A stretch of 64,000 nucleotides of DNA from Cocleimonas flava (GTDB lineage: Bacteria > Pseudomonadota > Gammaproteobacteria > Thiotrichales > Thiotrichaceae): contig NZ_SMFQ01000002.1 of the NCBI RefSeq assembly GCF_004339015.1, positions 62,001-126,000 of the forward strand, given 5' to 3'. This document shows, in pieces, positions 1 through 64,000 of this stretch. Numbering within the stretch: the stretch's first letter is position 1; each line of letters opens with the position of its first letter. Under the pieces are notes generated by a model. It worked only from the letters and a program-made list of their open reading frames with translations, ran no database searches and was not told where the DNA came from. The translations under genes were made by a program, and so were the position numbers.

Positions 1-1
1 A

Positions 2-175
2 ACTGTTACTGTTGAATATTACGAAGTTAAGAAAGGCGATAGCCTTTGGAAAATAGCCCAGAATGCTTATGGAGACGGTAACCGTCACCCTGAAATTTTT
101 GAAGCTAACAAAGAAGTCATCCAAAACCCTGATCTTATATTCCCGGGTCAAATGCTACGTATTCCTCAAGACTAA
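2..175 (+). CDS. LysM-domain protein, C-terminal end (partial)
   Basis: Only the last 57 residues are in the window; the gene enters from the left edge in frame. They form one complete LysM module: the start YYEVKKGDSLWKIAQNAYG, a middle with FEANKEVIQNPD and the end LIFPGQMLRIPQ. LysM modules bind the glycan chains of peptidoglycan. The EANK and PGQxLRIPQ ends closely resemble the C-terminus of YgaU/Kbp-type proteins (BON plus LysM, potassium binding). A BON domain would lie outside the window, so the YgaU assignment is inferred. The YidB-like gene starts 71 nt downstream on the same strand. Confidence 0.85.
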   Translation, partial: TVTVEYYEVKKGDSLWKIAQNAYGDGNRHPEIFEANKEVIQNPDLIFPGQMLRIPQD

Positions 176-246
176 TTGAACCTAAATTCAACAAGTAACA
201 CTTATATTTGTTGAAACAAGTATTAATTAATCTAAAGGATAATATT

Positions 247-690
247 ATGGACATGGGCGATCTTTTAAAAATGGGTGCTTCGGCATTTATGAATAGCCAA
301 CGTAGTGGTGAAGCAGGCAGTGGCCTTGATCTTGGATCTTTAACTTCTGCACTTTCTGGCCTTACTGGCGATAGTGAAGAAGGCGGATTAGACATCGGCT
401 CTCTGCTTGGCAAAATGCAAAGCGGCGGAATGGCTGAGATGGCTGCTTCTTTCCTTGGAGATGGCGAAAATCAGGAAATGGCAGATAGCGATGTAACTGA
501 TCTTTTCGGTGCTGACAAAATCTCTGAATTTGCATCACAGTTAGGTATGAGCGAGACAGAAGCTGTCGGCGGATTACGCGATGCGATGCCACAGATGATG
601 GATCAGGCAAGTAGCGGCGGATCACTTCTCGATTCAATCGGTGGAATCAGCGGCGCTATTGGTCTTGCTGGTAAATTATTCGGAAGATAA
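247..690 (+). CDS. YidB-like (DUF937-type) protein
   Basis: 147 residues, rich in Gly, Ser and Met, with no signal peptide. The segment with DLFGADKISEFASQLGMS, then EAVGGLRDAMPQMMDQ and a C-terminal Gly-rich helix ending in KLFGR, matches the layout of YidB/DUF937 proteins, whose function is poorly known. I chose the ATG at 247 because AAAGGAT sits just upstream; an upstream in-frame start at 208 has no ribosome-binding site. A strong terminator follows. The family call rests on motif resemblance. Confidence 0.75.
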   Translation: MDMGDLLKMGASAFMNSQRSGEAGSGLDLGSLTSALSGLTGDSEEGGLDIGSLLGKMQSGGMAEMAASFLGDGENQEMADSDVTDLFGADKISEFASQLGMSETEAVGGLRDAMPQMMDQASSGGSLLDSIGGISGAIGLAGKLFGR

Positions 691-711
691 TTCGAATAAT
701 AAGAAGAATAA

Positions 712-740
712 AAAAACCACCCTACTGGGTGGTTTTTTTT
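712..740. terminator. Bidirectional intrinsic terminator
   Basis: Stem ACCACCC/GGGTGGT with a TACT loop, flanked by seven A on the left and eight T on the right, so it can end both the YidB-like gene (+) and leuA (-), which converge here. Confidence 0.9.
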
Positions 741-793
741 CGTCTGTACTTTTTAAAGTTTAAACTCACTTCAAACTAAAGATCAGTTAAGTT

Positions 794-2473
794 TTACACG
801 GCTTTCGCAAGTTGTTCTAGTTTAACCGCAGAATCCATTGCCGATAACAAAGCCTGTAAACCCGCTTTAGTAATATCTTCATCAATCGCGCAGGCACTGT
901 ATATTTTATCTTCTACTTCTATTGCTACAGCCGCAATTGCATCAGAGCGTGTTCCTTCGGTTAATGCGAATTCATCAAAGTGAAGTACGCGTATATTCAT
1001 ACTAGAACGCCTTTTCACTGCATCGACCATTGCTTCGAAGGCGCCTTTGCCTGCACCTTTAAAGGCGGGAGATTGACCGATGTTAAATTCAAGTTCGACA
1101 TAATCTTCTTTAGTCTTGATTGAATAGTCTCTTAGTGTCCATAAATCTGACACCTGAATAAAGTTGCTCTGGAAAATCTCATGAATTTTCGCTGGTGTAA
1201 TTTCTTCACCGCTTTTATCCACATGCGCTTGTACCAACACACTCAATTCACCATGCATCCATTTAGGCAATGTGATACCAAAGTCACGTTCTAATACTAA
1301 TGCCACACCACCTTTGCCTGACTGGCTATTGATACGCACCACTTCTTCGTATTCGCGGCCAATATCGCGAGGATCAATTGGCAAGTAAGCGACATTCCAA
1401 TGTTCTCGTCCATTTTCATTATGGAAGTCGATAGACTTACGAATCGCGTCTTGATGACTGCCAGAAAACGCGGTGTAAACCAATTCTCCTGCCCATGCAT
1501 GACGCGGATGAACCGGTAACTGCGTACAATATTCTACGCACTCCACGATTTCAGCCATATTGCTTAAATCTAATTCGGGGTCGATGCCTTGCGAATACAA
1601 ATTCATCGCCATGGTGACGATATCCATATTGCCAGTACGCTCACCATTACCTAGCAATGTTCCTTCGATACGATCCGCACCCGCCAATATACCCATTTCT
1701 GCAGCAGCGATTCCACAACCACGATCGTTATGCGTATGCAAACTGATTTCAATACTGTCACGTTGTGGAATATTGTTGCAAAACCACTCGATTTGATCGG
1801 CAAACACATTCGGCATTGCAGACTCGACCGTTGCAGGTAGATTAATGATCACACGTTGGTCTTTATTATCCTTTTGCCAGACATCAATTACCTGACTACA
1901 CACATCAACCGCATAATCTAATTCTGTCTGACTGAAACTTTCAGGAGAATACTGAAAGCTCCATTGTGTTTCAGGGTATTTTTCAGCATACGATTTCACC
2001 AAGCTCGCTCCATTCAACGCGATATCAGTAATGCCTTGCTTGTCGCGTCTGAACACTTGCTCGCGCTGTACAAACGAAGTCGAGTTATAAACGTGCACAA
2101 TTGCTTGTTTAACGCCTACCAAAGACTCGTAGCTGCGTGAAATCAAATCTTCACGTGCCTGGGTTAGCACCTGAATGGTTACATCATCCGGAATCATATT
2201 CTCTTCGATTAGGACCCGTACGAAATCAAAATCTGCTTGCGAAGCCGACGGAAAACCCACTTCAATCTCTTTGAAACCCAATTCAAGCAATAGCTTGAAC
2301 ATGCGAGTCTTTTGTTCGACATTCATCGGATTCGGTAAAGCCTGATTGCCATCGCGCAGGTCCACACTACACCAGTTTGGTGCTTGTGTTATCGAACGAT
2401 TCGGCCATGCACGATTAGGCATCTCGATCGGAGCGAATGGTTTATATTTTTTATGGTCGAAGCCAGCTTTCAT
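794..2473 (-). CDS. leuA: 2-isopropylmalate synthase (long form)
   Basis: Condenses acetyl-CoA with 2-oxoisovalerate, the first committed step of leucine synthesis. The 559-residue protein has the N-terminal extension of the yeast/actinobacterial type (KYKPFAPIEMPNRAWP). The TIM-barrel entry motif SVDLRDGNQALPNPM supplies the metal-binding Asp, SLHTHNDRGCGIAA gives the metal-binding HxH, and GNGERTGNMD is the conserved loop. The C-terminal LeuA regulatory domain, from about residue 430, would bind leucine. GGAA lies seven nt before the ATG. It is transcribed away from an Lrp/AsnC regulator 170 nt away, a plausible controller. No leader peptide or attenuator was recognised. Confidence 0.96.
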   Translation of the reverse strand: MKAGFDHKKYKPFAPIEMPNRAWPNRSITQAPNWCSVDLRDGNQALPNPMNVEQKTRMFKLLLELGFKEIEVGFPSASQADFDFVRVLIEENMIPDDVTIQVLTQAREDLISRSYESLVGVKQAIVHVYNSTSFVQREQVFRRDKQGITDIALNGASLVKSYAEKYPETQWSFQYSPESFSQTELDYAVDVCSQVIDVWQKDNKDQRVIINLPATVESAMPNVFADQIEWFCNNIPQRDSIEISLHTHNDRGCGIAAAEMGILAGADRIEGTLLGNGERTGNMDIVTMAMNLYSQGIDPELDLSNMAEIVECVEYCTQLPVHPRHAWAGELVYTAFSGSHQDAIRKSIDFHNENGREHWNVAYLPIDPRDIGREYEEVVRINSQSGKGGVALVLERDFGITLPKWMHGELSVLVQAHVDKSGEEITPAKIHEIFQSNFIQVSDLWTLRDYSIKTKEDYVELEFNIGQSPAFKGAGKGAFEAMVDAVKRRSSMNIRVLHFDEFALTEGTRSDAIAAVAIEVEDKIYSACAIDEDITKAGLQALLSAMDSAVKLEQLAKAV

Positions 2474-2643
2474 AACAATTTCCAGTTTAATCCTGATTAA
2501 TATTGATTAGATTCTATAAGTGGAATGATAAGCAAAAAACCGCGCAATTACTTTGCGAATAATTCATTAATTTATCTTAAATTGGCATTTATTATCAAAT
2601 TTTGTTATTTTTTAGCAATATTAAACTAGTCAACAGATAAATC

Positions 2644-3129
2644 ATGACATCCAAAATCCAATTAGATGCTTTTGACGTTAAAATCCTTCAGGAATTGCAA
2701 ATTGACGGAGGTTTGAGCAATCAGGAACTCGCAGAAAAAATCGGACTATCTGCTTCACCCTGTTTACGTCGGGTAAAGATTCTTGAAGAGAATGGCATTA
2801 TCGAAAAAAGAGTGACATTACTGGATCGTAAGAAGCTAGGGCTGGATATCACTGCAATCATTCAAATTGGAATGGATCGTCATACACCTAAAAAATTCGA
2901 AGTGTTTGAAGCCCAACTCAAAACCTACGAAGAAGTGATCGAATGTTATCTTATTACTGGTCAGGACGCGGACTACACCATCAAAGTTGTGGTGCCCGAC
3001 ATGGAGGCCTATCAGGAATTTTTACTCAATCACATTACCACCATTCCAGGTGTGAGCAGTGTAACGTCGAGCTTTGTAATGCGGCGCGTGGTCGATACCG
3101 GAGCATTACCACTTAAGTATGTTAAGTAG
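2644..3129 (+). CDS. Lrp/AsnC family transcriptional regulator
   Basis: 161 residues, the usual length of Lrp. The N-terminal helix-turn-helix (LDAFDVKILQELQIDG, then LSNQELAEKIGLSASPCLRR) is followed by the RAM/AsnC ligand-binding domain with the motif GQDADYTIKVVVPD and the segment TTIPGVSSVTSSFVMRR. Such proteins form octamers that sense amino acids. It is divergent from leuA, so control of leucine synthesis is a reasonable inference, but paralogues are common and global Lrp identity is not proven. The ribosome-binding site before the ATG is weak. A dispersed repeat unit lies just after the stop. Confidence 0.93.
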   Translation: MTSKIQLDAFDVKILQELQIDGGLSNQELAEKIGLSASPCLRRVKILEENGIIEKRVTLLDRKKLGLDITAIIQIGMDRHTPKKFEVFEAQLKTYEEVIECYLITGQDADYTIKVVVPDMEAYQEFLLNHITTIPGVSSVTSSFVMRRVVDTGALPLKYVK

Positions 3130-3143
3130 AAAGATAACTTGAA

Positions 3144-3174
3144 GTCACCCCCCCTACTTTGGGGCCATTTTTTA
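3144..3174 (+). repeat. Dispersed C-rich/T-tract repeat, single unit
   Basis: GTCAC, seven C, TACTTT, GGGGCC, then a T-run. It sits between the convergent lrp-like gene and efpL. This copy can fold CCCC-TACTTT-GGGG before the T-run, so it may also terminate the lrp-like transcript. Confidence 0.85.
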
Positions 3175-3259
3175 TTGATACTTTTTTTATTGAGCTATTT
3201 TTGATGGTTCTATATTTAGGACATTAGCTTAAAATACGGAATATAAAATCAGAGACAAA

Positions 3260-3832
3260 TCACTCATTGTCTCTAGACATGAACTTACCTGTTCCGGTAT
3301 TCACTTTGATAATTTCACCGGTCTCCAGATATTCTGGCACTTGCACTTCAATACCCGTGCTTAAAGTAGCCGGCTTATTTCGGTTTGTTGCGCTTGCGCC
3401 TTTGAGTCTTGGCGCGGTGTCCGTGACTTCTAAAGATACCGTAGATGGCAGAACAACTCCGATGATATTGCCTTCGAGCAATAATGCTGTGATTTCTTCC
3501 ATACCCTCGGTGATATAACCTACTTGGTCACCCAGATCATCTTTACTCAAGGAGTGTTGCGAATAATCTTCGTTATCCATAAACACATAATTATCGCCAT
3601 CCATATATGAAAATGAAACTTTAACGCGCTGGCAATCGGCTTCTTTGAGCATCTCTTCCGCTTTATGCGATTCATCACGCTTCATGCCTGTCTGTAGATT
3701 GTTATAACGGATCTTGTAATAAGTTGATGCACCACGAGAAGATGGGCTTTTGCAGTCTACGCTCTTTACGGCATGTGGAACGCCATCGAATTCTATAATC
3801 ATTCCACGTTTTAGTTCATTTGCCTTAGGCAT
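3260..3832 (-). CDS. efpL: EF-P-like translation factor EfpL (YeiP)
   Basis: 190 residues, the exact length of YeiP. Three OB-type domains are visible: N-terminal MPKANELKRGMIIEFDGVPH, a middle domain with YVFMDNEDYSQH, and a C-terminal domain with the signature APRLKGASATNRNKPATL. The first-domain loop SPSSRGAS carries Arg at its tip, as in the EfpL subgroup, instead of the modified Lys of canonical EF-P. EfpL helps ribosomes through stalling proline-containing motifs. GGGGAAG lies five nt before the ATG. Canonical efp is not in this window. Confidence 0.93.
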   Translation of the reverse strand: MPKANELKRGMIIEFDGVPHAVKSVDCKSPSSRGASTYYKIRYNNLQTGMKRDESHKAEEMLKEADCQRVKVSFSYMDGDNYVFMDNEDYSQHSLSKDDLGDQVGYITEGMEEITALLLEGNIIGVVLPSTVSLEVTDTAPRLKGASATNRNKPATLSTGIEVQVPEYLETGEIIKVNTGTGKFMSRDNE

Positions 3833-3984
3833 AGTCTTCCCCTCGTTGTATTTTTTAAAGCATGGAGTCTAGGTTTTCACCGCTGCAGATGCAAGGCTTG
3901 CATGATTATTAAGTACAGACAAATGAACCGTTTATCCCTATTTCTATACCTATTAAGACCCCCAAAAACACAATGGAAGATATA

Positions 3985-4944
3985 ATGAAATTACGTAAAC
4001 TACTGTCATACACACTCATCCCTGTTGCTTTATTGCAACTTCAGGCTTGTGGTGGAGGCGGCAGTAGCAGTTCAAACAACAGTGTTAATAACCCTGTTAA
4101 CACCGCAAATCAACCAAATGACAGCACTTCCCCAACGCTATACATGCGTGGTTCGACACCTTTATTGCTAGCATTAGGCGAATCGTTTAATGACCCGGGC
4201 GCATTAGCTATCGATGATGTTGACGGCGACATCAGCGATCAGGTTTTAGAATCAAACGATATTAATACCAATATTGCAGGTTGTTACACACAGAGTTTCT
4301 TTGTAACAGATTCTGCGGGTAATAGCAGTGCTGAATCAAGAACGGTGTTTGTTGGTACGGATGCACAAAGACATTCGCCGAATACTGCTCCGGATGTTCT
4401 TCAAGACGCCGTTTCAACCAATAATTATGACGTCGTCACTATTGATGTATTGTCTAATGATAGCGATGCAGAATGTGATCAATTAACGGTTGTTTCTGTT
4501 TCCCAGCCTGCTTTGGGCGAAGCGTATGTGAACAGCGACAATACAGTGAGCTATGACCCACAAGGCAATGTCGGCAGTCATTCATTTATCTACACCGTTT
4601 CAGATCAGCACGGTGGCTTAAGCACAGAAGGCGTAACGGTAGCGAGTGTTGACCCCGACGATAATAATGATAACTGGCCTAATGTAGTCCCAGATACGGC
4701 TACGACCTCACAAGGGGCAACAGTATTTATCGATTTATTGGGTAATGATTCAGATGCTGATGGCGACGTACTTGTGCTCGATCAAGTTGATACCCCACAG
4801 CATGGCACCATCGTTAAACAAGATGGCGGAGTGTTTTATACGCCAGACGCTGGTTATATCGGCACTGATTCTTTCTACTACGGTGTGCATGATAATCATG
4901 GTCATAACGGGTCCGCGATTGTCGAAGTTAACGTGACTCAATAA
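3985..4944 (+). CDS. Secreted lipoprotein with cadherin-like/Ig-like repeats
   Basis: 319 residues. A short hydrophobic signal ends in the lipobox LQAC, so Cys22 should be lipidated; a GGGGSSSS linker follows. Residues about 45-120 resemble a DUF5011/HYR-type Ig domain (DPGALAIDDVDGDIS). Two tandem cadherin-like (Big_9-type) repeats follow, each with a VLSNDSDA- or LLGNDSDADGD-type calcium motif and a closing YTVSDQHGG or YGVHDNHGH motif. Likely a calcium-stabilised surface or periplasmic adhesion module; the ligand is unknown. I prefer the ATG at 3985 because GGAAGA sits five nt upstream; an in-frame ATG at 3973 lacks one. A 62-nt palindrome follows. Confidence 0.85.
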   Translation: MKLRKLLSYTLIPVALLQLQACGGGGSSSSNNSVNNPVNTANQPNDSTSPTLYMRGSTPLLLALGESFNDPGALAIDDVDGDISDQVLESNDINTNIAGCYTQSFFVTDSAGNSSAESRTVFVGTDAQRHSPNTAPDVLQDAVSTNNYDVVTIDVLSNDSDAECDQLTVVSVSQPALGEAYVNSDNTVSYDPQGNVGSHSFIYTVSDQHGGLSTEGVTVASVDPDDNNDNWPNVVPDTATTSQGATVFIDLLGNDSDADGDVLVLDQVDTPQHGTIVKQDGGVFYTPDAGYIGTDSFYYGVHDNHGHNGSAIVEVNVTQ

Positions 4945-4977
4945 ACTGTAATAAACGTTAACAAATAAAATAAACCT

Positions 4978-5039
4978 AATACACCCCCCTACTTACAGGC
5001 CTTTATTTAAAAAAAGGCCTGTAAGTAGGGGGGTGTATT
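4978..5039. repeat. Inverted pair of the dispersed repeat (27-bp perfect palindrome)
   Basis: Two units face each other with their T/A tracts inside. Arms at 4978-5004 and 5013-5039 are perfectly complementary over 27 bp with an 8-nt AT loop. T follows the right arm, so the transcript of the lipoprotein gene would probably end here. Confidence 0.95.
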
Positions 5040-5143
5040 TTTTTGCCCGTGTTTTATAGTAATTAATCGTGTTTAATAGAACCAAGCATTAACATCCATG
5101 CGGTTCTCATAAAATAAAACAATAGAGTTAAGTGAGGTTGAAT

Positions 5144-5521
5144 ATGTCCCAAAACACCAGTAATACCAGTAAGCAACACGAAAAGATCAACTACATTGAA
5201 CTACCAGCGAAAGATATCGAAAAAGCCAAATCATTTTTCAGCGATGTGTTTGCATGGACATTTGAAGATTTTGGACCAGAGTACACAGCCATCCATAATG
5301 CGGGTATTGATGGGGGATTCTATAAATCAGAACTTAATGTTTGCACTAAAAACGGAAGCGCTTTAGTGGTGTTTTACAGTAATGATCTAGACAGTACTCA
5401 GGAAAAGATTGAACAATCTACCGGGGAAATCAGCGAAGCAATTTTCTCATTTCCTGGCGGCAGACGTTTTCACTTTACCGACCCAAACGGCAATGAATAT
5501 GCCGTTTGGTCAGATGCATAA
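5144..5521 (+). CDS. VOC superfamily (glyoxalase/bleomycin resistance-like) protein
   Basis: 125 residues with the single-module VOC layout: NYIELPAKDIEKAKSFFSDV at the start and FHFTDPNGNEYAVWSD at the end. The pattern of one conserved strand-helix unit at each end matches small VOC proteins annotated as glyoxalase-like. The substrate cannot be read from sequence. The ATG at 5144 has GTGAGG six nt upstream. It converges with the MotB-like gene, whose stop lies eight nt away. Confidence 0.85.
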   Translation: MSQNTSNTSKQHEKINYIELPAKDIEKAKSFFSDVFAWTFEDFGPEYTAIHNAGIDGGFYKSELNVCTKNGSALVVFYSNDLDSTQEKIEQSTGEISEAIFSFPGGRRFHFTDPNGNEYAVWSDA

Positions 5522-5528
5522 TGGTTAA

Positions 5529-7265
5529 TTAGTTTTGGAAGTAATAATCGTATTTACGTTGTAAGTTGCTCGTAAACTTCCACGCTTCGTTATAAGACAA
5601 ACCACTGTTCTCAGGAATCACAACTTTGATGTATAGATTCTCTTTGTGCTTCTTTTTTAATGCCTCTAAACCGCTGGCTAACTGTTTTGCCGTTACCGTT
5701 TTATAGCTACCATTCGGGCTGGTTTTCAATCTGATAACCTTTTTACCGCCCCTCTTTTTATAGGTCACACTGGCAATATACTTACCTTTTGATGAACGCG
5801 CAGGTCGCAACAACTTTTGATATTTGCTATCCAGCGTATCGTACTCACCCTGAAGGCTTCTAAGCTGGCTATTCCCTTCTTCCTGATCTACTTTAAGTGC
5901 TGCGATTTGCTCTTCTTTAGCCTTTAACAGCTCCTGTGACTCTTCAACACTGGCCGTAAGTTTAGCCAGCTCTTTTGCTTTCTCTTCCAGTTGTTGTGTC
6001 AGTGTTTGCTCTACTGTGCCCTGTTGCTCTTTATCGCTTTGCGTTTCTTCTAAACGGCTTTGAAGTGCGGCTAATTGCTGTTGCAAATTCTGGGAAGTTG
6101 CGCGTTCTTGCTCTAACGCCTTATTTGTCTTTTCAAGTTCCGAGGTTAAAGAACCGTATTTACTATCAAGACTGCTACGATCGCTTTGTAAGGATTTCAA
6201 CATCGCAACACTATTCGACGCCGATGTCTTGAGCTTTTCAATTTCAGCTAAGTTTGACTGTTTAGACTGCTCTAAGGTTTTTAATGCCGTTTCACTCGCG
6301 ACCAGCTTTTCACTCAAGGTCTTTTCCTGATTAAGAACAGTAGCAATCTGTTCTTTCTGAGATGCATTCACCTCAACAAGCTTTTGATTTTCCTGACTCG
6401 ATTGAGATAGATCTGTTTTTAACGCGGCAATGGATGCAGTGCTTTCTTTAATCAGCGACTCTTTTTCAGCAAGGTTCGATTTTTGAACCGCAACCTCATC
6501 AGAAAGTGCCGTTTTTTCAGCAGTAACAGACGCTAAATCTGTTTTCAAGCTTGCGAGTAGTGCCGCATTCTTTGTGTTGATTTCTTCACTTGCCAACAGT
6601 TTTGCTTGCGTTTCTTTTAAACTTTCCTTTGTTTCTTTAAGACTCGATTGCGTCTCTGCTAATGTATTTTCTGTACTTGTATTTTTAGTGGTTAATGCAG
6701 TGAGTTTGGTATTTAACGCAGTGATCGCATCAGACTTTTCGGTCAATTGCTGCTTTGCTGTTGCCAATTGCTGATTCGTTTCCAGTAAACGCTTATCGGT
6801 ATCGGTGAGCTTTTCGCTGGTACTCAGTAAATTCGCTTTTTCAGTCTCGTATCTTGTATTTAGCGCCTTTAACTGCTCTTCAATTGAAGTAAGTAAGGTG
6901 GATTTAGCCGTTAAATTTTCAGTGGTACTGGAAAGTTTTTGTTGAGTATCTGCAAGACTTGCTTTTTCAACTTCATATTTTTGATTTAAAGTAACCAGTT
7001 GTTTCTCTAAGGATTTGAGTCTGGCTGAAAGTGTCTGATTTTGTTCTTGTCGATTTTCTGCTAAATCAGATGCTATGTGTTGTGCATTAATACTGGTCTT
7101 TAGTTCTGATATAAGCGTCCAGTTATTGAGAATAACCGCGACTGTAACCAAAAGAAAAACCATCACAATAACCATCATGATGTCGGTAAATGAAGGCCAG
7201 AAGCTCTCTTCATTGACATTGTGATTTTCTAAATGGGTATTCGACCCTGGATAACCGTAGTTCAT
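5529..7265 (-). CDS. MotB-like membrane protein with giant coiled coil
   Basis: 578 residues. After a short N-terminus comes one membrane helix preceded by SFWPSFTDIMMVIVMVFLLV; Asp28 sits where the proton-accepting Asp of MotB/ExbD/ZorB proteins lies. Residues about 55-495 are almost pure coiled coil (repeated LAETQ-, LKETQ- and ALKTDL-type heptads). The last 85 residues form a compact domain with VTYKKRGGKKVIRLKTSP, IKVVIPENSGLSYNEAW and YDYYFQN. No OmpA-type peptidoglycan-binding domain is present, unlike MotB or ZorB. A GGGAGA site precedes the ATG; the MotA-like partner ends 10 nt upstream, so the two form an operon. Probable force-transmitting stator half; the task is unknown. Confidence 0.75.
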   Translation of the reverse strand: MNYGYPGSNTHLENHNVNEESFWPSFTDIMMVIVMVFLLVTVAVILNNWTLISELKTSINAQHIASDLAENRQEQNQTLSARLKSLEKQLVTLNQKYEVEKASLADTQQKLSSTTENLTAKSTLLTSIEEQLKALNTRYETEKANLLSTSEKLTDTDKRLLETNQQLATAKQQLTEKSDAITALNTKLTALTTKNTSTENTLAETQSSLKETKESLKETQAKLLASEEINTKNAALLASLKTDLASVTAEKTALSDEVAVQKSNLAEKESLIKESTASIAALKTDLSQSSQENQKLVEVNASQKEQIATVLNQEKTLSEKLVASETALKTLEQSKQSNLAEIEKLKTSASNSVAMLKSLQSDRSSLDSKYGSLTSELEKTNKALEQERATSQNLQQQLAALQSRLEETQSDKEQQGTVEQTLTQQLEEKAKELAKLTASVEESQELLKAKEEQIAALKVDQEEGNSQLRSLQGEYDTLDSKYQKLLRPARSSKGKYIASVTYKKRGGKKVIRLKTSPNGSYKTVTAKQLASGLEALKKKHKENLYIKVVIPENSGLSYNEAWKFTSNLQRKYDYYFQN

Positions 7266-7275
7266 CTAAGTCTCC

Positions 7276-8280
7276 CTATTTAAGGTCTGCGACTTTAATA
7301 TCACTTTCGGCTTGTTTCGCCAATTCTACTGCAGGTTTATTTAGGTCTGTTGATTTATCAGAATCATATTCAGGCTCGGATAAATGAAAACCTTTTCGTA
7401 TCAGGTCTTTAATATCATCAAGACTCGAACCTTTTACTTGTCCATGCAAGTCATTAACAGCTAATTGCAAACGGTCTCCAGCGAGCATAAACCTATCTTC
7501 AACCATCAAGAGCTTTTCTGCCGCTTTATTCAATGCATTGGTTAACTCTGCGACTTTATTGATCATCCCCTCTTGAGTGTGAGAAACACTTGGGATCAGA
7601 TACATGCTGGTCATGTCTTCAATCTGAGTTAACAGCTGAATGCGCGCATCATTTAAACGAAGATAAAAATAAGCAAACACAAAGAAGCACACAATTGCCG
7701 TAATGGTAGAGCTTAGTGCAGATGACATGCCACTGATAATAGCGCCCATTTCTTTCACACCTTCAGGCGAATTAAGCAAACCAGCCGCGCCGATTAGCGC
7801 CATCGATAACGAAACAACGGTACCAAAAACACCCGCTAAAATTAATGTGCTGTGGACAAAGCGGATTAAGGTTAAACGTGAATTCTCGTGCGCATTAGAA
7901 CTTGATGCCAACGCTTCCTGATTGATCGGTGAGCCTTGCTTGGCTAACCAGCGAATCGCCTTATAACGATTAACAGCCAAAGAATTTTGTTGCAGTCTTG
8001 CGGTTGGGTCTTGAGCATTTTCTTTTAGGTATTCAGTCAGCTGAAAGAGCACTCTTTGCTCGTTAATGTAGCGAAATAGCACTAAGACTATCCTTAACAT
8101 ACCGACAAAGAACAAGGCAAAGATAATGCCGTTGATAATCATGCCGATTTTACTAATCTCGCCTGATGCGTACATGCCGACGATTGTGTCTTTTTTATAA
8201 AGAATCAATAACGCGAAAGCGATTAAAAAAATGACAACCTGAATTAATGTACTCTTTGCACTGCTTTTACCAATATTCAT
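7276..8280 (-). CDS. MotA/TolQ/ExbB-type proton channel subunit
   Basis: 334 residues with four membrane segments: about 12-28, 45-70, 150-180 (with GVFGTVVSLSMALIGAAGLL) and 195-218. The last two carry the small-residue face typical of MotA/TolQ/ExbB channels, and a cytoplasmic segment lies between helices 2 and 3. The C-terminal 115 residues are helical and charged. GGGGGAAGGG six nt before the ATG at 8280 decides the start; an in-frame start 19 codons upstream has no such site. It heads a two-gene operon with the MotB-like coiled-coil protein. Not flagellar (no motility genes nearby) and no TolA/TonB-like gene beside it. Confidence 0.8.
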   Translation of the reverse strand: MNIGKSSAKSTLIQVVIFLIAFALLILYKKDTIVGMYASGEISKIGMIINGIIFALFFVGMLRIVLVLFRYINEQRVLFQLTEYLKENAQDPTARLQQNSLAVNRYKAIRWLAKQGSPINQEALASSSNAHENSRLTLIRFVHSTLILAGVFGTVVSLSMALIGAAGLLNSPEGVKEMGAIISGMSSALSSTITAIVCFFVFAYFYLRLNDARIQLLTQIEDMTSMYLIPSVSHTQEGMINKVAELTNALNKAAEKLLMVEDRFMLAGDRLQLAVNDLHGQVKGSSLDDIKDLIRKGFHLSEPEYDSDKSTDLNKPAVELAKQAESDIKVADLK

Positions 8281-8511
8281 TGTTTGCCCTTCCCCCAGGA
8301 TCACAGCATTTGACTGGCGGCTATAATGACACGCCATGACAATTTGCTCAAATATTAGTCATTATCTTTTTAGGGAATTTTCTTTAAAATAGAAACCAAC
8401 AGATAAAAATAACAATGAATTATCAAAAACTTAAGTACTTAGTTGTTACTTTATCTCTAACTAAAAACTCTTTATTAAAAAAGTATTTAAACAGAGAAAA
8501 CCTAAGCCCGG

Positions 8512-9186
8512 TTAGTTAAGCCAGGGTAGAATTTCATCAGGATATTCAATTACGCCGTTTGCTCCCCAGTTAACCGGTGTTTGCGAATCATCGATATAGC
8601 CATAACTCGCAATCAATGTTTGCATATTAGCGCGATTGCCCGCTTGAATATCACGTTCGGCATCACCGACATAAATACATTCAGTCGCGAGACTACCGCA
8701 TTGACTGGCTGCTAGATAAAGCGGTGCCGGGTCTGGCTTTCTTTCAGGAATCGTATCACCCGAAATAACGCTACAGGCTCGTTGAGATAACTTTAACTGT
8801 TCTAATAAAGGATTCGTTAAGAACGCCGGTTTATTTGTCACAATACCCCATCGAATGTAGTTTTCTTCGAGAAAAAGCAACACTTCATCCATCCCTTCGA
8901 AAAGTTTTGTATCCAAACACAGGTTTCTCTCGTATAAATGCAAGAAACGGAGACGACGACGTTCAAATTCATCTGGATCTTGTTGTTCTCCAAAACCTAG
9001 AGTGACCATCGCGACTGATCCATGCGAGACGAAATCTCTACAAAACTCGGTAGTTAGCGGCGCTTTATCCTCTTCTGAAAGAAGAAGGTTTAACGCATTT
9101 GTCATATCTGGAGCGGTATCTAGTAGTGTTCCATCCAGATCGAATAAAACACTGGATATTTTTGAACTGTTGTCTAATTTAGCCAT
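8512..9186 (-). CDS. HAD phosphatase, phosphoglycolate/MurNAc-6-P phosphatase type
   Basis: 224 residues, HAD subfamily I. Motif I is FDLDGTLLDTAPDM, the Thr of motif II is in GIVTNKPAF, the motif III Lys is in ERKPDPAPLY, and motif IV is YVGDAERDIQAG. These are shared by Gph and MupP. The C-terminal YGYIDDSQTPVNWGANGVI, with its NWGA-type ending, looks closer to MupP (N-acetylmuramate 6-phosphate phosphatase of cell-wall recycling) than to E. coli Gph. No ubiG or other recycling gene adjoins, so the substrate is left open. The ribosome-binding site is weak. Confidence 0.85.
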   Translation of the reverse strand: MAKLDNSSKISSVLFDLDGTLLDTAPDMTNALNLLLSEEDKAPLTTEFCRDFVSHGSVAMVTLGFGEQQDPDEFERRRLRFLHLYERNLCLDTKLFEGMDEVLLFLEENYIRWGIVTNKPAFLTNPLLEQLKLSQRACSVISGDTIPERKPDPAPLYLAASQCGSLATECIYVGDAERDIQAGNRANMQTLIASYGYIDDSQTPVNWGANGVIEYPDEILPWLN

Positions 9187-9270
9187 CTAATTCACGAATC
9201 ATCTTTCATTTAAATTAATTAAAAATTGGATATGTATTGTTAACATATTTATATAACGAGGAAATTGTCT

Positions 9271-9807
9271 GTGATACGACTTTCATTAGCAAATAAAATA
9301 TTTGGGACAGCATTAAAGAGTGTGTTGTTGGGAGCACTAATCATTGGTAGTAATGCATTTGCATTCACCGACATGAATGGTAAGCAAGATTCAATCAACA
9401 ACCATATCGGTAAAGATAAGTGGACGATCCTAGAGATTTGGGAATCAACCTGTTCTGCATGCCGCAGTCATATGCCAGAAATGGTTGAATTTGATGGAAA
9501 GCTTAAAAATGCACGTATCATAGGCGTGACTCTGGATGGCGTAAGGGGCATAGAAGATGCAGAAGATTTCATCGCAGAATATGACATGAAATTCACCAAC
9601 CTGGTAAGTAACTACGTTGAAATGAATATCTGGATGGAGCAAAGCATCGGTGAATCACTACGTGGTACACCAACATTTATCTTATTTGATCCAGAAGGAA
9701 AATTGGTAGCGGCTCAGCCAGGTATTGTTGCAATATCCTCTTTAGAGAAGTTTATCACCCAGAATTCTGGTGAGAAAACAGCTCAGGTTGTCGACACAAC
9801 AAAATAA
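9271..9807 (+). CDS. Periplasmic TlpA/thioredoxin-like protein
   Basis: 178 residues: an N-terminal signal sequence with the hydrophobic run SVLLGALIIGSNAFA, then a thioredoxin fold with WESTCSACRSHMPEM (Cys61 and Cys64 as redox pair CSAC) and the cis-Pro segment GTPTFILFDPEG. Likely a periplasmic thiol:disulfide reductase of the TlpA/ResA kind. I prefer the GTG at 9271, nine nt after GAGG; a TTG at 9265 is too close to it. A clear terminator follows. The partner is unknown. Confidence 0.8.
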   Translation: MIRLSLANKIFGTALKSVLLGALIIGSNAFAFTDMNGKQDSINNHIGKDKWTILEIWESTCSACRSHMPEMVEFDGKLKNARIIGVTLDGVRGIEDAEDFIAEYDMKFTNLVSNYVEMNIWMEQSIGESLRGTPTFILFDPEGKLVAAQPGIVAISSLEKFITQNSGEKTAQVVDTTK

Positions 9808-9825
9808 TTAAACTCGTTTAAGTTT

Positions 9826-9857
9826 AAAAAAAGCCTTCGATGTCGAAGGCTTTTTTT
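9826..9857 (+). terminator. Intrinsic terminator after the TlpA-like gene
   Basis: Stem AGCCTTCGA/TCGAAGGCT with a 2-nt TG closing, preceded by A-run and followed by seven T. Confidence 0.95.
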
Positions 9858-9942
9858 ATGAAGTCGATTTTTTATTGCTATAGTTTTTATTGTCATAGTA
9901 TAGGGATACTTGCTCGATCAACTACTTAGACATATAGTTACC

Positions 9943-10095
9943 ACAACTCAACGGAGTGCCGCGCAACATTCAAACGGCTGAGAGGTTTCACAACCGATCC
10001 GATGAACCTGAACCGGTTAGTACCGGCGTAGGGATGTGAGTTGAAGCTGTTTACCCAGTTTAAAACTTCTGCATCTCTCCGTTTTTATTGGAGAC
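9943..10095 (+). promoter_or_regulatory. TPP riboswitch controlling thiBPQ
   Basis: Aptamer at 9943-10044. P1 is CAACTC (9944-9949) with GAGTTG (10038-10043). The conserved GGCTGAGAGG, TGAACCTGAACCGGTTAG and ACCGGCGTAGGGA blocks are all present. Expression platform: TCTCC (10076-10080) can pair with GGAGA (10090-10094), the ribosome-binding site of thiB. The overlapping CATCTC (10072-10077) can instead pair with GGGATG (10031-10036) of the aptamer end, with one G-U pair. This suggests translational repression when TPP is bound. Confidence 0.95.
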
Positions 10096-10101
10096 CCTTT
10101 C

Positions 10102-11115
10102 GTGCGATTTTTCTATTCTTTTATTTGTTTCACGCTGTTATCAATATCTATTCCTGTTATATCAGCCGAATCAGCCGATAAACCAACACTCAATGTTTAC
10201 ACCTACGATTCATTTACCAGTGACTGGGGACCAGGTCCCAAAGTCAAAAAAGCTTTTGAAGAAGTTTGTAACTGCACATTAAATTATGTTGCTTTAGAAG
10301 ACGGTGTTTCCTTGCTGAGCCGATTGAAGCTCGAAGGCAGACACACCAAAGCCGATATTGTCTTAGGTTTAGATACCAATTTAATAGCGAATGCAGAAGC
10401 AACTGGATACTTTGCCCCACACGAAATGGCGCTTGAAAATTCGACACTGCCTGAAAAATGGACAAATTCACATTTTATCCCCTACGACTTCGGCTACTTT
10501 GCTTTTGTTTATGACAAAGACAAGTTAAAGAATCCACCTACCAGTCTTAAAGCACTGATTGAAAACCCAGACTCACCGAAGATTTTGATTCAAGACCCAA
10601 GAACCAGCACCCCGGGTTTAGGCTTATTATTGTGGGTAAAAAAAGTCTACGGCGATAAAGCCGAAGAAGCATGGGAAAAACTAGCGCCGCGTATTGTGAC
10701 TGTCAGTAAAGGTTGGAGCGAAGCATACGGTTTATTCTTAAAAGACCAAGCACCATTGGTTTTAAGCTACACAACCTCACCTGCTTATCACATGATTGCT
10801 GAAAAAAAGAACAACTTTGCCGCCGCTAAATTTTCAGAAGGTCATTACCAGCAAATTGAAGTAGCAGGAATGATCGCTGCGAGTAAAAACAAGGAACTGG
10901 CAAAGAAGTTCCTGGACTTTATTCAAGGCGAAACATTCCAGAAAATTATTCCAACGACGAATTGGATGTATCCCGCAGCACTAGACAAAACTGAGCTACC
11001 TGAAGCATTCAATACACTAATTGATCCTGAGCCTGCCCTTATTTTCTCAAGTGATGAGGTAAATAAAAACCGCAAAGCATGGGTCAGTGAATGGCTTAAT
11101 GCGTTAGCTAAATAA
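10102..11115 (+). CDS. thiB: Thiamine ABC transporter, periplasmic binding protein
   Basis: 337 residues with a signal peptide (hydrophobic run about 5-22, cleavage after ISA). The mature start LNVYTYDSFTSDWGPGPKVK is the ThiB signature, followed by ADIVLGLDTNLI, FIPYDFGYFAFVYD and GLGLLLWVKKVYG of family 1 iron/thiamine binding proteins. It captures thiamine, thiamine phosphate or TPP for the ThiP-ThiQ permease. GTG start, with GGAGAC eight nt upstream forming part of the riboswitch switch helix. First gene of thiBPQ. Confidence 0.96.
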   Translation: MRFFYSFICFTLLSISIPVISAESADKPTLNVYTYDSFTSDWGPGPKVKKAFEEVCNCTLNYVALEDGVSLLSRLKLEGRHTKADIVLGLDTNLIANAEATGYFAPHEMALENSTLPEKWTNSHFIPYDFGYFAFVYDKDKLKNPPTSLKALIENPDSPKILIQDPRTSTPGLGLLLWVKKVYGDKAEEAWEKLAPRIVTVSKGWSEAYGLFLKDQAPLVLSYTTSPAYHMIAEKKNNFAAAKFSEGHYQQIEVAGMIAASKNKELAKKFLDFIQGETFQKIIPTTNWMYPAALDKTELPEAFNTLIDPEPALIFSSDEVNKNRKAWVSEWLNALAK

Positions 11116-11144
11116 TCTATCATCCAAAATAATCATAGTTAACA

Positions 11145-12722
11145 ATGAAAGCTGGAATCCTCGTCGCCTTATTCGTGATTGCTTTTATCACGGTGCCACT
11201 ATTTAGTCTTTTTTTTGCTAGCGGCACACTTTCCGGCGAGCAAACAGCGAGCTTTAGTGAGATATGGAACAGTAGCTATATTCGCAGAGTGCTGTTTTTC
11301 AGTTTATGGCAGGCATTCCTTTCCACATTACTCAGCATCGCCTTCGCCATTGTCGTAGCGCGTGCTTTTGCACGATATCCAAGCTTTCCATTTCGCTCAT
11401 TTTTCCTAAGCCTATTTGGGCTGCCTTTAATCGTTCCAGCCGTTGTTGCAGTCATTGGAATCATTACAGTTTACGGAAAATCCGGCTGGCTACCTATTGG
11501 CTCAAACCTATATGGACTTTTGGGGATTTTACTGGCTCATGTCTTTTTCAATTTACCGCTCGCTGTGCGTTTATTCTTGCCTGTCTGGAATCAAATTCCT
11601 GAACAGCATTGGCGTATCGCTTCACAACTAAAATTTAACAGCATTCAGCAATGGAAACATATCGAATGGCCTGCGTTACGCGAGAGTTTACCCAGTGTTG
11701 CGCTATTAGTTTTCATGTTGTGTCTAACAAGCTTTGCGGTTGTATTAACGCTCGGTGGCGGCCCCAAAAGCACAACATTAGAAGTCGCCATCTATCAGTC
11801 TTTGCGGTTTGATTTTGATCCTGCACAGGCGGTTGTTTTAGCATTACTACAATTGGGATTATCTATACTGGTGGCTATAATTGCTTCTCGTTTTAACAAG
11901 ATACCGGATGTAGAACCCGACCTAAACATCAAAAATCCCAAGCACCAATCCGAAACTGGCAAGTTAGATAAAATGCTACAAATCACGTTAATCGTATTCG
12001 CAATATTGTTTGTAAGCTCCCCTCTTCTCGCTATTTTCATCGATGCAGCAAGGGGCCCAATCATCAGCGTACTCAGTGAAAGAAATCTGTGGAAAGCGAC
12101 TGCATTCAGTTTATTAATTGGTTTGAGTGCAGCAACTATTTCACTGGCACTCTCCTGGTTTCTATTAAATGCCAGTGCTCGAGCTAGCTACCAAAACAAA
12201 AGCAACCTTTCGCAATGGTTATTGCTTTCTGGATCTATTATTTTTGTGGTGCCGCCATTAGTGATCGGCACAGGGCTTTTTATTCTATTGGCTGACTTTA
12301 TCAATGTGTTTGACTGGGCAATTTTGATCGTGATTCTTATAAATGGCTTACTCGGCATTCCCTTTATCATTCGCACGCTAGGGCCAGAAATCAGACAAAA
12401 CACAATGAAGTATCAACGTCTTTGCGATAGTTTAAATTTAAAAGGCTGGCAGCGTTTCAAACATCTCGACTTCCCTCTTTTAAGGAAACCGTTGGGCTTA
12501 TCTGCAGCGCTTGTCACCGTTTTTACCATGGGAGATTTAGGTATTATCGCGTTATTTGGCAGCCCGGAAACAGCCACACTGCCACTATTACTTTACCAGC
12601 GCCTTGGTGCTTACCAGATACCTCAAGCAGCAGTGACCGCCGCTTTTTTACTGATTATCAGCCTCATCACTTTCTGGCTTTTAGAAAAAATCATTAGCGG
12701 TAAAACGCAAAAGGACATGTAA
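11145..12722 (+). CDS. thiP: Thiamine ABC transporter permease
   Basis: 525 residues, about 12 predicted membrane helices in two homologous halves, as in fused ThiP/FbpB-type permeases. Each half has an EAA-type cytoplasmic loop: HIEWPALRESLPSVALL in the first and HLDFPLLRKPLGLSAAL in the second, which contact ThiQ. The segment TLGGGPKSTTLEVAIYQSLR is typical of ThiP. The start follows thiB by 29 nt, and the stop overlaps the thiQ start by one base, indicating translational coupling. Confidence 0.95.
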   Translation: MKAGILVALFVIAFITVPLFSLFFASGTLSGEQTASFSEIWNSSYIRRVLFFSLWQAFLSTLLSIAFAIVVARAFARYPSFPFRSFFLSLFGLPLIVPAVVAVIGIITVYGKSGWLPIGSNLYGLLGILLAHVFFNLPLAVRLFLPVWNQIPEQHWRIASQLKFNSIQQWKHIEWPALRESLPSVALLVFMLCLTSFAVVLTLGGGPKSTTLEVAIYQSLRFDFDPAQAVVLALLQLGLSILVAIIASRFNKIPDVEPDLNIKNPKHQSETGKLDKMLQITLIVFAILFVSSPLLAIFIDAARGPIISVLSERNLWKATAFSLLIGLSAATISLALSWFLLNASARASYQNKSNLSQWLLLSGSIIFVVPPLVIGTGLFILLADFINVFDWAILIVILINGLLGIPFIIRTLGPEIRQNTMKYQRLCDSLNLKGWQRFKHLDFPLLRKPLGLSAALVTVFTMGDLGIIALFGSPETATLPLLLYQRLGAYQIPQAAVTAAFLLIISLITFWLLEKIISGKTQKDM

Positions 12723-13459
12723 TGTTAACCGTAGACAATCTGAAATTCAGCTATCCAAAACACTCAGCCGATGTCGATGACAAAGGTACTAATACTGCTG
12801 AGATGCAATTCAACCTTGATGTTCAGGCGGGAGAAATTCTAAGCATTATCGGCCCGAGCGGTTCTGGCAAGACGACCTTGCTCAATTTAATTGCTGGTTT
12901 TAATTCGCCAAGCTCGGGCAGCATTATTGTTGATGATGTGGATATCACCTCACTAAAAATTCATCAGAGACCTGTCACAACCGTTTTTCAGGACAACAAT
13001 CTTTTCCCTCATCTTGATGTGTTCACCAATGTGGCTATTGGCATTCAGCCTTCATTGAAACTCACTCAAGATGAAAAGCAGCATATTCATCATGCACTGG
13101 AAAATGTTGGCTTAGCTGATTTCCATAAGCGCCGTCCAAAAGAGTTATCAGGTGGTCAGCGACAGCGCATTGCTTTAGCCAGAGCATTAGTCAGAAAGCA
13201 ATCCGTTCTCCTGCTCGATGAGCCATTAGCGGCGCTGGGCCCAGCGATGAAAGACGAAATCATTGATTTACTCAAAGCGATGGTTGAAGAACAAAATATG
13301 GCCGCCCTACTTATTAGCCATCAACCCACAGATGCTTTTCGTGCCTCTAAGCGTACGGCTTTTATCAATCAGGGAAAGATTCACCAAATCGGAAATACTG
13401 CGGATGTGTTAGGGGATTCGGCAGATAAGGTAATTAAACAGTATCTGGGCGAGAGCTAA
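12722..13459 (+). CDS. thiQ: Thiamine ABC transporter ATP-binding protein
   Basis: 245 residues. Walker A is GPSGSGKTTLL, the Q-loop is in VFQDNNLFPHLDV, the signature is LSGGQRQRIALARALVR and Walker B is VLLLDEPLAAL; the H-loop is LLISHQPTDAF. It energises ThiP. The D-loop reads ALGP instead of the usual SALDP, an uncommon Asp to Gly change at the nucleotide interface. Start codon overlaps the thiP stop. Thirteen nt after the stop lies a repeat unit in reverse orientation. Confidence 0.95.
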   Translation: MLTVDNLKFSYPKHSADVDDKGTNTAEMQFNLDVQAGEILSIIGPSGSGKTTLLNLIAGFNSPSSGSIIVDDVDITSLKIHQRPVTTVFQDNNLFPHLDVFTNVAIGIQPSLKLTQDEKQHIHHALENVGLADFHKRRPKELSGGQRQRIALARALVRKQSVLLLDEPLAALGPAMKDEIIDLLKAMVEEQNMAALLISHQPTDAFRASKRTAFINQGKIHQIGNTADVLGDSADKVIKQYLGES

Positions 13460-13472
13460 AAAAACGCATCTC

Positions 13473-13503
13473 AAAAAAACGCCTATAAGTAGGGGGGTGG
13501 CTT
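13473..13503 (-). repeat. Dispersed repeat, single unit, reversed
   Basis: AAAAAAACGCCTATAAG, then TAGGGGGGTGGC. The T-run lies on the minus strand, so this copy cannot be an intrinsic terminator for thiQ although it lies just after it. Confidence 0.85.
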
Positions 13504-13602
13504 TTGCTAGATTTAACCCTGCAATTTATGGCTATATTGATGAATATATCGGCTTCCTGAGCTTTAATCTTGCACTTTCAAGGTTCTCTACTATACTAAC
13601 CG

Positions 13603-13806
13603 CCATCGCCTGGGGGTGGTTGTTGTATTTATTTTCATATAATTTAATAAATTCAACGTAACCTGAGATTCCGTGAGGAAGACCCTAAGAACCTGATCTG
13701 GATAATACCAGCGTAGGGATAGGTAATGTCTTTCTCGATCTAGCTTTGTCATTTAAAGCTATGAATCTACCAAGCATGTCTCCTATCCCATTTTTATTTT
13801 TAGGAG
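13603..13806 (+). promoter_or_regulatory. TPP riboswitch controlling the thiamine TonB receptor unit
   Basis: Conserved blocks CTGAGA, ACCCTAAGAACCTGATCTGG and TACCAGCGTAGGGA mark the aptamer (about 13603-13726), with a long variable P3 arm between GGGGGTGG and CTGAGA. Expression platform: CTCCTA (13780-13785) can pair with TAGGAG (13801-13806), the ribosome-binding site of the next gene. The overlapping CCTATCCC (13782-13789) pairs perfectly with GGGATAGG (13716-13723) at the aptamer end. The two pairings exclude each other, fitting translational control. Confidence 0.95.
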
Positions 13807-13812
13807 TACAGC

Positions 13813-15957
13813 ATGCCATTTCAAGTGCCATCACAAACCAAACTGCCCGCACGTTTTTCATTAGCATTAACGAGTGTATCCGCATCAATTCTAGTTCTCG
13901 CACCGTTATTATCTAGCGTTAGCGTAAACGCTGCTGATGTTCTCGAAGAAGTGACCGTCACAGCGGATTTCCGCCCTACTACTTTAGAAGAAAGCACAGC
14001 GAGTATTTCGGTAGTAACTGAAGAAGAGATAACGAAACGTGGCGCTCAGCATATTGAAGACACCTTGAATGCTGCACCTAATGTCAATATGGCAAGCGGC
14101 GCATCTCGATCTCGTTTCTTCCAGATCCGCGGCATAGGTGAACGCAGCCAGTTTATTTCTCCGATAAACCCATCGGTAGGTCTATACATTGATGGCATGG
14201 ATTTTAGCCGCAGTGGTGGTTCTGCAACGCTGTTTGATGTCGATCAGATAGAAGTAATTCGTGGCCCACAAGGCACTAAATACGGCGCAAATGCATTGGC
14301 TGGCATTATCAATATTCATTCTACCGAACCTACCAACGAACGCTCAGGAAAGATTGAAGCAACCTTAGGTAACTACGGTAAGCAAAGCCTTGGAATAGCT
14401 GCTGGCGGACCGTTGATTAAAGATAAATTACTGGGGCGTTTTTCATTACACACCAACCAATCAGATGGCTTCATGGAAAATGATTTCCTCGATCGTGATG
14501 ACACAGCAGACCGTGATGAATTTACCGGACGCGGACACCTTAAATGGTTGGCAAATGACGACCTAACCGTCGACCTAAAAGTGTTACACCTTGATATCGA
14601 TAACGGCTATGACGCATTCACATTTGATAACAGCCGCACCACATTGAGTGATGAGCCGGGAAAAGACACGCAAAAAACGGATGCTATCTCTTTAAAAGCA
14701 TTGCTGGATATCAATTCTTCAGTGGCTCTTGAAGCCAGCGCAAGCTACTCAGATTCAGATCTTGGTTACAGCTATGATGAAGACTGGGGATATGTTGGAC
14801 AGTTCTCTGAAGACCTTTATCCATATAGTTCTTTCGATGAATACCTACGTAACCGCAAAAATACCAGCATTGAAGGACGCCTACTTTCTAATGAAGATGG
14901 ACGTATATTCAATGATAAAACTGACTGGGTTGTGGGCTTATATCATGCCAAAAAAGAGGAAGGACTAACGCGCAAGTACACCTATTTAGAAAGCGACTTC
15001 CTAAGCCAGTATGACACTGAAAACACCGCGCTTTATGGTCAACTAGACACTGAAATCAATGACAAGCTTAAGCTCATCACTGGTTTGCGTGTAGAAAAAT
15101 GGAAAGCCGATTACACCGATTCTAACGACAACAAAATCAATGTCGATGAAACACTGCATGGCGGTAAACTCGGTCTGGAATATGAACTCAACGACAACCA
15201 TTTGGCCAGCACCAGTATCTCTCGTGGTTACAAAGCGGGTGGCGTAAATACCGATGGCACATTGCCTGAGAACCTACTCGATTTTGATACAGAATACCTG
15301 TGGAATTTCGAAGTCGGGGTTAACTCATCTTACTTAGATGATGCGCTAACCACTCGTATTACTGCCTTCTACGCCAAGCGTAAAGACCAGCAGGTAAGAA
15401 GCTCTATCGTTGAACTTCGTGAAGATGGTAGTACCGACTTTACAGACTATATCGGAAATGCAGCAAAAGGTAGCAACTACGGTATCGAAGCGGAACTTCA
15501 CTGGAAGGTGAATGACAAATGGCGTTTGAAGACTTCATTAGGTCTGTTACAAGCCAAGTTTGATGAATACACAGATCCGCAAAGTACCGCAAACGGCTTG
15601 GATTTAGCAGGAAGAGATCAGGCGCACGCGCCTAACTACCAATACTCTCTGGGTGCTGAATACTCGATCACGCCAAAATTAACCGCTGGTGTAACACTTG
15701 AAGGCAAAGACGGTTTCTACTTCTCTGATCGCCACAATGCCAGAGCAAAAGCTTATAGCTTGATAAACGCTAACCTGAGTTATAAAAAAGGTGATTGGAC
15801 AGCAACCTTATGGGGTAGAAATCTAACCGATAAAGACTATGATGTCAGAGGTTTTGGTAGCTTTGGAAACAATCCCGGCAATGGTTACATTACTGAAACC
15901 TACACCCAAAAAGGCGAGCCACGCACTGTTGGCTTAACCGTTTCATTGGACTTTTAA
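13813..15957 (+). CDS. TonB-dependent outer-membrane receptor, probably for thiamine
   Basis: 714 residues. Signal peptide about 1-40, then a TonB-box-like EEVTVTA, a plug domain (GAQHIEDTLNAAPNVNMASG, SVGLYIDGM, QIEVIRGPQGTKYGANALAG) and a 22-strand-type barrel ending in a terminal aromatic, SLDF. GGAG lies upstream of the ATG. The TPP riboswitch directly upstream and the YkoF-like and pnuT genes downstream make thiamine or a thiamine phosphate the likely cargo; that is inference from regulation and context, as established for OMR1-pnuT loci. Confidence 0.92.
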   Translation: MPFQVPSQTKLPARFSLALTSVSASILVLAPLLSSVSVNAADVLEEVTVTADFRPTTLEESTASISVVTEEEITKRGAQHIEDTLNAAPNVNMASGASRSRFFQIRGIGERSQFISPINPSVGLYIDGMDFSRSGGSATLFDVDQIEVIRGPQGTKYGANALAGIINIHSTEPTNERSGKIEATLGNYGKQSLGIAAGGPLIKDKLLGRFSLHTNQSDGFMENDFLDRDDTADRDEFTGRGHLKWLANDDLTVDLKVLHLDIDNGYDAFTFDNSRTTLSDEPGKDTQKTDAISLKALLDINSSVALEASASYSDSDLGYSYDEDWGYVGQFSEDLYPYSSFDEYLRNRKNTSIEGRLLSNEDGRIFNDKTDWVVGLYHAKKEEGLTRKYTYLESDFLSQYDTENTALYGQLDTEINDKLKLITGLRVEKWKADYTDSNDNKINVDETLHGGKLGLEYELNDNHLASTSISRGYKAGGVNTDGTLPENLLDFDTEYLWNFEVGVNSSYLDDALTTRITAFYAKRKDQQVRSSIVELREDGSTDFTDYIGNAAKGSNYGIEAELHWKVNDKWRLKTSLGLLQAKFDEYTDPQSTANGLDLAGRDQAHAPNYQYSLGAEYSITPKLTAGVTLEGKDGFYFSDRHNARAKAYSLINANLSYKKGDWTATLWGRNLTDKDYDVRGFGSFGNNPGNGYITETYTQKGEPRTVGLTVSLDF

Positions 15958-15992
15958 GCTAGACTTAACCTCATATTTAAAGAGAATAGATT

Positions 15993-16256
15993 ATGGAAAT
16001 TTCAGTAGATATCAGCCTTTACCCGCTTAAAGAAGAATACGTTGAGCCTATTCTGGCGTTTATTAAAGGTCTAGAATCAAACCCGAAGATCACTGTAAAG
16101 AAGAACCAACTCAGCACTCAGATTTATGGCGAATACGACGCGGTGATGGCATTGATTACTGCAGAAATGAAAGACGTTTTTGCGGCGATGCCTCATTCGG
16201 CTATGGTAATGAAGTTTGTCGGCACTAACCGTGCGGATGTAGAAGTTGATTGGTAA
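15993..16256 (+). CDS. YkoF-like thiamine/HMP-binding protein
   Basis: 87 residues with a ferredoxin-like single-domain pattern: MEISVDISLYPLKEEYVEPI, helix, strand with QLSTQIYGEYDAVMALI, and strand VMKFVGTNRADVEVDW. This resembles the repeated domain of YkoF and the MTH1187/YqgV family, whose members bind thiamine or hydroxymethylpyrimidine. No signal peptide, so cytoplasmic. It sits 35 nt after the receptor and 27 nt before pnuT in the TPP-controlled operon, which supports a thiamine-binding or sensing role. AGAGAAT precedes the ATG. Confidence 0.8.
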   Translation: MEISVDISLYPLKEEYVEPILAFIKGLESNPKITVKKNQLSTQIYGEYDAVMALITAEMKDVFAAMPHSAMVMKFVGTNRADVEVDW

Positions 16257-16283
16257 TAGCGTTTCATTGAAAAGAAGATCGCT

Positions 16284-16922
16284 ATGACAACAGATGCAAT
16301 CGTTGAAGCTTTCCTAGCCTTATCTGGCTGGGAAGTTTTTGCCACGACTCTCGGTATCGCCTATGTGATTTTGGCAGCGAAAGAGTCCATCTGGTGCTGG
16401 CCAACGGCATTTGTCAGCACCTTGATTTATACAGTGCTCTTTTGGGAAGGCCAACTTCCCATGCAGGCTATCCTTAATTTCTATTACATGGCGATGGCTA
16501 TCTACGGCTTTATGCTGTGGACTAAACACAGTAAAAATGACGATACTCTCAAAGTTAAAACATGGGGCTGGCAAAAACATATCGCGTATATTGTCATCGC
16601 CAGTGTCTTAAGTATTGGCATTGGTTACTATCTCGACCTCAGCAGCGGAACCCGACTTCCCTTTTTAGATTCTGCCGTGATGGTATTTTCTGTGATCAAT
16701 ACCTGGTTGATGGCGCAAAAAATTCTGGAAAATTGGCTGTACTGGATAATCATAGATGCCGCAGCTATTTATCTGTATTGGCAAACGGGCTTTTACGTCA
16801 CGATCATTATGTTTGGTGTTTATCTGATACTGGCGGTTTATGGCTATAAAGAATGGCGAGATTCATTAAAAGAATCGTTGGATGAAACTGATTTAACAAA
16901 CACTGAAAATCCTTATATGTAG
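16284..16922 (+). CDS. pnuT: PnuC-family transporter, probable thiamine transporter PnuT
   Basis: 212 residues with seven or so membrane helices. PnuC-family motifs are seen in AYVILAAKESIWCWPTAF (N-terminal half), the middle LNFYYMAMAIYGFMLW and the C-terminal IIDAAAIYLYWQTGFYVT. PnuC members transport vitamins by facilitated diffusion trapped by phosphorylation; those under TPP riboswitches are called PnuT. Last gene of the receptor/YkoF-like/pnuT unit. No thiamine kinase gene is beside it. Confidence 0.9.
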   Translation: MTTDAIVEAFLALSGWEVFATTLGIAYVILAAKESIWCWPTAFVSTLIYTVLFWEGQLPMQAILNFYYMAMAIYGFMLWTKHSKNDDTLKVKTWGWQKHIAYIVIASVLSIGIGYYLDLSSGTRLPFLDSAVMVFSVINTWLMAQKILENWLYWIIIDAAAIYLYWQTGFYVTIIMFGVYLILAVYGYKEWRDSLKESLDETDLTNTENPYM

Positions 16923-16947
16923 TTCAAGTCATTAGATCAACCTCTAG

Positions 16948-16974
16948 GTCACCCCCTACTTTAAGTAACTTTTC
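16948..16974 (+). repeat. Dispersed repeat, short diverged unit
   Basis: GTCACCCCCTACTTTAAG followed by TAACTTTT; only five C and a shortened T-run. It lies 25 nt after pnuT. The rest of the 303-nt gap up to 17225 shows no gene or clear signal. Confidence 0.75.
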
Positions 16975-17225
16975 ATTTTGCAGTTTAAAATATCCTAAGG
17001 AACTTATGCTTTGCGGAATGACAATTTGTTTTTTGTTGTTTAAAAAACGATTTTGGAATTTATGAAGAGCTAGGCACTTTTTCTAGTATTCGTTGAATAG
17101 TAGAAAATCAATAATCTCACTGTTATTTTCCGTATTTATACCCATAATAAATGGATGTACTATTAATCCTGTTCCTTATTTTTATATAATAAGACCAATA
17201 ATCAATCTAATTTAAAGTAACCACT

Positions 17226-17933
17226 ATGAGTAATACCCCCGAGCATAAGCCTCGCCCCTTAATTGATCTGTTAGTTAGTATCATTTTACCCTCTGTAATT
17301 TTAATGAAATTCAGTGGTGATAATGATTTAGGTGCAGCTGGCGCACTCATCATTGCATTAGCCTTTCCACTTGGCTGGGGTATTTTCGAATTAGTAAAAT
17401 ACAGAAAATTTAACTTTATCGCTCTACTTGGTTTAGTCAGCGTGCTTCTTACCGGCGGCATTGGTTTATTAGAATTAGATAACAAATGGCTCGCGATTAA
17501 AGAAGCGGCTGTCCCCAGTGTGATTGGTATAGCTGTATTAGCGTCGACCTTTACGCGCTACCCATTAGTGAAAACGCTGCTGTTCAACCCTAAAATAATG
17601 AATGTGGAAAAAATCGAACAACACCTCGAAGAACGCAACAGCACACCTGCCTTTGAAAACCGTTTGATGAAGGCTAACTACCTGTTTGCTGGAACGTTTG
17701 TCTTTTCTGCAATCATGAATTACGTTCTGGCTAAATGGATCGTCACTAGCCCTTCTGGCAGTACCGCTTTTAACGAAGAACTCGGACAATTGACTTTATA
17801 CAGTTACCCGATGATTGCGATCCCATCCATGATTATGATGATGGCGATTTTGTACTACCTATGGCGTACCATTAATGGCCTTACTGGGCTTGGTTTTGAA
17901 GAAATTCTTGCTACAGAAATCGTAGAGAAGTAA
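17226..17933 (+). CDS. Integral membrane protein, VC0807-like
   Basis: 235 residues with about six membrane helices. The opening RPLIDLLVSIILPSVILMKF followed by a charged break and further paired helices resembles VC0807-family membrane proteins, distantly like intracellular septation protein A. Conserved-looking cytoplasmic segment FTRYPLVKTLLFNP in the middle. No enzymatic motif. Function unknown; the family assignment is from recall of the overall pattern and is moderate. Confidence 0.65.
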   Translation: MSNTPEHKPRPLIDLLVSIILPSVILMKFSGDNDLGAAGALIIALAFPLGWGIFELVKYRKFNFIALLGLVSVLLTGGIGLLELDNKWLAIKEAAVPSVIGIAVLASTFTRYPLVKTLLFNPKIMNVEKIEQHLEERNSTPAFENRLMKANYLFAGTFVFSAIMNYVLAKWIVTSPSGSTAFNEELGQLTLYSYPMIAIPSMIMMMAILYYLWRTINGLTGLGFEEILATEIVEK

Positions 17934-18002
17934 CTCTTCTAATCGGTTTCGTCTTACTCTTTTGAGTTTAGTAGACCCACACCCTCGAAACTTTTAGATT
18001 CT

Positions 18003-18036
18003 GGAACCTTATAGCGACATAAGGTTGTAAGGTTCC
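18003..18036 (+). promoter_or_regulatory. Two mutually exclusive hairpins before the sodium-channel gene
   Basis: AACCTTAT (18005-18012) can pair with ATAAGGTT (18019-18026). The overlapping GGAACCTTA (18003-18011) can instead pair with TAAGGTTCC (18028-18036). Both stems are perfect and share the 5' strand. No T-run follows, so it is not a classical terminator. Function not known. Confidence 0.5.
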
Positions 18037-18068
18037 AATCCCACCTAAACATTTAGCTCGTTGCAGAC

Positions 18069-18881
18069 ATGTATCACTCTATTAAAAAATTCATCGAAAG
18101 CTCCACTTTTCAGAACTTCATTATCAGCCTGATTATCCTTAATGGTATAACCATGGGGCTTGAAACATCGAAGCAAATGGCTGCAAATTACGGCAGTTTT
18201 TTTAAATGGTTTAACATCTTTGTCATCAGCATCTTCACTATCGAAGTTTCACTGAGGATTTATATTCACAGATCAGCATTTTTCAAAGACGCATGGTCCT
18301 TATTCGATTTTTTCATCGTCGCTATCTCCTTAGTGCCTGCCAGTGCAGGATTTGAAATTCTGAGATTTTTAAGAGTATTAAGACTATTGCGCCTGGTATC
18401 AGTGGTACCGCAAATGCGAAAAATCACCACCGCTTTAGTCACTGTGATTCCCGGTATTGCCTCCATTGGTGGCTTGCTAACGCTGTTTTTCTATATATTC
18501 GCGATTATGTCAACGCAACTTTTTGGCGATACATTTCCTCAGTGGTTCGGCACATTAGGCGAATCCTTTTATACCCTATTCCAGATCATGACCCTCGAAT
18601 CCTGGTCGATGGGAATCGTTCGCCCTGTGATGGAAACTTATCCTTTAGCCTGGGTATTTTTCGTCCCCTTTATCTTTCTGGCCACATTTATTATCGTGAA
18701 TTTAATAATTGCCATCGTCGTAGATGCCATGAATGAAATGAAAGAAGCCGAAGAAGAAAATATTATTGGTGAGCTACAAATCACTGACGATTCAACCAAG
18801 CATGAGCTTCAATTAATACGAAATGAGTTAAAAGAACTGAAAGCGCTTATTAAAAACAGTCCCACGGGATTCAATAATTAA
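18069..18881 (+). CDS. NavAb/NaChBac-type voltage-gated sodium channel
   Basis: 270 residues, one six-helix subunit that would form a tetramer. S1 contains [12 protein letters not shown]4 carries four gating arginines at 99, 102, 105 and 108 in the segment [16 protein letters not shown]. The pore helix and selectivity filter read TLESWSM (175-181), with Glu177 setting sodium selectivity, the same heptapeptide as in NavAb of Arcobacter. S6 (about 195-222) continues into an acidic cytoplasmic neck and a C-terminal coiled coil ([16 protein letters not shown]) as in bacterial Nav channels. Alternative-hairpin leader upstream. Single gene. Confidence 0.96.
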
Positions 18882-18912
18882 GTGAAATAAATAAAGAAAA
18901 AGGACTGCGATC

Positions 18913-19254
18913 ATGAGAAGAATTTTCTTAAGCTTAATTACGTTCTACCAAAGATATATTTCACCTCATAAAAATTTCAGTTGTGCCTACGGCTTACTTC
19001 ACCAGAATGGTTCTTGTTCCAGCAGAGTTTATTCCATCATTCAAAACTCACCTCCAAGCAATTTACTTCCTGAAATTTCTGCCCAGTTTAAAGCATGTAA
19101 AAACGCGCATTTACATTTAACCGCCGAGAAGAAAAAAGAAGAGGCAGAAAATACAGAGGGCACAGATAAAAAGAAAAGTACTAAAAACAACGATCATTAC
19201 TTATGCATTGGTGGCGAATGTGGTATTTGGGCATGTTTAGGGATCTTTTCTTAA
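18913..19254 (+). CDS. Diverged YidD-like small protein
   Basis: 113 residues. The first 45 follow the YidD pattern: amphipathic LITFYQRYISPHKNFSCAYG, then GSCSSRVYSII in place of the usual PTCSQYALEAI. YidD helps insert membrane proteins through YidC. Here the C-terminal half is different: a Lys/Glu-rich linker (about 70-95) and a Cys-containing tail, CIGGECGIWACLG. AGGA precedes the ATG. It lies 31 nt after the sodium-channel gene on the same strand, so the two may be cotranscribed. Canonical YidD sits with rpmH-rnpA, which are not here, so this is likely a paralogue. Confidence 0.75.
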   Translation: MRRIFLSLITFYQRYISPHKNFSCAYGLLHQNGSCSSRVYSIIQNSPPSNLLPEISAQFKACKNAHLHLTAEKKKEEAENTEGTDKKKSTKNNDHYLCIGGECGIWACLGIFS

Positions 19255-19443
19255 AACCATAAAAACCTTCTTATACGTATCCCACTAGCCTAATTCTCAC
19301 TAAAGCAGTTTATCTATGTGTAACAATTAAAGTGCAACAATTAAACACTTCCAAAATGAACTGACAGACTTCTTGGAAGTCTATTTTTACAGAGAATATA
19401 TAGTCCTCAGGACTTAAAAACCTATTTCAACCTTGAGAGAATT

Positions 19444-20583
19444 ATGCAACCACCTCGTTTACTGACTAATTTAACGCTGTTACTCGCTCTGTTTTCATTG
19501 AGCAGTTTCGCCAACGCTGTTGATGATATTTTCAAAAGTGATAAAGGTTCTAGCCTCGAAGCTGAAAGCTTTGGAGAATTCAATCAACCCTGGGCGATGA
19601 CTTTTCTATCTGATGAAAATCTATTGATCACTGAAAAAGCAGGAAAGTTACTGTTAGTGAATCTCAAAAATGGTTCTAAAACTAAAGTGGCAGGGTTACC
19701 CGAAGTCGCTTATGGCGGTCAAGGTGGCTTGGGTGACATTATTCTTCACCCTCAATACCAGAAAAACCATTGGGTATACTTATCCTATGCTGAGCAAGAT
19801 TCAGCAGGGAAAAAAGGCGCTGTTGTTGCCAAAGCAAAGCTACAACTTCCTGCAGCCAAACCTAAGCTAGAAAACATTGAGGTTATTTGGCGACAGACTC
19901 CCAAAGTTACTGGCAGTGGGCATTATTCGCATCGAATGGCATTCAGCCCCGATGGATATCTATTCATCACTTCGGGGGATCGACAAAAACAAACACCGGC
20001 ACAAGACTGGAATCAAAATTTAGGCAAAGTTATTCGATTAAACGGTGACGGCTTAGTACCCAAAGACAATCCTTTTCAAAACAAGGGCGAGCTCGCAAAA
20101 TCTTTTTGGTCATTAGGTCATCGAAACATGCTGGGTATCTCTTTCGATAAACAGGGCAAACTGTGGACGCACGAAATGGGTCCAAGAGACGGTGATGAAT
20201 TAAACCTGACGACTCGTGGCGATAACTATGGCTGGCCCATTGTTTCCTGGGGTGATAATTATTCCGGTATTCCGATTCCTGATCATGACACGCGCCCAGA
20301 ATTCAATGCACCCGAAGCCTATTGGGTACCTACGATTGCACCTTCTGGACTGATCATATATTCAGGTTCGGTATTTCCTGAATGGCAGAGCAATGCATTC
20401 ATCGGTGGACTAAGATCAAGGTCGCTGCTTCGCATTAAAATTGACGGAGACCAAGCTCAGGAAGTCGAACGCTTCGACATGAACAATCGCATTCGCGAAG
20501 TTGAACAAGGGCCTAAAGGCGCAATATGGGTTCTGGAAGATGGAAGAAATGGACGCTTGCTTAGACTGACTCCAGATTCGTAA
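19444..20583 (+). CDS. Periplasmic PQQ-dependent sugar (aldose) dehydrogenase-like protein
   Basis: 379 residues with a signal peptide (cleavage near SSFANA). Six-bladed beta-propeller of the soluble glucose dehydrogenase/YliI family: [20 protein letters not shown], the catalytic-His region [20 protein letters not shown], and then [38 protein letters not shown] and [11 protein letters not shown]. Such enzymes oxidise aldoses with PQQ and calcium. No PQQ synthesis gene is nearby, so the cofactor may be taken up or made elsewhere. Single gene. Confidence 0.92.
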
Positions 20584-20686
20584 ATAATCAATTTGCATTT
20601 TGCCTAAAGAAACGATCAGTTAGCATTCGCAATATTGCAAGTCGCTAGGTATTATTCAGCTTATAATTGCATCACTGAAACTATTT

Positions 20687-20965
20687 ATGAAATCATCGTT
20701 TAGAGCACTACTTTCCCCAATTCTTAAATTATTTGAGTCGGGAGAAGGCCCCTATAACTATAAAAAATCCCATAGAACTATTTTAAATGTAGTGGGTTGC
20801 CTGTTTATACTCTTGTCATTGGTTACGGTTGCTGGCGGATTGGCTAGCTCATTAATGGGTGCAATCATCCCTTTTTTAGTATTTTTTTTGGGTGGTTTAC
20901 TGTGTTTAGTGATAGGTACTTTAGGCACTGACCGTGCAGTTGCGAAAATATGGGGGACTAAATAG
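20687..20965 (+). CDS. Small hypothetical membrane protein
   Basis: 92 residues. Two hydrophobic segments, about 33-55 and 58-80, the second rich in Phe and Gly (PFLVFFLGGLLCLVIG), preceded by a basic amphipathic N-terminus. No family recognised. It converges with the APH-like kinase; a repeat unit separates them. Confidence 0.6.
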   Translation: MKSSFRALLSPILKLFESGEGPYNYKKSHRTILNVVGCLFILLSLVTVAGGLASSLMGAIIPFLVFFLGGLLCLVIGTLGTDRAVAKIWGTK

Positions 20966-20990
20966 CCAATTTATTATGGCTCTCTGTTAA

Positions 20991-21020
20991 GTCACCCCCC
21001 TACTTTAAGCCACTTTTTTA
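20991..21020 (+). repeat. Dispersed repeat, single unit
   Basis: GTCACCCCCCTACTTTAAGC, then CACTTTTTTA. It overlaps the stop codon of the APH-like kinase gene (21018-21020) and lies between convergent genes. Confidence 0.9.
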
Positions 21021-21926
21021 AAAGCGATGCGCTGCATTCATCCATTTATCAATATCCTGCTCGCCCAGTACTTCCATATAAAACAACAATAAACGATAAG
21101 CAGGACGCGCATATTTCAGCTCAGGAATAGTGTGATGTCTGGAATAGACTTCAATGAAATACTCGAATTGTTGTTGGTCTAGCAAATACTCCAGCAACAC
21201 AAAATCCAGTTCTCGCGGAGCCAATACAAACGCGTCTAGATCTAGCAGAATCAATTCTGAACTGTTCTTTGTGATTAAAAATTGATCCCAGCGCAAATCT
21301 GGCATCATAGGAACAAATTCATTAACATTTAACTGCTCACACGCGTCTAATGCAGCATTCAGATATGCATTGTCTGTTGTTTTGTCACCCCCCCACTTAT
21401 GAGCACTTTTTTCTAAAGTATCTCTCAGACGTTTTTTCCAATGACCACTGTTAAATATTCGTTGGTGTATTGACCCCCAATTATCCTGCCGATCCTGATG
21501 GAGACTAGAGAGATGTTGAGCCAGTTGCTCAACCATTCCAACGCTGATTTTTGAATTATCCGGGACTAAACCATCTACTTCAGGCGTTAAAATATACGAC
21601 CCATGTTGCCTGCTGCTTTGGGATTGAATCAGTTCAGGTATTTTTAATGAGGTCAGTGATGATATATGCCCGTATAAGGCGTTGAAGTTTCCGATATCGT
21701 CCCGTAAAACAACCCCAAAAAGCTGCTGCATAATCTGCCAGAAAGGCGATTCAGTATTGCTGCATACTTTCAGAAAATAGTTACCCTGTGTTGATTTCAA
21801 ACGCCATAAATCATGGGTACTGTCTGCAAAACGTTGTGGAATAAATTCAGCATTTTCAGCCCCTATTCCGTTCGGCAATGTTTCAATTAGCGCTACTGGT
21901 ATTTTCTTATTATGGTTTTGCTTCAT
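21018..21926 (-). CDS. APH/choline-kinase-fold phosphotransferase
   Basis: 302 residues. Small-lobe segment DSTHDLWRLKSTQGNYFLKV carries the ATP-binding Lys; the hinge is SYILTPEVDGLVPD. The catalytic loop reads PDLRWDQFLI with Asp210, where the family norm is HGDxxxxN: the His is Met and the Asn is Gln. The metal-binding motif is LLDLDAFVLAP. An altered Brenner-type loop but kept Asp residues suggest an active but atypical kinase; the substrate is unknown. Codons near residues 172-181 are supplied by a copy of the dispersed repeat, and another copy overlaps the stop. Confidence 0.75.
   Translation of the reverse strand: MKQNHNKKIPVALIETLPNGIGAENAEFIPQRFADSTHDLWRLKSTQGNYFLKVCSNTESPFWQIMQQLFGVVLRDDIGNFNALYGHISSLTSLKIPELIQSQSSRQHGSYILTPEVDGLVPDNSKISVGMVEQLAQHLSSLHQDRQDNWGSIHQRIFNSGHWKKRLRDTLEKSAHKWGGDKTTDNAYLNAALDACEQLNVNEFVPMMPDLRWDQFLITKNSSELILLDLDAFVLAPRELDFVLLEYLLDQQQFEYFIEVYSRHHTIPELKYARPAYRLLLFYMEVLGEQDIDKWMNAAHRF
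21384..21412 (+). repeat. Dispersed repeat inside the APH-like kinase gene
   Basis: GTCACCCCCCCACTTATGAG, then CACTTTTTT. On the coding strand it encodes part of KSAHKWGGDK without breaking the frame, in a helical connecting region that tolerates change. Confidence 0.9.
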
Positions 21927-21975
21927 GAATTTACGTAAATCGCGCTAGATTAGGTATTAGAGAGTATAAGGTATT

Positions 21976-22004
21976 TTTCAAAACAAGAGTGTTTACTATA
22001 TAAT
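21976..22004 (+). promoter_or_regulatory. Candidate sigma-70 promoter for mnmG
   Basis: Perfect -10 TATAAT at 21999-22004, 35 nt before the mnmG start. The -35 region (TTTCAA, 17 nt upstream) is poor. Confidence 0.5.
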
Positions 22005-22038
22005 GCCCTGCTAATTAACTTTAACATCTGCTCCTACT

Positions 22039-23928
22039 ATGTTCTATACAGAATCTTTCGATGTCATTATCATCGGCGGTGGTCACGCCGGCACTGAAGC
22101 TGCTCTTGCGCCTGCGCGCATGGGACTGAAAACATTATTACTCACCCATAATATTGAAACCATTGGACAGATGAGTTGTAACCCTGCCATCGGCGGTATC
22201 GGTAAAGGCCATATCGTAAAAGAAATCGATGCACTGGGTGGTGCAATGGCACATGCAGCTGATAAAGGCGGCATCCAGTTTCGCACGCTAAATGCCAGCA
22301 AAGGCCCAGCGGTTCGTGCAACACGTGCACAAGCTGATCGCTCTTTGTACAAAGCGGCGATTCGAGAAATGGTCGAGGCCGAAGAGAATCTGCAAATATT
22401 CATGCAAGGTGTTGACGACTTAATTATTGAAAATGATCGAGTGGTTGGTGTGAGTACCGAAATGGGGCTGAAGTTCAAAGCCAAAGCAGTGGTTTTAACA
22501 GTAGGAACTTTCCTCGGCGGTAAAATTCACATTGGTATGGAAAATCATTCCGGCGGGCGCATGGGTGATCCACCATCGATTGCCTTGGCCGATCGTTTAC
22601 GCGAAATGCCGTTTAGAGTAGACCGTTTAAAAACTGGAACACCTGCACGTATTGATTCGCGCAGTATCGATTACAGCAAACTACAAGAGCAGCCTGGCGA
22701 CACCCCTATTCCTACGTTTTCATACATGGGAAAGAAGGAAGATCATCCAGAGCAAATTTCTTGTCACATCACATACACCAATTCGCGCACGCACGATATT
22801 ATTCGTGCGAGCTTAGATCGTTCGCCGCTTTATTCAGGTGTCATCGATGGTGTTGGGCCACGCTATTGTCCTTCAATCGAAGACAAGATTGTGCGCTTTG
22901 CGGATAAAGACAGTCACCAGATATTCATAGAACCTGAAGGTTTAAATACTTACGAAATCTACCCAAATGGTATTTCAACCAGTATGCCGTTTGATGTGCA
23001 GTTTGAATTTATTCGCTCTATCGAAGGGTTTGAAAACGCGCATATCACTCGACCAGGTTACGCGATCGAGTATGATTTCTTTGATCCGCGCGATCTTAAA
23101 CCAACGCTTGAAACCAAATTTATTGATGGACTATTTTTTGCCGGTCAAATCAATGGTACGACTGGTTACGAAGAAGCTGGCGCTCAGGGTTTGCTTGCAG
23201 CGACTAATGCAGCACTTCAAGTTCAGGGCAAAGATTCATGGTTCCCGAAACGCAGTGAAGCGTATATCGGTGTAATGGTTGATGATTTAATCACCCACGG
23301 CACGCAAGAACCTTACCGTATGTTCACAAGCCGTGCTGAGCATCGTCTGTTATTGCGTGAAGACAATGCAGATTTACGTTTAACTGAAATTGGTTACAAG
23401 ATTGGCTTAGTTGATGAAGAACGCTGGCGCGCATTCAACATCAAACGCGAGCAAGTCGAAGTCGAAATGCAACGTTTGCGTGACACCGTTATGCACCCTG
23501 CTGATGTCAACGCAGAACAAAACGAGCGCATTTTTAAAGGTTCTTTAAGTCGTGAATACCGCCTAAACGAGCTACTACGACGCCCAAATGTTAGCTATGC
23601 TGACTTAATGTCTATCGACAAGTTTGGTCCAGCGGTTGAAGACCCAAAAGTTGCGGAACAAGTCGAAGTACAGTTTAAATACGCGGGTTATATCGATCGC
23701 CAACAGCTTGAAATTGATAAACAGAAAAATCATGAAGAGACGGTTTTGCCGGATGATTTTGATTATTCAACGATCAAAGGCGGCCTTTCAAATGAAGCAT
23801 TGCAAAAACTACAAGATCAAAAACCGACAACAATCGGTCAAGCTTCGCGTATTCCTGGCATTACACCAGCGACTATTTCGATTTTGATGGTACATCTGAA
23901 GAAACACCGTTACCAGAAAGCTAGCTGA
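22039..23928 (+). CDS. mnmG: tRNA uridine-34 carboxymethylaminomethyl-modifying enzyme, FAD subunit
   Basis: 629 residues, normal length. With MnmE it makes the cmnm5 modification of wobble uridine. The N-terminal FAD motif is [19 protein letters not shown], followed by [20 protein letters not shown] and the Cys motif region [33 protein letters not shown] is the GidA signature. The C-terminal helical domain binds tRNA and MnmE. rsmG follows after 30 nt, the usual gidA-gidB pair. Confidence 0.98.
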
Positions 23929-23958
23929 TACTCGTTCTTAGAAGAGAATTTATAAAAA

Positions 23959-24594
23959 ATGTCGCACGATCAACTCTGGGAACAAGGGCTAGAACAACTC
24001 GGTTGCCAGCCTGATGAGGCTCAATTAGCTCTGTTAAAACAATACGTTGAGTTACTCAATCGTTGGAATAAAACCTACAACCTCACAGCAGTGCGTGAGA
24101 TTCAGGATATGATTCCATTGCATATTTTCGATAGCCTTGTGGTCGCTGATTTCATTAAAGGCGATAACTGTTTGGATGTCGGTAGTGGCGCAGGTTTGCC
24201 TACTATTCCGCTAGCGATTATGCAGCCGGATCGTGAATTTATGGCTGTCGATACCAACGGTAAAAAAACGCGATTTATTCAACAGGCGATTATTGAGCTG
24301 GGTTTGAAAAATGCCAAGGTTGCTCAAGCGCGTATTGAAAGTTTAGATTCTGAGATTAAATACGATGCGATTATTAGCCGTGCCTTTGCCTCGGTATATG
24401 ACTTCCTCGAAGGCTCATCAGATCAGCTAGCCTCAGGTGGAACGCTGTATGCCATGAAGGGACAATACCCAACAGGTGAGTTACAGTACATCCCCAAAAA
24501 ATATACTTTAACGCAATCGCATTCGATGGAGGTCCCTTTCGTCGATGGTGAACGCCATCTGCTTGAATTTACCATGAGTCAGACAACAGCATAA
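23959..24594 (+). CDS. rsmG: 16S rRNA (guanine-527-N7)-methyltransferase
   Basis: 211 residues. SAM-binding motif I is CLDVGSGAGLPTIPLAIMQP; the N-terminal part NRWNKTYNLTAVRE and the RIESL and ISRAFAS motifs are typical of RsmG/GidB. It methylates N7 of G527 in 16S rRNA. Follows mnmG in an operon. The parA-parB and atp genes that often follow are absent; a secreted hydrolase gene comes next, 24 nt on. Confidence 0.97.
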   Translation: MSHDQLWEQGLEQLGCQPDEAQLALLKQYVELLNRWNKTYNLTAVREIQDMIPLHIFDSLVVADFIKGDNCLDVGSGAGLPTIPLAIMQPDREFMAVDTNGKKTRFIQQAIIELGLKNAKVAQARIESLDSEIKYDAIISRAFASVYDFLEGSSDQLASGGTLYAMKGQYPTGELQYIPKKYTLTQSHSMEVPFVDGERHLLEFTMSQTTA

Positions 24595-24618
24595 ATTAAA
24601 CTAGCCACAGGACAACGC

Positions 24619-25668
24619 ATGAAACTAAAGCATTCACGTTCGGTTTTTTACCTATTTACCGCAATGGTGATTAGTAGTGTGGTCATTGGAAGTTATTGTA
24701 AAACCAAATTTATGCCTGTGAGCAATGCCAATGCGGCAACGTCTTCAGCTACTTCTACAACTACTTCTTCTACAACTGCAGATAACAAATCTAAATATGC
24801 CGATGTAGATGTTGCAATGGAGTTAGTCAAAGTTGGCGAACACAGCTATTACGTCCAAGGTAAAGCGGGGATCGCTACAGATAATGCAGGTTTTATCTCA
24901 AATGCAGGCGTAGTAATCACAGATGCTGGCGTGGTGCTATTCGATGCACTGGGTACACCCTCTTTAGCAAATAAGCTACTGCAGAAAATACGCGAAATAA
25001 CGGATCAACCTATCGTTAAAGTGGTTGTCAGCCATTATCACGCGGATCATATTTATGGCTTGCAGGTATTCAAGGAACAAGGCGCAGAAATTATCGCGCC
25101 AGATGGCATTTATGAATATATTGATTCGGACGTTGCCAGCAGCCGTCTGGAAGAAAGACAGTTTTCACTGGACCCCTGGGTGAATGAAAACACCTACATT
25201 GTCAAACCCGATACGATTCTAGATGCTACGGAAAAGTTTACTGTCGGCAATATTGATTTCACCATCAATGTCATTGGCAAAGCTCACTCTGATGCTGATT
25301 TAACCCTATTCGTTGAAAACGACAAGGTGCTTTTTACTGGTGATATCCTGTTTGAAGGTCGTGTGCCCTTTATAGGAAACCATACAAAACACTGGCTAGA
25401 AACATTACAAAGTCTGGAAACCAATCAGGTAACAGCCTTGGTTCCCGGTCATGGCCCTGCGGCAAAAGACCCACAAAAAGCTATTACATTAACGCGAGAG
25501 TATTTAGCCTATATGCGTGAAAAAATGGCGATTGCCGTGGAAGAGATGATTGATTTTGATGAAGCCTACGAAGAAGTAGATTGGTCAAAGTACGCAAAAC
25601 TACCAGCTTTTGAAGCCGCAAATCGTCGCAATGCATTTCAGGTTTATCTTTCATTAGAACTAGAGTGA
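24619..25668 (+). CDS. Exported MBL-fold metallo-hydrolase (SoxH-like)
   Basis: 349 residues. N-terminal hydrophobic segment (about 9-27) then a Ser/Thr-rich linker, so exported or anchored. The metal site SHYHADHIYG gives His139, His141, Asp143 and His144. Further ligands are in GKAHSDADL, LFTGDILFEGRVPF and PGHGPA. The sequence and ending resemble the quinoprotein-relay/SoxH branch of the superfamily. Substrate unknown. Closely follows rsmG but probably has its own role; a 65-nt palindrome ends the unit. Confidence 0.85.
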   Translation: MKLKHSRSVFYLFTAMVISSVVIGSYCKTKFMPVSNANAATSSATSTTTSSTTADNKSKYADVDVAMELVKVGEHSYYVQGKAGIATDNAGFISNAGVVITDAGVVLFDALGTPSLANKLLQKIREITDQPIVKVVVSHYHADHIYGLQVFKEQGAEIIAPDGIYEYIDSDVASSRLEERQFSLDPWVNENTYIVKPDTILDATEKFTVGNIDFTINVIGKAHSDADLTLFVENDKVLFTGDILFEGRVPFIGNHTKHWLETLQSLETNQVTALVPGHGPAAKDPQKAITLTREYLAYMREKMAIAVEEMIDFDEAYEEVDWSKYAKLPAFEAANRRNAFQVYLSLELE

Positions 25669-25713
25669 TATTGCCCTAAATAAACAGATTAAATAAACAG
25701 ACTATTTGAATAG

Positions 25714-25778
25714 AAACCCACCTCCCCACTTACGGGCAGTTTTTTTAAAAAAGTGCCCGTAAGTGGGGAGGTGGGTTT
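25714..25778. repeat. Inverted pair of the dispersed repeat (25-bp perfect palindrome)
   Basis: Arms 25714-25738 and 25754-25778 are perfectly complementary over 25 bp. The core is a sister variant, CACCTCCCCACTTACGGGCA, with matching changes in both arms. It lies between two convergent genes, overlaps the stop codon of the EamA gene by two bases, and probably terminates both. Confidence 0.95.
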
Positions 25779-26676
25779 ATTTATTTTTATCGAACACTAT
25801 CTGTTTTTGTTCTGCTTTAATCCGACTGATTCGTCTATCAGTCATCGCCAAAACACCTGCAAATACAATAATTATGATGCCAATGATGGTTTTATAATCC
25901 AGAACCTCATCCCAGATTATCCAACCAAATAAAGCGGCAAAAGCCACTGCGGTATAAGTATAAGGACCAAGTTGGCCAGCAGGCGCATGACTGTAAGCTT
26001 TGCTTAATGCTAATTGGCCTATAGTTGAGAAGATTGCAATACCCGCTAACGAAGCTAGTTGAATCCAGCTTAAACTCACCCAGTTTAGCAGCGCTGGAAT
26101 TGCTGAGACCAAGGTCCCAATTAGTGCAAAGTAAAACACGATTCGACCCGGCGTTTCTGTGGCGGTCATTTTACGGATAATAACCTTAGCAAGTCCTGCC
26201 AGCATCGCCCCGACTAACGCCAATAAAACGACCAGATTGAATTCTCCCGCGCCCGGATTAATGATTAATACAACACCAAGAAATCCAACTATGATGGCGA
26301 TAATCGTTTTCAAACCAATACTTTCTTTGATCCAGAAAAAGGCAAAAATCGGAATAAAAATCGGCGACGTCTGTTTCAATAAGGATGCTTGCGCCAGCGG
26401 CAAATGCCCCCAGGAGTAAAACAAACAAACCATTGCCGACAAACCAACCACACTTCTAGCGATGTGCAGACCGATATGCTTGGTATGAAGTCTTGAAATA
26501 CCCTTCCTCATTAGCCATGGCACTAATATTAATAGGCCAACAAAATTTCGGATGAATACGATTTGCTCTATGGATACTTCAGCAGATATGGTTTTAATTA
26601 TCATCCCTGTGGCTAGAATTGCCAGTTCTGCCAGGACGATTAAAAAAGCACCAAGGGCGATGTTATGGGATTGCAT
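25777..26676 (-). CDS. DMT superfamily (EamA) transporter
   Basis: 299 residues, ten membrane helices in two EamA repeats. The first half has SIEQIVFIRNFVGLLILVPW and the second half YFALIGTLVSAIPALLNW and GPYTYTAVAFAALFGWIIW. The pattern matches RarD/RhaT/EamA metabolite exporters. Substrate unknown. The stop lies in the palindromic repeat. Single gene. Confidence 0.9.
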   Translation of the reverse strand: MQSHNIALGAFLIVLAELAILATGMIIKTISAEVSIEQIVFIRNFVGLLILVPWLMRKGISRLHTKHIGLHIARSVVGLSAMVCLFYSWGHLPLAQASLLKQTSPIFIPIFAFFWIKESIGLKTIIAIIVGFLGVVLIINPGAGEFNLVVLLALVGAMLAGLAKVIIRKMTATETPGRIVFYFALIGTLVSAIPALLNWVSLSWIQLASLAGIAIFSTIGQLALSKAYSHAPAGQLGPYTYTAVAFAALFGWIIWDEVLDYKTIIGIIIIVFAGVLAMTDRRISRIKAEQKQIVFDKNK

Positions 26677-26774
26677 AGAGCGATTACTTCTCTTTGATTA
26701 AGGTGCCTGCTTCTTATTTATGCTTAGTTATATGTAGATAAAACTAATCAAAGTGAACAAATCAGGGTTTTCAG

Positions 26775-27404
26775 TTATGAGATCAAACCACTATTTTTGA
26801 TGCCATCAAACATGAACTGAACGGCTAATGCGCAAAGAATAACGCCGAAAACACGAGTGATTACTTGCAAACCAGTAACACCAATAAAGCGATGTAACTG
26901 GCTCGCACCAATCAGTGAAATATAGGTAATTAGCATGATGCTTAGCAGACCTAAAACAACCATACTTTGCTGTGCAATATCACCCTGAACATTGGCCATC
27001 AATAAAATGACTGCACCCATTGCACCAGGGCCGGCTATAAGCGGAGTAGCGACGGGAAACACACTGATATCGTGACTGGTCTCGGCTTCTTCAACCTCAT
27101 CTTCTGTTGCAGAAGTACCGCCAGAATGTCGGGCAAAGACCATATCAATGCCGATCAATAATAATAAGATACCACCAGCCACGCGTAATGCAGGCAGCGT
27201 AATACCCAGAGAACTCAATATAGCTTCGCCAAGAAAGGCAAACGCTAGAAGAATACAGGTGGCAATCAACACGCCTTTTAAAGCTATTTTACTTTTAGTG
27301 CGCGCACTTCTCTGGGACGTTAGCCCCGCAAATACAGCAGCCACGTCGATAGGTCCGACAGTGGCGAAGAATGTTGTTAGCGCTAGAATGTAAGTTTCGA
27401 ACAT
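26775..27404 (-). CDS. MarC family integral membrane protein
   Basis: 209 residues, six membrane helices. MarC hallmarks are seen: the start LALTTFFATVGPIDVAAVFA, the ILLLLIGIDMVFA helix followed by a charged loop, and FPVATPLIAGPGAMGAVILL. The family is annotated as putative multiple-antibiotic-resistance or small neutral amino acid transport proteins; the real function is uncertain. Confidence 0.9.
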   Translation of the reverse strand: MFETYILALTTFFATVGPIDVAAVFAGLTSQRSARTKSKIALKGVLIATCILLAFAFLGEAILSSLGITLPALRVAGGILLLLIGIDMVFARHSGGTSATEDEVEEAETSHDISVFPVATPLIAGPGAMGAVILLMANVQGDIAQQSMVVLGLLSIMLITYISLIGASQLHRFIGVTGLQVITRVFGVILCALAVQFMFDGIKNSGLIS

Positions 27405-27458
27405 AATAAATAGCTACTAAAGAATGGTTTATACAAACACCATATAAATTCTGAAAAT

Positions 27459-27490
27459 AAAAACGCCCCCTAAGTAGGGGGGTGGGTTTT
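27459..27490 (-). repeat. Dispersed repeat, single unit, reversed
   Basis: AAACGCCCCCTAAGTAGGGG, then GGTGGGTTTT. This copy is itself self-complementary (CCCCC-TAAGTA-GGGGG) and T-runs flank both ends. It lies upstream of marC and downstream of suhB (both minus strand), so it may terminate the suhB transcript only weakly. Confidence 0.85.
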
Positions 27491-27620
27491 AATTCATCTA
27501 TTGTAGTTGGATATTTAAATTTTGCCCGCGAATAATAGTATTTTTTAAGTTAAATATTATTTAAGTATTCTTTTTCGCCGAGCACTTTTTAGCTAAGCAC
27601 GCTTTTAAGCTAAGAACAGC

Positions 27621-28415
27621 TTATTTAAGCACGCCATGTAGGCGTTTGATCATATCTTTGAATACTTTTGGGTTTGCCGCGACAATATCACCCGACTTCA
27701 AATGCGTTTCGCCACCTTGCATATCACCAACAAGACCACCTGCTTCTTGCACTAGTAACACGCCTGCAGCGATATCCCATTCTTGTAATCCGAATTCCCA
27801 GAAACCATCGTATCGACCAGCTGCAACATACGCCAGGTCTAGCGAAGCAGAACCTGCTCGTCTAACACCAGCTGTATTTAGCATCAACGCTTTCATTGTT
27901 AGCTGGTAAGTATCAATGATTTCAGCTTGATCTGGACGGTATGGAATTCCGGTTCCCAGTAATGCATTTTCTAACGACAAACGTTTAGAAACACGAATGC
28001 GACGATTATTCAAAAATGCGCCACCACCTCGTGATGCATGGAATAAATCATCTCTCATCGGGTCGTAAACAACACCCTGATCGATTTTTCCATTTTTCTT
28101 AAGCGCGATTGAAACCGCGTAATGTGGTACACCGTAAAGGAAATTTGTAGTTCCATCGAGAGGATCAATAATCCATTCGTATTCTTTAGAAGTGCCTTCT
28201 ATTTTTCCGCTTTCTTCGCCGATAAAGCTATGATCCGGATACGCTTTTTTCAAAATACCGATAATAGTATCTTCGGCAGCGCGATCTATTTCAGAAACAA
28301 AATCATTTTTGTCTTTGTTTTCGATCTGTAACTGGTCGATCCTATCGGCACTGCGCGCAATGATGTCGCCAGCTTCGTGGGCGGCTTTAATAGCCATATT
28401 TAACATAGGATTCAT
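27621..28415 (-). CDS. suhB: Inositol-1-monophosphatase / SuhB
   Basis: 264 residues. Metal-binding motifs are FIGEESG, WIIDPLDGTTNFLYG and EWDIAAGVLLVQEAGG. SuhB hydrolyses inositol and related phosphates and, in E. coli, also joins the rRNA antitermination complex. It is divergent from trmJ, a pairing common in gammaproteobacteria, although iscR does not follow trmJ here. Confidence 0.95.
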   Translation of the reverse strand: MNPMLNMAIKAAHEAGDIIARSADRIDQLQIENKDKNDFVSEIDRAAEDTIIGILKKAYPDHSFIGEESGKIEGTSKEYEWIIDPLDGTTNFLYGVPHYAVSIALKKNGKIDQGVVYDPMRDDLFHASRGGGAFLNNRRIRVSKRLSLENALLGTGIPYRPDQAEIIDTYQLTMKALMLNTAGVRRAGSASLDLAYVAAGRYDGFWEFGLQEWDIAAGVLLVQEAGGLVGDMQGGETHLKSGDIVAANPKVFKDMIKRLHGVLK

Positions 28416-28656
28416 AACAATTTCCGTAAATAGTAGTTCATCAGATCAAACAATTTTATAGTTATCTCGGTATTATCATAATAGATAATTACTGAGATTA
28501 TTTCAGCCGCGAGAGTCTAACAGAAAACGATCCTAAATTCCCCAGTTGATCACCTTCTATTGCTAATTAAATTATCAAAATGCGATCTATTGCTATATTG
28601 TTCCTGACTTAGTCATACTACAGCATAAAGTATGCTGTTCTATTGAGGAATTTAAG

Positions 28657-29415
28657 ATGAACAACAAGCCATTAGATAACATCAGAATTGTTATGATTCA
28701 CACGTCTCATCCCGGAAATATTGGCGCTGCAGCACGTGCCATGAAAGTAATGGGGTTATCTGATCTCTTTTTGGTAAATCCCAAGTCTTTTCCTGATGAA
28801 CAAGCTAATGCAATGTCTGCTAATGCCACTGATATTCTAGACAATGCCACCGTCGTATCAACCTTAGCCGAAGCGATAGCCGATTGCCAATTAGTGGTAG
28901 GGAGCAGTGCCAGACATGAGCGAACCTTGAGCTGGGATATTCAAGATTCTCGGGAATGTGGAGAAACCCTTGCGCAACACGCCGTCAAAGCTAAAGTCGC
29001 GTTGTTATTTGGTCGCGAGAGTTCTGGACTTACAAACGATGAACTCGCGGTTTGCCAGCATTTGGTACACATTCCTACTAACCCTGATTACAGTTCTTTA
29101 AATGTCGCATCTGCGGTTCAGTTACTGGCTTATGAATGCCGAGTCGCTGTATTAAAAGACAGCCCTACAGCCCCCCTTATCGCCAAAGAAAAATCAGAAA
29201 AAGAGCAGGAAGATGAATGGGTTACATCAGAAGAGCTTGATGGTTTTTATCAGCATTTAAAACAAGTCATGGAAGACGTTGAATTTTTAGACCCGGAAAA
29301 CCCCAAACACTTGATGACCCGTTTAAGACGCCTCTATTCCCGATCTGGCATGACACGAAGCGAACTCAATATTCAACGTGGATTTCTCGCCGCTATTCAA
29401 AAGAAGAATCGCTAA
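28657..29415 (+). CDS. trmJ: tRNA (cytidine/uridine-32-2'-O)-methyltransferase
   Basis: 252 residues, SPOUT fold. Motifs: HTSHPGNIGAAARAMKVMG (substrate side), LFGRESSGLTNDELAVC and NPDYSSLNVASAVQLLAYE (the SAM-binding trefoil knot). It 2'-O-methylates position 32 of several tRNAs. TGAGGAA precedes the ATG, and a small hairpin, ACAGCATA/TATGCTGT (28620-28638), lies in the leader. Confidence 0.96.
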   Translation: MNNKPLDNIRIVMIHTSHPGNIGAAARAMKVMGLSDLFLVNPKSFPDEQANAMSANATDILDNATVVSTLAEAIADCQLVVGSSARHERTLSWDIQDSRECGETLAQHAVKAKVALLFGRESSGLTNDELAVCQHLVHIPTNPDYSSLNVASAVQLLAYECRVAVLKDSPTAPLIAKEKSEKEQEDEWVTSEELDGFYQHLKQVMEDVEFLDPENPKHLMTRLRRLYSRSGMTRSELNIQRGFLAAIQKKNR

Positions 29416-29625
29416 AAACTTATTCAAAATAATAGCTTAAATAATCGCTTAAAATCGGTCTCATTCAGCTTAGGCTCAGCCGTTAGGCGTAAAATCATTG
29501 AAATAAGATAGATAATTGTCTATTTTTAAGTGAAAGAGCATCTTGGTTTAGATAATTTTTAATTAAAGACAAAACCCGTATTACGCTCTTAAAAATAAAA
29601 ATAAAATGATTTGAGAGAATGAGCA

Positions 29626-30204
29626 ATGAATAATCAAAAGCATACCGTTAACGAAGGCTTTCGTGAGCCAAAGGTATATAGCACAACAGGCTTTAAGGAC
29701 ACATTAGCATCACCACTCTTTTATTCCGTGGCGGCTGTGGCCCTGGTTTTGGGAATCGCATCTATATTTGGCTTTCTACAAAACCCATTAAAACTTAAAG
29801 CCGTTGCTAATGCTGTACATAACAAGGTTCATATAAGCAGCCCTGTTCGAAGCAGTCCCCGCAATAATTTATATTCTCTGGAACAGTCTTTTAAAAACAA
29901 AGACTACAGAACAGATAAGAATCAAATTCAAAATCAGCCGCAATCGGTTGAAGTTGAACAGCCACAACATATGGGTGGCTTAAATCGCGTTTCGTTTAAT
30001 TACGATGTGACTGCAAATGACTTCTGGACAGATTTAGATACTTCTCGTCTTGAATCGGCTGTTGAAGAAAGTGCGAGACAGGATTTAGAAGCTTCTTTGC
30101 TTGGCGCTCCCCTAGGATCTGAATTCCATCAGCAACTAGAATTAGAAGCGATGCCACTCAATGATTCTATTTACAGCTTGAACACTACGCCAACGAGTAT
30201 TTAA
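29626..30204 (+). CDS. Hypothetical single-pass membrane protein
   Basis: 192 residues. One membrane helix at about 30-52 (SPLFYSVAAVALVLGIASIF), a basic Ser/Asn-rich stretch, and a C-terminal acidic helical part. No family recognised. The ATG at 29626 has GAGAGAATGAG upstream. 211 nt after trmJ, so possibly a separate transcript. Low-complexity composition but codon use like neighbours. Confidence 0.6.
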   Translation: MNNQKHTVNEGFREPKVYSTTGFKDTLASPLFYSVAAVALVLGIASIFGFLQNPLKLKAVANAVHNKVHISSPVRSSPRNNLYSLEQSFKNKDYRTDKNQIQNQPQSVEVEQPQHMGGLNRVSFNYDVTANDFWTDLDTSRLESAVEESARQDLEASLLGAPLGSEFHQQLELEAMPLNDSIYSLNTTPTSI

Positions 30205-30244
30205 CGGAGCCTTGATTCATAACCTTTGATTCATGACCCTTGGT

Positions 30245-32893
30245 TCAAGAATCTAGTTTCTGAATCAATGCCTCTTCCAACTCCGCCTGTTTTTCTTCTG
30301 AAGTAACAGGCTTTCCGCTGTTTGTGGTTACAAGGAAAATATCTTCGGCAATTTCACCTAATGTCGCAATTCGCGCATTATGAATATTAATCCCATACTG
30401 GGTAAATACCTCACCAATTCTGGTTAAAATGCCTGCACCATCAGCAGTATTGATCAATATTTCAGTTTGTTGATGCTGCGTATTCAAGCTAAATTCAACC
30501 GATGTTTTAGTGTCGAAATGCTTTAACTGTCTTGGCATTCTATGATGATCGAAATTATACGAAGGTTGCTCTTGAGATAAGTTTTTCTTAATCGTATCTA
30601 ACAGCTGTTGCTTATCATCATAGCTACTCAATGGTTTGCCATCGTTATCTAACAAATAAAATGTAAACAAATCATAATCGTCATTAGTCGATGTGATGCT
30701 CGCCCCAACTGTATTGAGACATTGCTGTTCTATCGCAGATGTTATTTTTACAAACAATCCATACCGATCTCTGGTGTAAATTAACAATACCGAGCTTTTG
30801 GTAACACTGCTGTCGGCAATTTTTATGATTGCTTCTTCTGTATCTTCTGCCAAGGTATTCTGAGTAGTTAGCAGACTTTTATTTTCGGCAATTTCTTTGA
30901 TATGCCAGAAAAGTCTCTCAGCAGAAAATTGCACAAAATAATCATCATCAAATCGCTTCCAGAATCGTTCGCTGACTGCCTGATCCATGCCATTTTCTGC
31001 AATCATGGCTAATACAGCCTGTTTCTTACTCTGTATTTCTCGCTCAATAATGTCTTCGTTGCTATCCGTTTTAGCCACTTCGTTCTGTAGATATTTTCGC
31101 GTATTTTTAAATAATTCAATCAGCAATGAATGCTTCCAACTGGTTAAAAGGGTTGGGTTCGTGCCCTTAATATCACTAATAGTTAAGATGTGTAAGTATT
31201 CTAGCCTTTCCAGAGTACCTACAACTTCCACAAAATCTTTTATCACTTCAGGGTCATTAATATCTTTGCGTTGCGCTATACTACTGATCAACAGATGATT
31301 TTCTACCAGCCAGCTAACCAGCTGAGAATCTTCTTCGCTAAGCGCGTGAGAGCGACAGAATTCAAGCGCATCGACAGCACCTAATTCGGAATGACTACCA
31401 CCTCTACCCTTTGCAATATCATGGAATATACCCGCCAGAACAAGCAGCATTGGTTTCTCGATATGCTTGAAAAGCTCATGACAGAAAGGGAGTTCTTTAG
31501 CGCCCTTTTCGATACTCAAGACACGGATGTTACGCACCACATTTAAGGTGTGATCATCCACGGTATACGCATGGAAAAGGTCATATTGCATACGGCCAAC
31601 AATATTACCGAAAGCAGGAATATACGCAGCGAGAACCCCGTAGCGATTCATTCGCCTTAAGACAAAATTCACTCTGTGATTAGCGGATACAATATTAATA
31701 AACATATGTTTATTATGTGGATTATCGCGAAAACCCTGATCTACCAGATGTAAATTACGGCGCAATTCTCGAATAGTTGCTGGCGTTAAGCCTTTAAGAT
31801 TAGGCACTGTTTGCAATATGTGAAACACTTCCAGAATCGTATGCGGTTGCTTACTGAATAAGTCTTTTTGCGCCAAATCCAGATAGCCGCCCTGATTACA
31901 GTAAAAGTTATTGATGGATATTGGCTCAGCCTGATTCTCCAATAAAATACGTTGTCTGAGCAAACCCAGTAGAATTTCATTAAGCCGCTCTAACTGCGTG
32001 ATAGTTTTGTAATAACTCTGCATGAACGCTTCGATTGACTCATTATGCTCATCATTGGTGTAACCAAAAGCATGCGCGAGATCTCGCTGATGATCGAATA
32101 GCAGTCTGTCTTCTTTGCGTCCCGTTATCTGGTGTAAGGCAAAACGTACTTTCCAGAGAAAATCTCGTGCTTCGATGAGCGATTCGTATTCTTTGGGGTT
32201 GAGCAAGTCATTATCTTTTGCATCACTCAGCGTTTTTAACGAGCCGATGCCGTATTCACGCAATGTAATCCAGCCGATCATTTGCAAATCACGCAAACCA
32301 CCCGGGCCATCTTTCAAATTGGGTTCCACGCGGTAAGCAGTATCGCCATAACGCAGATAACGGTCTTCCTGTTCTTTTATTTTCGCTTTGAAAAAATCCT
32401 GACTGTTCCAGATTTTATCTACTGAGATGAGATTTTTAAGCTGATGATAAACGTCTTCATTCCCACACAGAAAACGTGACTCAATCAGATTCGTAATCAC
32501 GGTTAAATCATCCGTCGCTTCTGTTACGCACTCATCCAGAGTACGTACGCTATGCCCTATTTCCAGACCTAAATCCCATAGCTGGGTAACAAAATCCGAT
32601 AGCTTAGCTTCTTCTTCTGCGCTCGGCTCTGTTGCTAACAAAATCAATAGATCAACATCAGAAGCAGGATGCATTTCCTCTCTTCCATAACCACCCACGG
32701 CAACTAAGGCGGCTGAGAGTGAATCATTAGCATTATCACTATTTTGCTGGGACCACATCGATTGCAATAAACCATCAATAGTCTGGCTGCGTTGCTTGAG
32801 AATGTCCTGAATTTCAACTCCCTCTTCAAATTGCTGCTGCAATTGTTGATTATTGAGTTGTAAGGTTTTTTTAAGGGATGGAGTAGAAGTCAT
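30245..32893 (-). CDS. glnD: Bifunctional uridylyltransferase/uridylyl-removing enzyme
   Basis: 882 residues. Nucleotidyltransferase domain: VAVGGYGREEMHPASDVDLL. HD domain: GIFHDIAKGRGGSHSELGA, which removes UMP. Two C-terminal ACT domains (VLLIYTRDRYGLFVKI and ILINTADGAGILTRIGEVF) sense glutamine. GlnD controls the PII proteins by uridylylation and so nitrogen metabolism. I favour the ATG at 32893; a GTG at 32908 is possible, and neither has a good ribosome-binding site. Confidence 0.95.
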   Translation of the reverse strand: MTSTPSLKKTLQLNNQQLQQQFEEGVEIQDILKQRSQTIDGLLQSMWSQQNSDNANDSLSAALVAVGGYGREEMHPASDVDLLILLATEPSAEEEAKLSDFVTQLWDLGLEIGHSVRTLDECVTEATDDLTVITNLIESRFLCGNEDVYHQLKNLISVDKIWNSQDFFKAKIKEQEDRYLRYGDTAYRVEPNLKDGPGGLRDLQMIGWITLREYGIGSLKTLSDAKDNDLLNPKEYESLIEARDFLWKVRFALHQITGRKEDRLLFDHQRDLAHAFGYTNDEHNESIEAFMQSYYKTITQLERLNEILLGLLRQRILLENQAEPISINNFYCNQGGYLDLAQKDLFSKQPHTILEVFHILQTVPNLKGLTPATIRELRRNLHLVDQGFRDNPHNKHMFINIVSANHRVNFVLRRMNRYGVLAAYIPAFGNIVGRMQYDLFHAYTVDDHTLNVVRNIRVLSIEKGAKELPFCHELFKHIEKPMLLVLAGIFHDIAKGRGGSHSELGAVDALEFCRSHALSEEDSQLVSWLVENHLLISSIAQRKDINDPEVIKDFVEVVGTLERLEYLHILTISDIKGTNPTLLTSWKHSLLIELFKNTRKYLQNEVAKTDSNEDIIEREIQSKKQAVLAMIAENGMDQAVSERFWKRFDDDYFVQFSAERLFWHIKEIAENKSLLTTQNTLAEDTEEAIIKIADSSVTKSSVLLIYTRDRYGLFVKITSAIEQQCLNTVGASITSTNDDYDLFTFYLLDNDGKPLSSYDDKQQLLDTIKKNLSQEQPSYNFDHHRMPRQLKHFDTKTSVEFSLNTQHQQTEILINTADGAGILTRIGEVFTQYGINIHNARIATLGEIAEDIFLVTTNSGKPVTSEEKQAELEEALIQKLDS

Positions 32894-32927
32894 GGAGGGA
32901 TTATGCACGATTTAGAGATAACTTAAA

Positions 32928-32957
32928 TACACCCCCCTACTTTTAGGCCTTTTTTTG
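32928..32957 (+). repeat. Dispersed repeat, single unit
   Basis: TACACCCCCCTACTTTTAGG, then CCTTTTTTTG. It lies between the divergent glnD and der starts, where no terminator is needed. Confidence 0.9.
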
Positions 32958-33157
32958 TAGCTATCATTCTCAATACCCAATTTTTACCCAATAAATAATG
33001 AATTAAATAGCAAATAATGACGAATAAACGCTGAATAAATACCTTATTACAGCGCAATTTGTTATCCTTGCGCGGCTATAACTATTGAGTTTTGATTACA
33101 GCATTGATGCTTTAAACTTAAGCACTACTCTGCTATAAATCTGTTACAAATATCGCT

Positions 33158-34603
33158 ATGAAACCTGTATTCGCCCTTGTCGGCCGACCTAATGTCGGTA
33201 AATCCACTTTATTTAATCGCTTAACCAAATCGCGAGATGCATTGGTGGCTGATTTTCCTGGCTTAACCCGTGATCGCAAATACGGTCAAGGCGTTCTAGG
33301 TACTGATAACAACGAAATCGAACGTGACTATCTGGTTATCGATACCGGCGGGTTAAGCGGTGATGATGCGGGTATCGACGAGTACATGGCAAACCAGACA
33401 TGGTTGGCAGTGGATGAAGCGAATACCGTTTTATTTATGGTGGATGGTAGAGAAGGACTTACCCCTGCAGATCATTTAGTCGCAGATCGATTACGTAAAG
33501 CGGGTAAAACAGTTTACCTGGTCGTCAATAAAACCGACGCTGTTGACCCGGAACAAGCCAAAGCAGAGTTCTATCAACTAGGTTTTAAAGACGTATTCGC
33601 CATAGCTGCAGCACATGGTCGCGGTGTTACGTCGATGATCGAAAAGCTGCTCGAAAAATTCCCGGTTGAAGAAGAAGAGACGATTCCTGAAGAGCACGCG
33701 GATAGCATTCGTATTGCCTTTGTTGGTCGCCCAAATGTAGGAAAATCAACACTTATCAATCGTATTATGGGTGAAGAACGCGTAGTCGCGTTTGATAAGC
33801 CTGGTACCACACGCGACAGTATTTACGTTCCTTATGAACGTGATGGTAAAAAATACACGCTAATCGATACTGCAGGTGTTCGTCGTCGTGGCAAAGTAAA
33901 AGAGGCGATTGAAACCTTTAGCATCATCAAAACGCTAGAAGCGATCAAACAAGCCCATGTCGTGATTATGCTGCTAGACGCGCATGAAACAATTACGGAT
34001 CAAGATGCGCATTTACTGGGATTAATATTAGATGCTGGCCGATCTTTGGTTGTTGCGATTAATAAATGGGATGGTCTGGACGAATATGCGAAAGACCAAA
34101 TCAAAGTTAAATTAGAAGTTAAACTACCTTTCCTCGACTTTGCTGATAAACACTTTATTTCTGCACTGCACGGCACAGGTGTCGGACATTTATACAAATC
34201 TGTCCACGAAGCCTATGATTCTGCCATGCTTGATGTACCTACTGCTCGCATGACGCGAATTCTACAAACTGCGACAGAAGCCCATCAACTTCCAATTGTT
34301 GCGACGCGTCGTATCAAACTTCGTTATGCACACCAAGGTGGCAGCAACCCGTTCACCGTTATTATTCATGGCAATCAGACCAATCGAGTTCCCGGTTCAT
34401 ACAAACGTTATTTGATGAATTATTTCCGCGAGACACTGAAGCTTAAAGGTACTCAGGTAAAAATAGAATTCAAAACGGGCGAGAACCCCTTCGAAGGAAA
34501 AGACGATAAGCGCGCCAAGCTGTCCCCTTCTCAGATGTTCCGTAAAAGAAAGAAAAGCCCACATGCTGCAAAAATAAATAAAACCAGTAAAAAGAAAAAA
34601 TAA
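33158..34603 (+). CDS. der: Ribosome assembly GTPase Der (EngA)
   Basis: 481 residues with two tandem GTPase domains. First: [22 protein letters not shown]. Second: [25 protein letters not shown]-like domain follows (about 360-450), then a very basic tail of Lys. Der is essential for 50S subunit assembly. An intrinsic terminator lies just downstream. bamB and hisS, common neighbours, are absent. Confidence 0.98.
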
Positions 34604-34613
34604 AACGATCAAT

Positions 34614-34651
34614 AACCCGCCTATCAATTAATCCTGATACGGCGGGTTTTT
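34614..34651 (+). terminator. Intrinsic terminator after der
   Basis: Stem AACCCGCC/GGCGGGTT with a loop of about 19 nt, followed by T-run. Confidence 0.85.
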
Positions 34652-34749
34652 ATTTTGGCGAGAAATAGAACCTTTTTATTAAAAACAAAACTAAACACTA
34701 TACTGTTAAAAATACTGATAAAAAATACACCAACAAAAAAGGGGAAAGC

Positions 34750-36348
34750 GTGAATATCAAAGGATTGATTAACACACTGCTAGCGACATTATCTATTTTG
34801 CTGTGCACCACAACGCTTGCCAAATTGCCCGTCGGCATGAATACCAATGAAATTCAGCACGTTGATTCAAGCGCTCCGTTTGTCAATGTGTTCAAAATGG
34901 CGATGCCATTTAAAGACGCCAAAAAACTCACCCATGGTCATATTCAATACGATCGTGATGGATGGCCAGTTGACTTAAAAGGCGGAAAGGCAGGCAGCTA
35001 CATGATTCACTGGCTTCCAGCAGGCACTCTTCCCGAAGGTAATTATACGGTTCTTTATGATGGTGAAGGCCAACTGGCATACGAAGGCGATGCTAAAATT
35101 GTTCACTCTTCGCTCGGCAAAGACATTGTTGAATTTCGTTCTGGGCATGACAAATTCATGCAGGTCGCGCTTTTAATAAAACGCTCCGAACCTAATAACT
35201 ATGTACGCAATATTCGAGTAATCATGCCAGGCGGCATTTGCGCAAACGATCCATTCACAAGGGTTAACAGCGCAAACCAATGCCGTGGAAATTTCCTATC
35301 GTTTGAAAAGCATCACAAAAAAATTATCTTCAACCCTGATTACTTGAGATTCATGAAAGACTTTAAAGTGATCAGAATGATGAATATGTCCGGTATCACT
35401 CGTAACCCGATCAAACACTGGAAGCAAATGCCCCACATGAGCAAAGCAACATGGGCAGGTTACGAAGGCACACGTGGCGCGCCATTATCGGTGATGGTTA
35501 AGCTGGCGAATGTGCTCAACCGAGACCCCTGGTTCAATATCCCCCACGCTGCCGATGACAAGCTCGTCAGGAAGTATGCGTCTTATGTAAAGAAACACCT
35601 GCGACCTAACCTGAAAGCATATATTGAATACACCAACGAAGCCTGGAACCCCGGATTTTTACAAATGCATTATGCGAAAGATATGGGGACTAAACTTCGA
35701 CTCGATCCTGATCCTAATGTCGCCGGACAAAAATTCTATTCACAACGCTCTGTAGAAATCTTCAAAATATTCCAGCAGGTGTTTGGTAATTCGAGCAGTA
35801 ATCGTATTGTCAGAGTCATGGGAGCGTGGTCGGCAAATCGTTATATGACACCTGTGGTGATGGAACATAAAGGCGCTTATAAACATGTCGATTTGATGGC
35901 GATCGCGCCCTATTTCTTTGTACACCAAAAAGCGCTTTCAGGCGTGAATAGCGTACCGAGTGTTTTTGCCCTGCTAAAAGACGATCAGAAAAATCCTTAT
36001 TCAATGAATAACGTCTACAAGATGATTCAAGTACAAATGGATTTAGCGAAAAAATATGGCGTCAAACTCGCTGCTTATGAAGGGGGACAGCACCTTACCG
36101 CTCCTGGGACTAAATCCACACGAGATCATCCCAACCCATTCCTTATTGGAGCAAACCGCGCGCACCCAATGGAAAAATTCTATATTGAATTTTTACAAAA
36201 CTGGGACAGAATTACCGAAGGTGGATTATTCGTTGCGTTTTCCGCACCACGGACCTGTCAGTTTTATGGTTGCTGGGGAGTAAAAGAGCACCTTAATCAA
36301 CCACCTGAAAAAGCACCTAAATATAGAGGTTTACAACGATTTTTCTAA
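34750..36348 (+). CDS. Secreted clan-A glycoside-hydrolase-like protein
   Basis: 532 residues with a signal peptide (cleavage near TTLA). An N-terminal beta-rich part (about 25-150) precedes a TIM-barrel-like region. YIEYTNEAWNP places Glu297 as a candidate acid/base, and LAAYEGGQH places Glu444 as a candidate nucleophile, the clan GH-A arrangement. Cys pairs near 165-180 and at CQFYGCWG suggest disulfides. Similar proteins are often labelled cellulose-binding domain proteins; the substrate and family number are not certain. GTG start with GGGGAAAG just upstream. Confidence 0.8.
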   Translation: MNIKGLINTLLATLSILLCTTTLAKLPVGMNTNEIQHVDSSAPFVNVFKMAMPFKDAKKLTHGHIQYDRDGWPVDLKGGKAGSYMIHWLPAGTLPEGNYTVLYDGEGQLAYEGDAKIVHSSLGKDIVEFRSGHDKFMQVALLIKRSEPNNYVRNIRVIMPGGICANDPFTRVNSANQCRGNFLSFEKHHKKIIFNPDYLRFMKDFKVIRMMNMSGITRNPIKHWKQMPHMSKATWAGYEGTRGAPLSVMVKLANVLNRDPWFNIPHAADDKLVRKYASYVKKHLRPNLKAYIEYTNEAWNPGFLQMHYAKDMGTKLRLDPDPNVAGQKFYSQRSVEIFKIFQQVFGNSSSNRIVRVMGAWSANRYMTPVVMEHKGAYKHVDLMAIAPYFFVHQKALSGVNSVPSVFALLKDDQKNPYSMNNVYKMIQVQMDLAKKYGVKLAAYEGGQHLTAPGTKSTRDHPNPFLIGANRAHPMEKFYIEFLQNWDRITEGGLFVAFSAPRTCQFYGCWGVKEHLNQPPEKAPKYRGLQRFF

Positions 36349-36355
36349 ACCTTGT

Positions 36356-36384
36356 AAAAAAAGGCCTATAAGTAGGGGGGTGTA
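36356..36384 (-). repeat. Dispersed repeat, single unit, reversed
   Basis: AAAAAAGGCCTATAAGTAGG, then GGGGTGTA. Ten nt after the glycosidase-like gene but with the T-run on the other strand. Confidence 0.85.
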
Positions 36385-36566
36385 CTTTTTTTAATTCACC
36401 CCTCTAGTTACCATGAGCTTGCCATTTCGTTTTTTTGAAATGGACAACTCATGTATGCCAGAGCTTAAAACTAGCTCGCCGATAGGCGATACTAGATTTT
36501 AGCGTGTATTTAGGCACTTATTCCGTTTATAGTACGCCTTTTGACTGAATACGAAGCACATCAACA

Positions 36567-36908
36567 ATGATCATTATGTACGGCATCAAAAATTGCGACA
36601 CAATCAAAAAAGCGCGCAATTATCTGGAAAAAAATAACATCCCTTATGAGTTTATAGATTTTCGCGAAGATGGTTTAAACCCAGTGCAATTACGCGCATG
36701 GATGAAAGAACTAGGCTGGGAAAAAATCATCAATAAGCGCAGCACAACCTGGCGCAACCTCCCAGACGAAACCAAAGAAAACATGAATGAAACTCTGGCT
36801 TTAGTCGTTGCAGAAGATCAACCAACGATTATTAAGCGCCCTGTTTTAGAACTTCCTGATCAGGTGATGGTTGGTTTTTCTGAAAAAACCTATGCCACTT
36901 TGCTGTAA
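36567..36908 (+). CDS. yffB: ArsC/Spx-like protein YffB
   Basis: 113 residues, thioredoxin-fold ArsC family with a single Cys: YGIKNCDTIKKARNYLEKN. NKRSTTWRNLP and the final VMVGFSEKTYATL match YffB. GSH-dependent thiol reductase activity has been proposed for the family. It directly precedes dapE, nine nt apart, exactly as in E. coli, so the two are an operon. Confidence 0.92.
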   Translation: MIIMYGIKNCDTIKKARNYLEKNNIPYEFIDFREDGLNPVQLRAWMKELGWEKIINKRSTTWRNLPDETKENMNETLALVVAEDQPTIIKRPVLELPDQVMVGFSEKTYATLL

Positions 36909-38045
<1,137 letters not shown>

Positions 38046-38080
38046 AAATATAGTTTAAAGCAGGAGGTGAGCCTTGAGTA

Positions 38081-38110
38081 GCCACCTCCCTACTTTGAAG
38101 GCGTTTTTTA
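38081..38110 (+). repeat. Dispersed repeat, single unit, CTCCC variant
   Basis: GCCACCTCCCTACTTTGAAG, then GCGTTTTTTA. It lies between convergent dapE and the CHI-like gene and overlaps the stop codon of the latter (38108-38110). The CTCCC core is shared with the palindrome at 25.7 kb. Confidence 0.85.
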
Positions 38111-38671
38111 GAAATCTTTACCCAGCATTTCTTCTTTAAGACTAGTTTGCGCTGGCTTACCAGACAACCAGATTCCAAATAAAGCCTGTTTAATCGGTAA
38201 TCCACGAACAACAGTAGTTTGTTTATTATTCTTTAACACCTGTGTTCCACCGCCTGGCGTATAAACCAAGTCGAAAACATCACCTTTATTCACTTTTTCT
38301 GTAAAAGCAGCCTTCAACAGCTGATCTATTTGTGGCTGAATCGGTGCAGTATTACCACCAGTAGAATTATTAAAGCCGGTAATAAGCGCGCTTTTCATTT
38401 TATCTGCACTCGCAAAACCAGAAAGCACTTTCATACGGATAGCCATCGGCGCGTTTGCCGCAACGATTTGTTTAGCATCGCCACTTTTTTTCTGTAGATA
38501 AAGTCCTGCACGGTAAACAGAAATTACAAATTTGGTTCGGGTTCCAACGCCATTCAAAACGAGTTGTTGTCCGCCCGCTGACAACGTCTTTGGCATATCA
38601 GCTGCAGAAGTAACTGAATAAGGTAGTATCAATAAGATAAAAGAAAGGAATGAAAGTGACAATAGTCGCAT
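38108..38671 (-). CDS. Exported chalcone isomerase-like (CHI) domain protein
   Basis: 187 residues. Signal peptide with the run LLSLSFLSFILLILPYSVTS. The mature part has the bacterial CHI-like pattern: LVLNGVGTRTKFVISVYRAG, then LYLQKKS, and the ending LPIKQALFGIWLSGKPAQTS. In bacteria these are periplasmic proteins of unknown role that share the chalcone isomerase fold. GGAG lies seven nt before the ATG. Its stop codon lies in a repeat unit. Confidence 0.88.
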   Translation of the reverse strand: MRLLSLSFLSFILLILPYSVTSAADMPKTLSAGGQQLVLNGVGTRTKFVISVYRAGLYLQKKSGDAKQIVAANAPMAIRMKVLSGFASADKMKSALITGFNNSTGGNTAPIQPQIDQLLKAAFTEKVNKGDVFDLVYTPGGGTQVLKNNKQTTVVRGLPIKQALFGIWLSGKPAQTSLKEEMLGKDF

Positions 38672-38773
38672 GTAGGTCTCCAGTGTAATATATGATTATT
38701 TTTGTAAGCTTTTAACCAGCTTATTTAGTGAGTAATAAACTCGCTTAGCTTTGTTCATAAAACTCGAATAAGA

Positions 38774-39514
38774 TTATAGGACATATTTACAACGATATAG
38801 ATCCTGACCAGCCTCCTTGTATTTTTTCTCAAATAAAGTCAAAGGCTTAAAAGACTCACCAACATCAATCACCTCAACGCCAGAACTTTTCACACCCTCT
38901 AAACCGCTGTATGCAAGGGCCTGACAAAACTCGTCTGCATAAACTTTCCAATTGGTTCGCAGTTCGACCTCCCCGCCTAACGCCAATAAAGACGGATAAG
39001 CAGGGTGCGCGTGCCAGCGACGTTTCAAATGTTTGGATTTAGGATACGGATTAGGATACAAAATGGTGTGCTTTACTGTTTTCCACCCTGCTCTTTGCGC
39101 CAACATCCAGAAGTCAGCACAATCTGCCTGAACTAAAATCGCATTCTCAGGAACGGAGTCGTCATATTGTTTCGATAATCTGACTTCCGAACGATCTATC
39201 CCAATGACTAATGCATCTGGATTCTGTTTAGCGATTATTCGGGTACTTACTGCAGTCCCACAAAAAGAGTCCATAAGTAGGGGGGTGCCTTTAGCTAATG
39301 CATCTTCTACTTGCTGTTGAATTTTACTAAAAGCGTCTAAGGTGTGTTCTGCAATGGGTTTTCTATAAGTATTCCCACAATGCTTACGCACGACTTTTTC
39401 GAGATTTTCGTGAATACCTTGCTGCGCATCAGTGATCGCGCGGGAGTTATTTTTATGGTCTTGATTAAGATCTTGATCAAGATCTTGGCTAAAGTTTTGT
39501 TCTAGTTTTTCCAT
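38774..39514 (-). CDS. TrmB-like SAM-dependent methyltransferase
   Basis: 246 residues. SAM motif I is PLLMDSFCGTAVSTRII. The motif LYPNPYPKSKHLKRRWH corresponds to the TrmB signature (FPDPW.KKRH.KRR) but is diverged. Substrate-side end: FEKKYKEAGQDLYRCKYV. TrmB makes m7G at position 46 of tRNA; a long, acidic N-terminal extension and the altered motif suggest a TrmB paralogue. Motif I is partly encoded by a copy of the dispersed repeat (39262-39289). The start overlaps the end of the upstream CbbY-type gene by 26 nt. Confidence 0.8.
   Translation of the reverse strand: MEKLEQNFSQDLDQDLNQDHKNNSRAITDAQQGIHENLEKVVRKHCGNTYRKPIAEHTLDAFSKIQQQVEDALAKGTPLLMDSFCGTAVSTRIIAKQNPDALVIGIDRSEVRLSKQYDDSVPENAILVQADCADFWMLAQRAGWKTVKHTILYPNPYPKSKHLKRRWHAHPAYPSLLALGGEVELRTNWKVYADEFCQALAYSGLEGVKSSGVEVIDVGESFKPLTLFEKKYKEAGQDLYRCKYVL
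39262..39289 (-). repeat. Dispersed repeat inside the TrmB-like gene
   Basis: On the coding (minus) strand: GGCACCCCCCTACTTATGGA followed by CTCTTTTT, very near the intergenic consensus. It encodes GTPLLMDSF at SAM motif I. Confidence 0.75.
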
Positions 39515-40265
39515 GTATCTGCTTGAGTAATTCTATATCAACGTAATCATAGCCCATTGCGTCACCCTCTATCACTGTAAAAGGTGAATTAGGCTCACCA
39601 AATTGATCTAATACCAGACTGGCCCCAGTGAAATCATCGTCTTTGGTGTAATCGTTAATGGTAATAATGGTTTTAAGCTTTGCGCCTAACGAAGATTTAA
39701 TCCCATTCATTGAATCCTCAAATGCCAGACAAGCTTCTGCTTTGATATTCATCTGTTGCAAAGCCCAGTTATAAATATCAGGCGCTGGTTTTTTAGCAGG
39801 GACGATATCCCCTGCTGCGATTACTTCAAAACAATCGATAGATTCCTTACCTAAGCTTGACGAAAGTAGATAGGTCACATTTTCAGGCGTGGTTGTCGTA
39901 GCAATTGCCAAACGCAATCCTGCTTCTCGCGCTGACAGGATCAATCTTTCCACTCCTGATCGTAAAGGAATAGCGCCAGACTTGAGTAACTCTAGATAAA
40001 AATGCGTTTTACGCTTATGTAAATTTGCAATAAAAGTCGTGATGTCTTGTTCAAGCTTGAAATCATTCAAGTATTTTTCAACATAAAAGCGAATACGTTC
40101 TTTTCCGCCAGTCACTTGCAATAGTTTGCCATAAAGCTTTGGCGTCCAATCCCAATCCAGCCCTGCTTCGGTAAACGCTTGATTGAAAGCAATTCGATGA
40201 CCATCGCGCTCGGTATCAGCCAATGTTCCATCAACATCAAAGATCAACGCTTCTAACTTACTCAT
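39489..40265 (-). CDS. CbbY-type HAD phosphatase
   Basis: 258 residues. Motif I is FDVDGTLADTERDGHRIAFN, nearly the CbbY signature; the cap has WDWTPKLYGKLLQVTGGKER; the motif III Lys lies in IVPAKKPAPDIYNWAL, and AFEDSMNGIKSSLGA is motif IV. CbbY acts on xylulose-1,5-bisphosphate, a RuBisCO inhibitor, but relatives occur without the Calvin cycle and no RuBisCO is seen here. Overlaps the TrmB-like gene, so they are cotranscribed. Confidence 0.88.
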   Translation of the reverse strand: MSKLEALIFDVDGTLADTERDGHRIAFNQAFTEAGLDWDWTPKLYGKLLQVTGGKERIRFYVEKYLNDFKLEQDITTFIANLHKRKTHFYLELLKSGAIPLRSGVERLILSAREAGLRLAIATTTTPENVTYLLSSSLGKESIDCFEVIAAGDIVPAKKPAPDIYNWALQQMNIKAEACLAFEDSMNGIKSSLGAKLKTIITINDYTKDDDFTGASLVLDQFGEPNSPFTVIEGDAMGYDYVDIELLKQIHGKTRTKL

Positions 40266-40376
40266 AGACTCACCATCTCAATGTTTATTAAGAGGAAAAC
40301 TGTACGTGAGAGATGAATTAGAAGCTATATAGCTTATGGGTAAGCAATTTATATCTAATTATTATTAGCTACAAAC

Positions 40377-40408
40377 AAAAAAGCCATCGTAGATACGATG
40401 GCTTTTTT
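40377..40408. terminator. Bidirectional terminator after rpsI
   Basis: Stem AGCCATCGTA/TACGATGGCT with a GA closing; A-run on the left and T-run on the right, so it works for rplM-rpsI (minus). Confidence 0.9.
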
Positions 40409-40443
40409 GGTGTGTTTCTGTAAGAAACAGTAAACGTTGTAAA

Positions 40444-40836
40444 TTAACGTTTAGAGAACTGAGTCGCTCTACGTGCTTTACGAAGACCAACCTTCTTACG
40501 CTCAACTTTTCTTGCATCACGAGTTAAGTAACCCGCTTTCTTTAGTGTACCGCGTAGGCTTTCATCGTACTTAAGTAATGCACGTGCAATACCTAAACGA
40601 ATCGCGCCAGCTTGACCACTGTCGCCACCACCTTTTACTGTAACCATAAGGTCAAAACTTTCACTGTTCTCTGTAGTAACCAATGGTTGCTTAAGAATCA
40701 TGTGAGCTGTTTCACGTCCAAAGTACTCTTCAAGTGGAAGCTTGTTGATTACGATGTTGCCCGTTCCTTTGCTCATGAAAACACGCGCTGAAGAAGATTT
40801 GCGACGTCCGGTTCCGTAGTATTGTGTAGTTGCCAT
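40444..40836 (-). CDS. rpsI: 30S ribosomal protein S9
   Basis: 130 residues, normal length. [19 protein letters not shown] at the start and the basic end [17 protein letters not shown]; the terminal Lys-Arg contacts the P-site tRNA. It follows rplM after four nt, the conserved rplM-rpsI operon. Confidence 0.99.
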
Positions 40837-40840
40837 GTTT

Positions 40841-41272
40841 TTAAATCTCTAATGCTAGTGGTTGCTGAGCGTGATGATTGTGCTCAGGACCTGCGTAAAC
40901 TTTTAATTTTCTGTACATCTCACGACCTAAAGGACCTTTTGGAAGCATTCCTTTAACTGCAAGCTCGATAACACGCTCAGGCTTGTCATCTAACATCTTA
41001 CTTAAAGATGCTTCTTTCAGATTACCAACATAACCAGTATGTCTGTAATACATCTTGTTCTTAAGCTTGTTACCAGTCACGTAGATTTTCTCAGCGTTAA
41101 CGATAACAATGTAGTCACCTGTATCAACGTGTGGTGTGTATGTCGGCTTGTGCTTACCACGTAAACGTAAAGCTACTTCACTTGCCAAACGTCCAAGTGT
41201 TTTACCTTCAGCATCGATGACAAACCAGTCACGTTTTACTTCAGCAGGTTTAGTACTAACTGTAATTCCCAT
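40841..41272 (-). CDS. rplM: 50S ribosomal protein L13
   Basis: 143 residues. [20 protein letters not shown], then [19 protein letters not shown] and [13 protein letters not shown] are the L13 motifs. GGAG precedes the ATG at 41272 by seven nt; an in-frame ATG 14 codons upstream would give a non-native N-terminal extension. First gene of the operon with rpsI. Confidence 0.98.
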
Positions 41273-41556
41273 TTCAATTCTCCAGAAATGAAGGTCTATT
41301 CTTGCAAAAGCCAATGACCGCTCGACACACTCATCAACTAATAAATTATGAATGAACTGATTACTCTCTATCTAGGTGTATAAAATACACAAAAGATTCT
41401 GTTGAGCACTCAGATTCAAAGAACGCGACATTTTAGGAGAATCCCACCCAGTATTCAAGCAGTACTTTCAATTAAATCCTTTTTTTTACTAATAAAAGGC
41501 ACATCTGCTTCAAATATGGATTTAAAACCTAAACAATATCGTTTTTTTACTCTCGA

Positions 41557-43044
41557 TTATTTCACTACATCAAGTTTAAGGGTCGATAATGTATCTTCGC
41601 GAATACTCATAAATAAATTTTCATGAGATACAATCGATATACCGTAAGACGGAATAATCTCTTTAACTCTGGTTTGCCATTCTTCTGTGGCAAGCCGATC
41701 AGCAAAACATTCTTCAATCGTTTCTAATATTATGGGAACAAGTAATGAAGCCCCCGGGGATGCACCTAAAAGCGCAGCCAAGGTTCCATCAGAAGAATGC
41801 ACGACTTCGGTACCAAATTCGATCTTACCGCCATCTTCTTCACACTTCTTAATGATTTGAACACGCTGCCCTGCGGTTAATAAAGTCCAGTCTTCTTCTT
41901 TAGCTTCCGGGTAATACTCACGTAAGGCTTTCATGCGCGCGCCTGATGACTGGAAAGTCTCCTTGATCAAATACTTGATCAAATCAAAGCTTTTCATACC
42001 AACTCTCATCATTGGCCAAATATTATTTAAACGAATCGATTTAAATAAATCCAACACTGAACCTTTCTTTAAAAACTTTGTGGTAGAACCCGCAAATGGT
42101 CCAAATAATAATGCCTTTTCATCACCAATGATTCTGGCATCTAAATGCGGCACCGACATTGGTGGTGCGCCTACAGAAGCTTTACCATAGACTTTGGCCA
42201 TGTGGCGTTTAACAATTTCCGGGTTTTTACAGACCAGGAATTGCCCACTCACGGGGAAACCACCATAACCATTTCCTTCTGGAATGCCTGATTTCTGTAA
42301 CAAAGGTAGAGATGCTCCACCTGCACCAATAAAAACGAAACCAGCTTTGATATCGTAATTTTCAGCAGTTACTTCATCTTTCAATGAAACCGTCCAACGC
42401 TTATCAGCATCTTGTTTTAAATCTTTTACTGACGTATTCAGCAGTAAGTCGAAATGATCCTGCGTCTTCATGTGCTCGATCATACCTAAACTTACAGCGG
42501 CAAAATTCACATCAGTGCCATACGGAACTCGCGTCGCTGCAACTTTTTGAGAAGGATCTCTGCCTTCCATGACCAAAGGCATCCATTCTTTTATTTCTTC
42601 AGGATCTTCCGAGAATTCCATCGCCGCAAACATAGGGTGACCTATTAGCGCTGCATGACGCTTGCGCAAGAATTCAACATTATCTTCACCCCAGACAAAG
42701 CTCACATGAGGCACAGGGTTAATGAATTTTGTAGGTTCAGGCAATGCACCCAATTTAACTAGATACGACCAGTATTGAAGACTTACTTCGTACCTTGCAT
42801 TAATCCCGTAAGCCCTTTCAACATTCACACTGCCGTCTGGCTGTTGAGGGGTATAATTAAGTTCACAATAAGCGGCGTGCCCTGTACCTGCGTTATTCCA
42901 ACCATCACTACTTTCCTGCAATGGTTTATCAAGACGCTCAACAATAACAACAGATAAATCAGGATCCAATTGCTTCAGCATAGAGCCCAAAGTGGCACTC
43001 ATTGCTCCTGCTCCTACCAGTAGAATATCAACTTCTTTAATCAT
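41557..43044 (-). CDS. mqo: Malate:quinone oxidoreductase
   Basis: 495 residues, membrane-peripheral FAD enzyme that oxidises malate to oxaloacetate and reduces quinone, bypassing NAD-linked Mdh. FAD motif LLVGAGAMSATLGSMLKQL; SDGWNNAGTGHAAYCELNYT, GYGGFPVSGQFLVCKNP and LLGASPGASLLVPIILE are MQO signatures. With FumC (58.1 kb) and the FadE-FadI-FadJ unit it belongs to respiratory TCA/beta-oxidation metabolism. Weak ribosome-binding site. Confidence 0.96.
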   Translation of the reverse strand: MIKEVDILLVGAGAMSATLGSMLKQLDPDLSVVIVERLDKPLQESSDGWNNAGTGHAAYCELNYTPQQPDGSVNVERAYGINARYEVSLQYWSYLVKLGALPEPTKFINPVPHVSFVWGEDNVEFLRKRHAALIGHPMFAAMEFSEDPEEIKEWMPLVMEGRDPSQKVAATRVPYGTDVNFAAVSLGMIEHMKTQDHFDLLLNTSVKDLKQDADKRWTVSLKDEVTAENYDIKAGFVFIGAGGASLPLLQKSGIPEGNGYGGFPVSGQFLVCKNPEIVKRHMAKVYGKASVGAPPMSVPHLDARIIGDEKALLFGPFAGSTTKFLKKGSVLDLFKSIRLNNIWPMMRVGMKSFDLIKYLIKETFQSSGARMKALREYYPEAKEEDWTLLTAGQRVQIIKKCEEDGGKIEFGTEVVHSSDGTLAALLGASPGASLLVPIILETIEECFADRLATEEWQTRVKEIIPSYGISIVSHENLFMSIREDTLSTLKLDVVK

Positions 43045-43326
43045 AATTATTTTTATACGACGGTTTATTTAATAGTTGACGTAATAGTAAAGGCAAGAAT
43101 CGCTCTTTTCCATTCATTACTTGAATAGTGGGATTGAAAAAAGAGTCTGATTAGCCGAAGTTCCTTATTTAATAAGGCTCCCAAGGCATTCACAAATATA
43201 TAATAATAATTATCACTTTTTCAGTAATAACAAATTTTATTAGAATAAATGGAGTTTACTTAGTAAAACTAAGGGTTTAAACCAACTAAAGCAGAATAGA
43301 TTATTGCTTTTTAGTCTTTTCTCAGC

Positions 43327-43407
43327 AAAAAAAAAGCAGCTCAAATTTGAGCTGCTAAATACCACCAAAGGAGGATGGATGAGGGAATCAGTATCTAAAC
43401 TGAATAT
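43327..43407 (-). ncRNA. Candidate small regulatory RNA with anti-Shine-Dalgarno stretch
   Basis: About 81 nt on the minus strand. It ends in a strong intrinsic terminator: stem GCAGCTCAAA/TTTGAGCTGC followed by nine U (43327-43335). A near-consensus promoter lies at its other end (separate entry). Before the terminator hairpin comes the C/U-rich stretch CUCAUCCAUCCUCCUUUGG; CCUCCUUU is complementary to ribosome-binding sites of the AAAGGAGG type. It lies in the 554-nt gap between mqo and the YiiX-like gene. No coding potential convincing to me. Confidence 0.6.
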
Positions 43408-43413
43408 TCTTAT

Positions 43414-43442
43414 ATAATAATACACTTATATACTAATGTCAA
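43414..43442 (-). promoter_or_regulatory. Near-consensus sigma-70 promoter of the small RNA
   Basis: On the minus strand: -35 TTGACA (43437-43442), a spacer of exactly 17 nt, and -10 TATTAT (43414-43419). Only one mismatch to the full sigma-70 consensus. Confidence 0.7.
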
Positions 43443-43598
43443 TTAAGGCTAAAAATAAAAAAATAACTTAATCATGGGTCTAAATATTCTTATTAAACGT
43501 TTCTATTTATAATCTAATACAGTTATATCTTCTCTTATAAGCTAAACTAAAAAGGCTGTATAATTAAAGACATAACATGAAATATGAGGAATAGATTC

Positions 43599-44630
43599 AT
43601 GTTTAATAGCTTACGCAACGCACTCTGGGAAAATATTGTTGGCTGGCTTAACGATATCCCCAAAAGCAATCAAAACATGCAGGCAATAAATAATTATGAG
43701 GATATGCTTCGTAATTTACGCCCTGCTGACGTCATCCTATTTGAGGGAAAAGCCCGCGTTAGCGAAGTTATTAAAATCATCACTCTTTCACCATGGACGC
43801 ATGCCGCACTTTATATAGGCAGTCTCAACGAAATTACCAACCCTGAAACAAAATCAATAGTAAAACAACATTTCGATGGTGACCCAGATGAACCCCTTAT
43901 CGCTGAATCACTATTAGGGTTTGGTACCGTTGTTAATAAACTCTCCGACTATAAAAACGATAACCTTAGAGTTTGCCGACCTGAAGGCTTGAGCGTTGAA
44001 GACCAGAATGAGGTTGTAGGATTCGCCGCCGAACATTTGGGGATTGAATACGATGTGCGTCAATTACTCGATTTAGCGCGTTTTATGTTTCCTTATGCTG
44101 TTTTACCCAGACAATGGCGCTCTTCCCTGTTCCAGCATAATGCCGGAAGGCCAACTAATATTGTGTGCTCCAGTATGATTGCGCGATGCTTTCATAGTGT
44201 TCACTACCCCATATTACCCACCATAGAAGGCGATCATAAAGATCAGCTTAAATTCCATAAACGCAACTTCCGTTTATTCGTGCCATCAGATTTTGATTAC
44301 TCACCCTATTTCGATGTACTTAAGTTTCCAGCCTGGCCCATCTCCTTGAGTCAAAGCTACCGGGATTTGCCTTGGCACGAAGAACACATAGAAACCGCAT
44401 TAAAACCACAAATTATTTCGTCTGATGACAGTAATGATAAAAGCAACAATGATGAAATCGATAATGGTGCTGATACTGATGATCAGAAAAATGATTTAGT
44501 TGGTGTATCAAATACTGCAACAGTTACAATTGAAGAAAACCAAACAGAAAACAAAAATTCGACTGCCAGCTTTCTAGAAACTTTAATTAAAAAAACAAGG
44601 TCGAAACCAGAAACTAAATTACCTACCTAG
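43599..44630 (+). CDS. YiiX-like permuted NlpC/P60 (papain-fold) protein
   Basis: 343 residues. LRPADVILFEGKARVSEVIK, then SPWTHAALYIG (candidate catalytic His) and NIVCSSMIARCF (candidate Cys) follow the circularly permuted papain-fold amidase/lipid-acyl family of YiiX/YebB. The C-terminal 80 residues are acidic, Asn/Asp-rich and probably disordered, ending in a basic stretch. The ATG at 43599 has GAGGA eight nt upstream; an ATG at 43584 has none. It lies 10 nt before fadE, so it may be the first gene of the fatty-acid operon, suggesting an acyl-ester or lipid substrate. This is inference. Confidence 0.8.
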   Translation: MFNSLRNALWENIVGWLNDIPKSNQNMQAINNYEDMLRNLRPADVILFEGKARVSEVIKIITLSPWTHAALYIGSLNEITNPETKSIVKQHFDGDPDEPLIAESLLGFGTVVNKLSDYKNDNLRVCRPEGLSVEDQNEVVGFAAEHLGIEYDVRQLLDLARFMFPYAVLPRQWRSSLFQHNAGRPTNIVCSSMIARCFHSVHYPILPTIEGDHKDQLKFHKRNFRLFVPSDFDYSPYFDVLKFPAWPISLSQSYRDLPWHEEHIETALKPQIISSDDSNDKSNNDEIDNGADTDDQKNDLVGVSNTATVTIEENQTENKNSTASFLETLIKKTRSKPETKLPT

Positions 44631-44640
44631 GAGAAAAGCC

Positions 44641-47064
44641 ATGCTTTGGTTGTTAGCACTACTAATTATTATAGGGGTCGTCGGCTATTTGCGTTCATCC
44701 TTAAACCACGCAAGCTGGGCAATCGGTGCCTGGCTTGTAGTCACTGCGTTTTCAGGTGCTTTATTCAGTTGGCTTTTGGTAATCTGGGTTCCTGTACTGC
44801 TGATCATCACCCTGATTAATATCCCGAGTTTACGTCAATCGCTGATAAGCAAACCTGCGATGAAGTTGCTTAAAGCCAATCTTCCAACTATCTCGAAGAC
44901 CGAACAGGAAGCACTCGATGGCGGAAATGTCTGGTGGGATGCGGAACTATTTTCAGGAAAACCAGACTGGACGCGTTTGCGCGATTTATCTTCAAGCGTA
45001 TTAAGCAAAGAAGAACAAGAATTTCTTGATGGCCCGGTAGAAACGCTATGCGGCATGCTGGATGACTGGAAAATCACCCACGAACTTCAAGATTTACCTA
45101 CCGAAGTTTGGGACTATATAAAAGAAAACCGTTTCTTTGGCATGATTATTCCCAAAGAATATGGCGGTTTAGGATTTTCTGCGCACGCTCACTCACAAGT
45201 GGTGATGAAAGTTTCAGGTCGAAGCATAACTGCAGCTGTAACCATTATGGTGCCGAACTCACTTGGCCCCGGTGAGTTGCTGATGAAATATGGCAATAAA
45301 GACCAGAAAGATTTTTACCTGCCGCGACTCGCTGTCGGTAAAGACATCCCGTGTTTTGCCTTAACTGGACCAGAAGCAGGCAGTGACGCAGGTTCAATCC
45401 CGGATATCGGTATCGTTTGCAAACAAGAATTCAATGGTGAGAAAGACGTCCTCGGTATTGGACTGAATTGGGAAAAGCGCTATATCACTCTCTCGCCAGT
45501 GGCGACATTACTCGGTTTAGCTTTTCAGCTTTACGATCCTGATGAATTATTAAGTGATGATATTGAAAGAGATGGCGATCACATCGGCATAACCGTTGCG
45601 TTGATTCCAACCAACACACCAGGCATCGATATCGGCAAACGTCACTTCCCTCTTAACAGTCCTTTTATGAATGGTCCTAACTGGGGCAAAGATGTATTTA
45701 TCCCTATGGATTGGCTCATCGGTGGCGTCGAAAATGTTGGTAAAGGCTGGCGCATGCTGGTTGAATGCCTGGGCGAAGGTCGCGGTATTTCACTGCCTGC
45801 ACAATCAACTGGCGCAGCTAAATTAGTCTCACGTTACACCGGTGCTTACGCCAGAGTGCGCAGACAGTTTGGTCTACCTATCGGCTTGTTCGAAGGTGTT
45901 GAAGAACCACTCGCGGAAATTCTTGGCAATACCTACATCATGGATGGCGCGAGAAAACTCACCACAACTGCGTTAGACCAAGGCCAAAGACCGGCTGTGG
46001 TAACCGCATTACTCAAATACCAACTTACCGAAAGAATGCGAGTTGTGATTAATAATGCAATGGATATTCAGGGTGGATCAGGTATCTGCCTTGGCCCATC
46101 GAATCTACTTGGCCGTGGTTATCAGGCGGTTCCTATTGCGATTACGGTTGAAGGTGCCAATATCCTTACGCGCACACTCATTGTGTTTGGTCAGGGCGCT
46201 ATTCGTTGCCATCCTTATCTATTAGATATCATGAAAGCAACACAGGAAGATGATCTTAAAACTCTTGATGAAAAATTATTCTCACACATCGGCTTTGTTG
46301 TAAGTAACCTCTCTCGTAGTGTCTGGTTCGGTTTAACCAATGCTATTTTTGAAGTACCCGGTACACCATTAACGCGCCAATACTATCGTCGACTCACACG
46401 CTTAAGTGCAGGCTTCGCATTATTGTCTGACTATGCATTATTAACTCTCGGCGGAAGTCTTAAACGCAAAGAAAGACTCTCGGGTCGATTTGCCGATATC
46501 CTGGCCAATATGTACTTGTGTTCAGCGGCATTAAAGCACTTTGAAGATCAGGGCGAGCCTGAAGCTGATCTTCCGCTATTGCATTACGCCTGTCAGTCAA
46601 CCATGCACGATGCACAACAGGCGATGTTAGCGGTTTTTTACAACTTACCCATTTCACCCATTGCCAAAACCCTGCGCGCATTAATGTTCCCATTCGGCAA
46701 GCCCTACTCGCCACCTTCAGATAAATTGATTCACGAAGTAGCTCAACTGGCTTTAAGCCCTTCTGCAACACGTGATCGTTTAACCGAAGGTTGTTATCTT
46801 ACCGATGACCCAAATGATCCTGCCGGCAGAATCGAACACGCATTCAATCTGGCAATTAAAGCCGAAGCTCTGGAAAGCAAGTTCAAGAAGCTGATGAAAG
46901 AAGACAAACTGAGTAGCAGAACACATGAAGAGCGCATGCAAGAAGCTGTCGACAAAGAATTATTGACCGAAGCTGAGGGCAAACAATTACATGAATTGTG
47001 GCTAGCAACCAGAGAAGCTATCCGCGTTGACCACTTTACCACCAAGGAATTAAACCGTGCCTAA
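44641..47064 (+). CDS. fadE: Acyl-CoA dehydrogenase FadE
   Basis: 807 residues, the long membrane-associated FadE form. Three hydrophobic N-terminal segments (about 2-60), then the acyl-CoA dehydrogenase domains: FGMIIPKEYGGLGFSAHAHS, CFALTGPEAGSDAGSIPDIG and RYTGAYARVRRQFGLPIG, and the long C-terminal extension (DUF1974). First oxidative step of beta-oxidation. A strong AGGAGAAAAG site precedes the ATG. The next gene overlaps by eight nt. Confidence 0.97.
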   Translation: MLWLLALLIIIGVVGYLRSSLNHASWAIGAWLVVTAFSGALFSWLLVIWVPVLLIITLINIPSLRQSLISKPAMKLLKANLPTISKTEQEALDGGNVWWDAELFSGKPDWTRLRDLSSSVLSKEEQEFLDGPVETLCGMLDDWKITHELQDLPTEVWDYIKENRFFGMIIPKEYGGLGFSAHAHSQVVMKVSGRSITAAVTIMVPNSLGPGELLMKYGNKDQKDFYLPRLAVGKDIPCFALTGPEAGSDAGSIPDIGIVCKQEFNGEKDVLGIGLNWEKRYITLSPVATLLGLAFQLYDPDELLSDDIERDGDHIGITVALIPTNTPGIDIGKRHFPLNSPFMNGPNWGKDVFIPMDWLIGGVENVGKGWRMLVECLGEGRGISLPAQSTGAAKLVSRYTGAYARVRRQFGLPIGLFEGVEEPLAEILGNTYIMDGARKLTTTALDQGQRPAVVTALLKYQLTERMRVVINNAMDIQGGSGICLGPSNLLGRGYQAVPIAITVEGANILTRTLIVFGQGAIRCHPYLLDIMKATQEDDLKTLDEKLFSHIGFVVSNLSRSVWFGLTNAIFEVPGTPLTRQYYRRLTRLSAGFALLSDYALLTLGGSLKRKERLSGRFADILANMYLCSAALKHFEDQGEPEADLPLLHYACQSTMHDAQQAMLAVFYNLPISPIAKTLRALMFPFGKPYSPPSDKLIHEVAQLALSPSATRDRLTEGCYLTDDPNDPAGRIEHAFNLAIKAEALESKFKKLMKEDKLSSRTHEERMQEAVDKELLTEAEGKQLHELWLATREAIRVDHFTTKELNRA

Positions 47065-48373
47065 AACCTCTAGATCGAAAACCAGCACGCAAATCGCAAG
47101 ACCTGTTTATCTTGTCGATGGTGCGCGCACGCCATTTTTAAAAGCACCGGGTGCACCCGGATTATTCAGTGCGACGCAACTTGCACTCGGCGCCACTAAA
47201 CCACTTATGTTAAGACAACCTTTCGAAGCATCTGATCTGGATGAGGTTATTTATGGCTGCATGATGCCCAGTGAAGACGAGGCAAATATCTCACGTGTAA
47301 TCGCATTACGCATGGGTGGTGGCGATAAACTCACGGCCTTCACCGTGCAACGCAACTGTGCCTCAGGCATGCAAGCTATCGATAATGCAGTGAGAAATAT
47401 CTCGCACGGATACGCCGACATGATTATGGCAGGTGGTGTTGACGCCATGAGTAGAGCGCCATTATTACTGCGACAAGACATGGTGCACTGGTTAGCCAAC
47501 TGGAATAAAGCAAAATCTGCAGGCGCAAAAATCAAAGCACTAGGTAAATTAAAAGGCCGTTATTTCGCGCCAATTATTGCGCTTCTGCGTGGTTTAACTG
47601 ATCCTGTAGTGGGTTTGAATATGGGTCAAACTGCCGAAAATCTGGCGTATAAATTCAATATTAGCCGTGAGCAAATGGACGAATACGCGGTACAAAGTCA
47701 CTTGCGTTTAGTCGCCGCGATGGAAGCAGGTTCGCTTGAAGAAATCGAAGCGATTTATGATGATTCAGGAAAGATGTTTGATGCAGATGATGGCGTTCGA
47801 CCTGATAGTTCGGTAGAAAAAATTGCCAAACTCAAACCTTTCTTTGATAAACCTTATGGAAAAGTGACACCAGCAAATAGCTCACAAATCACAGACGGTG
47901 CAACCAGTTTAATCGTTGCCAGCGAAGACGCCGTCAAAAAATACAAGCTATCACCTATCGCCCAATTAAGCCCTGCCCAATGGGCTGGTTTAGATCCCGC
48001 TCAAATGGGATTAGGTCCGGCGCATGCGATTGTAGAAACACTGAAATTCCACCATTTGATTATGGAAAATATAGATTACTGGGAAATCAACGAAGCCTTT
48101 GCCGCGCAAGTACAAGCCTGCGTGCTGGCACTGAACGACACAGAATACTGTAAGAATGAATTAGGCTTACTCAAGGAAGCAGGAAAAATTCCGATGGATA
48201 AACTCAATGTTGATGGGGGTGCAATTGCACTCGGCCATCCAGTAGGTTCGAGTGGTGCTCGCATTGTGCTTCATTTGGCGCATGTGCTTAAACGGGAAAA
48301 TGCCAAGAAAGGCATCGCATCACTTTGTATTGGTGGTGGTCAAGGTGGATCAATGTTGGTGGAGGCGGTATGA
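47057..48373 (+). CDS. fadI: Acetyl-CoA C-acyltransferase (3-ketoacyl-CoA thiolase, FadI-like)
   Basis: 438 residues. Thiolase active-site Cys in VQRNCASGMQAIDNA; DGGAIALGHPVGSSGARI and SLCIGGGQGGSMLVEAV hold the catalytic His and Cys. VYLVDGARTPFLKAPGAPGL is typical of FadI-like enzymes. GTG start overlapping the fadE stop with AAGGAA upstream; its stop overlaps the fadJ start by four nt. Terminal thiolytic step of beta-oxidation. Confidence 0.95.
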   Translation: MPKTSRSKTSTQIARPVYLVDGARTPFLKAPGAPGLFSATQLALGATKPLMLRQPFEASDLDEVIYGCMMPSEDEANISRVIALRMGGGDKLTAFTVQRNCASGMQAIDNAVRNISHGYADMIMAGGVDAMSRAPLLLRQDMVHWLANWNKAKSAGAKIKALGKLKGRYFAPIIALLRGLTDPVVGLNMGQTAENLAYKFNISREQMDEYAVQSHLRLVAAMEAGSLEEIEAIYDDSGKMFDADDGVRPDSSVEKIAKLKPFFDKPYGKVTPANSSQITDGATSLIVASEDAVKKYKLSPIAQLSPAQWAGLDPAQMGLGPAHAIVETLKFHHLIMENIDYWEINEAFAAQVQACVLALNDTEYCKNELGLLKEAGKIPMDKLNVDGGAIALGHPVGSSGARIVLHLAHVLKRENAKKGIASLCIGGGQGGSMLVEAV

Positions 48374-50343
48374 GCAACAGTATAGAAAATAACAAAAACA
48401 CTTACGAAAACCTTTCACTCTCTGTTGAAAATGAACTCGCATGGTTAACACTCGATGTTAAAGACGAAGCAGCAAATGTGATTAACCCTGATGTTGTTGC
48501 AGAACTATCACAAGCCTGTGATGAAGTCAAAGCCATGTCCGGCATAAAAGGCTTAATTATTCATTCGGGCAAACCCAGCGGCTTTATCGCGGGTGCAGAT
48601 GTGAAAAAATTCACCGAAGTCACCGACACGACACAAGCCTTGGGGTTTATCCACGCAGGTCAGGCTGCCTGTCAAAAAATTGAAGACTTGTCGATTCCCA
48701 CTGTGGCGATGGTTCAAGGTTTTTGCATGGGAGGCGGTTTAGAAATTGCATTATCTTGTGACTATATAGTCACTGACGATTCACCATCGACCAAACTTTC
48801 ACTGCCCGAAGTCAAACTAGGCATTCACCCTGGCTTTGGTGGCACGGTTCGCTCGATACGCCGTATGGGTGTATTAGCCGCAATGCCATTGATGCTAACG
48901 GGTAGAAATGTATTACCGCGCCAGGCTAAAAAAATGGGACTAACGGATTTGTGCGTACCATTACGCCAGCTAAAAGCCTCTGCGATTCAAACGGCTTTAC
49001 GCAAACCACCGAAACAACAAGCGCCCAAATCTGCAATGTTGCTAGAAGCTGGACCGATGAGAAAACTAGTCGCAATGCAAATGCGCAAACAGGTTGCCTC
49101 AAAAGCCAAGCAAGAGCACTACCCTGCCCCTTACGCCTTAATCAATATTTGGGAAATGCACTGTAGCAAAAGCAATGATATGTACGCTGCCGAGGCAGAG
49201 TCTGTTGCGCAGTTAGCGATGACTGAAACTGCACAGAATCTGGTACGTGTGTTCTTCTTACAAAATCGTTTGAAAGCATTGGGTGATAAATCACTCTTTT
49301 CACCCAAACATGTTCATGTCATCGGCGGTGGCGTGATGGGTGGCGACATTGCAGCATGGTGTGCTATGCAAGGTTTTAAAGTCACCATTCAAGACCTTAG
49401 CCAAGATGCATTAGGCCGCGTGGTGGGGAGAGCTGTAAAAGGTTTCAAACGCCGTTACCGCAAAGACAAATTCCGTATTATGAATGCTCAGGATAATCTC
49501 ATCCCTGATTTACATGGCCACGGAATTAGCAAAGCAGATGTAATTATCGAGGCCATTTTTGAAAACCTTGAAGCCAAGCAAACGATATTCAAAGACGTCG
49601 AAGCCAAAGCTAAACCAGACGCGATCATCGCGACCAATACCTCTAGTATTACGCTAAATGAAATTGCAGAAGTCATGAAGCAACCAGAACGATTAGTCGG
49701 CCTGCACTTCTTTAATCCCGTGTTTAAAATGCCGTTATTAGAGATTATCTACACTCCTGATAAAACAGATCCTAAAGTCATAGAATTGGCTCAATCGTTT
49801 GGCGCTCATATTGGCAAACTGCCGTTACCTGTCAAAAGCTCACCGGGCTTTTTGATCAATCGTATTTTGATGCCTTATATTCTTGAAGGTGTAACGATTC
49901 ATCAGGAAGGTGTTCCGGCCGCTGTTGTCGATAAAGTCGCTGTCGATTACGGCATGCCAATGGGACCGTTAGAGCTGGCTGATACTGTCGGTCTGGATAT
50001 CTGTTTGCACGTGGGGAAAATTCTTGCAGATAAGGTCGGCGTGACCTTGCCAAACACTCTGGATAGTGAAGTAGAATCCGGTCGATTAGGTAAAAAATCA
50101 GGACAAGGTTTCTATAATTGGAAAGCAGATAAGAAAGTTAAGGAAAAAAACGCCCCAAAGTGGGGGGGTGACCTTGATCAATTAGAAAAGCGTCTCATCG
50201 ATAAGTTTTTAAACGAGTCACAGAAATGTCTCGATGAAAGACTGGTAGAAGACGTTGATTTACTCGATGCTGGCGTGATTTTTGGAACAGGTTTTGCCCC
50301 GTTTAGAGGTGGTCCAATGAATGTGATTAAAAACGCTGGATAA
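48370..50343 (+). CDS. fadJ: Fatty-acid oxidation complex alpha subunit (FadJ-like)
   Basis: 657 residues, starting at the ATG that overlaps the fadI stop. Enoyl-CoA hydratase domain: SGFIAGADVKKF, GFCMGGGLEIALSCDYIV. 3-hydroxyacyl-CoA dehydrogenase domain: HVIGGGVMGGDIAAWCAMQG (NAD), NTSSITLNEIA, GLHFFNPVFKMPLLEII and SPGFLINRILMPYI. The C-terminal domain ends soon after FGTGFAPFRGGP. Residues about 592-601 are encoded by a copy of the dispersed repeat, placed in the linker after FYNWKADKKVKEK. Confidence 0.95.
   Translation: MSNSIENNKNTYENLSLSVENELAWLTLDVKDEAANVINPDVVAELSQACDEVKAMSGIKGLIIHSGKPSGFIAGADVKKFTEVTDTTQALGFIHAGQAACQKIEDLSIPTVAMVQGFCMGGGLEIALSCDYIVTDDSPSTKLSLPEVKLGIHPGFGGTVRSIRRMGVLAAMPLMLTGRNVLPRQAKKMGLTDLCVPLRQLKASAIQTALRKPPKQQAPKSAMLLEAGPMRKLVAMQMRKQVASKAKQEHYPAPYALINIWEMHCSKSNDMYAAEAESVAQLAMTETAQNLVRVFFLQNRLKALGDKSLFSPKHVHVIGGGVMGGDIAAWCAMQGFKVTIQDLSQDALGRVVGRAVKGFKRRYRKDKFRIMNAQDNLIPDLHGHGISKADVIIEAIFENLEAKQTIFKDVEAKAKPDAIIATNTSSITLNEIAEVMKQPERLVGLHFFNPVFKMPLLEIIYTPDKTDPKVIELAQSFGAHIGKLPLPVKSSPGFLINRILMPYILEGVTIHQEGVPAAVVDKVAVDYGMPMGPLELADTVGLDICLHVGKILADKVGVTLPNTLDSEVESGRLGKKSGQGFYNWKADKKVKEKNAPKWGGDLDQLEKRLIDKFLNESQKCLDERLVEDVDLLDAGVIFGTGFAPFRGGPMNVIKNAG
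50144..50172 (-). repeat. Dispersed repeat inside fadJ
   Basis: AAAAAAACGCCCCAAAGTGG, then GGGGGTGAC on the coding strand, encoding KNAPKWGGDL in frame between two C-terminal dehydrogenase domains. Confidence 0.9.
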
Positions 50344-50371
50344 GAACTCACTTTTTAAAGAGATCTTTAAA

Positions 50372-51478
50372 CTACAATTCAGCGGATAAGCCCTTGCGTT
50401 GCTCGGCAATCAAAGGCTTATTCGCTGGCTCTCCAGAATCCATCACCACCTGATATAAACCCTGTACCAGCATTGCGATCTTTTCATAATCGATCATTTT
50501 TTCAGGCTCGAGCTTGGCGGTTGATTTTGATAGACTGCGTCCCCTTCCCGTTTTTGGCTCACCCTTTGTTCTCAGCTCTGCGGTATCGCTCATCAACACG
50601 GCGGGATAACCCATTTTCCAATAGTTTTGGTGATCGACCGATTTCGACCCTAAAAGATTTTGCGGAATACTCTGCGAATAAAGCGGCAATTTCGACACGC
50701 GTTTAAAACTGCGCTTCAACTGCCTTACTTCGGTAAAATCCGTTAAACGTCCGGTGAGATTGATGTAATTCCCCTGCTCTGGATAAAACAGTTTCATAAA
50801 ATTATACGGATGTTTCTGGCTTTGCTTATCCGAGTTATAGATACCGACGCTGTCTAGCGACACCATCAAACGCACTTCTTTTCCGGAATCTTTTAAGGAC
50901 TTCGCATGAATATAGCTACCGGTAGTTTCAATGCGATTCGATTGATTACTGGATAAGGGATACGCGACTAACACCACTCGTAACGGTAACTTTTCTGCAT
51001 TCTTTGATAAGTGTCGCGCCAGCTCTATTAAAGCCGATACACCAGATGCATTGCCTTCGGTTTCATGCGAACTATTTTCCGCATCATAATGGGCGCCAAT
51101 CACAAAAATATCTTTGGAATCTGCGCCTAAATTGAGTAATACATTTTGATAATTACCCGCCAGCGTTTCGATCGTTTGATATTCAACCCGACCCAAACCG
51201 ATAAATTCATTCGCGATATATTTGGCGGTTTTCTTTAATTGTGCGCTGTCGAGGGTACGTGGCGCATATTTATTCGTCAGCAGACTGACATGCCTTTCCA
51301 GACGTTTCACATCGATCTCGGGAGCTGAATCTTGCTGAGCGAAAGAAAAAATTGGTTGCGTCACCGTAAACCAGATCAACACGCTTGCCACAAATAATGC
51401 GATCAGCCAATCCGTCAGTTTGCTAGCTAGCTTTTTAGCGAGTGAATTCGCGAAAGAATTGGCAACTATTTTCTGCAT
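50372..51478 (-). CDS. M28-like (aminopeptidase fold) protein with degenerate metal site
   Basis: 368 residues with an N-terminal membrane anchor or signal (about 23-47). The fold follows M28 peptidases: VIGAHYDAENSS (His130 kept), GNASGVSALIELARHLS and the LDSVG Asp. But the bridging Asp of DNASG is Gly142, the catalytic Glu-Glu pair is missing (VLVAYPLSSNQS where FxAFxAEE is expected), and the last His ligand is not seen. It may be a pseudo-enzyme. A repeat unit lies between it and the LysR gene. Confidence 0.75.
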   Translation of the reverse strand: MQKIVANSFANSLAKKLASKLTDWLIALFVASVLIWFTVTQPIFSFAQQDSAPEIDVKRLERHVSLLTNKYAPRTLDSAQLKKTAKYIANEFIGLGRVEYQTIETLAGNYQNVLLNLGADSKDIFVIGAHYDAENSSHETEGNASGVSALIELARHLSKNAEKLPLRVVLVAYPLSSNQSNRIETTGSYIHAKSLKDSGKEVRLMVSLDSVGIYNSDKQSQKHPYNFMKLFYPEQGNYINLTGRLTDFTEVRQLKRSFKRVSKLPLYSQSIPQNLLGSKSVDHQNYWKMGYPAVLMSDTAELRTKGEPKTGRGRSLSKSTAKLEPEKMIDYEKIAMLVQGLYQVVMDSGEPANKPLIAEQRKGLSAEL

Positions 51479-51639
51479 GCATCAATCAACAGTGGACATC
51501 ACAATAGACATCGATAAGGGGCAAGAAAATCAATGTCTCACAGCAGTTCATTTTTATTGGGGAGATACATACCAACGGTATGTTTACACCGATTAAAAAA
51601 AGCTAAAAGAGAGAGTTGGTCAAAGAATAAACAAACAAA

Positions 51640-51668
51640 GCCACCCCCCTACTTTGAGGGACTTTTTT
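51640..51668 (+). repeat. Dispersed repeat, single unit
   Basis: GCCACCCCCCTACTTTGAGG, then GACTTTTTTC. It lies downstream of the lysR-type gene and upstream of the M28-like gene, both minus strand, with the T-run on the plus strand. Confidence 0.9.
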
Positions 51669-51722
51669 CAACGCATCTCAGGCAATCATTTAGATTCCTT
51701 TATGTAGGCTAATTCACTGCTG

Positions 51723-52598
51723 TCACGTTCGTTCGGCTAACTGCGATTGCAATTCCTGATACAACAGTTGTGAAAGCTCAGACGATGATGTGCCTTTTCT
51801 TTGCACCAGCACTACATGGCGATGCACTTGCGGTTCACCAAAAGGGAATATTCTTAGATTTCTCGCGACTTCTGGCGACACTCTGCCCATGGGAACAATT
51901 CCGCTACCAAGCCCAGCCAGAGTCATTTGCACGATGGAATCTGTTGAGTCTAGCTCCATCGCTTCGTCTACATTTAGATGAAACTGTTTCAGCGCTTTAT
52001 CAATCTGAATACCTAAACCTGCATTTCGATTGAGCCGAATAAAATGATCAGCTTCGAGCGCTTCTCGCCACGATTGCGGGTTTTTGGTTAAATCTGAAAT
52101 TACCACCAGAGGCTCGCTGAAAATAGGAATTCGCTCCATAGACTCAGGCAGCTCAGTGACATCACTAACGATAGCTGCATCCAGTTCTTTACGCATTACC
52201 CGTCGCATGAGAATTTGCGATTGACCTTCTTCGATACGCACCCTAACTTGAGGGTAGCGCCTAACCAGCGAACGTAATGTTTCTGGCAATAGTGATGGCG
52301 TGATACCGTTGATGGAACCAATGGATAACCGTCCACGAATGGTACTCTCGGTCGCGGTAGATTTAAAATCATCAAACTCCTCAACCAGTTTACGCGCACG
52401 CTCTAGTAATGACTCGCCCATTGTATTTAAACGAGGTGGTCGCAAAGATCGATCAAACAATTGCAGGTCTAACTCTTCCTCCAATTGTCGGATTTGCTGG
52501 CTAACCGCTGCGGGTGTAATAAATAATAGCTCCGCCGCATCTGCAAAAGAATCAGCTTCCGCCACCGTGATTAACGCTTGTAAATGTCTTATCTCCAT
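51723..52598 (-). CDS. LysR family transcriptional regulator
   Basis: 291 residues. Winged HTH: MEIRHLQALITVAEADSFAD, AAELLFITPAAVSQQIRQLE and EEELDLQLFDRS. Effector domain: RLSIGSINGITPSLLPETLR, ending with VLVQRKGTSSSELSQLL. Ligand unknown. Immediately upstream, overlapping its start codon, lies a perfect inverted repeat of T-N11-A type, and a 27-residue membrane-peptide gene is divergent 131 nt away. It probably regulates itself and this peptide gene. Confidence 0.93.
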   Translation of the reverse strand: MEIRHLQALITVAEADSFADAAELLFITPAAVSQQIRQLEEELDLQLFDRSLRPPRLNTMGESLLERARKLVEEFDDFKSTATESTIRGRLSIGSINGITPSLLPETLRSLVRRYPQVRVRIEEGQSQILMRRVMRKELDAAIVSDVTELPESMERIPIFSEPLVVISDLTKNPQSWREALEADHFIRLNRNAGLGIQIDKALKQFHLNVDEAMELDSTDSIVQMTLAGLGSGIVPMGRVSPEVARNLRIFPFGEPQVHRHVVLVQRKGTSSSELSQLLYQELQSQLAERT

Positions 52599-52620
52599 AG
52601 ATTAAGTGTAGCTTAATCTA
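52598..52620. promoter_or_regulatory. Candidate LysR operator
   Basis: Perfect 9-bp inverted repeat TAGATTAAG-TGTAG-CTTAATCTA containing T-N11-A. It begins at the lysR start codon and lies 110 nt before the divergent peptide gene, a position typical for autoregulation by LysR proteins. Confidence 0.7.
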
Positions 52621-52729
52621 TCCAAAAATAACTATCGTTTGATTTAATTTATTCTCTGCATAACAATTAACACTCGTTTGATTAAACGTATTACATGAAT
52701 CTTTTATAGGAAAACATAGGAATAAAATC

Positions 52730-52813
52730 ATGGAAACACTTGAAGAGATGATCCCTTATTTAGTCGTTATCACTTTCTTGGTCGCTTTCAACTTGCCTTT
52801 TTTATTAAGTTAA
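52730..52813 (+). CDS. 27-residue single-pass membrane peptide
   Basis: The reading frame METLEEMIPYLVVITFLVAF and a short end NLPFLLS encodes one hydrophobic helix after an acidic start. AGGAAT lies nine nt before the ATG. It is divergent from a LysR gene carrying its own operator-like palindrome, which supports a real gene. Function unknown; a small membrane peptide modulating a partner is a guess. Confidence 0.5.
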   Translation: METLEEMIPYLVVITFLVAFNLPFLLS

Positions 52814-52838
52814 ACGCAGCCACCTGATGAATGAAAAA

Positions 52839-52915
52839 TTAGAAATTAGAAGTTAGAAGTTAGAAATTAGAAATTAGAAGTTAGAAGTTAGAAGTTAGAA
52901 GTTAGAAGTTAGAAG
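52839..52915. repeat. Tandem heptamer repeat (TTAGAAR)11
   Basis: Eleven head-to-tail copies of TTAGAAG or TTAGAAA, then degenerate ATAGAAAT units to about 52940. Non-coding, 25 nt after the peptide gene. Copy number may vary between strains by slippage. Confidence 0.95.
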
Positions 52916-53046
52916 TTAAAAAATAGAAATAGAAATAGAAAATAAACAAGTACCAGCAAGCAATATATACAGCGCTGGAAACTAAATCATAATTAGAAAA
53001 TTCAGTACCGCAAAATAAGTTAGCCCAAGTTAAAAAACAACTCTCC

Positions 53047-53078
53047 AAAAAAAAGCGCTCAGTAAGAGCGCTTTTTTT
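53047..53078. terminator. Bidirectional intrinsic terminator
   Basis: Stem GCGCTC/GAGCGC with an AGTAA loop, eight A before and seven T after, forming a stem extended by A-T pairs. It ends the DsrE-like gene (minus). Confidence 0.9.
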
Positions 53079-53104
53079 ATATCTCGAATTTAGAGTAGAT
53101 TAGA

Positions 53105-53545
53105 TTAATAACTCAAAACCACTGTATCATCGGCAAACAACGCAGGCCAGGTCACATCCGAACCGCCTACAACCACACCGTCAATAAGATCTTCTTTACT
53201 CAAACCACCAACATTCTTCATGCACATAGGGCATACAATGACCTTGCCACCCGCTTGCATAAAATCAGCTAACATTCCTTTTAATGATTTACCCGTCGAA
53301 TGTTTATGCTCAGGAATATTCTTATCCGCGATTCTTACGCCTTCAACATTCAGGAAAATTGTCACCGGAATTTTCTTCTCCATACGCACCTTCATGCTAA
53401 AGCCAATCGCCATTGCTGCTTTGTTAATGTCATCACTGGTTATATTTACGAATAACTTTTTACCATCAGAATCTGCATACACGCCTTGTGAAAATGCCAC
53501 AAAAACCAGCGCGAAAACCATCAATATCTGTTTAACACTTTTCAT
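53105..53545 (-). CDS. Exported DsrE-family protein
   Basis: 146 residues. Signal peptide (run ILMVFALVFVAFSQGVYA), then a DsrE/F-fold domain with ADSDGKKLFVNITSDDINKA, helix, KIPVTIFLNVEGV and IVCPMCMKNVGG (the Cys pair used for sulfur handling in the family). Likely a periplasmic sulfur-transfer or DsrE-like protein. GGGAG eight nt before the ATG at 53545 decides the start. Confidence 0.85.
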   Translation of the reverse strand: MKSVKQILMVFALVFVAFSQGVYADSDGKKLFVNITSDDINKAAMAIGFSMKVRMEKKIPVTIFLNVEGVRIADKNIPEHKHSTGKSLKGMLADFMQAGGKVIVCPMCMKNVGGLSKEDLIDGVVVGGSDVTWPALFADDTVVLSY

Positions 53546-53703
53546 ATAAAACTCCCAAGCCCCAAGATTAATGAGAATAGAAAAATCAAGCCACACAGGG
53601 CTAAATGCAACCTTTCATGAAAAAAGCATAAGGCTTTAGATAAGGGGAGTAATTGACAATTATTAAATTAGGAAGGGTTATTTTTTGAAGAAAAAAACAG
53701 AAA

Positions 53704-53733
53704 GTCACCCCCCTACTTTGGGGGCGTTTTTTT
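53704..53733 (+). repeat. Dispersed repeat, single unit
   Basis: GTCACCCCCCTACTTTGGGG, then GCGTTTTTTT. CCCCC-TACTTT-GGGGG folds as a real hairpin before seven T. The surrounding 350-nt gap (53546-53895) contains nothing else convincing. Confidence 0.9.
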
Positions 53734-53895
53734 ACATAGAGCAAAAGCAGAAAGCGTTTGCAGGTGTTTGGGAAACATTAATATGTGCCCAAACCAGAGA
53801 TGACAATTCAATCTTGTCATCCACAAAGTATTACCGAACATTACCGGAAATAAATAGCACAAAATGACTTAAGACAGTCATCAGCAAACTATTCC

Positions 53896-54186
53896 TTAAT
53901 CATTCTCATCAATGGTTGCAACGCCTTTAGCCGTTAACTCCACGTAGATGGTTTTCGCATTATTGACGACTAAATCATCAATGCTATCGGTGAGTGCTAA
54001 CAACGGTACTTTGTTTGCCGTTTCTTCTGTTTGGCCAACTTTGCAATCGAAGCTCCAATACTTGGCATCAGTCGGTAAGTTTTTGCTGCGTTCTTTTTTC
54101 AGGAATTTTTTGATCTCGTGTTTAATCGAATCGACGATACGAGGTGTTTTGATTTTCGGGTGTACTAGCTTAAAAGTCTTTTTCAT
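53896..54186 (-). CDS. Small conserved protein, DUF6172-like
   Basis: 96 residues, basic. MKKTFKLVHPKIKTPRIVDS, then KHEIKKFLKKERSKNLP, YWSFDCKVGQ and NNAKTIYVELTAKGV. No signal peptide. The pattern matches proteins annotated as DUF6172, known only as conserved cytoplasmic proteins. AGGA five nt before the ATG at 54186. Confidence 0.75.
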   Translation of the reverse strand: MKKTFKLVHPKIKTPRIVDSIKHEIKKFLKKERSKNLPTDAKYWSFDCKVGQTEETANKVPLLALTDSIDDLVVNNAKTIYVELTAKGVATIDEND

Positions 54187-54384
54187 TGGAATCCTAATGG
54201 GATGAGTCACTCATTAGCCAGAAATTAAAGCTAACAAATAATTTAAGAGTAAATACAGAACACAGAATAGCGTCTAACGGCGCGCAGTGTACATTTGAAA
54301 GAATGATACTACAAGACCTTGCGTTCGGATGAAATAAGGTAGGCTTTAAATACGTTATACGAGAAAAAGATTAAAACAGAAGAG

Positions 54385-54450
54385 TAGACCCACCCCCCTA
54401 CTTATAGGCACTTATTTAAAAAAGTACCTATAAGTAGGGGGGTGGGTCTA
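54385..54450. repeat. Inverted pair of the dispersed repeat (29-bp arms, one mismatch)
   Basis: Arms 54385-54413 and 54422-54450 are complementary over 29 bp with one C/A mismatch; 8-nt AT loop. It lies between two minus-strand genes, just after the DUF2892 gene. Confidence 0.95.
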
Positions 54451-54474
54451 TGAATACTTTACGAAAATAAAAAA

Positions 54475-54678
54475 CTAAGACGATGACTTATCCTTTTTCA
54501 CTGAACAGGTATTAATACCAAACATCGCATACGGTGGACACCAGCCTACTAATCCCGTTAATAACGGAACAGCACCAATCAGACCCCACCAGTTTTTCGC
54601 ATAAACACCCCAAGCTAAAATAACCAAGCCTGCGATCACTCTTATAACACGTTCATATTTACCGATATTAATATTCAT
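54475..54678 (-). CDS. DUF2892 (YgaP-like) inner-membrane protein
   Basis: 67 residues, two membrane helices with KYERVIRVIAGLVILAWGVY and LIGAVPLLTGLVGWCPPYAM, then a Cys in FGINTCS. This is the DUF2892/YgaP C-terminal module, often linked to rhodanese sulfur transfer. The ATG at 54678 has GAGAGG nine nt upstream. Confidence 0.88.
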   Translation of the reverse strand: MNINIGKYERVIRVIAGLVILAWGVYAKNWWGLIGAVPLLTGLVGWCPPYAMFGINTCSVKKDKSSS

Positions 54679-55453
54679 TTGAATCAACCTCTCGTAATTT
54701 AAACACTCACCCTAAGCGATGAGAATAGATAAGAAACTAAGGTTCGTTTTTCGGGGAACTCGCCTTATTAACAGCAAACACCTGTTTACTGTCCACAGAC
54801 AAAATTTATACCCATCCGCAAAGAAAGTCTATTAGAATATTCTTATATATTGAAATGGCTTTCAGAAAATGAATAGACGTTTGATACAAAAACTCACGGA
54901 CGTTATTGCAAGATTAAAAGACCACTCATCCTAAAATAGATCATTAGCATTCAGAAAACTTTCTTCAATCCTAAAATAAAAAACTTGATTATTTTTTTAC
55001 GTCAACTTGTCCACAATATCTGTGGATAAGTCTGTGCATATCACTATGAATTAATCCTAAGGAGGGCGGCACAAATAGGATTTTTACTAATTGCTTAATT
55101 TTTAACCAATCAGCATTAATCATTATTATTCAATAGCTTACAGAGACTAATTAAGCAAGAAAAGCAAAAAAAGAGCGGATGTTACATTTTTATGACATTT
55201 TAATACTTGCTTTTTTGCTTGTGTATAAATCGAAAAATATACAAATTTTGGCATCGATTTCGCTAAGTCCTTGTTAAGTTTAGATTAAGGGAGTTTAGTG
55301 CAGAGCAAATCAGATTAAGTATCAATGATTTATCGACACATAAATCATTTGAATGAGAGTTATTTACATAGCATGTATAATTTTTCAACGTAAAAATTTA
55401 ATCACTCAATTTGAAGCGTTGTTTTATTAAATAGATACGATTGGATAGGTTTA
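54679..55453. other. AT-rich non-coding region with DnaA-box-like cluster
   Basis: No gene in the 1,037 nt between the DUF2892 gene and the next. Part of it is notable: boxes TTGTCCACA (55007-55015, 8 of 9), TGTGGATAA (55021-55029, perfect in reverse), TGTGCATAT (55033-55041, 8 of 9) and TGTGTATAA (55220-55228, perfect to TTWTNCACA in reverse). An AT-rich run TTGATTATTTTTTTA lies just left at 54985-54999. A hairpin AATCCTA/TAGGATT flanks AGGAGGGCGG. This could be a replication-origin-like or DnaA-regulated site, or chance in AT-rich DNA. Confidence 0.45.
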
Positions 55454-55454
55454 T

Positions 55455-55513
55455 GTCACCCCCCTACTTTAAAGCCGTTTTTTTAAAAAAGTGCCCCAAA
55501 GGTGGGGGGTGGC
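55455..55513. repeat. Inverted pair of the dispersed repeat, imperfect
   Basis: Left unit GTCACCCCCCTACTTTAAAG plus CCGTTTTTTT (55455-55484); right unit AAAAAAGTGCCCCAAAGGTG plus GGGGGTGGC (55485-55513). The arms now differ at several positions, so this pair has decayed or was assembled from different units. Confidence 0.9.
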
Positions 55514-55715
55514 TTAATGTCTATTCTAAGAACTACTCTAAAAACTAATCTAAGAAACATTCAAAAGTAAATAGTCTATACTCTTAAAAGACATTAAAAG
55601 CGCCCATCAAAACCGCTGTCAAATGACTTCCCCCCAATGATTATGTCTAAAAAACACAACGTAAACAGGTGAAATTTTTAGTAGGTTTAATAACCGATAA
55701 TTAGGGAGATTGATA

Positions 55716-56051
55716 ATGAATGACGCACAAATTATTCAAAAGTTACAACAACAGATTCAAGAGTTACAAAAAACAATTAAGGCTCTGGAACCGCTTACGG
55801 AAAAGATAAAGGTTATTGGCCCTAATATAACTTTTGAAACACAAGGCACTATTGAGTTTAAGGCAACCAATATTAATTTTAAGGCATCAGGCATCTTAAA
55901 TATGAATACATCAGGCACCTTAAATTTAAAAGGGTCGATGATTAAAATGAATAATGGGAATAAACCCGCTGCGCGTTTAGGCAGTAAAACGGCAGGAACA
56001 CAGGCAATGCAAACGGTTCTGGATGGAAGCCCAACTGTTTTAATACCTTAA
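55716..56051 (+). CDS. Small coiled-coil plus beta-helix (spike-like) protein
   Basis: 111 residues. Residues 1-32 form a coiled coil (IIQKLQQQIQELQKTIKALE), followed by short repeats of about 8 residues (NITFETQGTIEF, KATNINFKASGI, LNMNTSGTLNLKGS) typical of the triple-stranded beta-helix of VgrG/gpV spike tips, and a C-terminal KPAARLGSKTAG-type cap. It resembles a detached trimeric spike tip, but no other secretion or phage gene is nearby. GGGAG precedes the ATG at 55716. Confidence 0.65.
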   Translation: MNDAQIIQKLQQQIQELQKTIKALEPLTEKIKVIGPNITFETQGTIEFKATNINFKASGILNMNTSGTLNLKGSMIKMNNGNKPAARLGSKTAGTQAMQTVLDGSPTVLIP

Positions 56052-56148
56052 AAGTATGCTGGCCTTTTGGGATTGCCAATACGGATGGCGCATCTTGTCA
56101 GGCCATACTTTTCCGACCTAGTCGATTTGTTATTTTGAGAAAGTTATT

Positions 56149-56481
56149 ATGTTAGTAAAATTCAGTAGTACATCGGGTCAAACGCTTTCCATGTTTGAAG
56201 ATCAGGCGAAAAAAATGCTACGTGCGATGGATATGACCGGAAATATTCCCGGAGCAATTAATCCTGAAGATCTTCAGGCGGCACTAGACCACCTTGAAGC
56301 CTCTATAGAAGCTGAAGCGAAAACAGAAAAACCAATGGAGTTTGGCGATGAGGTTTTTGATGATGAACGCAAAGCCATCGAAAGACAGATTGTCAGCGCT
56401 AAAGCCAGAGCCTTTCCATTGATGGAGTTGTTACGATTATCTATCAAGCAACAGAAGAGCGTTATGTGGGAATATGAATAG
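56149..56481 (+). CDS. DUF1840 domain protein
   Basis: 110 residues, cytoplasmic. MLVKFSSTSGQTLSMFEDQA, then MLRAMDMTGNIPGAINPEDL and the final FPLMELLRLSIKQQKSVMWE match the DUF1840 pattern, which has no known function. Follows the beta-helix gene after 97 nt. GAAAG upstream of the ATG. Confidence 0.85.
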   Translation: MLVKFSSTSGQTLSMFEDQAKKMLRAMDMTGNIPGAINPEDLQAALDHLEASIEAEAKTEKPMEFGDEVFDDERKAIERQIVSAKARAFPLMELLRLSIKQQKSVMWEYE

Positions 56482-56641
56482 CAAAGATACGGGATTGAGT
56501 TTCTTATCTTGATTTCTTATCTTGGTTTCTTAATACAGCGTGTTGCTATACACTCCTGCAACACGCTTTTCGACCTAACTTTTTCACGTTTAGTTGAAAT
56601 TAAATATCAGATAAGCAATTAACACATCAAGAGACAAACAC

Positions 56642-56896
56642 GTGACCAATATAAAAGAAAAATTCCTTAAAAACCTTGAAGCACAGCTGCGTGAGTCGAT
56701 GACTGTAGCGAGAGCTGGCGGTAAAATCGCTGATGCGGATAAGCATCGCTGTGAAGGTTTTATGCAGGCAGGTGTTGAGTTGGAGCTTGTGACTGACGAA
56801 GATATTCAGGAATTAATAAAAGCAGTACATGTCAGTGTTTATGGTGAGTCGATTACTGCACGCCGTGGCAAAGAAAAGCTGGGAAGCCTGCACTAG
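56642..56896 (+). CDS. Hypothetical 84-residue protein
   Basis: GTG start. All-helical, charged sequence beginning MTNIKEKFLKNLEAQLRESM with a middle ADKHRCEGFMQAGVELELVT. No family recognised. It lies 160 nt after the DUF1840 gene on the same strand. Confidence 0.6.
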   Translation: MTNIKEKFLKNLEAQLRESMTVARAGGKIADADKHRCEGFMQAGVELELVTDEDIQELIKAVHVSVYGESITARRGKEKLGSLH

Positions 56897-56981
56897 GCTT
56901 CATTCGCTATTAGACTTGGCCAAGCCCTTAATTAGCGGCTTAATATAGCTACCTGAATAACACAAATAATAACTGCTGTTA

Positions 56982-58016
56982 CTAATTTTCCCTGACGACA
57001 AAATCATCAAAGTAAATATATTCATCGTGCGGATGCGATGAGCTTTCTGGCGTATTGCCGCCAAAAAACGTACTGAAGAGTAAGGAATCTATAGAGAGTT
57101 CGGGCACATCACGAAAACGTATATTGTTGCAATCGACAACGAGTTTGTCGTCAAGCCAGATTTTTAGTTGTCCGTCACGATTACCTTCTGCAATTTTATC
57201 GGTGGTAGCAACTTTATCTTCAGTAGTTACGCTATCTGTGTTTTTCTCAGGCAAGGTATTCATTTTAATAAACTGTTTTATTTTATAAAAACGCTCTGTT
57301 TTAAAACGGAATTCGAATTCGTCTGCGGCCCATTCGGATAAACATTTTTTGCTGCTGTCGTCATCGAAAGTGAAGTACTTATTGCGTTTGATGACACAGA
57401 GTTCATGATCTAAACCATAACGCGGGCAAGCGTCTTGATTGTATTTGTCATCGCGCATATCCGGATAGTAAAGATAGCCAAGTCCGCGACCTAATTGACC
57501 CCACATGATGCGAGATGTCCAGCCGTTTTTTCCGTTTGCTGTTGCGCCGCCACTGATGGTTTCTCCGCCCATTAGACCTGGAAGCTTGCCACCAAAGAGT
57601 CCTTCGCGGTCATATAAAAAGCCTTCTTTGAACATGACTTTATATTCGAGCGAGAGTTGTTCGTATTTTTCAGGAAATTTCATCACCCAGGTTGCGCCCG
57701 TAAGCGCAGAACCGAATAAGTTTTCAGGGTATTTTATTTTTAGTATGTGATTGTCGTTTTCATCGATTTTTCTATCAACCACATTCACACGATTTTGACT
57801 TACCCCAAGGTTTAAGAAGTGAACTTTAGTGCTTAAACTTTGCAGATTTGGCCAGTCTTCGACGAGATCTTCTTCGGTATATAAACCGGTTTCGCGGTTC
57901 TCGAAGTCCTGACAGAAGATGGGTTTTGGCTCTTGTTGCTCACTACAAAAATCAGGTGAAGCGAAAAGTGAGTGTGTGGCAAATAATGGTAGTAATAATA
58001 AAAATCTAGGGAACAT
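56982..58016 (-). CDS. Secreted polysaccharide lyase family 14-like protein
   Basis: 344 residues with a signal peptide (cleavage near HSLFAS). Core motifs: YKVMFKEGFLYDREG, LFGGKLPGLMGGE, TSRIMWGQLGRGLGYLYYPD and YIYFDDFVV. The KLPG-L-GG and R.MW patterns match PL14 enzymes, which cleave alginate or glucuronan. Substrate here not proven. It would act outside the cell or in the periplasm and suggests use of algal polysaccharide. Confidence 0.8.
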   Translation of the reverse strand: MFPRFLLLLPLFATHSLFASPDFCSEQQEPKPIFCQDFENRETGLYTEEDLVEDWPNLQSLSTKVHFLNLGVSQNRVNVVDRKIDENDNHILKIKYPENLFGSALTGATWVMKFPEKYEQLSLEYKVMFKEGFLYDREGLFGGKLPGLMGGETISGGATANGKNGWTSRIMWGQLGRGLGYLYYPDMRDDKYNQDACPRYGLDHELCVIKRNKYFTFDDDSSKKCLSEWAADEFEFRFKTERFYKIKQFIKMNTLPEKNTDSVTTEDKVATTDKIAEGNRDGQLKIWLDDKLVVDCNNIRFRDVPELSIDSLLFSTFFGGNTPESSSHPHDEYIYFDDFVVREN

Positions 58017-58122
58017 ATAGCTTCACTTAAAATGATTGAACAGCGAGTTTCGGTGGAGTTTATCCTATTTATTCGAATAAATAATGTAAGTTATCAATAC
58101 TTAACCAGCGTTTTATTTATTT

Positions 58123-59508
58123 TTATTCTGTTGGCTTGGTCAACTGAGTGGGATCGAGTAAACGCTCTAAGGTTTCTCTGTCTAAATCTGTCATCTCTAA
58201 TGCGACGTCAATTAACGGGCGTTGTTCGGCATTGGTGCGCTTGACGATTGCCGCCCCTTTTTCGTAACCGATAACCGAATTTAAAGCGGTTATCAGGATA
58301 GGATTTTGCGCCAGTGTTTGCGCTAACTTTTCTTGCTTGTAGTGCATATTGGCAATACTGGTTTGGCCAAGTTCCTTCGAACCCGATGCGAGAATATCGA
58401 CACTTTGCTGAAGATTGTGGGCAACCAGTGGCAACATCACATTCAACTGAAAATTACCGGATTGCCCTGCGATAGTTAGTGCAGCATCGTTACCTATGAC
58501 TTGGGCCGCGATCATACATACCGCTTCGGGTATCACTGGATTTACTTTACCTGGCATGATGCTACTACCTGGTTGAATGGCGGCTAATTGAATTTCACCT
58601 AAACCTGCGTATGGACCGCTATTCATCCAGCGTAGATCATTACTGATTTTCATCAGACTGGTGGCGAGTGATTTGAATTCTCCGCTAAGACTTACTGCGG
58701 TATCTTGTGAGTTTAAACCTCGAAAAGTATTTTCAGCTTGTTGAAACTGGCGCGATGTAAATTCTGATAAGTAGTTAGCAACCAGTTTCCCAAAATCAGG
58801 GTGCGCATTGATACCTGTGCCTACGGCAGTGCCGCCGATGGCTAGATTGCTTTGCATTTCTTCAGCGATATTCGTTATACGCTGTTTGTGTGCGTTTATT
58901 TGAGATGTCCACGCGCTAAGTTCTTGAGCAACGGTTATCGGCATTGCATCCATCAAATGAGTACGCCCAGTTTTAATCAATTCGCCTTGTTTTGCGGCGA
59001 TTGAATCGATGCTTTGTCTCAAAATCTCAAGCGCTGGCAACAGCTTATTATGAACCGACAGCGCAATGCTGAGATGAATACAGGTCGGAATAACATCGTT
59101 GGAGCTTTGGCTTTTATTAACGTGATCGTTAGGGTGAATTTTCTGACCAGAATAACTGCTCGCGAGATTAGCGATCACCTCATTGGCATTCATATTGGTG
59201 CTGGTGCCAGAACCCGTTTGAAATACATCGATAGGGAATTGCTCATAGTGCTGCCCTAATGCAATTTCCAAAGCGGCTTTTTCTATGGCTTGCGCGGTGC
59301 TTTCATCGAGTAAACCCAGCTTATGATTGGCATGCGCGCACGCACTTTTTATTAACCCAAGCGCCTGAATAAATTCTTTCGGCATCGGAATGCCACTGAG
59401 TGGGAAATTCTGAATCGCCCGTTGTGTTTGAGCACCATAAAGTGCGTCAACGGGGATTTCTATTTCACCCATGCTATCGGTAACGGTTCTGGTTTTATTC
59501 TGTTTCAT
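58123..59508 (-). CDS. fumC: Class II fumarate hydratase
   Basis: 461 residues, tetrameric fumarase. Signature GSSIMPGKVNPVIPEAVCMI, with QSSNDVIPTCIHL, GRTHLMDAMPIT and GTAVGTGINAHPDF. It converts fumarate to malate, feeding Mqo. I chose the ATG at 59508; a TTG two codons upstream is possible. Confidence 0.97.
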   Translation of the reverse strand: MKQNKTRTVTDSMGEIEIPVDALYGAQTQRAIQNFPLSGIPMPKEFIQALGLIKSACAHANHKLGLLDESTAQAIEKAALEIALGQHYEQFPIDVFQTGSGTSTNMNANEVIANLASSYSGQKIHPNDHVNKSQSSNDVIPTCIHLSIALSVHNKLLPALEILRQSIDSIAAKQGELIKTGRTHLMDAMPITVAQELSAWTSQINAHKQRITNIAEEMQSNLAIGGTAVGTGINAHPDFGKLVANYLSEFTSRQFQQAENTFRGLNSQDTAVSLSGEFKSLATSLMKISNDLRWMNSGPYAGLGEIQLAAIQPGSSIMPGKVNPVIPEAVCMIAAQVIGNDAALTIAGQSGNFQLNVMLPLVAHNLQQSVDILASGSKELGQTSIANMHYKQEKLAQTLAQNPILITALNSVIGYEKGAAIVKRTNAEQRPLIDVALEMTDLDRETLERLLDPTQLTKPTE

Positions 59509-59639
59509 GCTCAAATACTCTATTGGAAATTGTCTGAGTTCGTTAATGTAACTAAGCTTAGTTACTAAGTTTAGTTAATAACAATACTTTAGCATGAGAG
59601 TTGAGATGTGGATTAGTTGAAAGTCATTAACTTGATGAG

Positions 59640-59673
59640 AGACATAATCTTGATGTAAGACATAATCTTGATG
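59640..59673. repeat. 18-nt direct repeat, two copies
   Basis: AGACATAATCTTGATG occurs at 59640-59655 and 59658-59673, with a partial third copy (CTTGATGAGA) just before. It lies in the 243-nt gap upstream of fumC. Function unknown. Confidence 0.8.
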
Positions 59674-59751
59674 AAAGCCAATAAAAAACCAAACGAAAGA
59701 TTGAAATGAAAGCGCCTAATTTATTGCTTGAACCTCATCCCAAACCTTTCT

Positions 59752-60087
59752 CTAATCGGCGCATTTTAAGCAGCGTGTATAGGTTGGGTCAGCATCTAAG
59801 CGTTTGATATCGATGGCTTCTTCACAATAGAAACAAAAGCCGTATTGTCCCGATTCAATGCGGCGTAAACCACCTTCAATGTTATCCGCCTGCATTTCCC
59901 GACGACGAGAAGCTTCCAATGACATTTGCTGGCTTTGCATTGCATCCATCCGCGAAAGCCGGCCCACACTGTTTTGATCAAGAATGACAGTCTCGCCAGA
60001 TTGAGCAAATTCTTCTTCTAATTCATGCAGACCTTGCTGCAGTTTAAGTAATCTTTGTTTGAAATTGTTCAATTGGGTTAGGGTCAT
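59752..60087 (-). CDS. DksA/TraR-type C4 zinc-finger protein
   Basis: 111 residues. Helical N-terminal hairpin (LNNFKQRLLKLQQGLHELEE) and a C-terminal zinc ribbon, FCFYCEEAIDIKRL with RCLKCAD supplying four Cys. Shorter than DksA (151) and without its acidic hairpin-tip Asp pair clearly placed, so a TraR/YbiI-class protein that may bind RNA polymerase. Repeat unit lies just upstream. Confidence 0.9.
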   Translation of the reverse strand: MTLTQLNNFKQRLLKLQQGLHELEEEFAQSGETVILDQNSVGRLSRMDAMQSQQMSLEASRRREMQADNIEGGLRRIESGQYGFCFYCEEAIDIKRLDADPTYTRCLKCAD

Positions 60088-60123
60088 TACAGTAGCCGTT
60101 TGTTGTTTGGTGTGTGTCTATTG

Positions 60124-60152
60124 TACACCCCCCTACTTTCAGGCACTTTTTT
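60124..60152 (+). repeat. Dispersed repeat, single unit
   Basis: TACACCCCCCTACTTTCAGG, then CACTTTTTT. It lies between the divergent zinc-finger gene and tal. The rest of the gap to 60413 shows no clear feature. Confidence 0.9.
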
Positions 60153-60413
60153 ATTCATACTTTAGATAACTTCACGAAACATCCGTTTAATAAACCTAGG
60201 TAATTAGGGATTTTAAACGTGCTGTAGGTACTAATGCATAGTGTGCGGACATCCAGATTGTTGATGCTTCGAATAATTAGTATTAGATATTCGCCAGACT
60301 GTGAGGCTTATGTAACAATAAAGTATTAATCGATTACAATTACAGCGAATAATAAAATCAACCATCACAATGCAATCAGCCTTACATTGCGTTTAAGATA
60401 CAAAGGAGAAGAA

Positions 60414-61361
60414 GTGAATAAACTCGACCAATTAAGAGAAATGACTGTCGTTGTTGCTGATACTGGCGACCTGGCGGCGATAAAAGAATACAAACCACAG
60501 GATGCGACGACAAATCCTTCGTTATTGTTGAAAGTTGCACAAGATGCGGACTATTCGAGTTATATCGATCAGGCATTGAGCACCGCGGAAGGTTCTGCCA
60601 GTGACAGCAAAATAGACGATGCTATGGACAAGTTTGGTGTCGCTATTGGTTGTGAGATTTTAAAAGTGATTCCTGGTCGTGTATCCACAGAAGTTGATGC
60701 ACGTCTTTCTTTTGATACTGAAGCAACAATTGCTAAAGCGAAAAAGTTGATTAGCTTATACGAAGCACAAGGTGTGGCTAAAGATCGTGTATTGATCAAA
60801 ATTGCATCGACTTGGGAAGGCATTCAAGCGGCGCGCCAACTGGAACAGGAAGGTATTAACTGCAACCTAACCTTGTTATTTGGTTTTGCTCAGGCGGTTG
60901 CCTGTGCGGAGGCAAAGGTATTCTTAATCTCACCTTTTGTCGGCCGTATTCTTGATTGGTATAAAGCCAACGGTGAGCAACAGGAATTCGTACCGAGTGA
61001 AGACCCGGGCGTAGTGTCTGTCACTAAAATTTATAACTATTACAAACAACATAGCTACAACACGATTGTGATGGGTGCGAGTTTCCGTAACAGCGGAGAA
61101 ATCGAAGCGTTAGCGGGTTGTGATTATTTAACCATCGGCCCAAATTTCCTTGAAGAGTTACGCGAAGACCAAGGAACGCTAGTTAAGCAACTAGACCCAG
61201 AGAATACTGGCGAAGCCCAAGAAAAAGTCGAACTGGATGAAACAACGTTCCGCTGGATGATGAATGAAGATGCGATGGCAACTGAAAAACTCGCGCAAGG
61301 TATTCGCGGATTTGCTGCCGATCAGGATAAGCTGGTCGCTTTATTTTCTGAGCGTGTTTAA
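60414..61361 (+). CDS. tal: Transaldolase
   Basis: 315 residues, TalB type. [40 protein letters not shown] (Schiff-base Lys), [18 protein letters not shown] and [11 protein letters not shown]. It moves dihydroxyacetone units in the pentose phosphate pathway. GTG start at 60414 with AAAGGAGAAG upstream; an ORF extension to 60387 has no ribosome-binding site. No transketolase gene is nearby. Confidence 0.97.
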
Positions 61362-61394
61362 TAGCCCGTTTTAGAGAGTTATATTTGTTTTCAT

Positions 61395-61431
61395 GATTTG
61401 GGTGGTATTTACACCACCCAAATCTGATTTT
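61395..61431 (+). terminator. Intrinsic terminator after tal
   Basis: Perfect 12-bp stem GATTTGGGTGGT/ACCACCCAAATC with a 6-nt loop followed by TGATTTT. Confidence 0.85.
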
Positions 61432-61444
61432 CACAACAACCTAA

Positions 61445-61473
61445 GCCACCCCCCTACTTTGAGGCGTTTTTTT
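61445..61473 (+). repeat. Dispersed repeat, single unit
   Basis: GCCACCCCCCTACTTTGAGG, then CGTTTTTTT. Eleven nt beyond the tal terminator, which makes a terminator role for this copy redundant. The remaining gap to 61694 shows nothing else. Confidence 0.9.
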
Positions 61474-61694
61474 CAACTACCCAGATCAGGGCAAATCATT
61501 TATCATCCTCATGATAACGCGAATGCGTATATTTACTTGCGTTAGATCAACCACTTGTTAATCTCACACTACTTGTTGATAGGTTATCTATACTATTAAC
61601 CTAGCTACCAGTTTATCCATTGAGTTTATTTTTTAACTTAATGAATGATTAAATAATTGGCTTAAAAAAATAAAAAGCAAAAAACGGGGCATAC

Positions 61695-62468
61695 ATGAAA
61701 TCAAACATTCACACTAAGCATTTGCTTGTTCGTATTATGTTGACGGGTCTTATCAGTCAATTCTTTATCAGTTTTGCAGTTGCGGCTCCATTAATTGCTA
61801 AACCGTCTGTAGCATCAGTAGGGGCACTTAAAGGTGACGCCAAAAAAGGCAAAGACGCTTTTCATACCTGTGCCTTGTGTCATACCCCTGAAGGCTGGGG
61901 ATCAGAAGAAGGCAATTACCCACAATTGTCAGGACAACACCCCAACGTTCTCATTAAACAGTTAATCGATATCAAGTCGGGGAATCGAGCGGTACCTACG
62001 ATGATTCCGTTTTCCGATGAGATTTTTGATAAAGGCCATCAACATGTGGCTGATGTTGTAAGTTATATCGCGACGCTCCCCATGATACCGAAGAACTCAG
62101 TGGGACAAGGCGATGATTTGGATAAAGGCAAAAAGCTCTATACCAGCCAATGCGAAAGTTGCCATGGCAAACACGCAGAAGGTAATAATGAAAAGGGTTA
62201 TCCTTTATTGCAGGGTCAGCATTACGAATATTTATTTCGCCAAACTTTATGGATAAAGGACGGATTGCGTAAGAATGGTGATAAAAAAATGGAAAAGAGA
62301 ATTGCCGCTTTTTCAGATGCTGATATTCGCGCAGTCTCTGATTACATCTCTAGAATTAAACCCGATAAAAACAAGCTAGCGGATAGCGCTGACTGGCAGA
62401 ACCCCGATTTTCATGGTGATTTTGTGAGTGTTCCGGCAAATGTTACGAAAAAAAGTAACAGCCAATAA
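61695..62468 (+). CDS. Dihaem cytochrome c (c4-like)
   Basis: 257 residues with a signal peptide (cleavage near AVAAP). Two c-type haem sites: CALCH (Cys59, Cys62, His63) and CESCH (Cys153, Cys156, His157), each in a class I domain; YPQLSGQHPNVLIKQL and YPLLQGQHYEYLFRQT are the repeated c4 motifs. Soluble periplasmic electron carrier, probably between the bc1 complex and oxidases. Followed after 13 nt by an ankyrin gene. Confidence 0.93.
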   Translation: MKSNIHTKHLLVRIMLTGLISQFFISFAVAAPLIAKPSVASVGALKGDAKKGKDAFHTCALCHTPEGWGSEEGNYPQLSGQHPNVLIKQLIDIKSGNRAVPTMIPFSDEIFDKGHQHVADVVSYIATLPMIPKNSVGQGDDLDKGKKLYTSQCESCHGKHAEGNNEKGYPLLQGQHYEYLFRQTLWIKDGLRKNGDKKMEKRIAAFSDADIRAVSDYISRIKPDKNKLADSADWQNPDFHGDFVSVPANVTKKSNSQ

Positions 62469-62481
62469 AAGGATTATTATT

Positions 62482-63171
62482 ATGTCAACGTCTCTCAAAC
62501 TTTCCAAACATCTCAACGCCAGATTTGCTCTTGTGGCTTTCTTACTGCTATTTACCGCGGTAAGTGTTAACGCAATTGATAATTCAGAAAGCGAGGAAAT
62601 GCTGTTAATCAGCGCCTATGAAGGGGATATCGAGAAGGTTAAAGACTTACTCGCCAAAGGTGTCGATGTTAATGCCAAAGGCTATAACGATGAAACACCA
62701 TTACTGGCAGCAGTAAACTCAGGAAAAGTAGATATGACAGCATTGTTATTGTCGTATGGTGCTGATATTGAAGCGCGAAACTTTCAAAAATCAACACCTT
62801 TAATCATTGCTGCACAGTATGGCCACACTGCGATAACAGCTATGTTAATCGAACTGGGAGCTGATATCTCAGTGCGAGATTACAACGGTTATGATCCTTT
62901 GATGATTGCTGCTTCTCGTAATCACAATCTCGTGGTGCGTCAACTTATTGCATTTGGCGCTGATACTACATTACAAAACAACCACGGAAATACCGCATTG
63001 ATGCTGGCGATTTATAATGAGCACCCAGCAGTTGTCAAAACACTGTTAGAGAAAGGCAGTAAAAAACAGTTGAGCATCGCAAATAAAGAAGGCTTAACGC
63101 CGAAGACATTCGCCGATGAAACTCATAATGCCTTAATTTCTGAATTGATCAGCAAATACAGCAAGCAGTGA
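62482..63171 (+). CDS. Exported ankyrin-repeat protein
   Basis: 229 residues. Signal peptide (LVAFLLLFTAVSVNA), then five or so ankyrin repeats: KVKDLLAKGVDVNAKGYNDE, TALLLSYGADIEARN, TAMLIELGADISVRDYNGYD, VRQLIAFGADTTLQNNHGNT. It would act in the periplasm, perhaps as a catalase- or partner-binding scaffold; in some bacteria ankyrin proteins pair with periplasmic redox proteins. AAGGAT precedes the ATG at 62482. Operon with the cytochrome. Confidence 0.9.
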   Translation: MSTSLKLSKHLNARFALVAFLLLFTAVSVNAIDNSESEEMLLISAYEGDIEKVKDLLAKGVDVNAKGYNDETPLLAAVNSGKVDMTALLLSYGADIEARNFQKSTPLIIAAQYGHTAITAMLIELGADISVRDYNGYDPLMIAASRNHNLVVRQLIAFGADTTLQNNHGNTALMLAIYNEHPAVVKTLLEKGSKKQLSIANKEGLTPKTFADETHNALISELISKYSKQ

Positions 63172-63188
63172 GTACAGCAAAGGGAGAT

Positions 63189-64000
63189 CTAGATTGTTGC
63201 TTCTTCGATGATGCTTAATTGCTCTGCGATTGCCTCTTCATCTTCCATGATTTGAGGTTCACTTAGCAACCAAACGGAAAACGTAGAACCTTCACCCAGC
63301 TCAGATTCTGCGGTGATATTTCCACCAAAACGACGCACTAATCCATAACTAATGGATAAACCTAACCCGGTCCCTTCGCCTTGTTCTTTAGTACTAAAGA
63401 ATGGGTTAAAAATCTGCGCAAGATGTTCTTTATCGATCCCCTTACCATTATCGGTAACACTAATAACGACCCCTTTGTCCTTCCAGTTACGGGAAGCAAG
63501 GGTAATTTGCGCGTCGTCTCTGTCTAAGGCGTGAATTGCATTTACCAGCAAATTCACCAACACTTGCTGTAACTCTTGAGAGTTTATTTCTATCAGCTGA
63601 GTCGCCTCAAAGTCCATCTTAAATTCAATCGACTTACCCTGATTCAAGTGATTAACCAACTTCAGCGTATCTTTAATTAACAGATTAACGTCAATCATAT
63701 TGATGTAGCCAGAATACTCATCTGGGTGTGCGTACTGCAGTAATCGATTGATAATGTCTTTAATCCGGTAGATTTGGTCAATAACCAAATCGATTTCTTT
63801 CTGCACAGGTTTAGCGTTATCGCCTAATTCAACCACCATGAGATCGAGATTACCCAACATCACAGCTGTCGGATTATTAATTTCATGCGCTACACCTGCG
63901 GTCAACTCCCCCAAGGCGGCCAGTTTTTCTGCTACCACTAATTGTTGACGTGTTTGTCGCAGCAACTGGATGCTGTTTTCCAAATCCTGATTCTTTTGTT
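63189..64000 (-). CDS. Sensor histidine kinase, C-terminal part (partial)
   Basis: At least 270 residues; the N-terminal sensor part lies beyond the right edge and the frame is open there. Dimerisation/His box: LAALGELTAGVAHEINNPTA; N-box LLVNAIHALDRD; G1 VTDNGKGIDKE; G2 GTGLGLSISYGLVRRFGG. A coiled coil (SIQLLRQTRQQLVVAEK) precedes the His box. NtrB/PAS-type kinase; the signal is unknown. No receiver domain seen in this part; the C-terminus ends in an acidic tail. Confidence 0.93.
   Translation of the reverse strand, partial: QKNQDLENSIQLLRQTRQQLVVAEKLAALGELTAGVAHEINNPTAVMLGNLDLMVVELGDNAKPVQKEIDLVIDQIYRIKDIINRLLQYAHPDEYSGYINMIDVNLLIKDTLKLVNHLNQGKSIEFKMDFEATQLIEINSQELQQVLVNLLVNAIHALDRDDAQITLASRNWKDKGVVISVTDNGKGIDKEHLAQIFNPFFSTKEQGEGTGLGLSISYGLVRRFGGNITAESELGEGSTFSVWLLSEPQIMEDEEAIAEQLSIIEEATI

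Follow-up and report, generated by a model that had tools for sequence, protein, structure and literature searches.

A predicted anti-Shine-Dalgarno small RNA gene in Cocleimonas flava, a probable gammaproteobacterial counterpart of the RF02278 RNAs

Between mqo and a divergently oriented YiiX/YaeF-like gene in Cocleimonas flava, the minus strand carries what looks like a complete short transcription unit with a sequence resembling the 3′ end of 16S rRNA. Whether this is a free-standing small RNA (sRNA) gene, and what its RNA could do, is the question that this locus raises. The parts of the unit and its neighbors in the window, by which we mean the whole stretch of 64,000 nucleotides that was analyzed, are the following.

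43584-44630, plus strand: YiiX/YaeF-like permuted papain-fold gene, the divergent neighbor (Pfam PF05708)
43437-43442, minus strand: −35 hexamer TTGACA, aligned in 18 family members, most of them exact
43414-43419, minus strand: −10 hexamer TATTAT, separated from the −35 hexamer by a 17-nt spacer
43327-43407, minus strand: predicted sRNA of 81 nt, ending with a U run
43388-43403, minus strand: 5′ hairpin UCAGU/ACUGA, from the fold and from helix covariation in the family
43365-43383, minus strand: anti-Shine-Dalgarno seed CUCAUCCAUCCUCCUUUGG, with the family consensus CUCCUCCAUCCUCCUUUGG
43362-43378, minus strand: seed hairpin CCAUCCUCCUUUGGUGG, 5 pairs with a bulged U and a UCCUUU loop
43335-43356, minus strand: terminator stem-loop, followed by a U run (nine U) to 43327
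41557-43044, minus strand: mqo, malate:quinone oxidoreductase (Pfam PF06039)
41430-41458, minus strand: promoter-like TTGAAT-17-TAAAAT ahead of rplM, recognized by eye
40841-41272, minus strand: rplM, ribosomal protein L13, the usual downstream neighbor of the sRNA in relatives
40444-40836, minus strand: rpsI, ribosomal protein S9

The preliminary description of this locus had proposed a near-consensus promoter, an 81-nt body and a perfect terminator between mqo and the YiiX-like gene, and most of this layout is borne out. TTGACA, a 17-nt spacer and TATTAT are found on the minus strand at 43442-43414, with 11 of 12 consensus matches in the two hexamers, and Pfam confirms both neighbors. The body measures 81 nt from 43407, a predicted start placed 7 nt past the −10 hexamer, to 43327, where the U run ends. 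The nine U of the terminator are present, but the perfect 10-bp stem is not, since in the predicted fold the 22-nt palindrome forms 9 base pairs around a 4-nt loop, followed by U. The whole predicted RNA folds into three hairpins (the 5′ hairpin, the short seed hairpin and the terminator, in this order) at −23.7 kcal/mol, with a z score of −5.1 and none of 200 shuffles as good. In 801 nt there is 1 terminator-like site, compared with 0.5 ± 0.7 in shuffles, and the 3 promoter-like sites in this AT-rich DNA are not rare, 4.1 ± 1.8 being expected from shuffles. Because shuffled DNA yields promoter-like matches at least as often, the case for an sRNA gene rests on conservation.

This conservation is extensive: promoter and seed are kept in relatives, and the family is spread across the class. 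A blastn search with the sRNA matched 25 of 57 genomes at E ≤ 1e-3, its own included, and 47 of 57 at E ≤ 1. Within the genus, 7 of the 11 other genomes match at E ≤ 1e-3, and the four without a match (G003, G005, G008, and G011) are each 80% to 89% complete. The core alone matches by blastn in three other families (G044, G050, and G054) at E of about 1.2e-3, and an exact 19-nt pattern occurs in at least 118 stretches in named genomes, with Thiothrix, Thiocapsa, Chromatium, Allochromatium, Thioalkalivibrio, Sedimenticola, Arenicella, Beggiatoa, Thiomargarita, and others among the matches listed. Some of the matches to this pattern are titled just “Gammaproteobacteria,” “Proteobacteria,” or “bacterium.” One sRNA copy (L149, 4060-4132, minus strand) is on a contig titled as an Acidobacteriota family; this is probably a stray contig, because its rplM is 74% identical to that of the window. 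Multiple copies occur as well: a genome of the same genus (G009) has two full-length copies on separate contigs (G009:C151 and G009:C169), and Thiotrichaceae bacterium STC_44 has three tandem core copies about 100 to 120 nt apart (L085, 5786-6025, plus strand).

A search model built from the gammaproteobacterial places (R1) and run partly on genomes that also supplied training sequences matched 146 of 369 class genomes at E ≤ 1e-3 and 108 of 369 at E ≤ 1e-7. In a phylum-wide draw, the same model matched 28 of 299 genomes at E ≤ 1e-3, five of them outside the class with 28 to 36 bits, and 5 of 299 at E ≤ 1e-7, all within the class and the window's own genome included. Four R1-hit loci of 32 to 36 bits in f160 proved to be PrrF in an Rfam scan, so some of the matches counted at E ≤ 1e-3 are false, and weight is given to the counts at E ≤ 1e-7. 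The family comparisons below draw on 147 places, which are the distinct core segments from loci L001-L179 (28 from relatives' genomes, 103 from named genomes, and 16 from the RF02278 search of class genomes). Four places were dropped, two in L085 and one in L161 because no U run was in range and one in L094 because it runs off the locus. Removal of near-duplicates, tails over 46 nt and L072 from the 147 leaves 92 non-redundant places, 57 of which form the alignment.

Across these 57 aligned places, ACUCCUCCAUCCUCCUUUGGUGGU recurs nearly letter for letter. The terminator sequence varies freely while its pairing is kept, with all 8 of 8 pairs changing on both sides somewhere among the 57 sequences; this count was reached by 19 of 500 shuffles, and the whole-structure covariation score of 0.345 (0.145 shuffled) by none of 500. 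In the 5′ helix, each of the 4 pairs shows two-sided changes somewhere among the 18 full-length family members. The seed hairpin, by contrast with these helices, is nearly invariant in the 57 sequences, and because it hardly varies, covariation neither supports nor opposes it. As for the promoter, the exact −35 hexamer is absent in L007, L009, L020, and L022 within the alignment of 18 family members, and for the 85 nt preceding the core the promoter score lies above all 100 resampled controls. In 73 of 144 places a promoter (p ≤ 0.05) was found no more than 85 nt from the core, and in the other 71 none was, which suggests that in many cases the 5′ end may result from processing or be located further upstream. 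The 5′ end of the Bordetella pertussis RNA S17 is processed by RNase E immediately ahead of Site 1, according to the accessible part of its description (PMC11722255).

The seed had been described as exposed, and this applies to part of it: CUCAU is single-stranded in the predicted fold, while the remainder, CCAUCCUCCUUUGGUGG, is paired as a short hairpin with a UCCUUU loop. The tail of 16S rRNA in the organism's own genome is GGATCACCTCCTTAAAG, and CCTCCTT is common to this tail and the sRNA, so that the proposed free-standing sRNA gene carrying an anti-Shine-Dalgarno seed is upheld by the conservation of promoter, terminator and seed together with this match. The first anti-Shine-Dalgarno site of the window copy is CUCAUCC; CTCCTCCA is found in 113 of 147 places, and comparison of the consensus CUCCUCCAUCCUCCUUUGG with CUCAUCCAUCCUCCUUUGG indicates that the first site is altered in the window copy. 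The terminator loop contains CCC in 57 of 146 places and GGG in none (one of the 147 has no clear loop), and in the window it is AAUU, with no C-run. Seven loci (L040, L056, L058, L100, L113, L122, and L141) have terminator-region C runs of about 9 to 11, which are the extreme of the C-rich third loop.

The closest comparison that we found is with RF02278, the Betaproteobacteria toxic sRNA, which matches the window RNA over 64 of 64 positions at 36.0 bits (E of 9.7e-6 for 401 bases), below the Rfam cut-off of 50 bits. No Rfam family reaches its gathering score for the window RNA, and the RF02278 gathering threshold was likewise not reached in the 16 relatives' loci scanned. Two hairpins followed by a U run, a feature of RF02278, are present in the window RNA (model positions 1-64, and folds), as is an anti-Shine-Dalgarno CUCC in or at the loop of the first hairpin, here the UCCUUU loop; the 5′ single-stranded CUCCUCC known as Site 1 is absent, with CUCAUCC in its place. 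In the class, 84 of 229 genomes match RF02278 at E ≤ 0.01, with 2 of 229 over the cut-off, compared with 1 of 14 control genomes (Caulobacter), below the cut-off. In the order of G258, which we infer to be Burkholderiales because the RF02278 family is at home there, 40 of 60 genomes match at E ≤ 1e-3 and 24 exceed the cut-off, with 0 of 14 controls. Taking the best match per genome gave 30 Burkholderiales-type loci, and in one of these (L200) the 22-nt core CTCCTCCATCCTCCTTTGGTGG is identical letter for letter. Two genomes, G269 and G317, contain 9 and 8 RF02278 matches, respectively.

The RF02278 RNAs of Burkholderia cenocepacia (ncS03, ncS05, ncS27/BdhR1, and ncS62) are double-hairpin RNAs, and the gammaproteobacterial RNAs resemble the family in having a CU-rich 5′ site, a hairpin with an anti-Shine-Dalgarno loop, a terminator hairpin, and a place upstream of rplM, with rplM and rpsI following the RNA in 16 of 30 Burkholderiales-type loci. 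They differ in that the seed hairpin, which has a bulged U, is in most cases some 3 nt shorter than its counterpart in the Burkholderiales-type loci, and in that they carry a covarying 5′ hairpin; the window copy further differs by its CUCAUCC and by a terminator loop free of a C-run. Sequence, anatomy, and position taken together lead us to read the gamma and beta RNAs as probably homologous. Since the RF02278 score stays below the cut-off and Site 1 is not exact, we file the window RNA beside RF02278, as a gammaproteobacterial branch, and not inside it.

Other families fit less well. A match to sbrA (RF01489) scored 27.7 bits against a threshold of 45. PrrF (RF00444) resembles the window RNA in having a CUCCUC stretch and a terminator and accounts for weak R1 hits in f160 genomes, and Rfam scans do not make the window RNA a PrrF. 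Alphaproteobacterial cuckoo/CcsR RNAs show the anti-Shine-Dalgarno sequence CCUCCUCCC in hairpin loops. In the same scans, an RtT RNA match adjoining a tRNA was seen at L133 5302-5423, and elsewhere in the window two TPP riboswitches (9942-10052 and 13602-13737, plus strand) score above the Rfam gathering score.

Among individual RNAs, S17 has, in the accessible part of its description (PMC11722255), CU-rich single-stranded sites, a terminator with nine T, its own sigma-A-type promoter with a 17-nt spacer as in the window, and targets at ribosome-binding sites, and the common C-rich third loop of the gamma set is reminiscent of the second loop of S17, known as Site 3. RNase E shortens the S17 transcript from 190 to 67 nt, whereas a length of 81 nt is predicted for the window RNA, and S17 adjoins coq7, unlike the window RNA (PMC11722255). 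The sibling NmsR sRNAs of Neisseria, in what is accessible of another study, likewise have two CU-rich unpaired stretches matching ribosome-binding-site regions and are, unlike the window RNA, a tandem pair (PMC5688073).

On this basis, we consider it probable that the locus is a free-standing gene for a trans-acting anti-Shine-Dalgarno sRNA, the gammaproteobacterial counterpart of the RF02278 RNAs (ncS27/BdhR1, S17). Judged from the sequence, the RNA would be transcribed from its own sigma-70-type promoter and would end at the intrinsic terminator. The almost invariant core, a single-stranded CUCC stretch plus a short hairpin with a UCCUUU loop, appears to copy the anti-Shine-Dalgarno end of 16S rRNA, and by homology it would pair in trans with the Shine-Dalgarno regions of mRNAs, keeping ribosomes off. 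In the S17 study, as far as its accessible text goes, S17 represses BP2158 via Site 1, as supported by compensatory mutants, and 92 genes rise without S17, 70 of which have matching sites, while for two candidate targets no effect was seen (PMC11722255). Inhibition of Escherichia coli growth by cloned members of the RF02278 family is reported in partial sources; exponential growth of E. coli BL21 is unimpaired by S17 (accessible part of PMC11722255), which counts against a plain toxin.

The start regions in the window gave no clear targets, as 32% of 57 reach −12 kcal/mol compared with 24% of 500 random places. The best duplex among these 57 start regions is with rplM (−20.5 kcal/mol), yet about 10% of shuffles equal it, and no signal appeared in the relatives' loci, in the 62 of 81 linked loci with a start codon near the aligned start; rplM was therefore rejected as a candidate target.

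Sharing CCTCCTT with the 16S tail would also suit a general Shine-Dalgarno decoy, a mimic of that tail which lowers total translation and has no particular mRNAs as targets. The linkage with a ribosomal-protein operon would agree with such a role, as would the growth effects of the homologue ncS27, whose overexpression slows growth and whose antisense speeds it (accessible part of PMC5688073). We regard this as unlikely, because the S17-responsive set is limited, the growth of BL21 is unimpaired by S17, and the whole 22-nt core is conserved, beyond what an anti-Shine-Dalgarno sequence alone would need.

The suggestion that the sRNA acts as an Hfq-dependent repressor did not find support, as two Hfq models detected no hfq in the organism's own 10-contig assembly. 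Among the homologues compared here, Hfq binding has been demonstrated for S17 alone (accessible part of PMC11722255). The hfq gene is present in all 11 other genus genomes searched, and Hfq was confirmed in one of them, G007. The gene beside hfq in G007 (L302) is one that we take to be hflX, and it has only 27% to 40% matches to other proteins in the assembly of C. flava. With this neighbor missing too, an assembly gap is indistinguishable from loss, and we do not claim that the absence of hfq is real.

The position of the sRNA relative to rplM-rpsI bears both on its ancestry and on whether it acts in cis. Downstream and on the same strand, rplM is found in 83 of 147 places, 81 of these at 87 to 892 nt; 52 places, the window and G007 among them, have no rplM in the flank (flanks of 0.9 to 7.8 kb), and the remaining 12 have flanks under 600 nt. 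Among the 89 R1 hits with fetched flanks, which overlap partly with the 147 places and include 60 regions taken non-randomly from stronger hits, rplM is present in 62 (60 within 700 nt), and absent in 25, while the flank is too short in 2. In the window and G007, mqo lies between the sRNA and rplM, which is 2 kb away; in the genus members L005, L006, L008, and L009, rplM is 239 to 505 nt behind the sRNA, no rplM was found within 1.5 kb in L007, and the flank of L003 is too short. In B. cenocepacia, the accessible parts of two studies place ncS27 between BCAL3348a and BCAL3349 (PMC4603805) and BCAL3348 among ribosomal-protein genes with short 5′UTRs (PMC5688073). Copies away from rplM, which we take as relocated or additional copies, include L030, L036, L042, L061, and L118, some of them near tgt/queA-like genes by eye. 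Burkholderiales and these Gammaproteobacteria probably inherited the gene from a common ancestor in which it stood immediately ahead of rplM-rpsI.

Given that the sRNA is close upstream of rplM on the same strand in those 81 of 147 places, and that in E. coli L13 controls its own operon, rplM-rpsI, the RNA could act in cis, as leader or attenuator for the gene that follows, ancestrally rplM and in the window mqo. A terminator with a U run intervenes, and a separate promoter-like site precedes rplM in 37 of the 68 gaps of ≤350 nt at p ≤ 0.05 (52 of 68 at p ≤ 0.1), with the one in the window found by eye at 41458-41430. The sRNA also persists where rplM is 2 kb off behind mqo, in the window and G007, and in the 52 of 147 places without rplM in the flank, these two counted. 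Duplexes between the sRNA and the rplM start region are no better than those of shuffled sequences (mean z of −0.02 in 62 loci; own versus swapped, p of 0.96). A leader is for these reasons improbable; with rplM apparently retaining a promoter of its own and mqo intervening in this lineage, the sRNA appears to be an autonomous unit and not the leader of the gene behind.

That the conserved strand is the plus strand, with a perfect Shine-Dalgarno sequence adjoining the ATG of a leader peptide (AAAGGAGG-ATGG), is scarcely credible, given that frames from this ATG have a median of 12 aa (quartiles 5 to 20, 144 places) and that promoter, covarying terminator, and 5′ hairpin are all on the minus strand. 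Open reading frames through the core were considered on the other strand too and rejected, there being no conserved frame (sRNA-strand frames are open in 78, 106, and 98 of 147 segments). A fortuitous combination of promoter, hairpin, and terminator in AT-rich DNA, where promoter-like sites alone are as frequent as in shuffles, has a negligible likelihood in the face of class-wide conservation and covariation and of a core conserved far outside the genus.

The sRNA gene appears to be real and ordinary-looking, in a group that our analysis suggests is wider and older than its Rfam name says, with a mechanism assigned by homology. Three points go beyond the preliminary description: the RF02278 relationship, the linkage to rplM-rpsI that relatives show, and the change in the first site. 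Among the papers listed, those giving the accession RF02278 deal with Burkholderia, Herbaspirillum, and Bordetella. A “betaproteobacteria toxic small RNA” is named in the gammaproteobacterium Aeromonas salmonicida J223, one strain, among its unique ncRNAs, and in the accessible part of that report the likeness is by name alone (PMC8780938); Gammaproteobacteria are hence not wholly without an earlier report of such an RNA. The rplM linkage and the class-wide spread had no literature report among the matches listed. In the light of our data, RF02278 becomes a single branch of an sRNA that occurs widely among Gammaproteobacteria in the broad sense.

The nearly unchanged 22-nt core and the shared place before a ribosomal-protein operon point to the age of this RNA and to its likely ancestral locus. 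More speculatively, and at long odds in our own estimate, an ancestral anti-Shine-Dalgarno sRNA may have been kept beside the L13-S9 operon since before Burkholderiales parted from other Gammaproteobacteria because its synthesis is coupled to that of ribosomes. If this were true, each cell would make a mimic of the 16S tail beside its new ribosomes, only strong or uncovered start sites would compete, and the RNA would be a class-wide translation-priority switch. Whatever its role, the family provides environmental hosts beyond the known pathogens, such as Thiothrix, Thiocapsa, Allochromatium, and Thioalkalivibrio, in which to ask what purpose a conserved anti-Shine-Dalgarno RNA serves.
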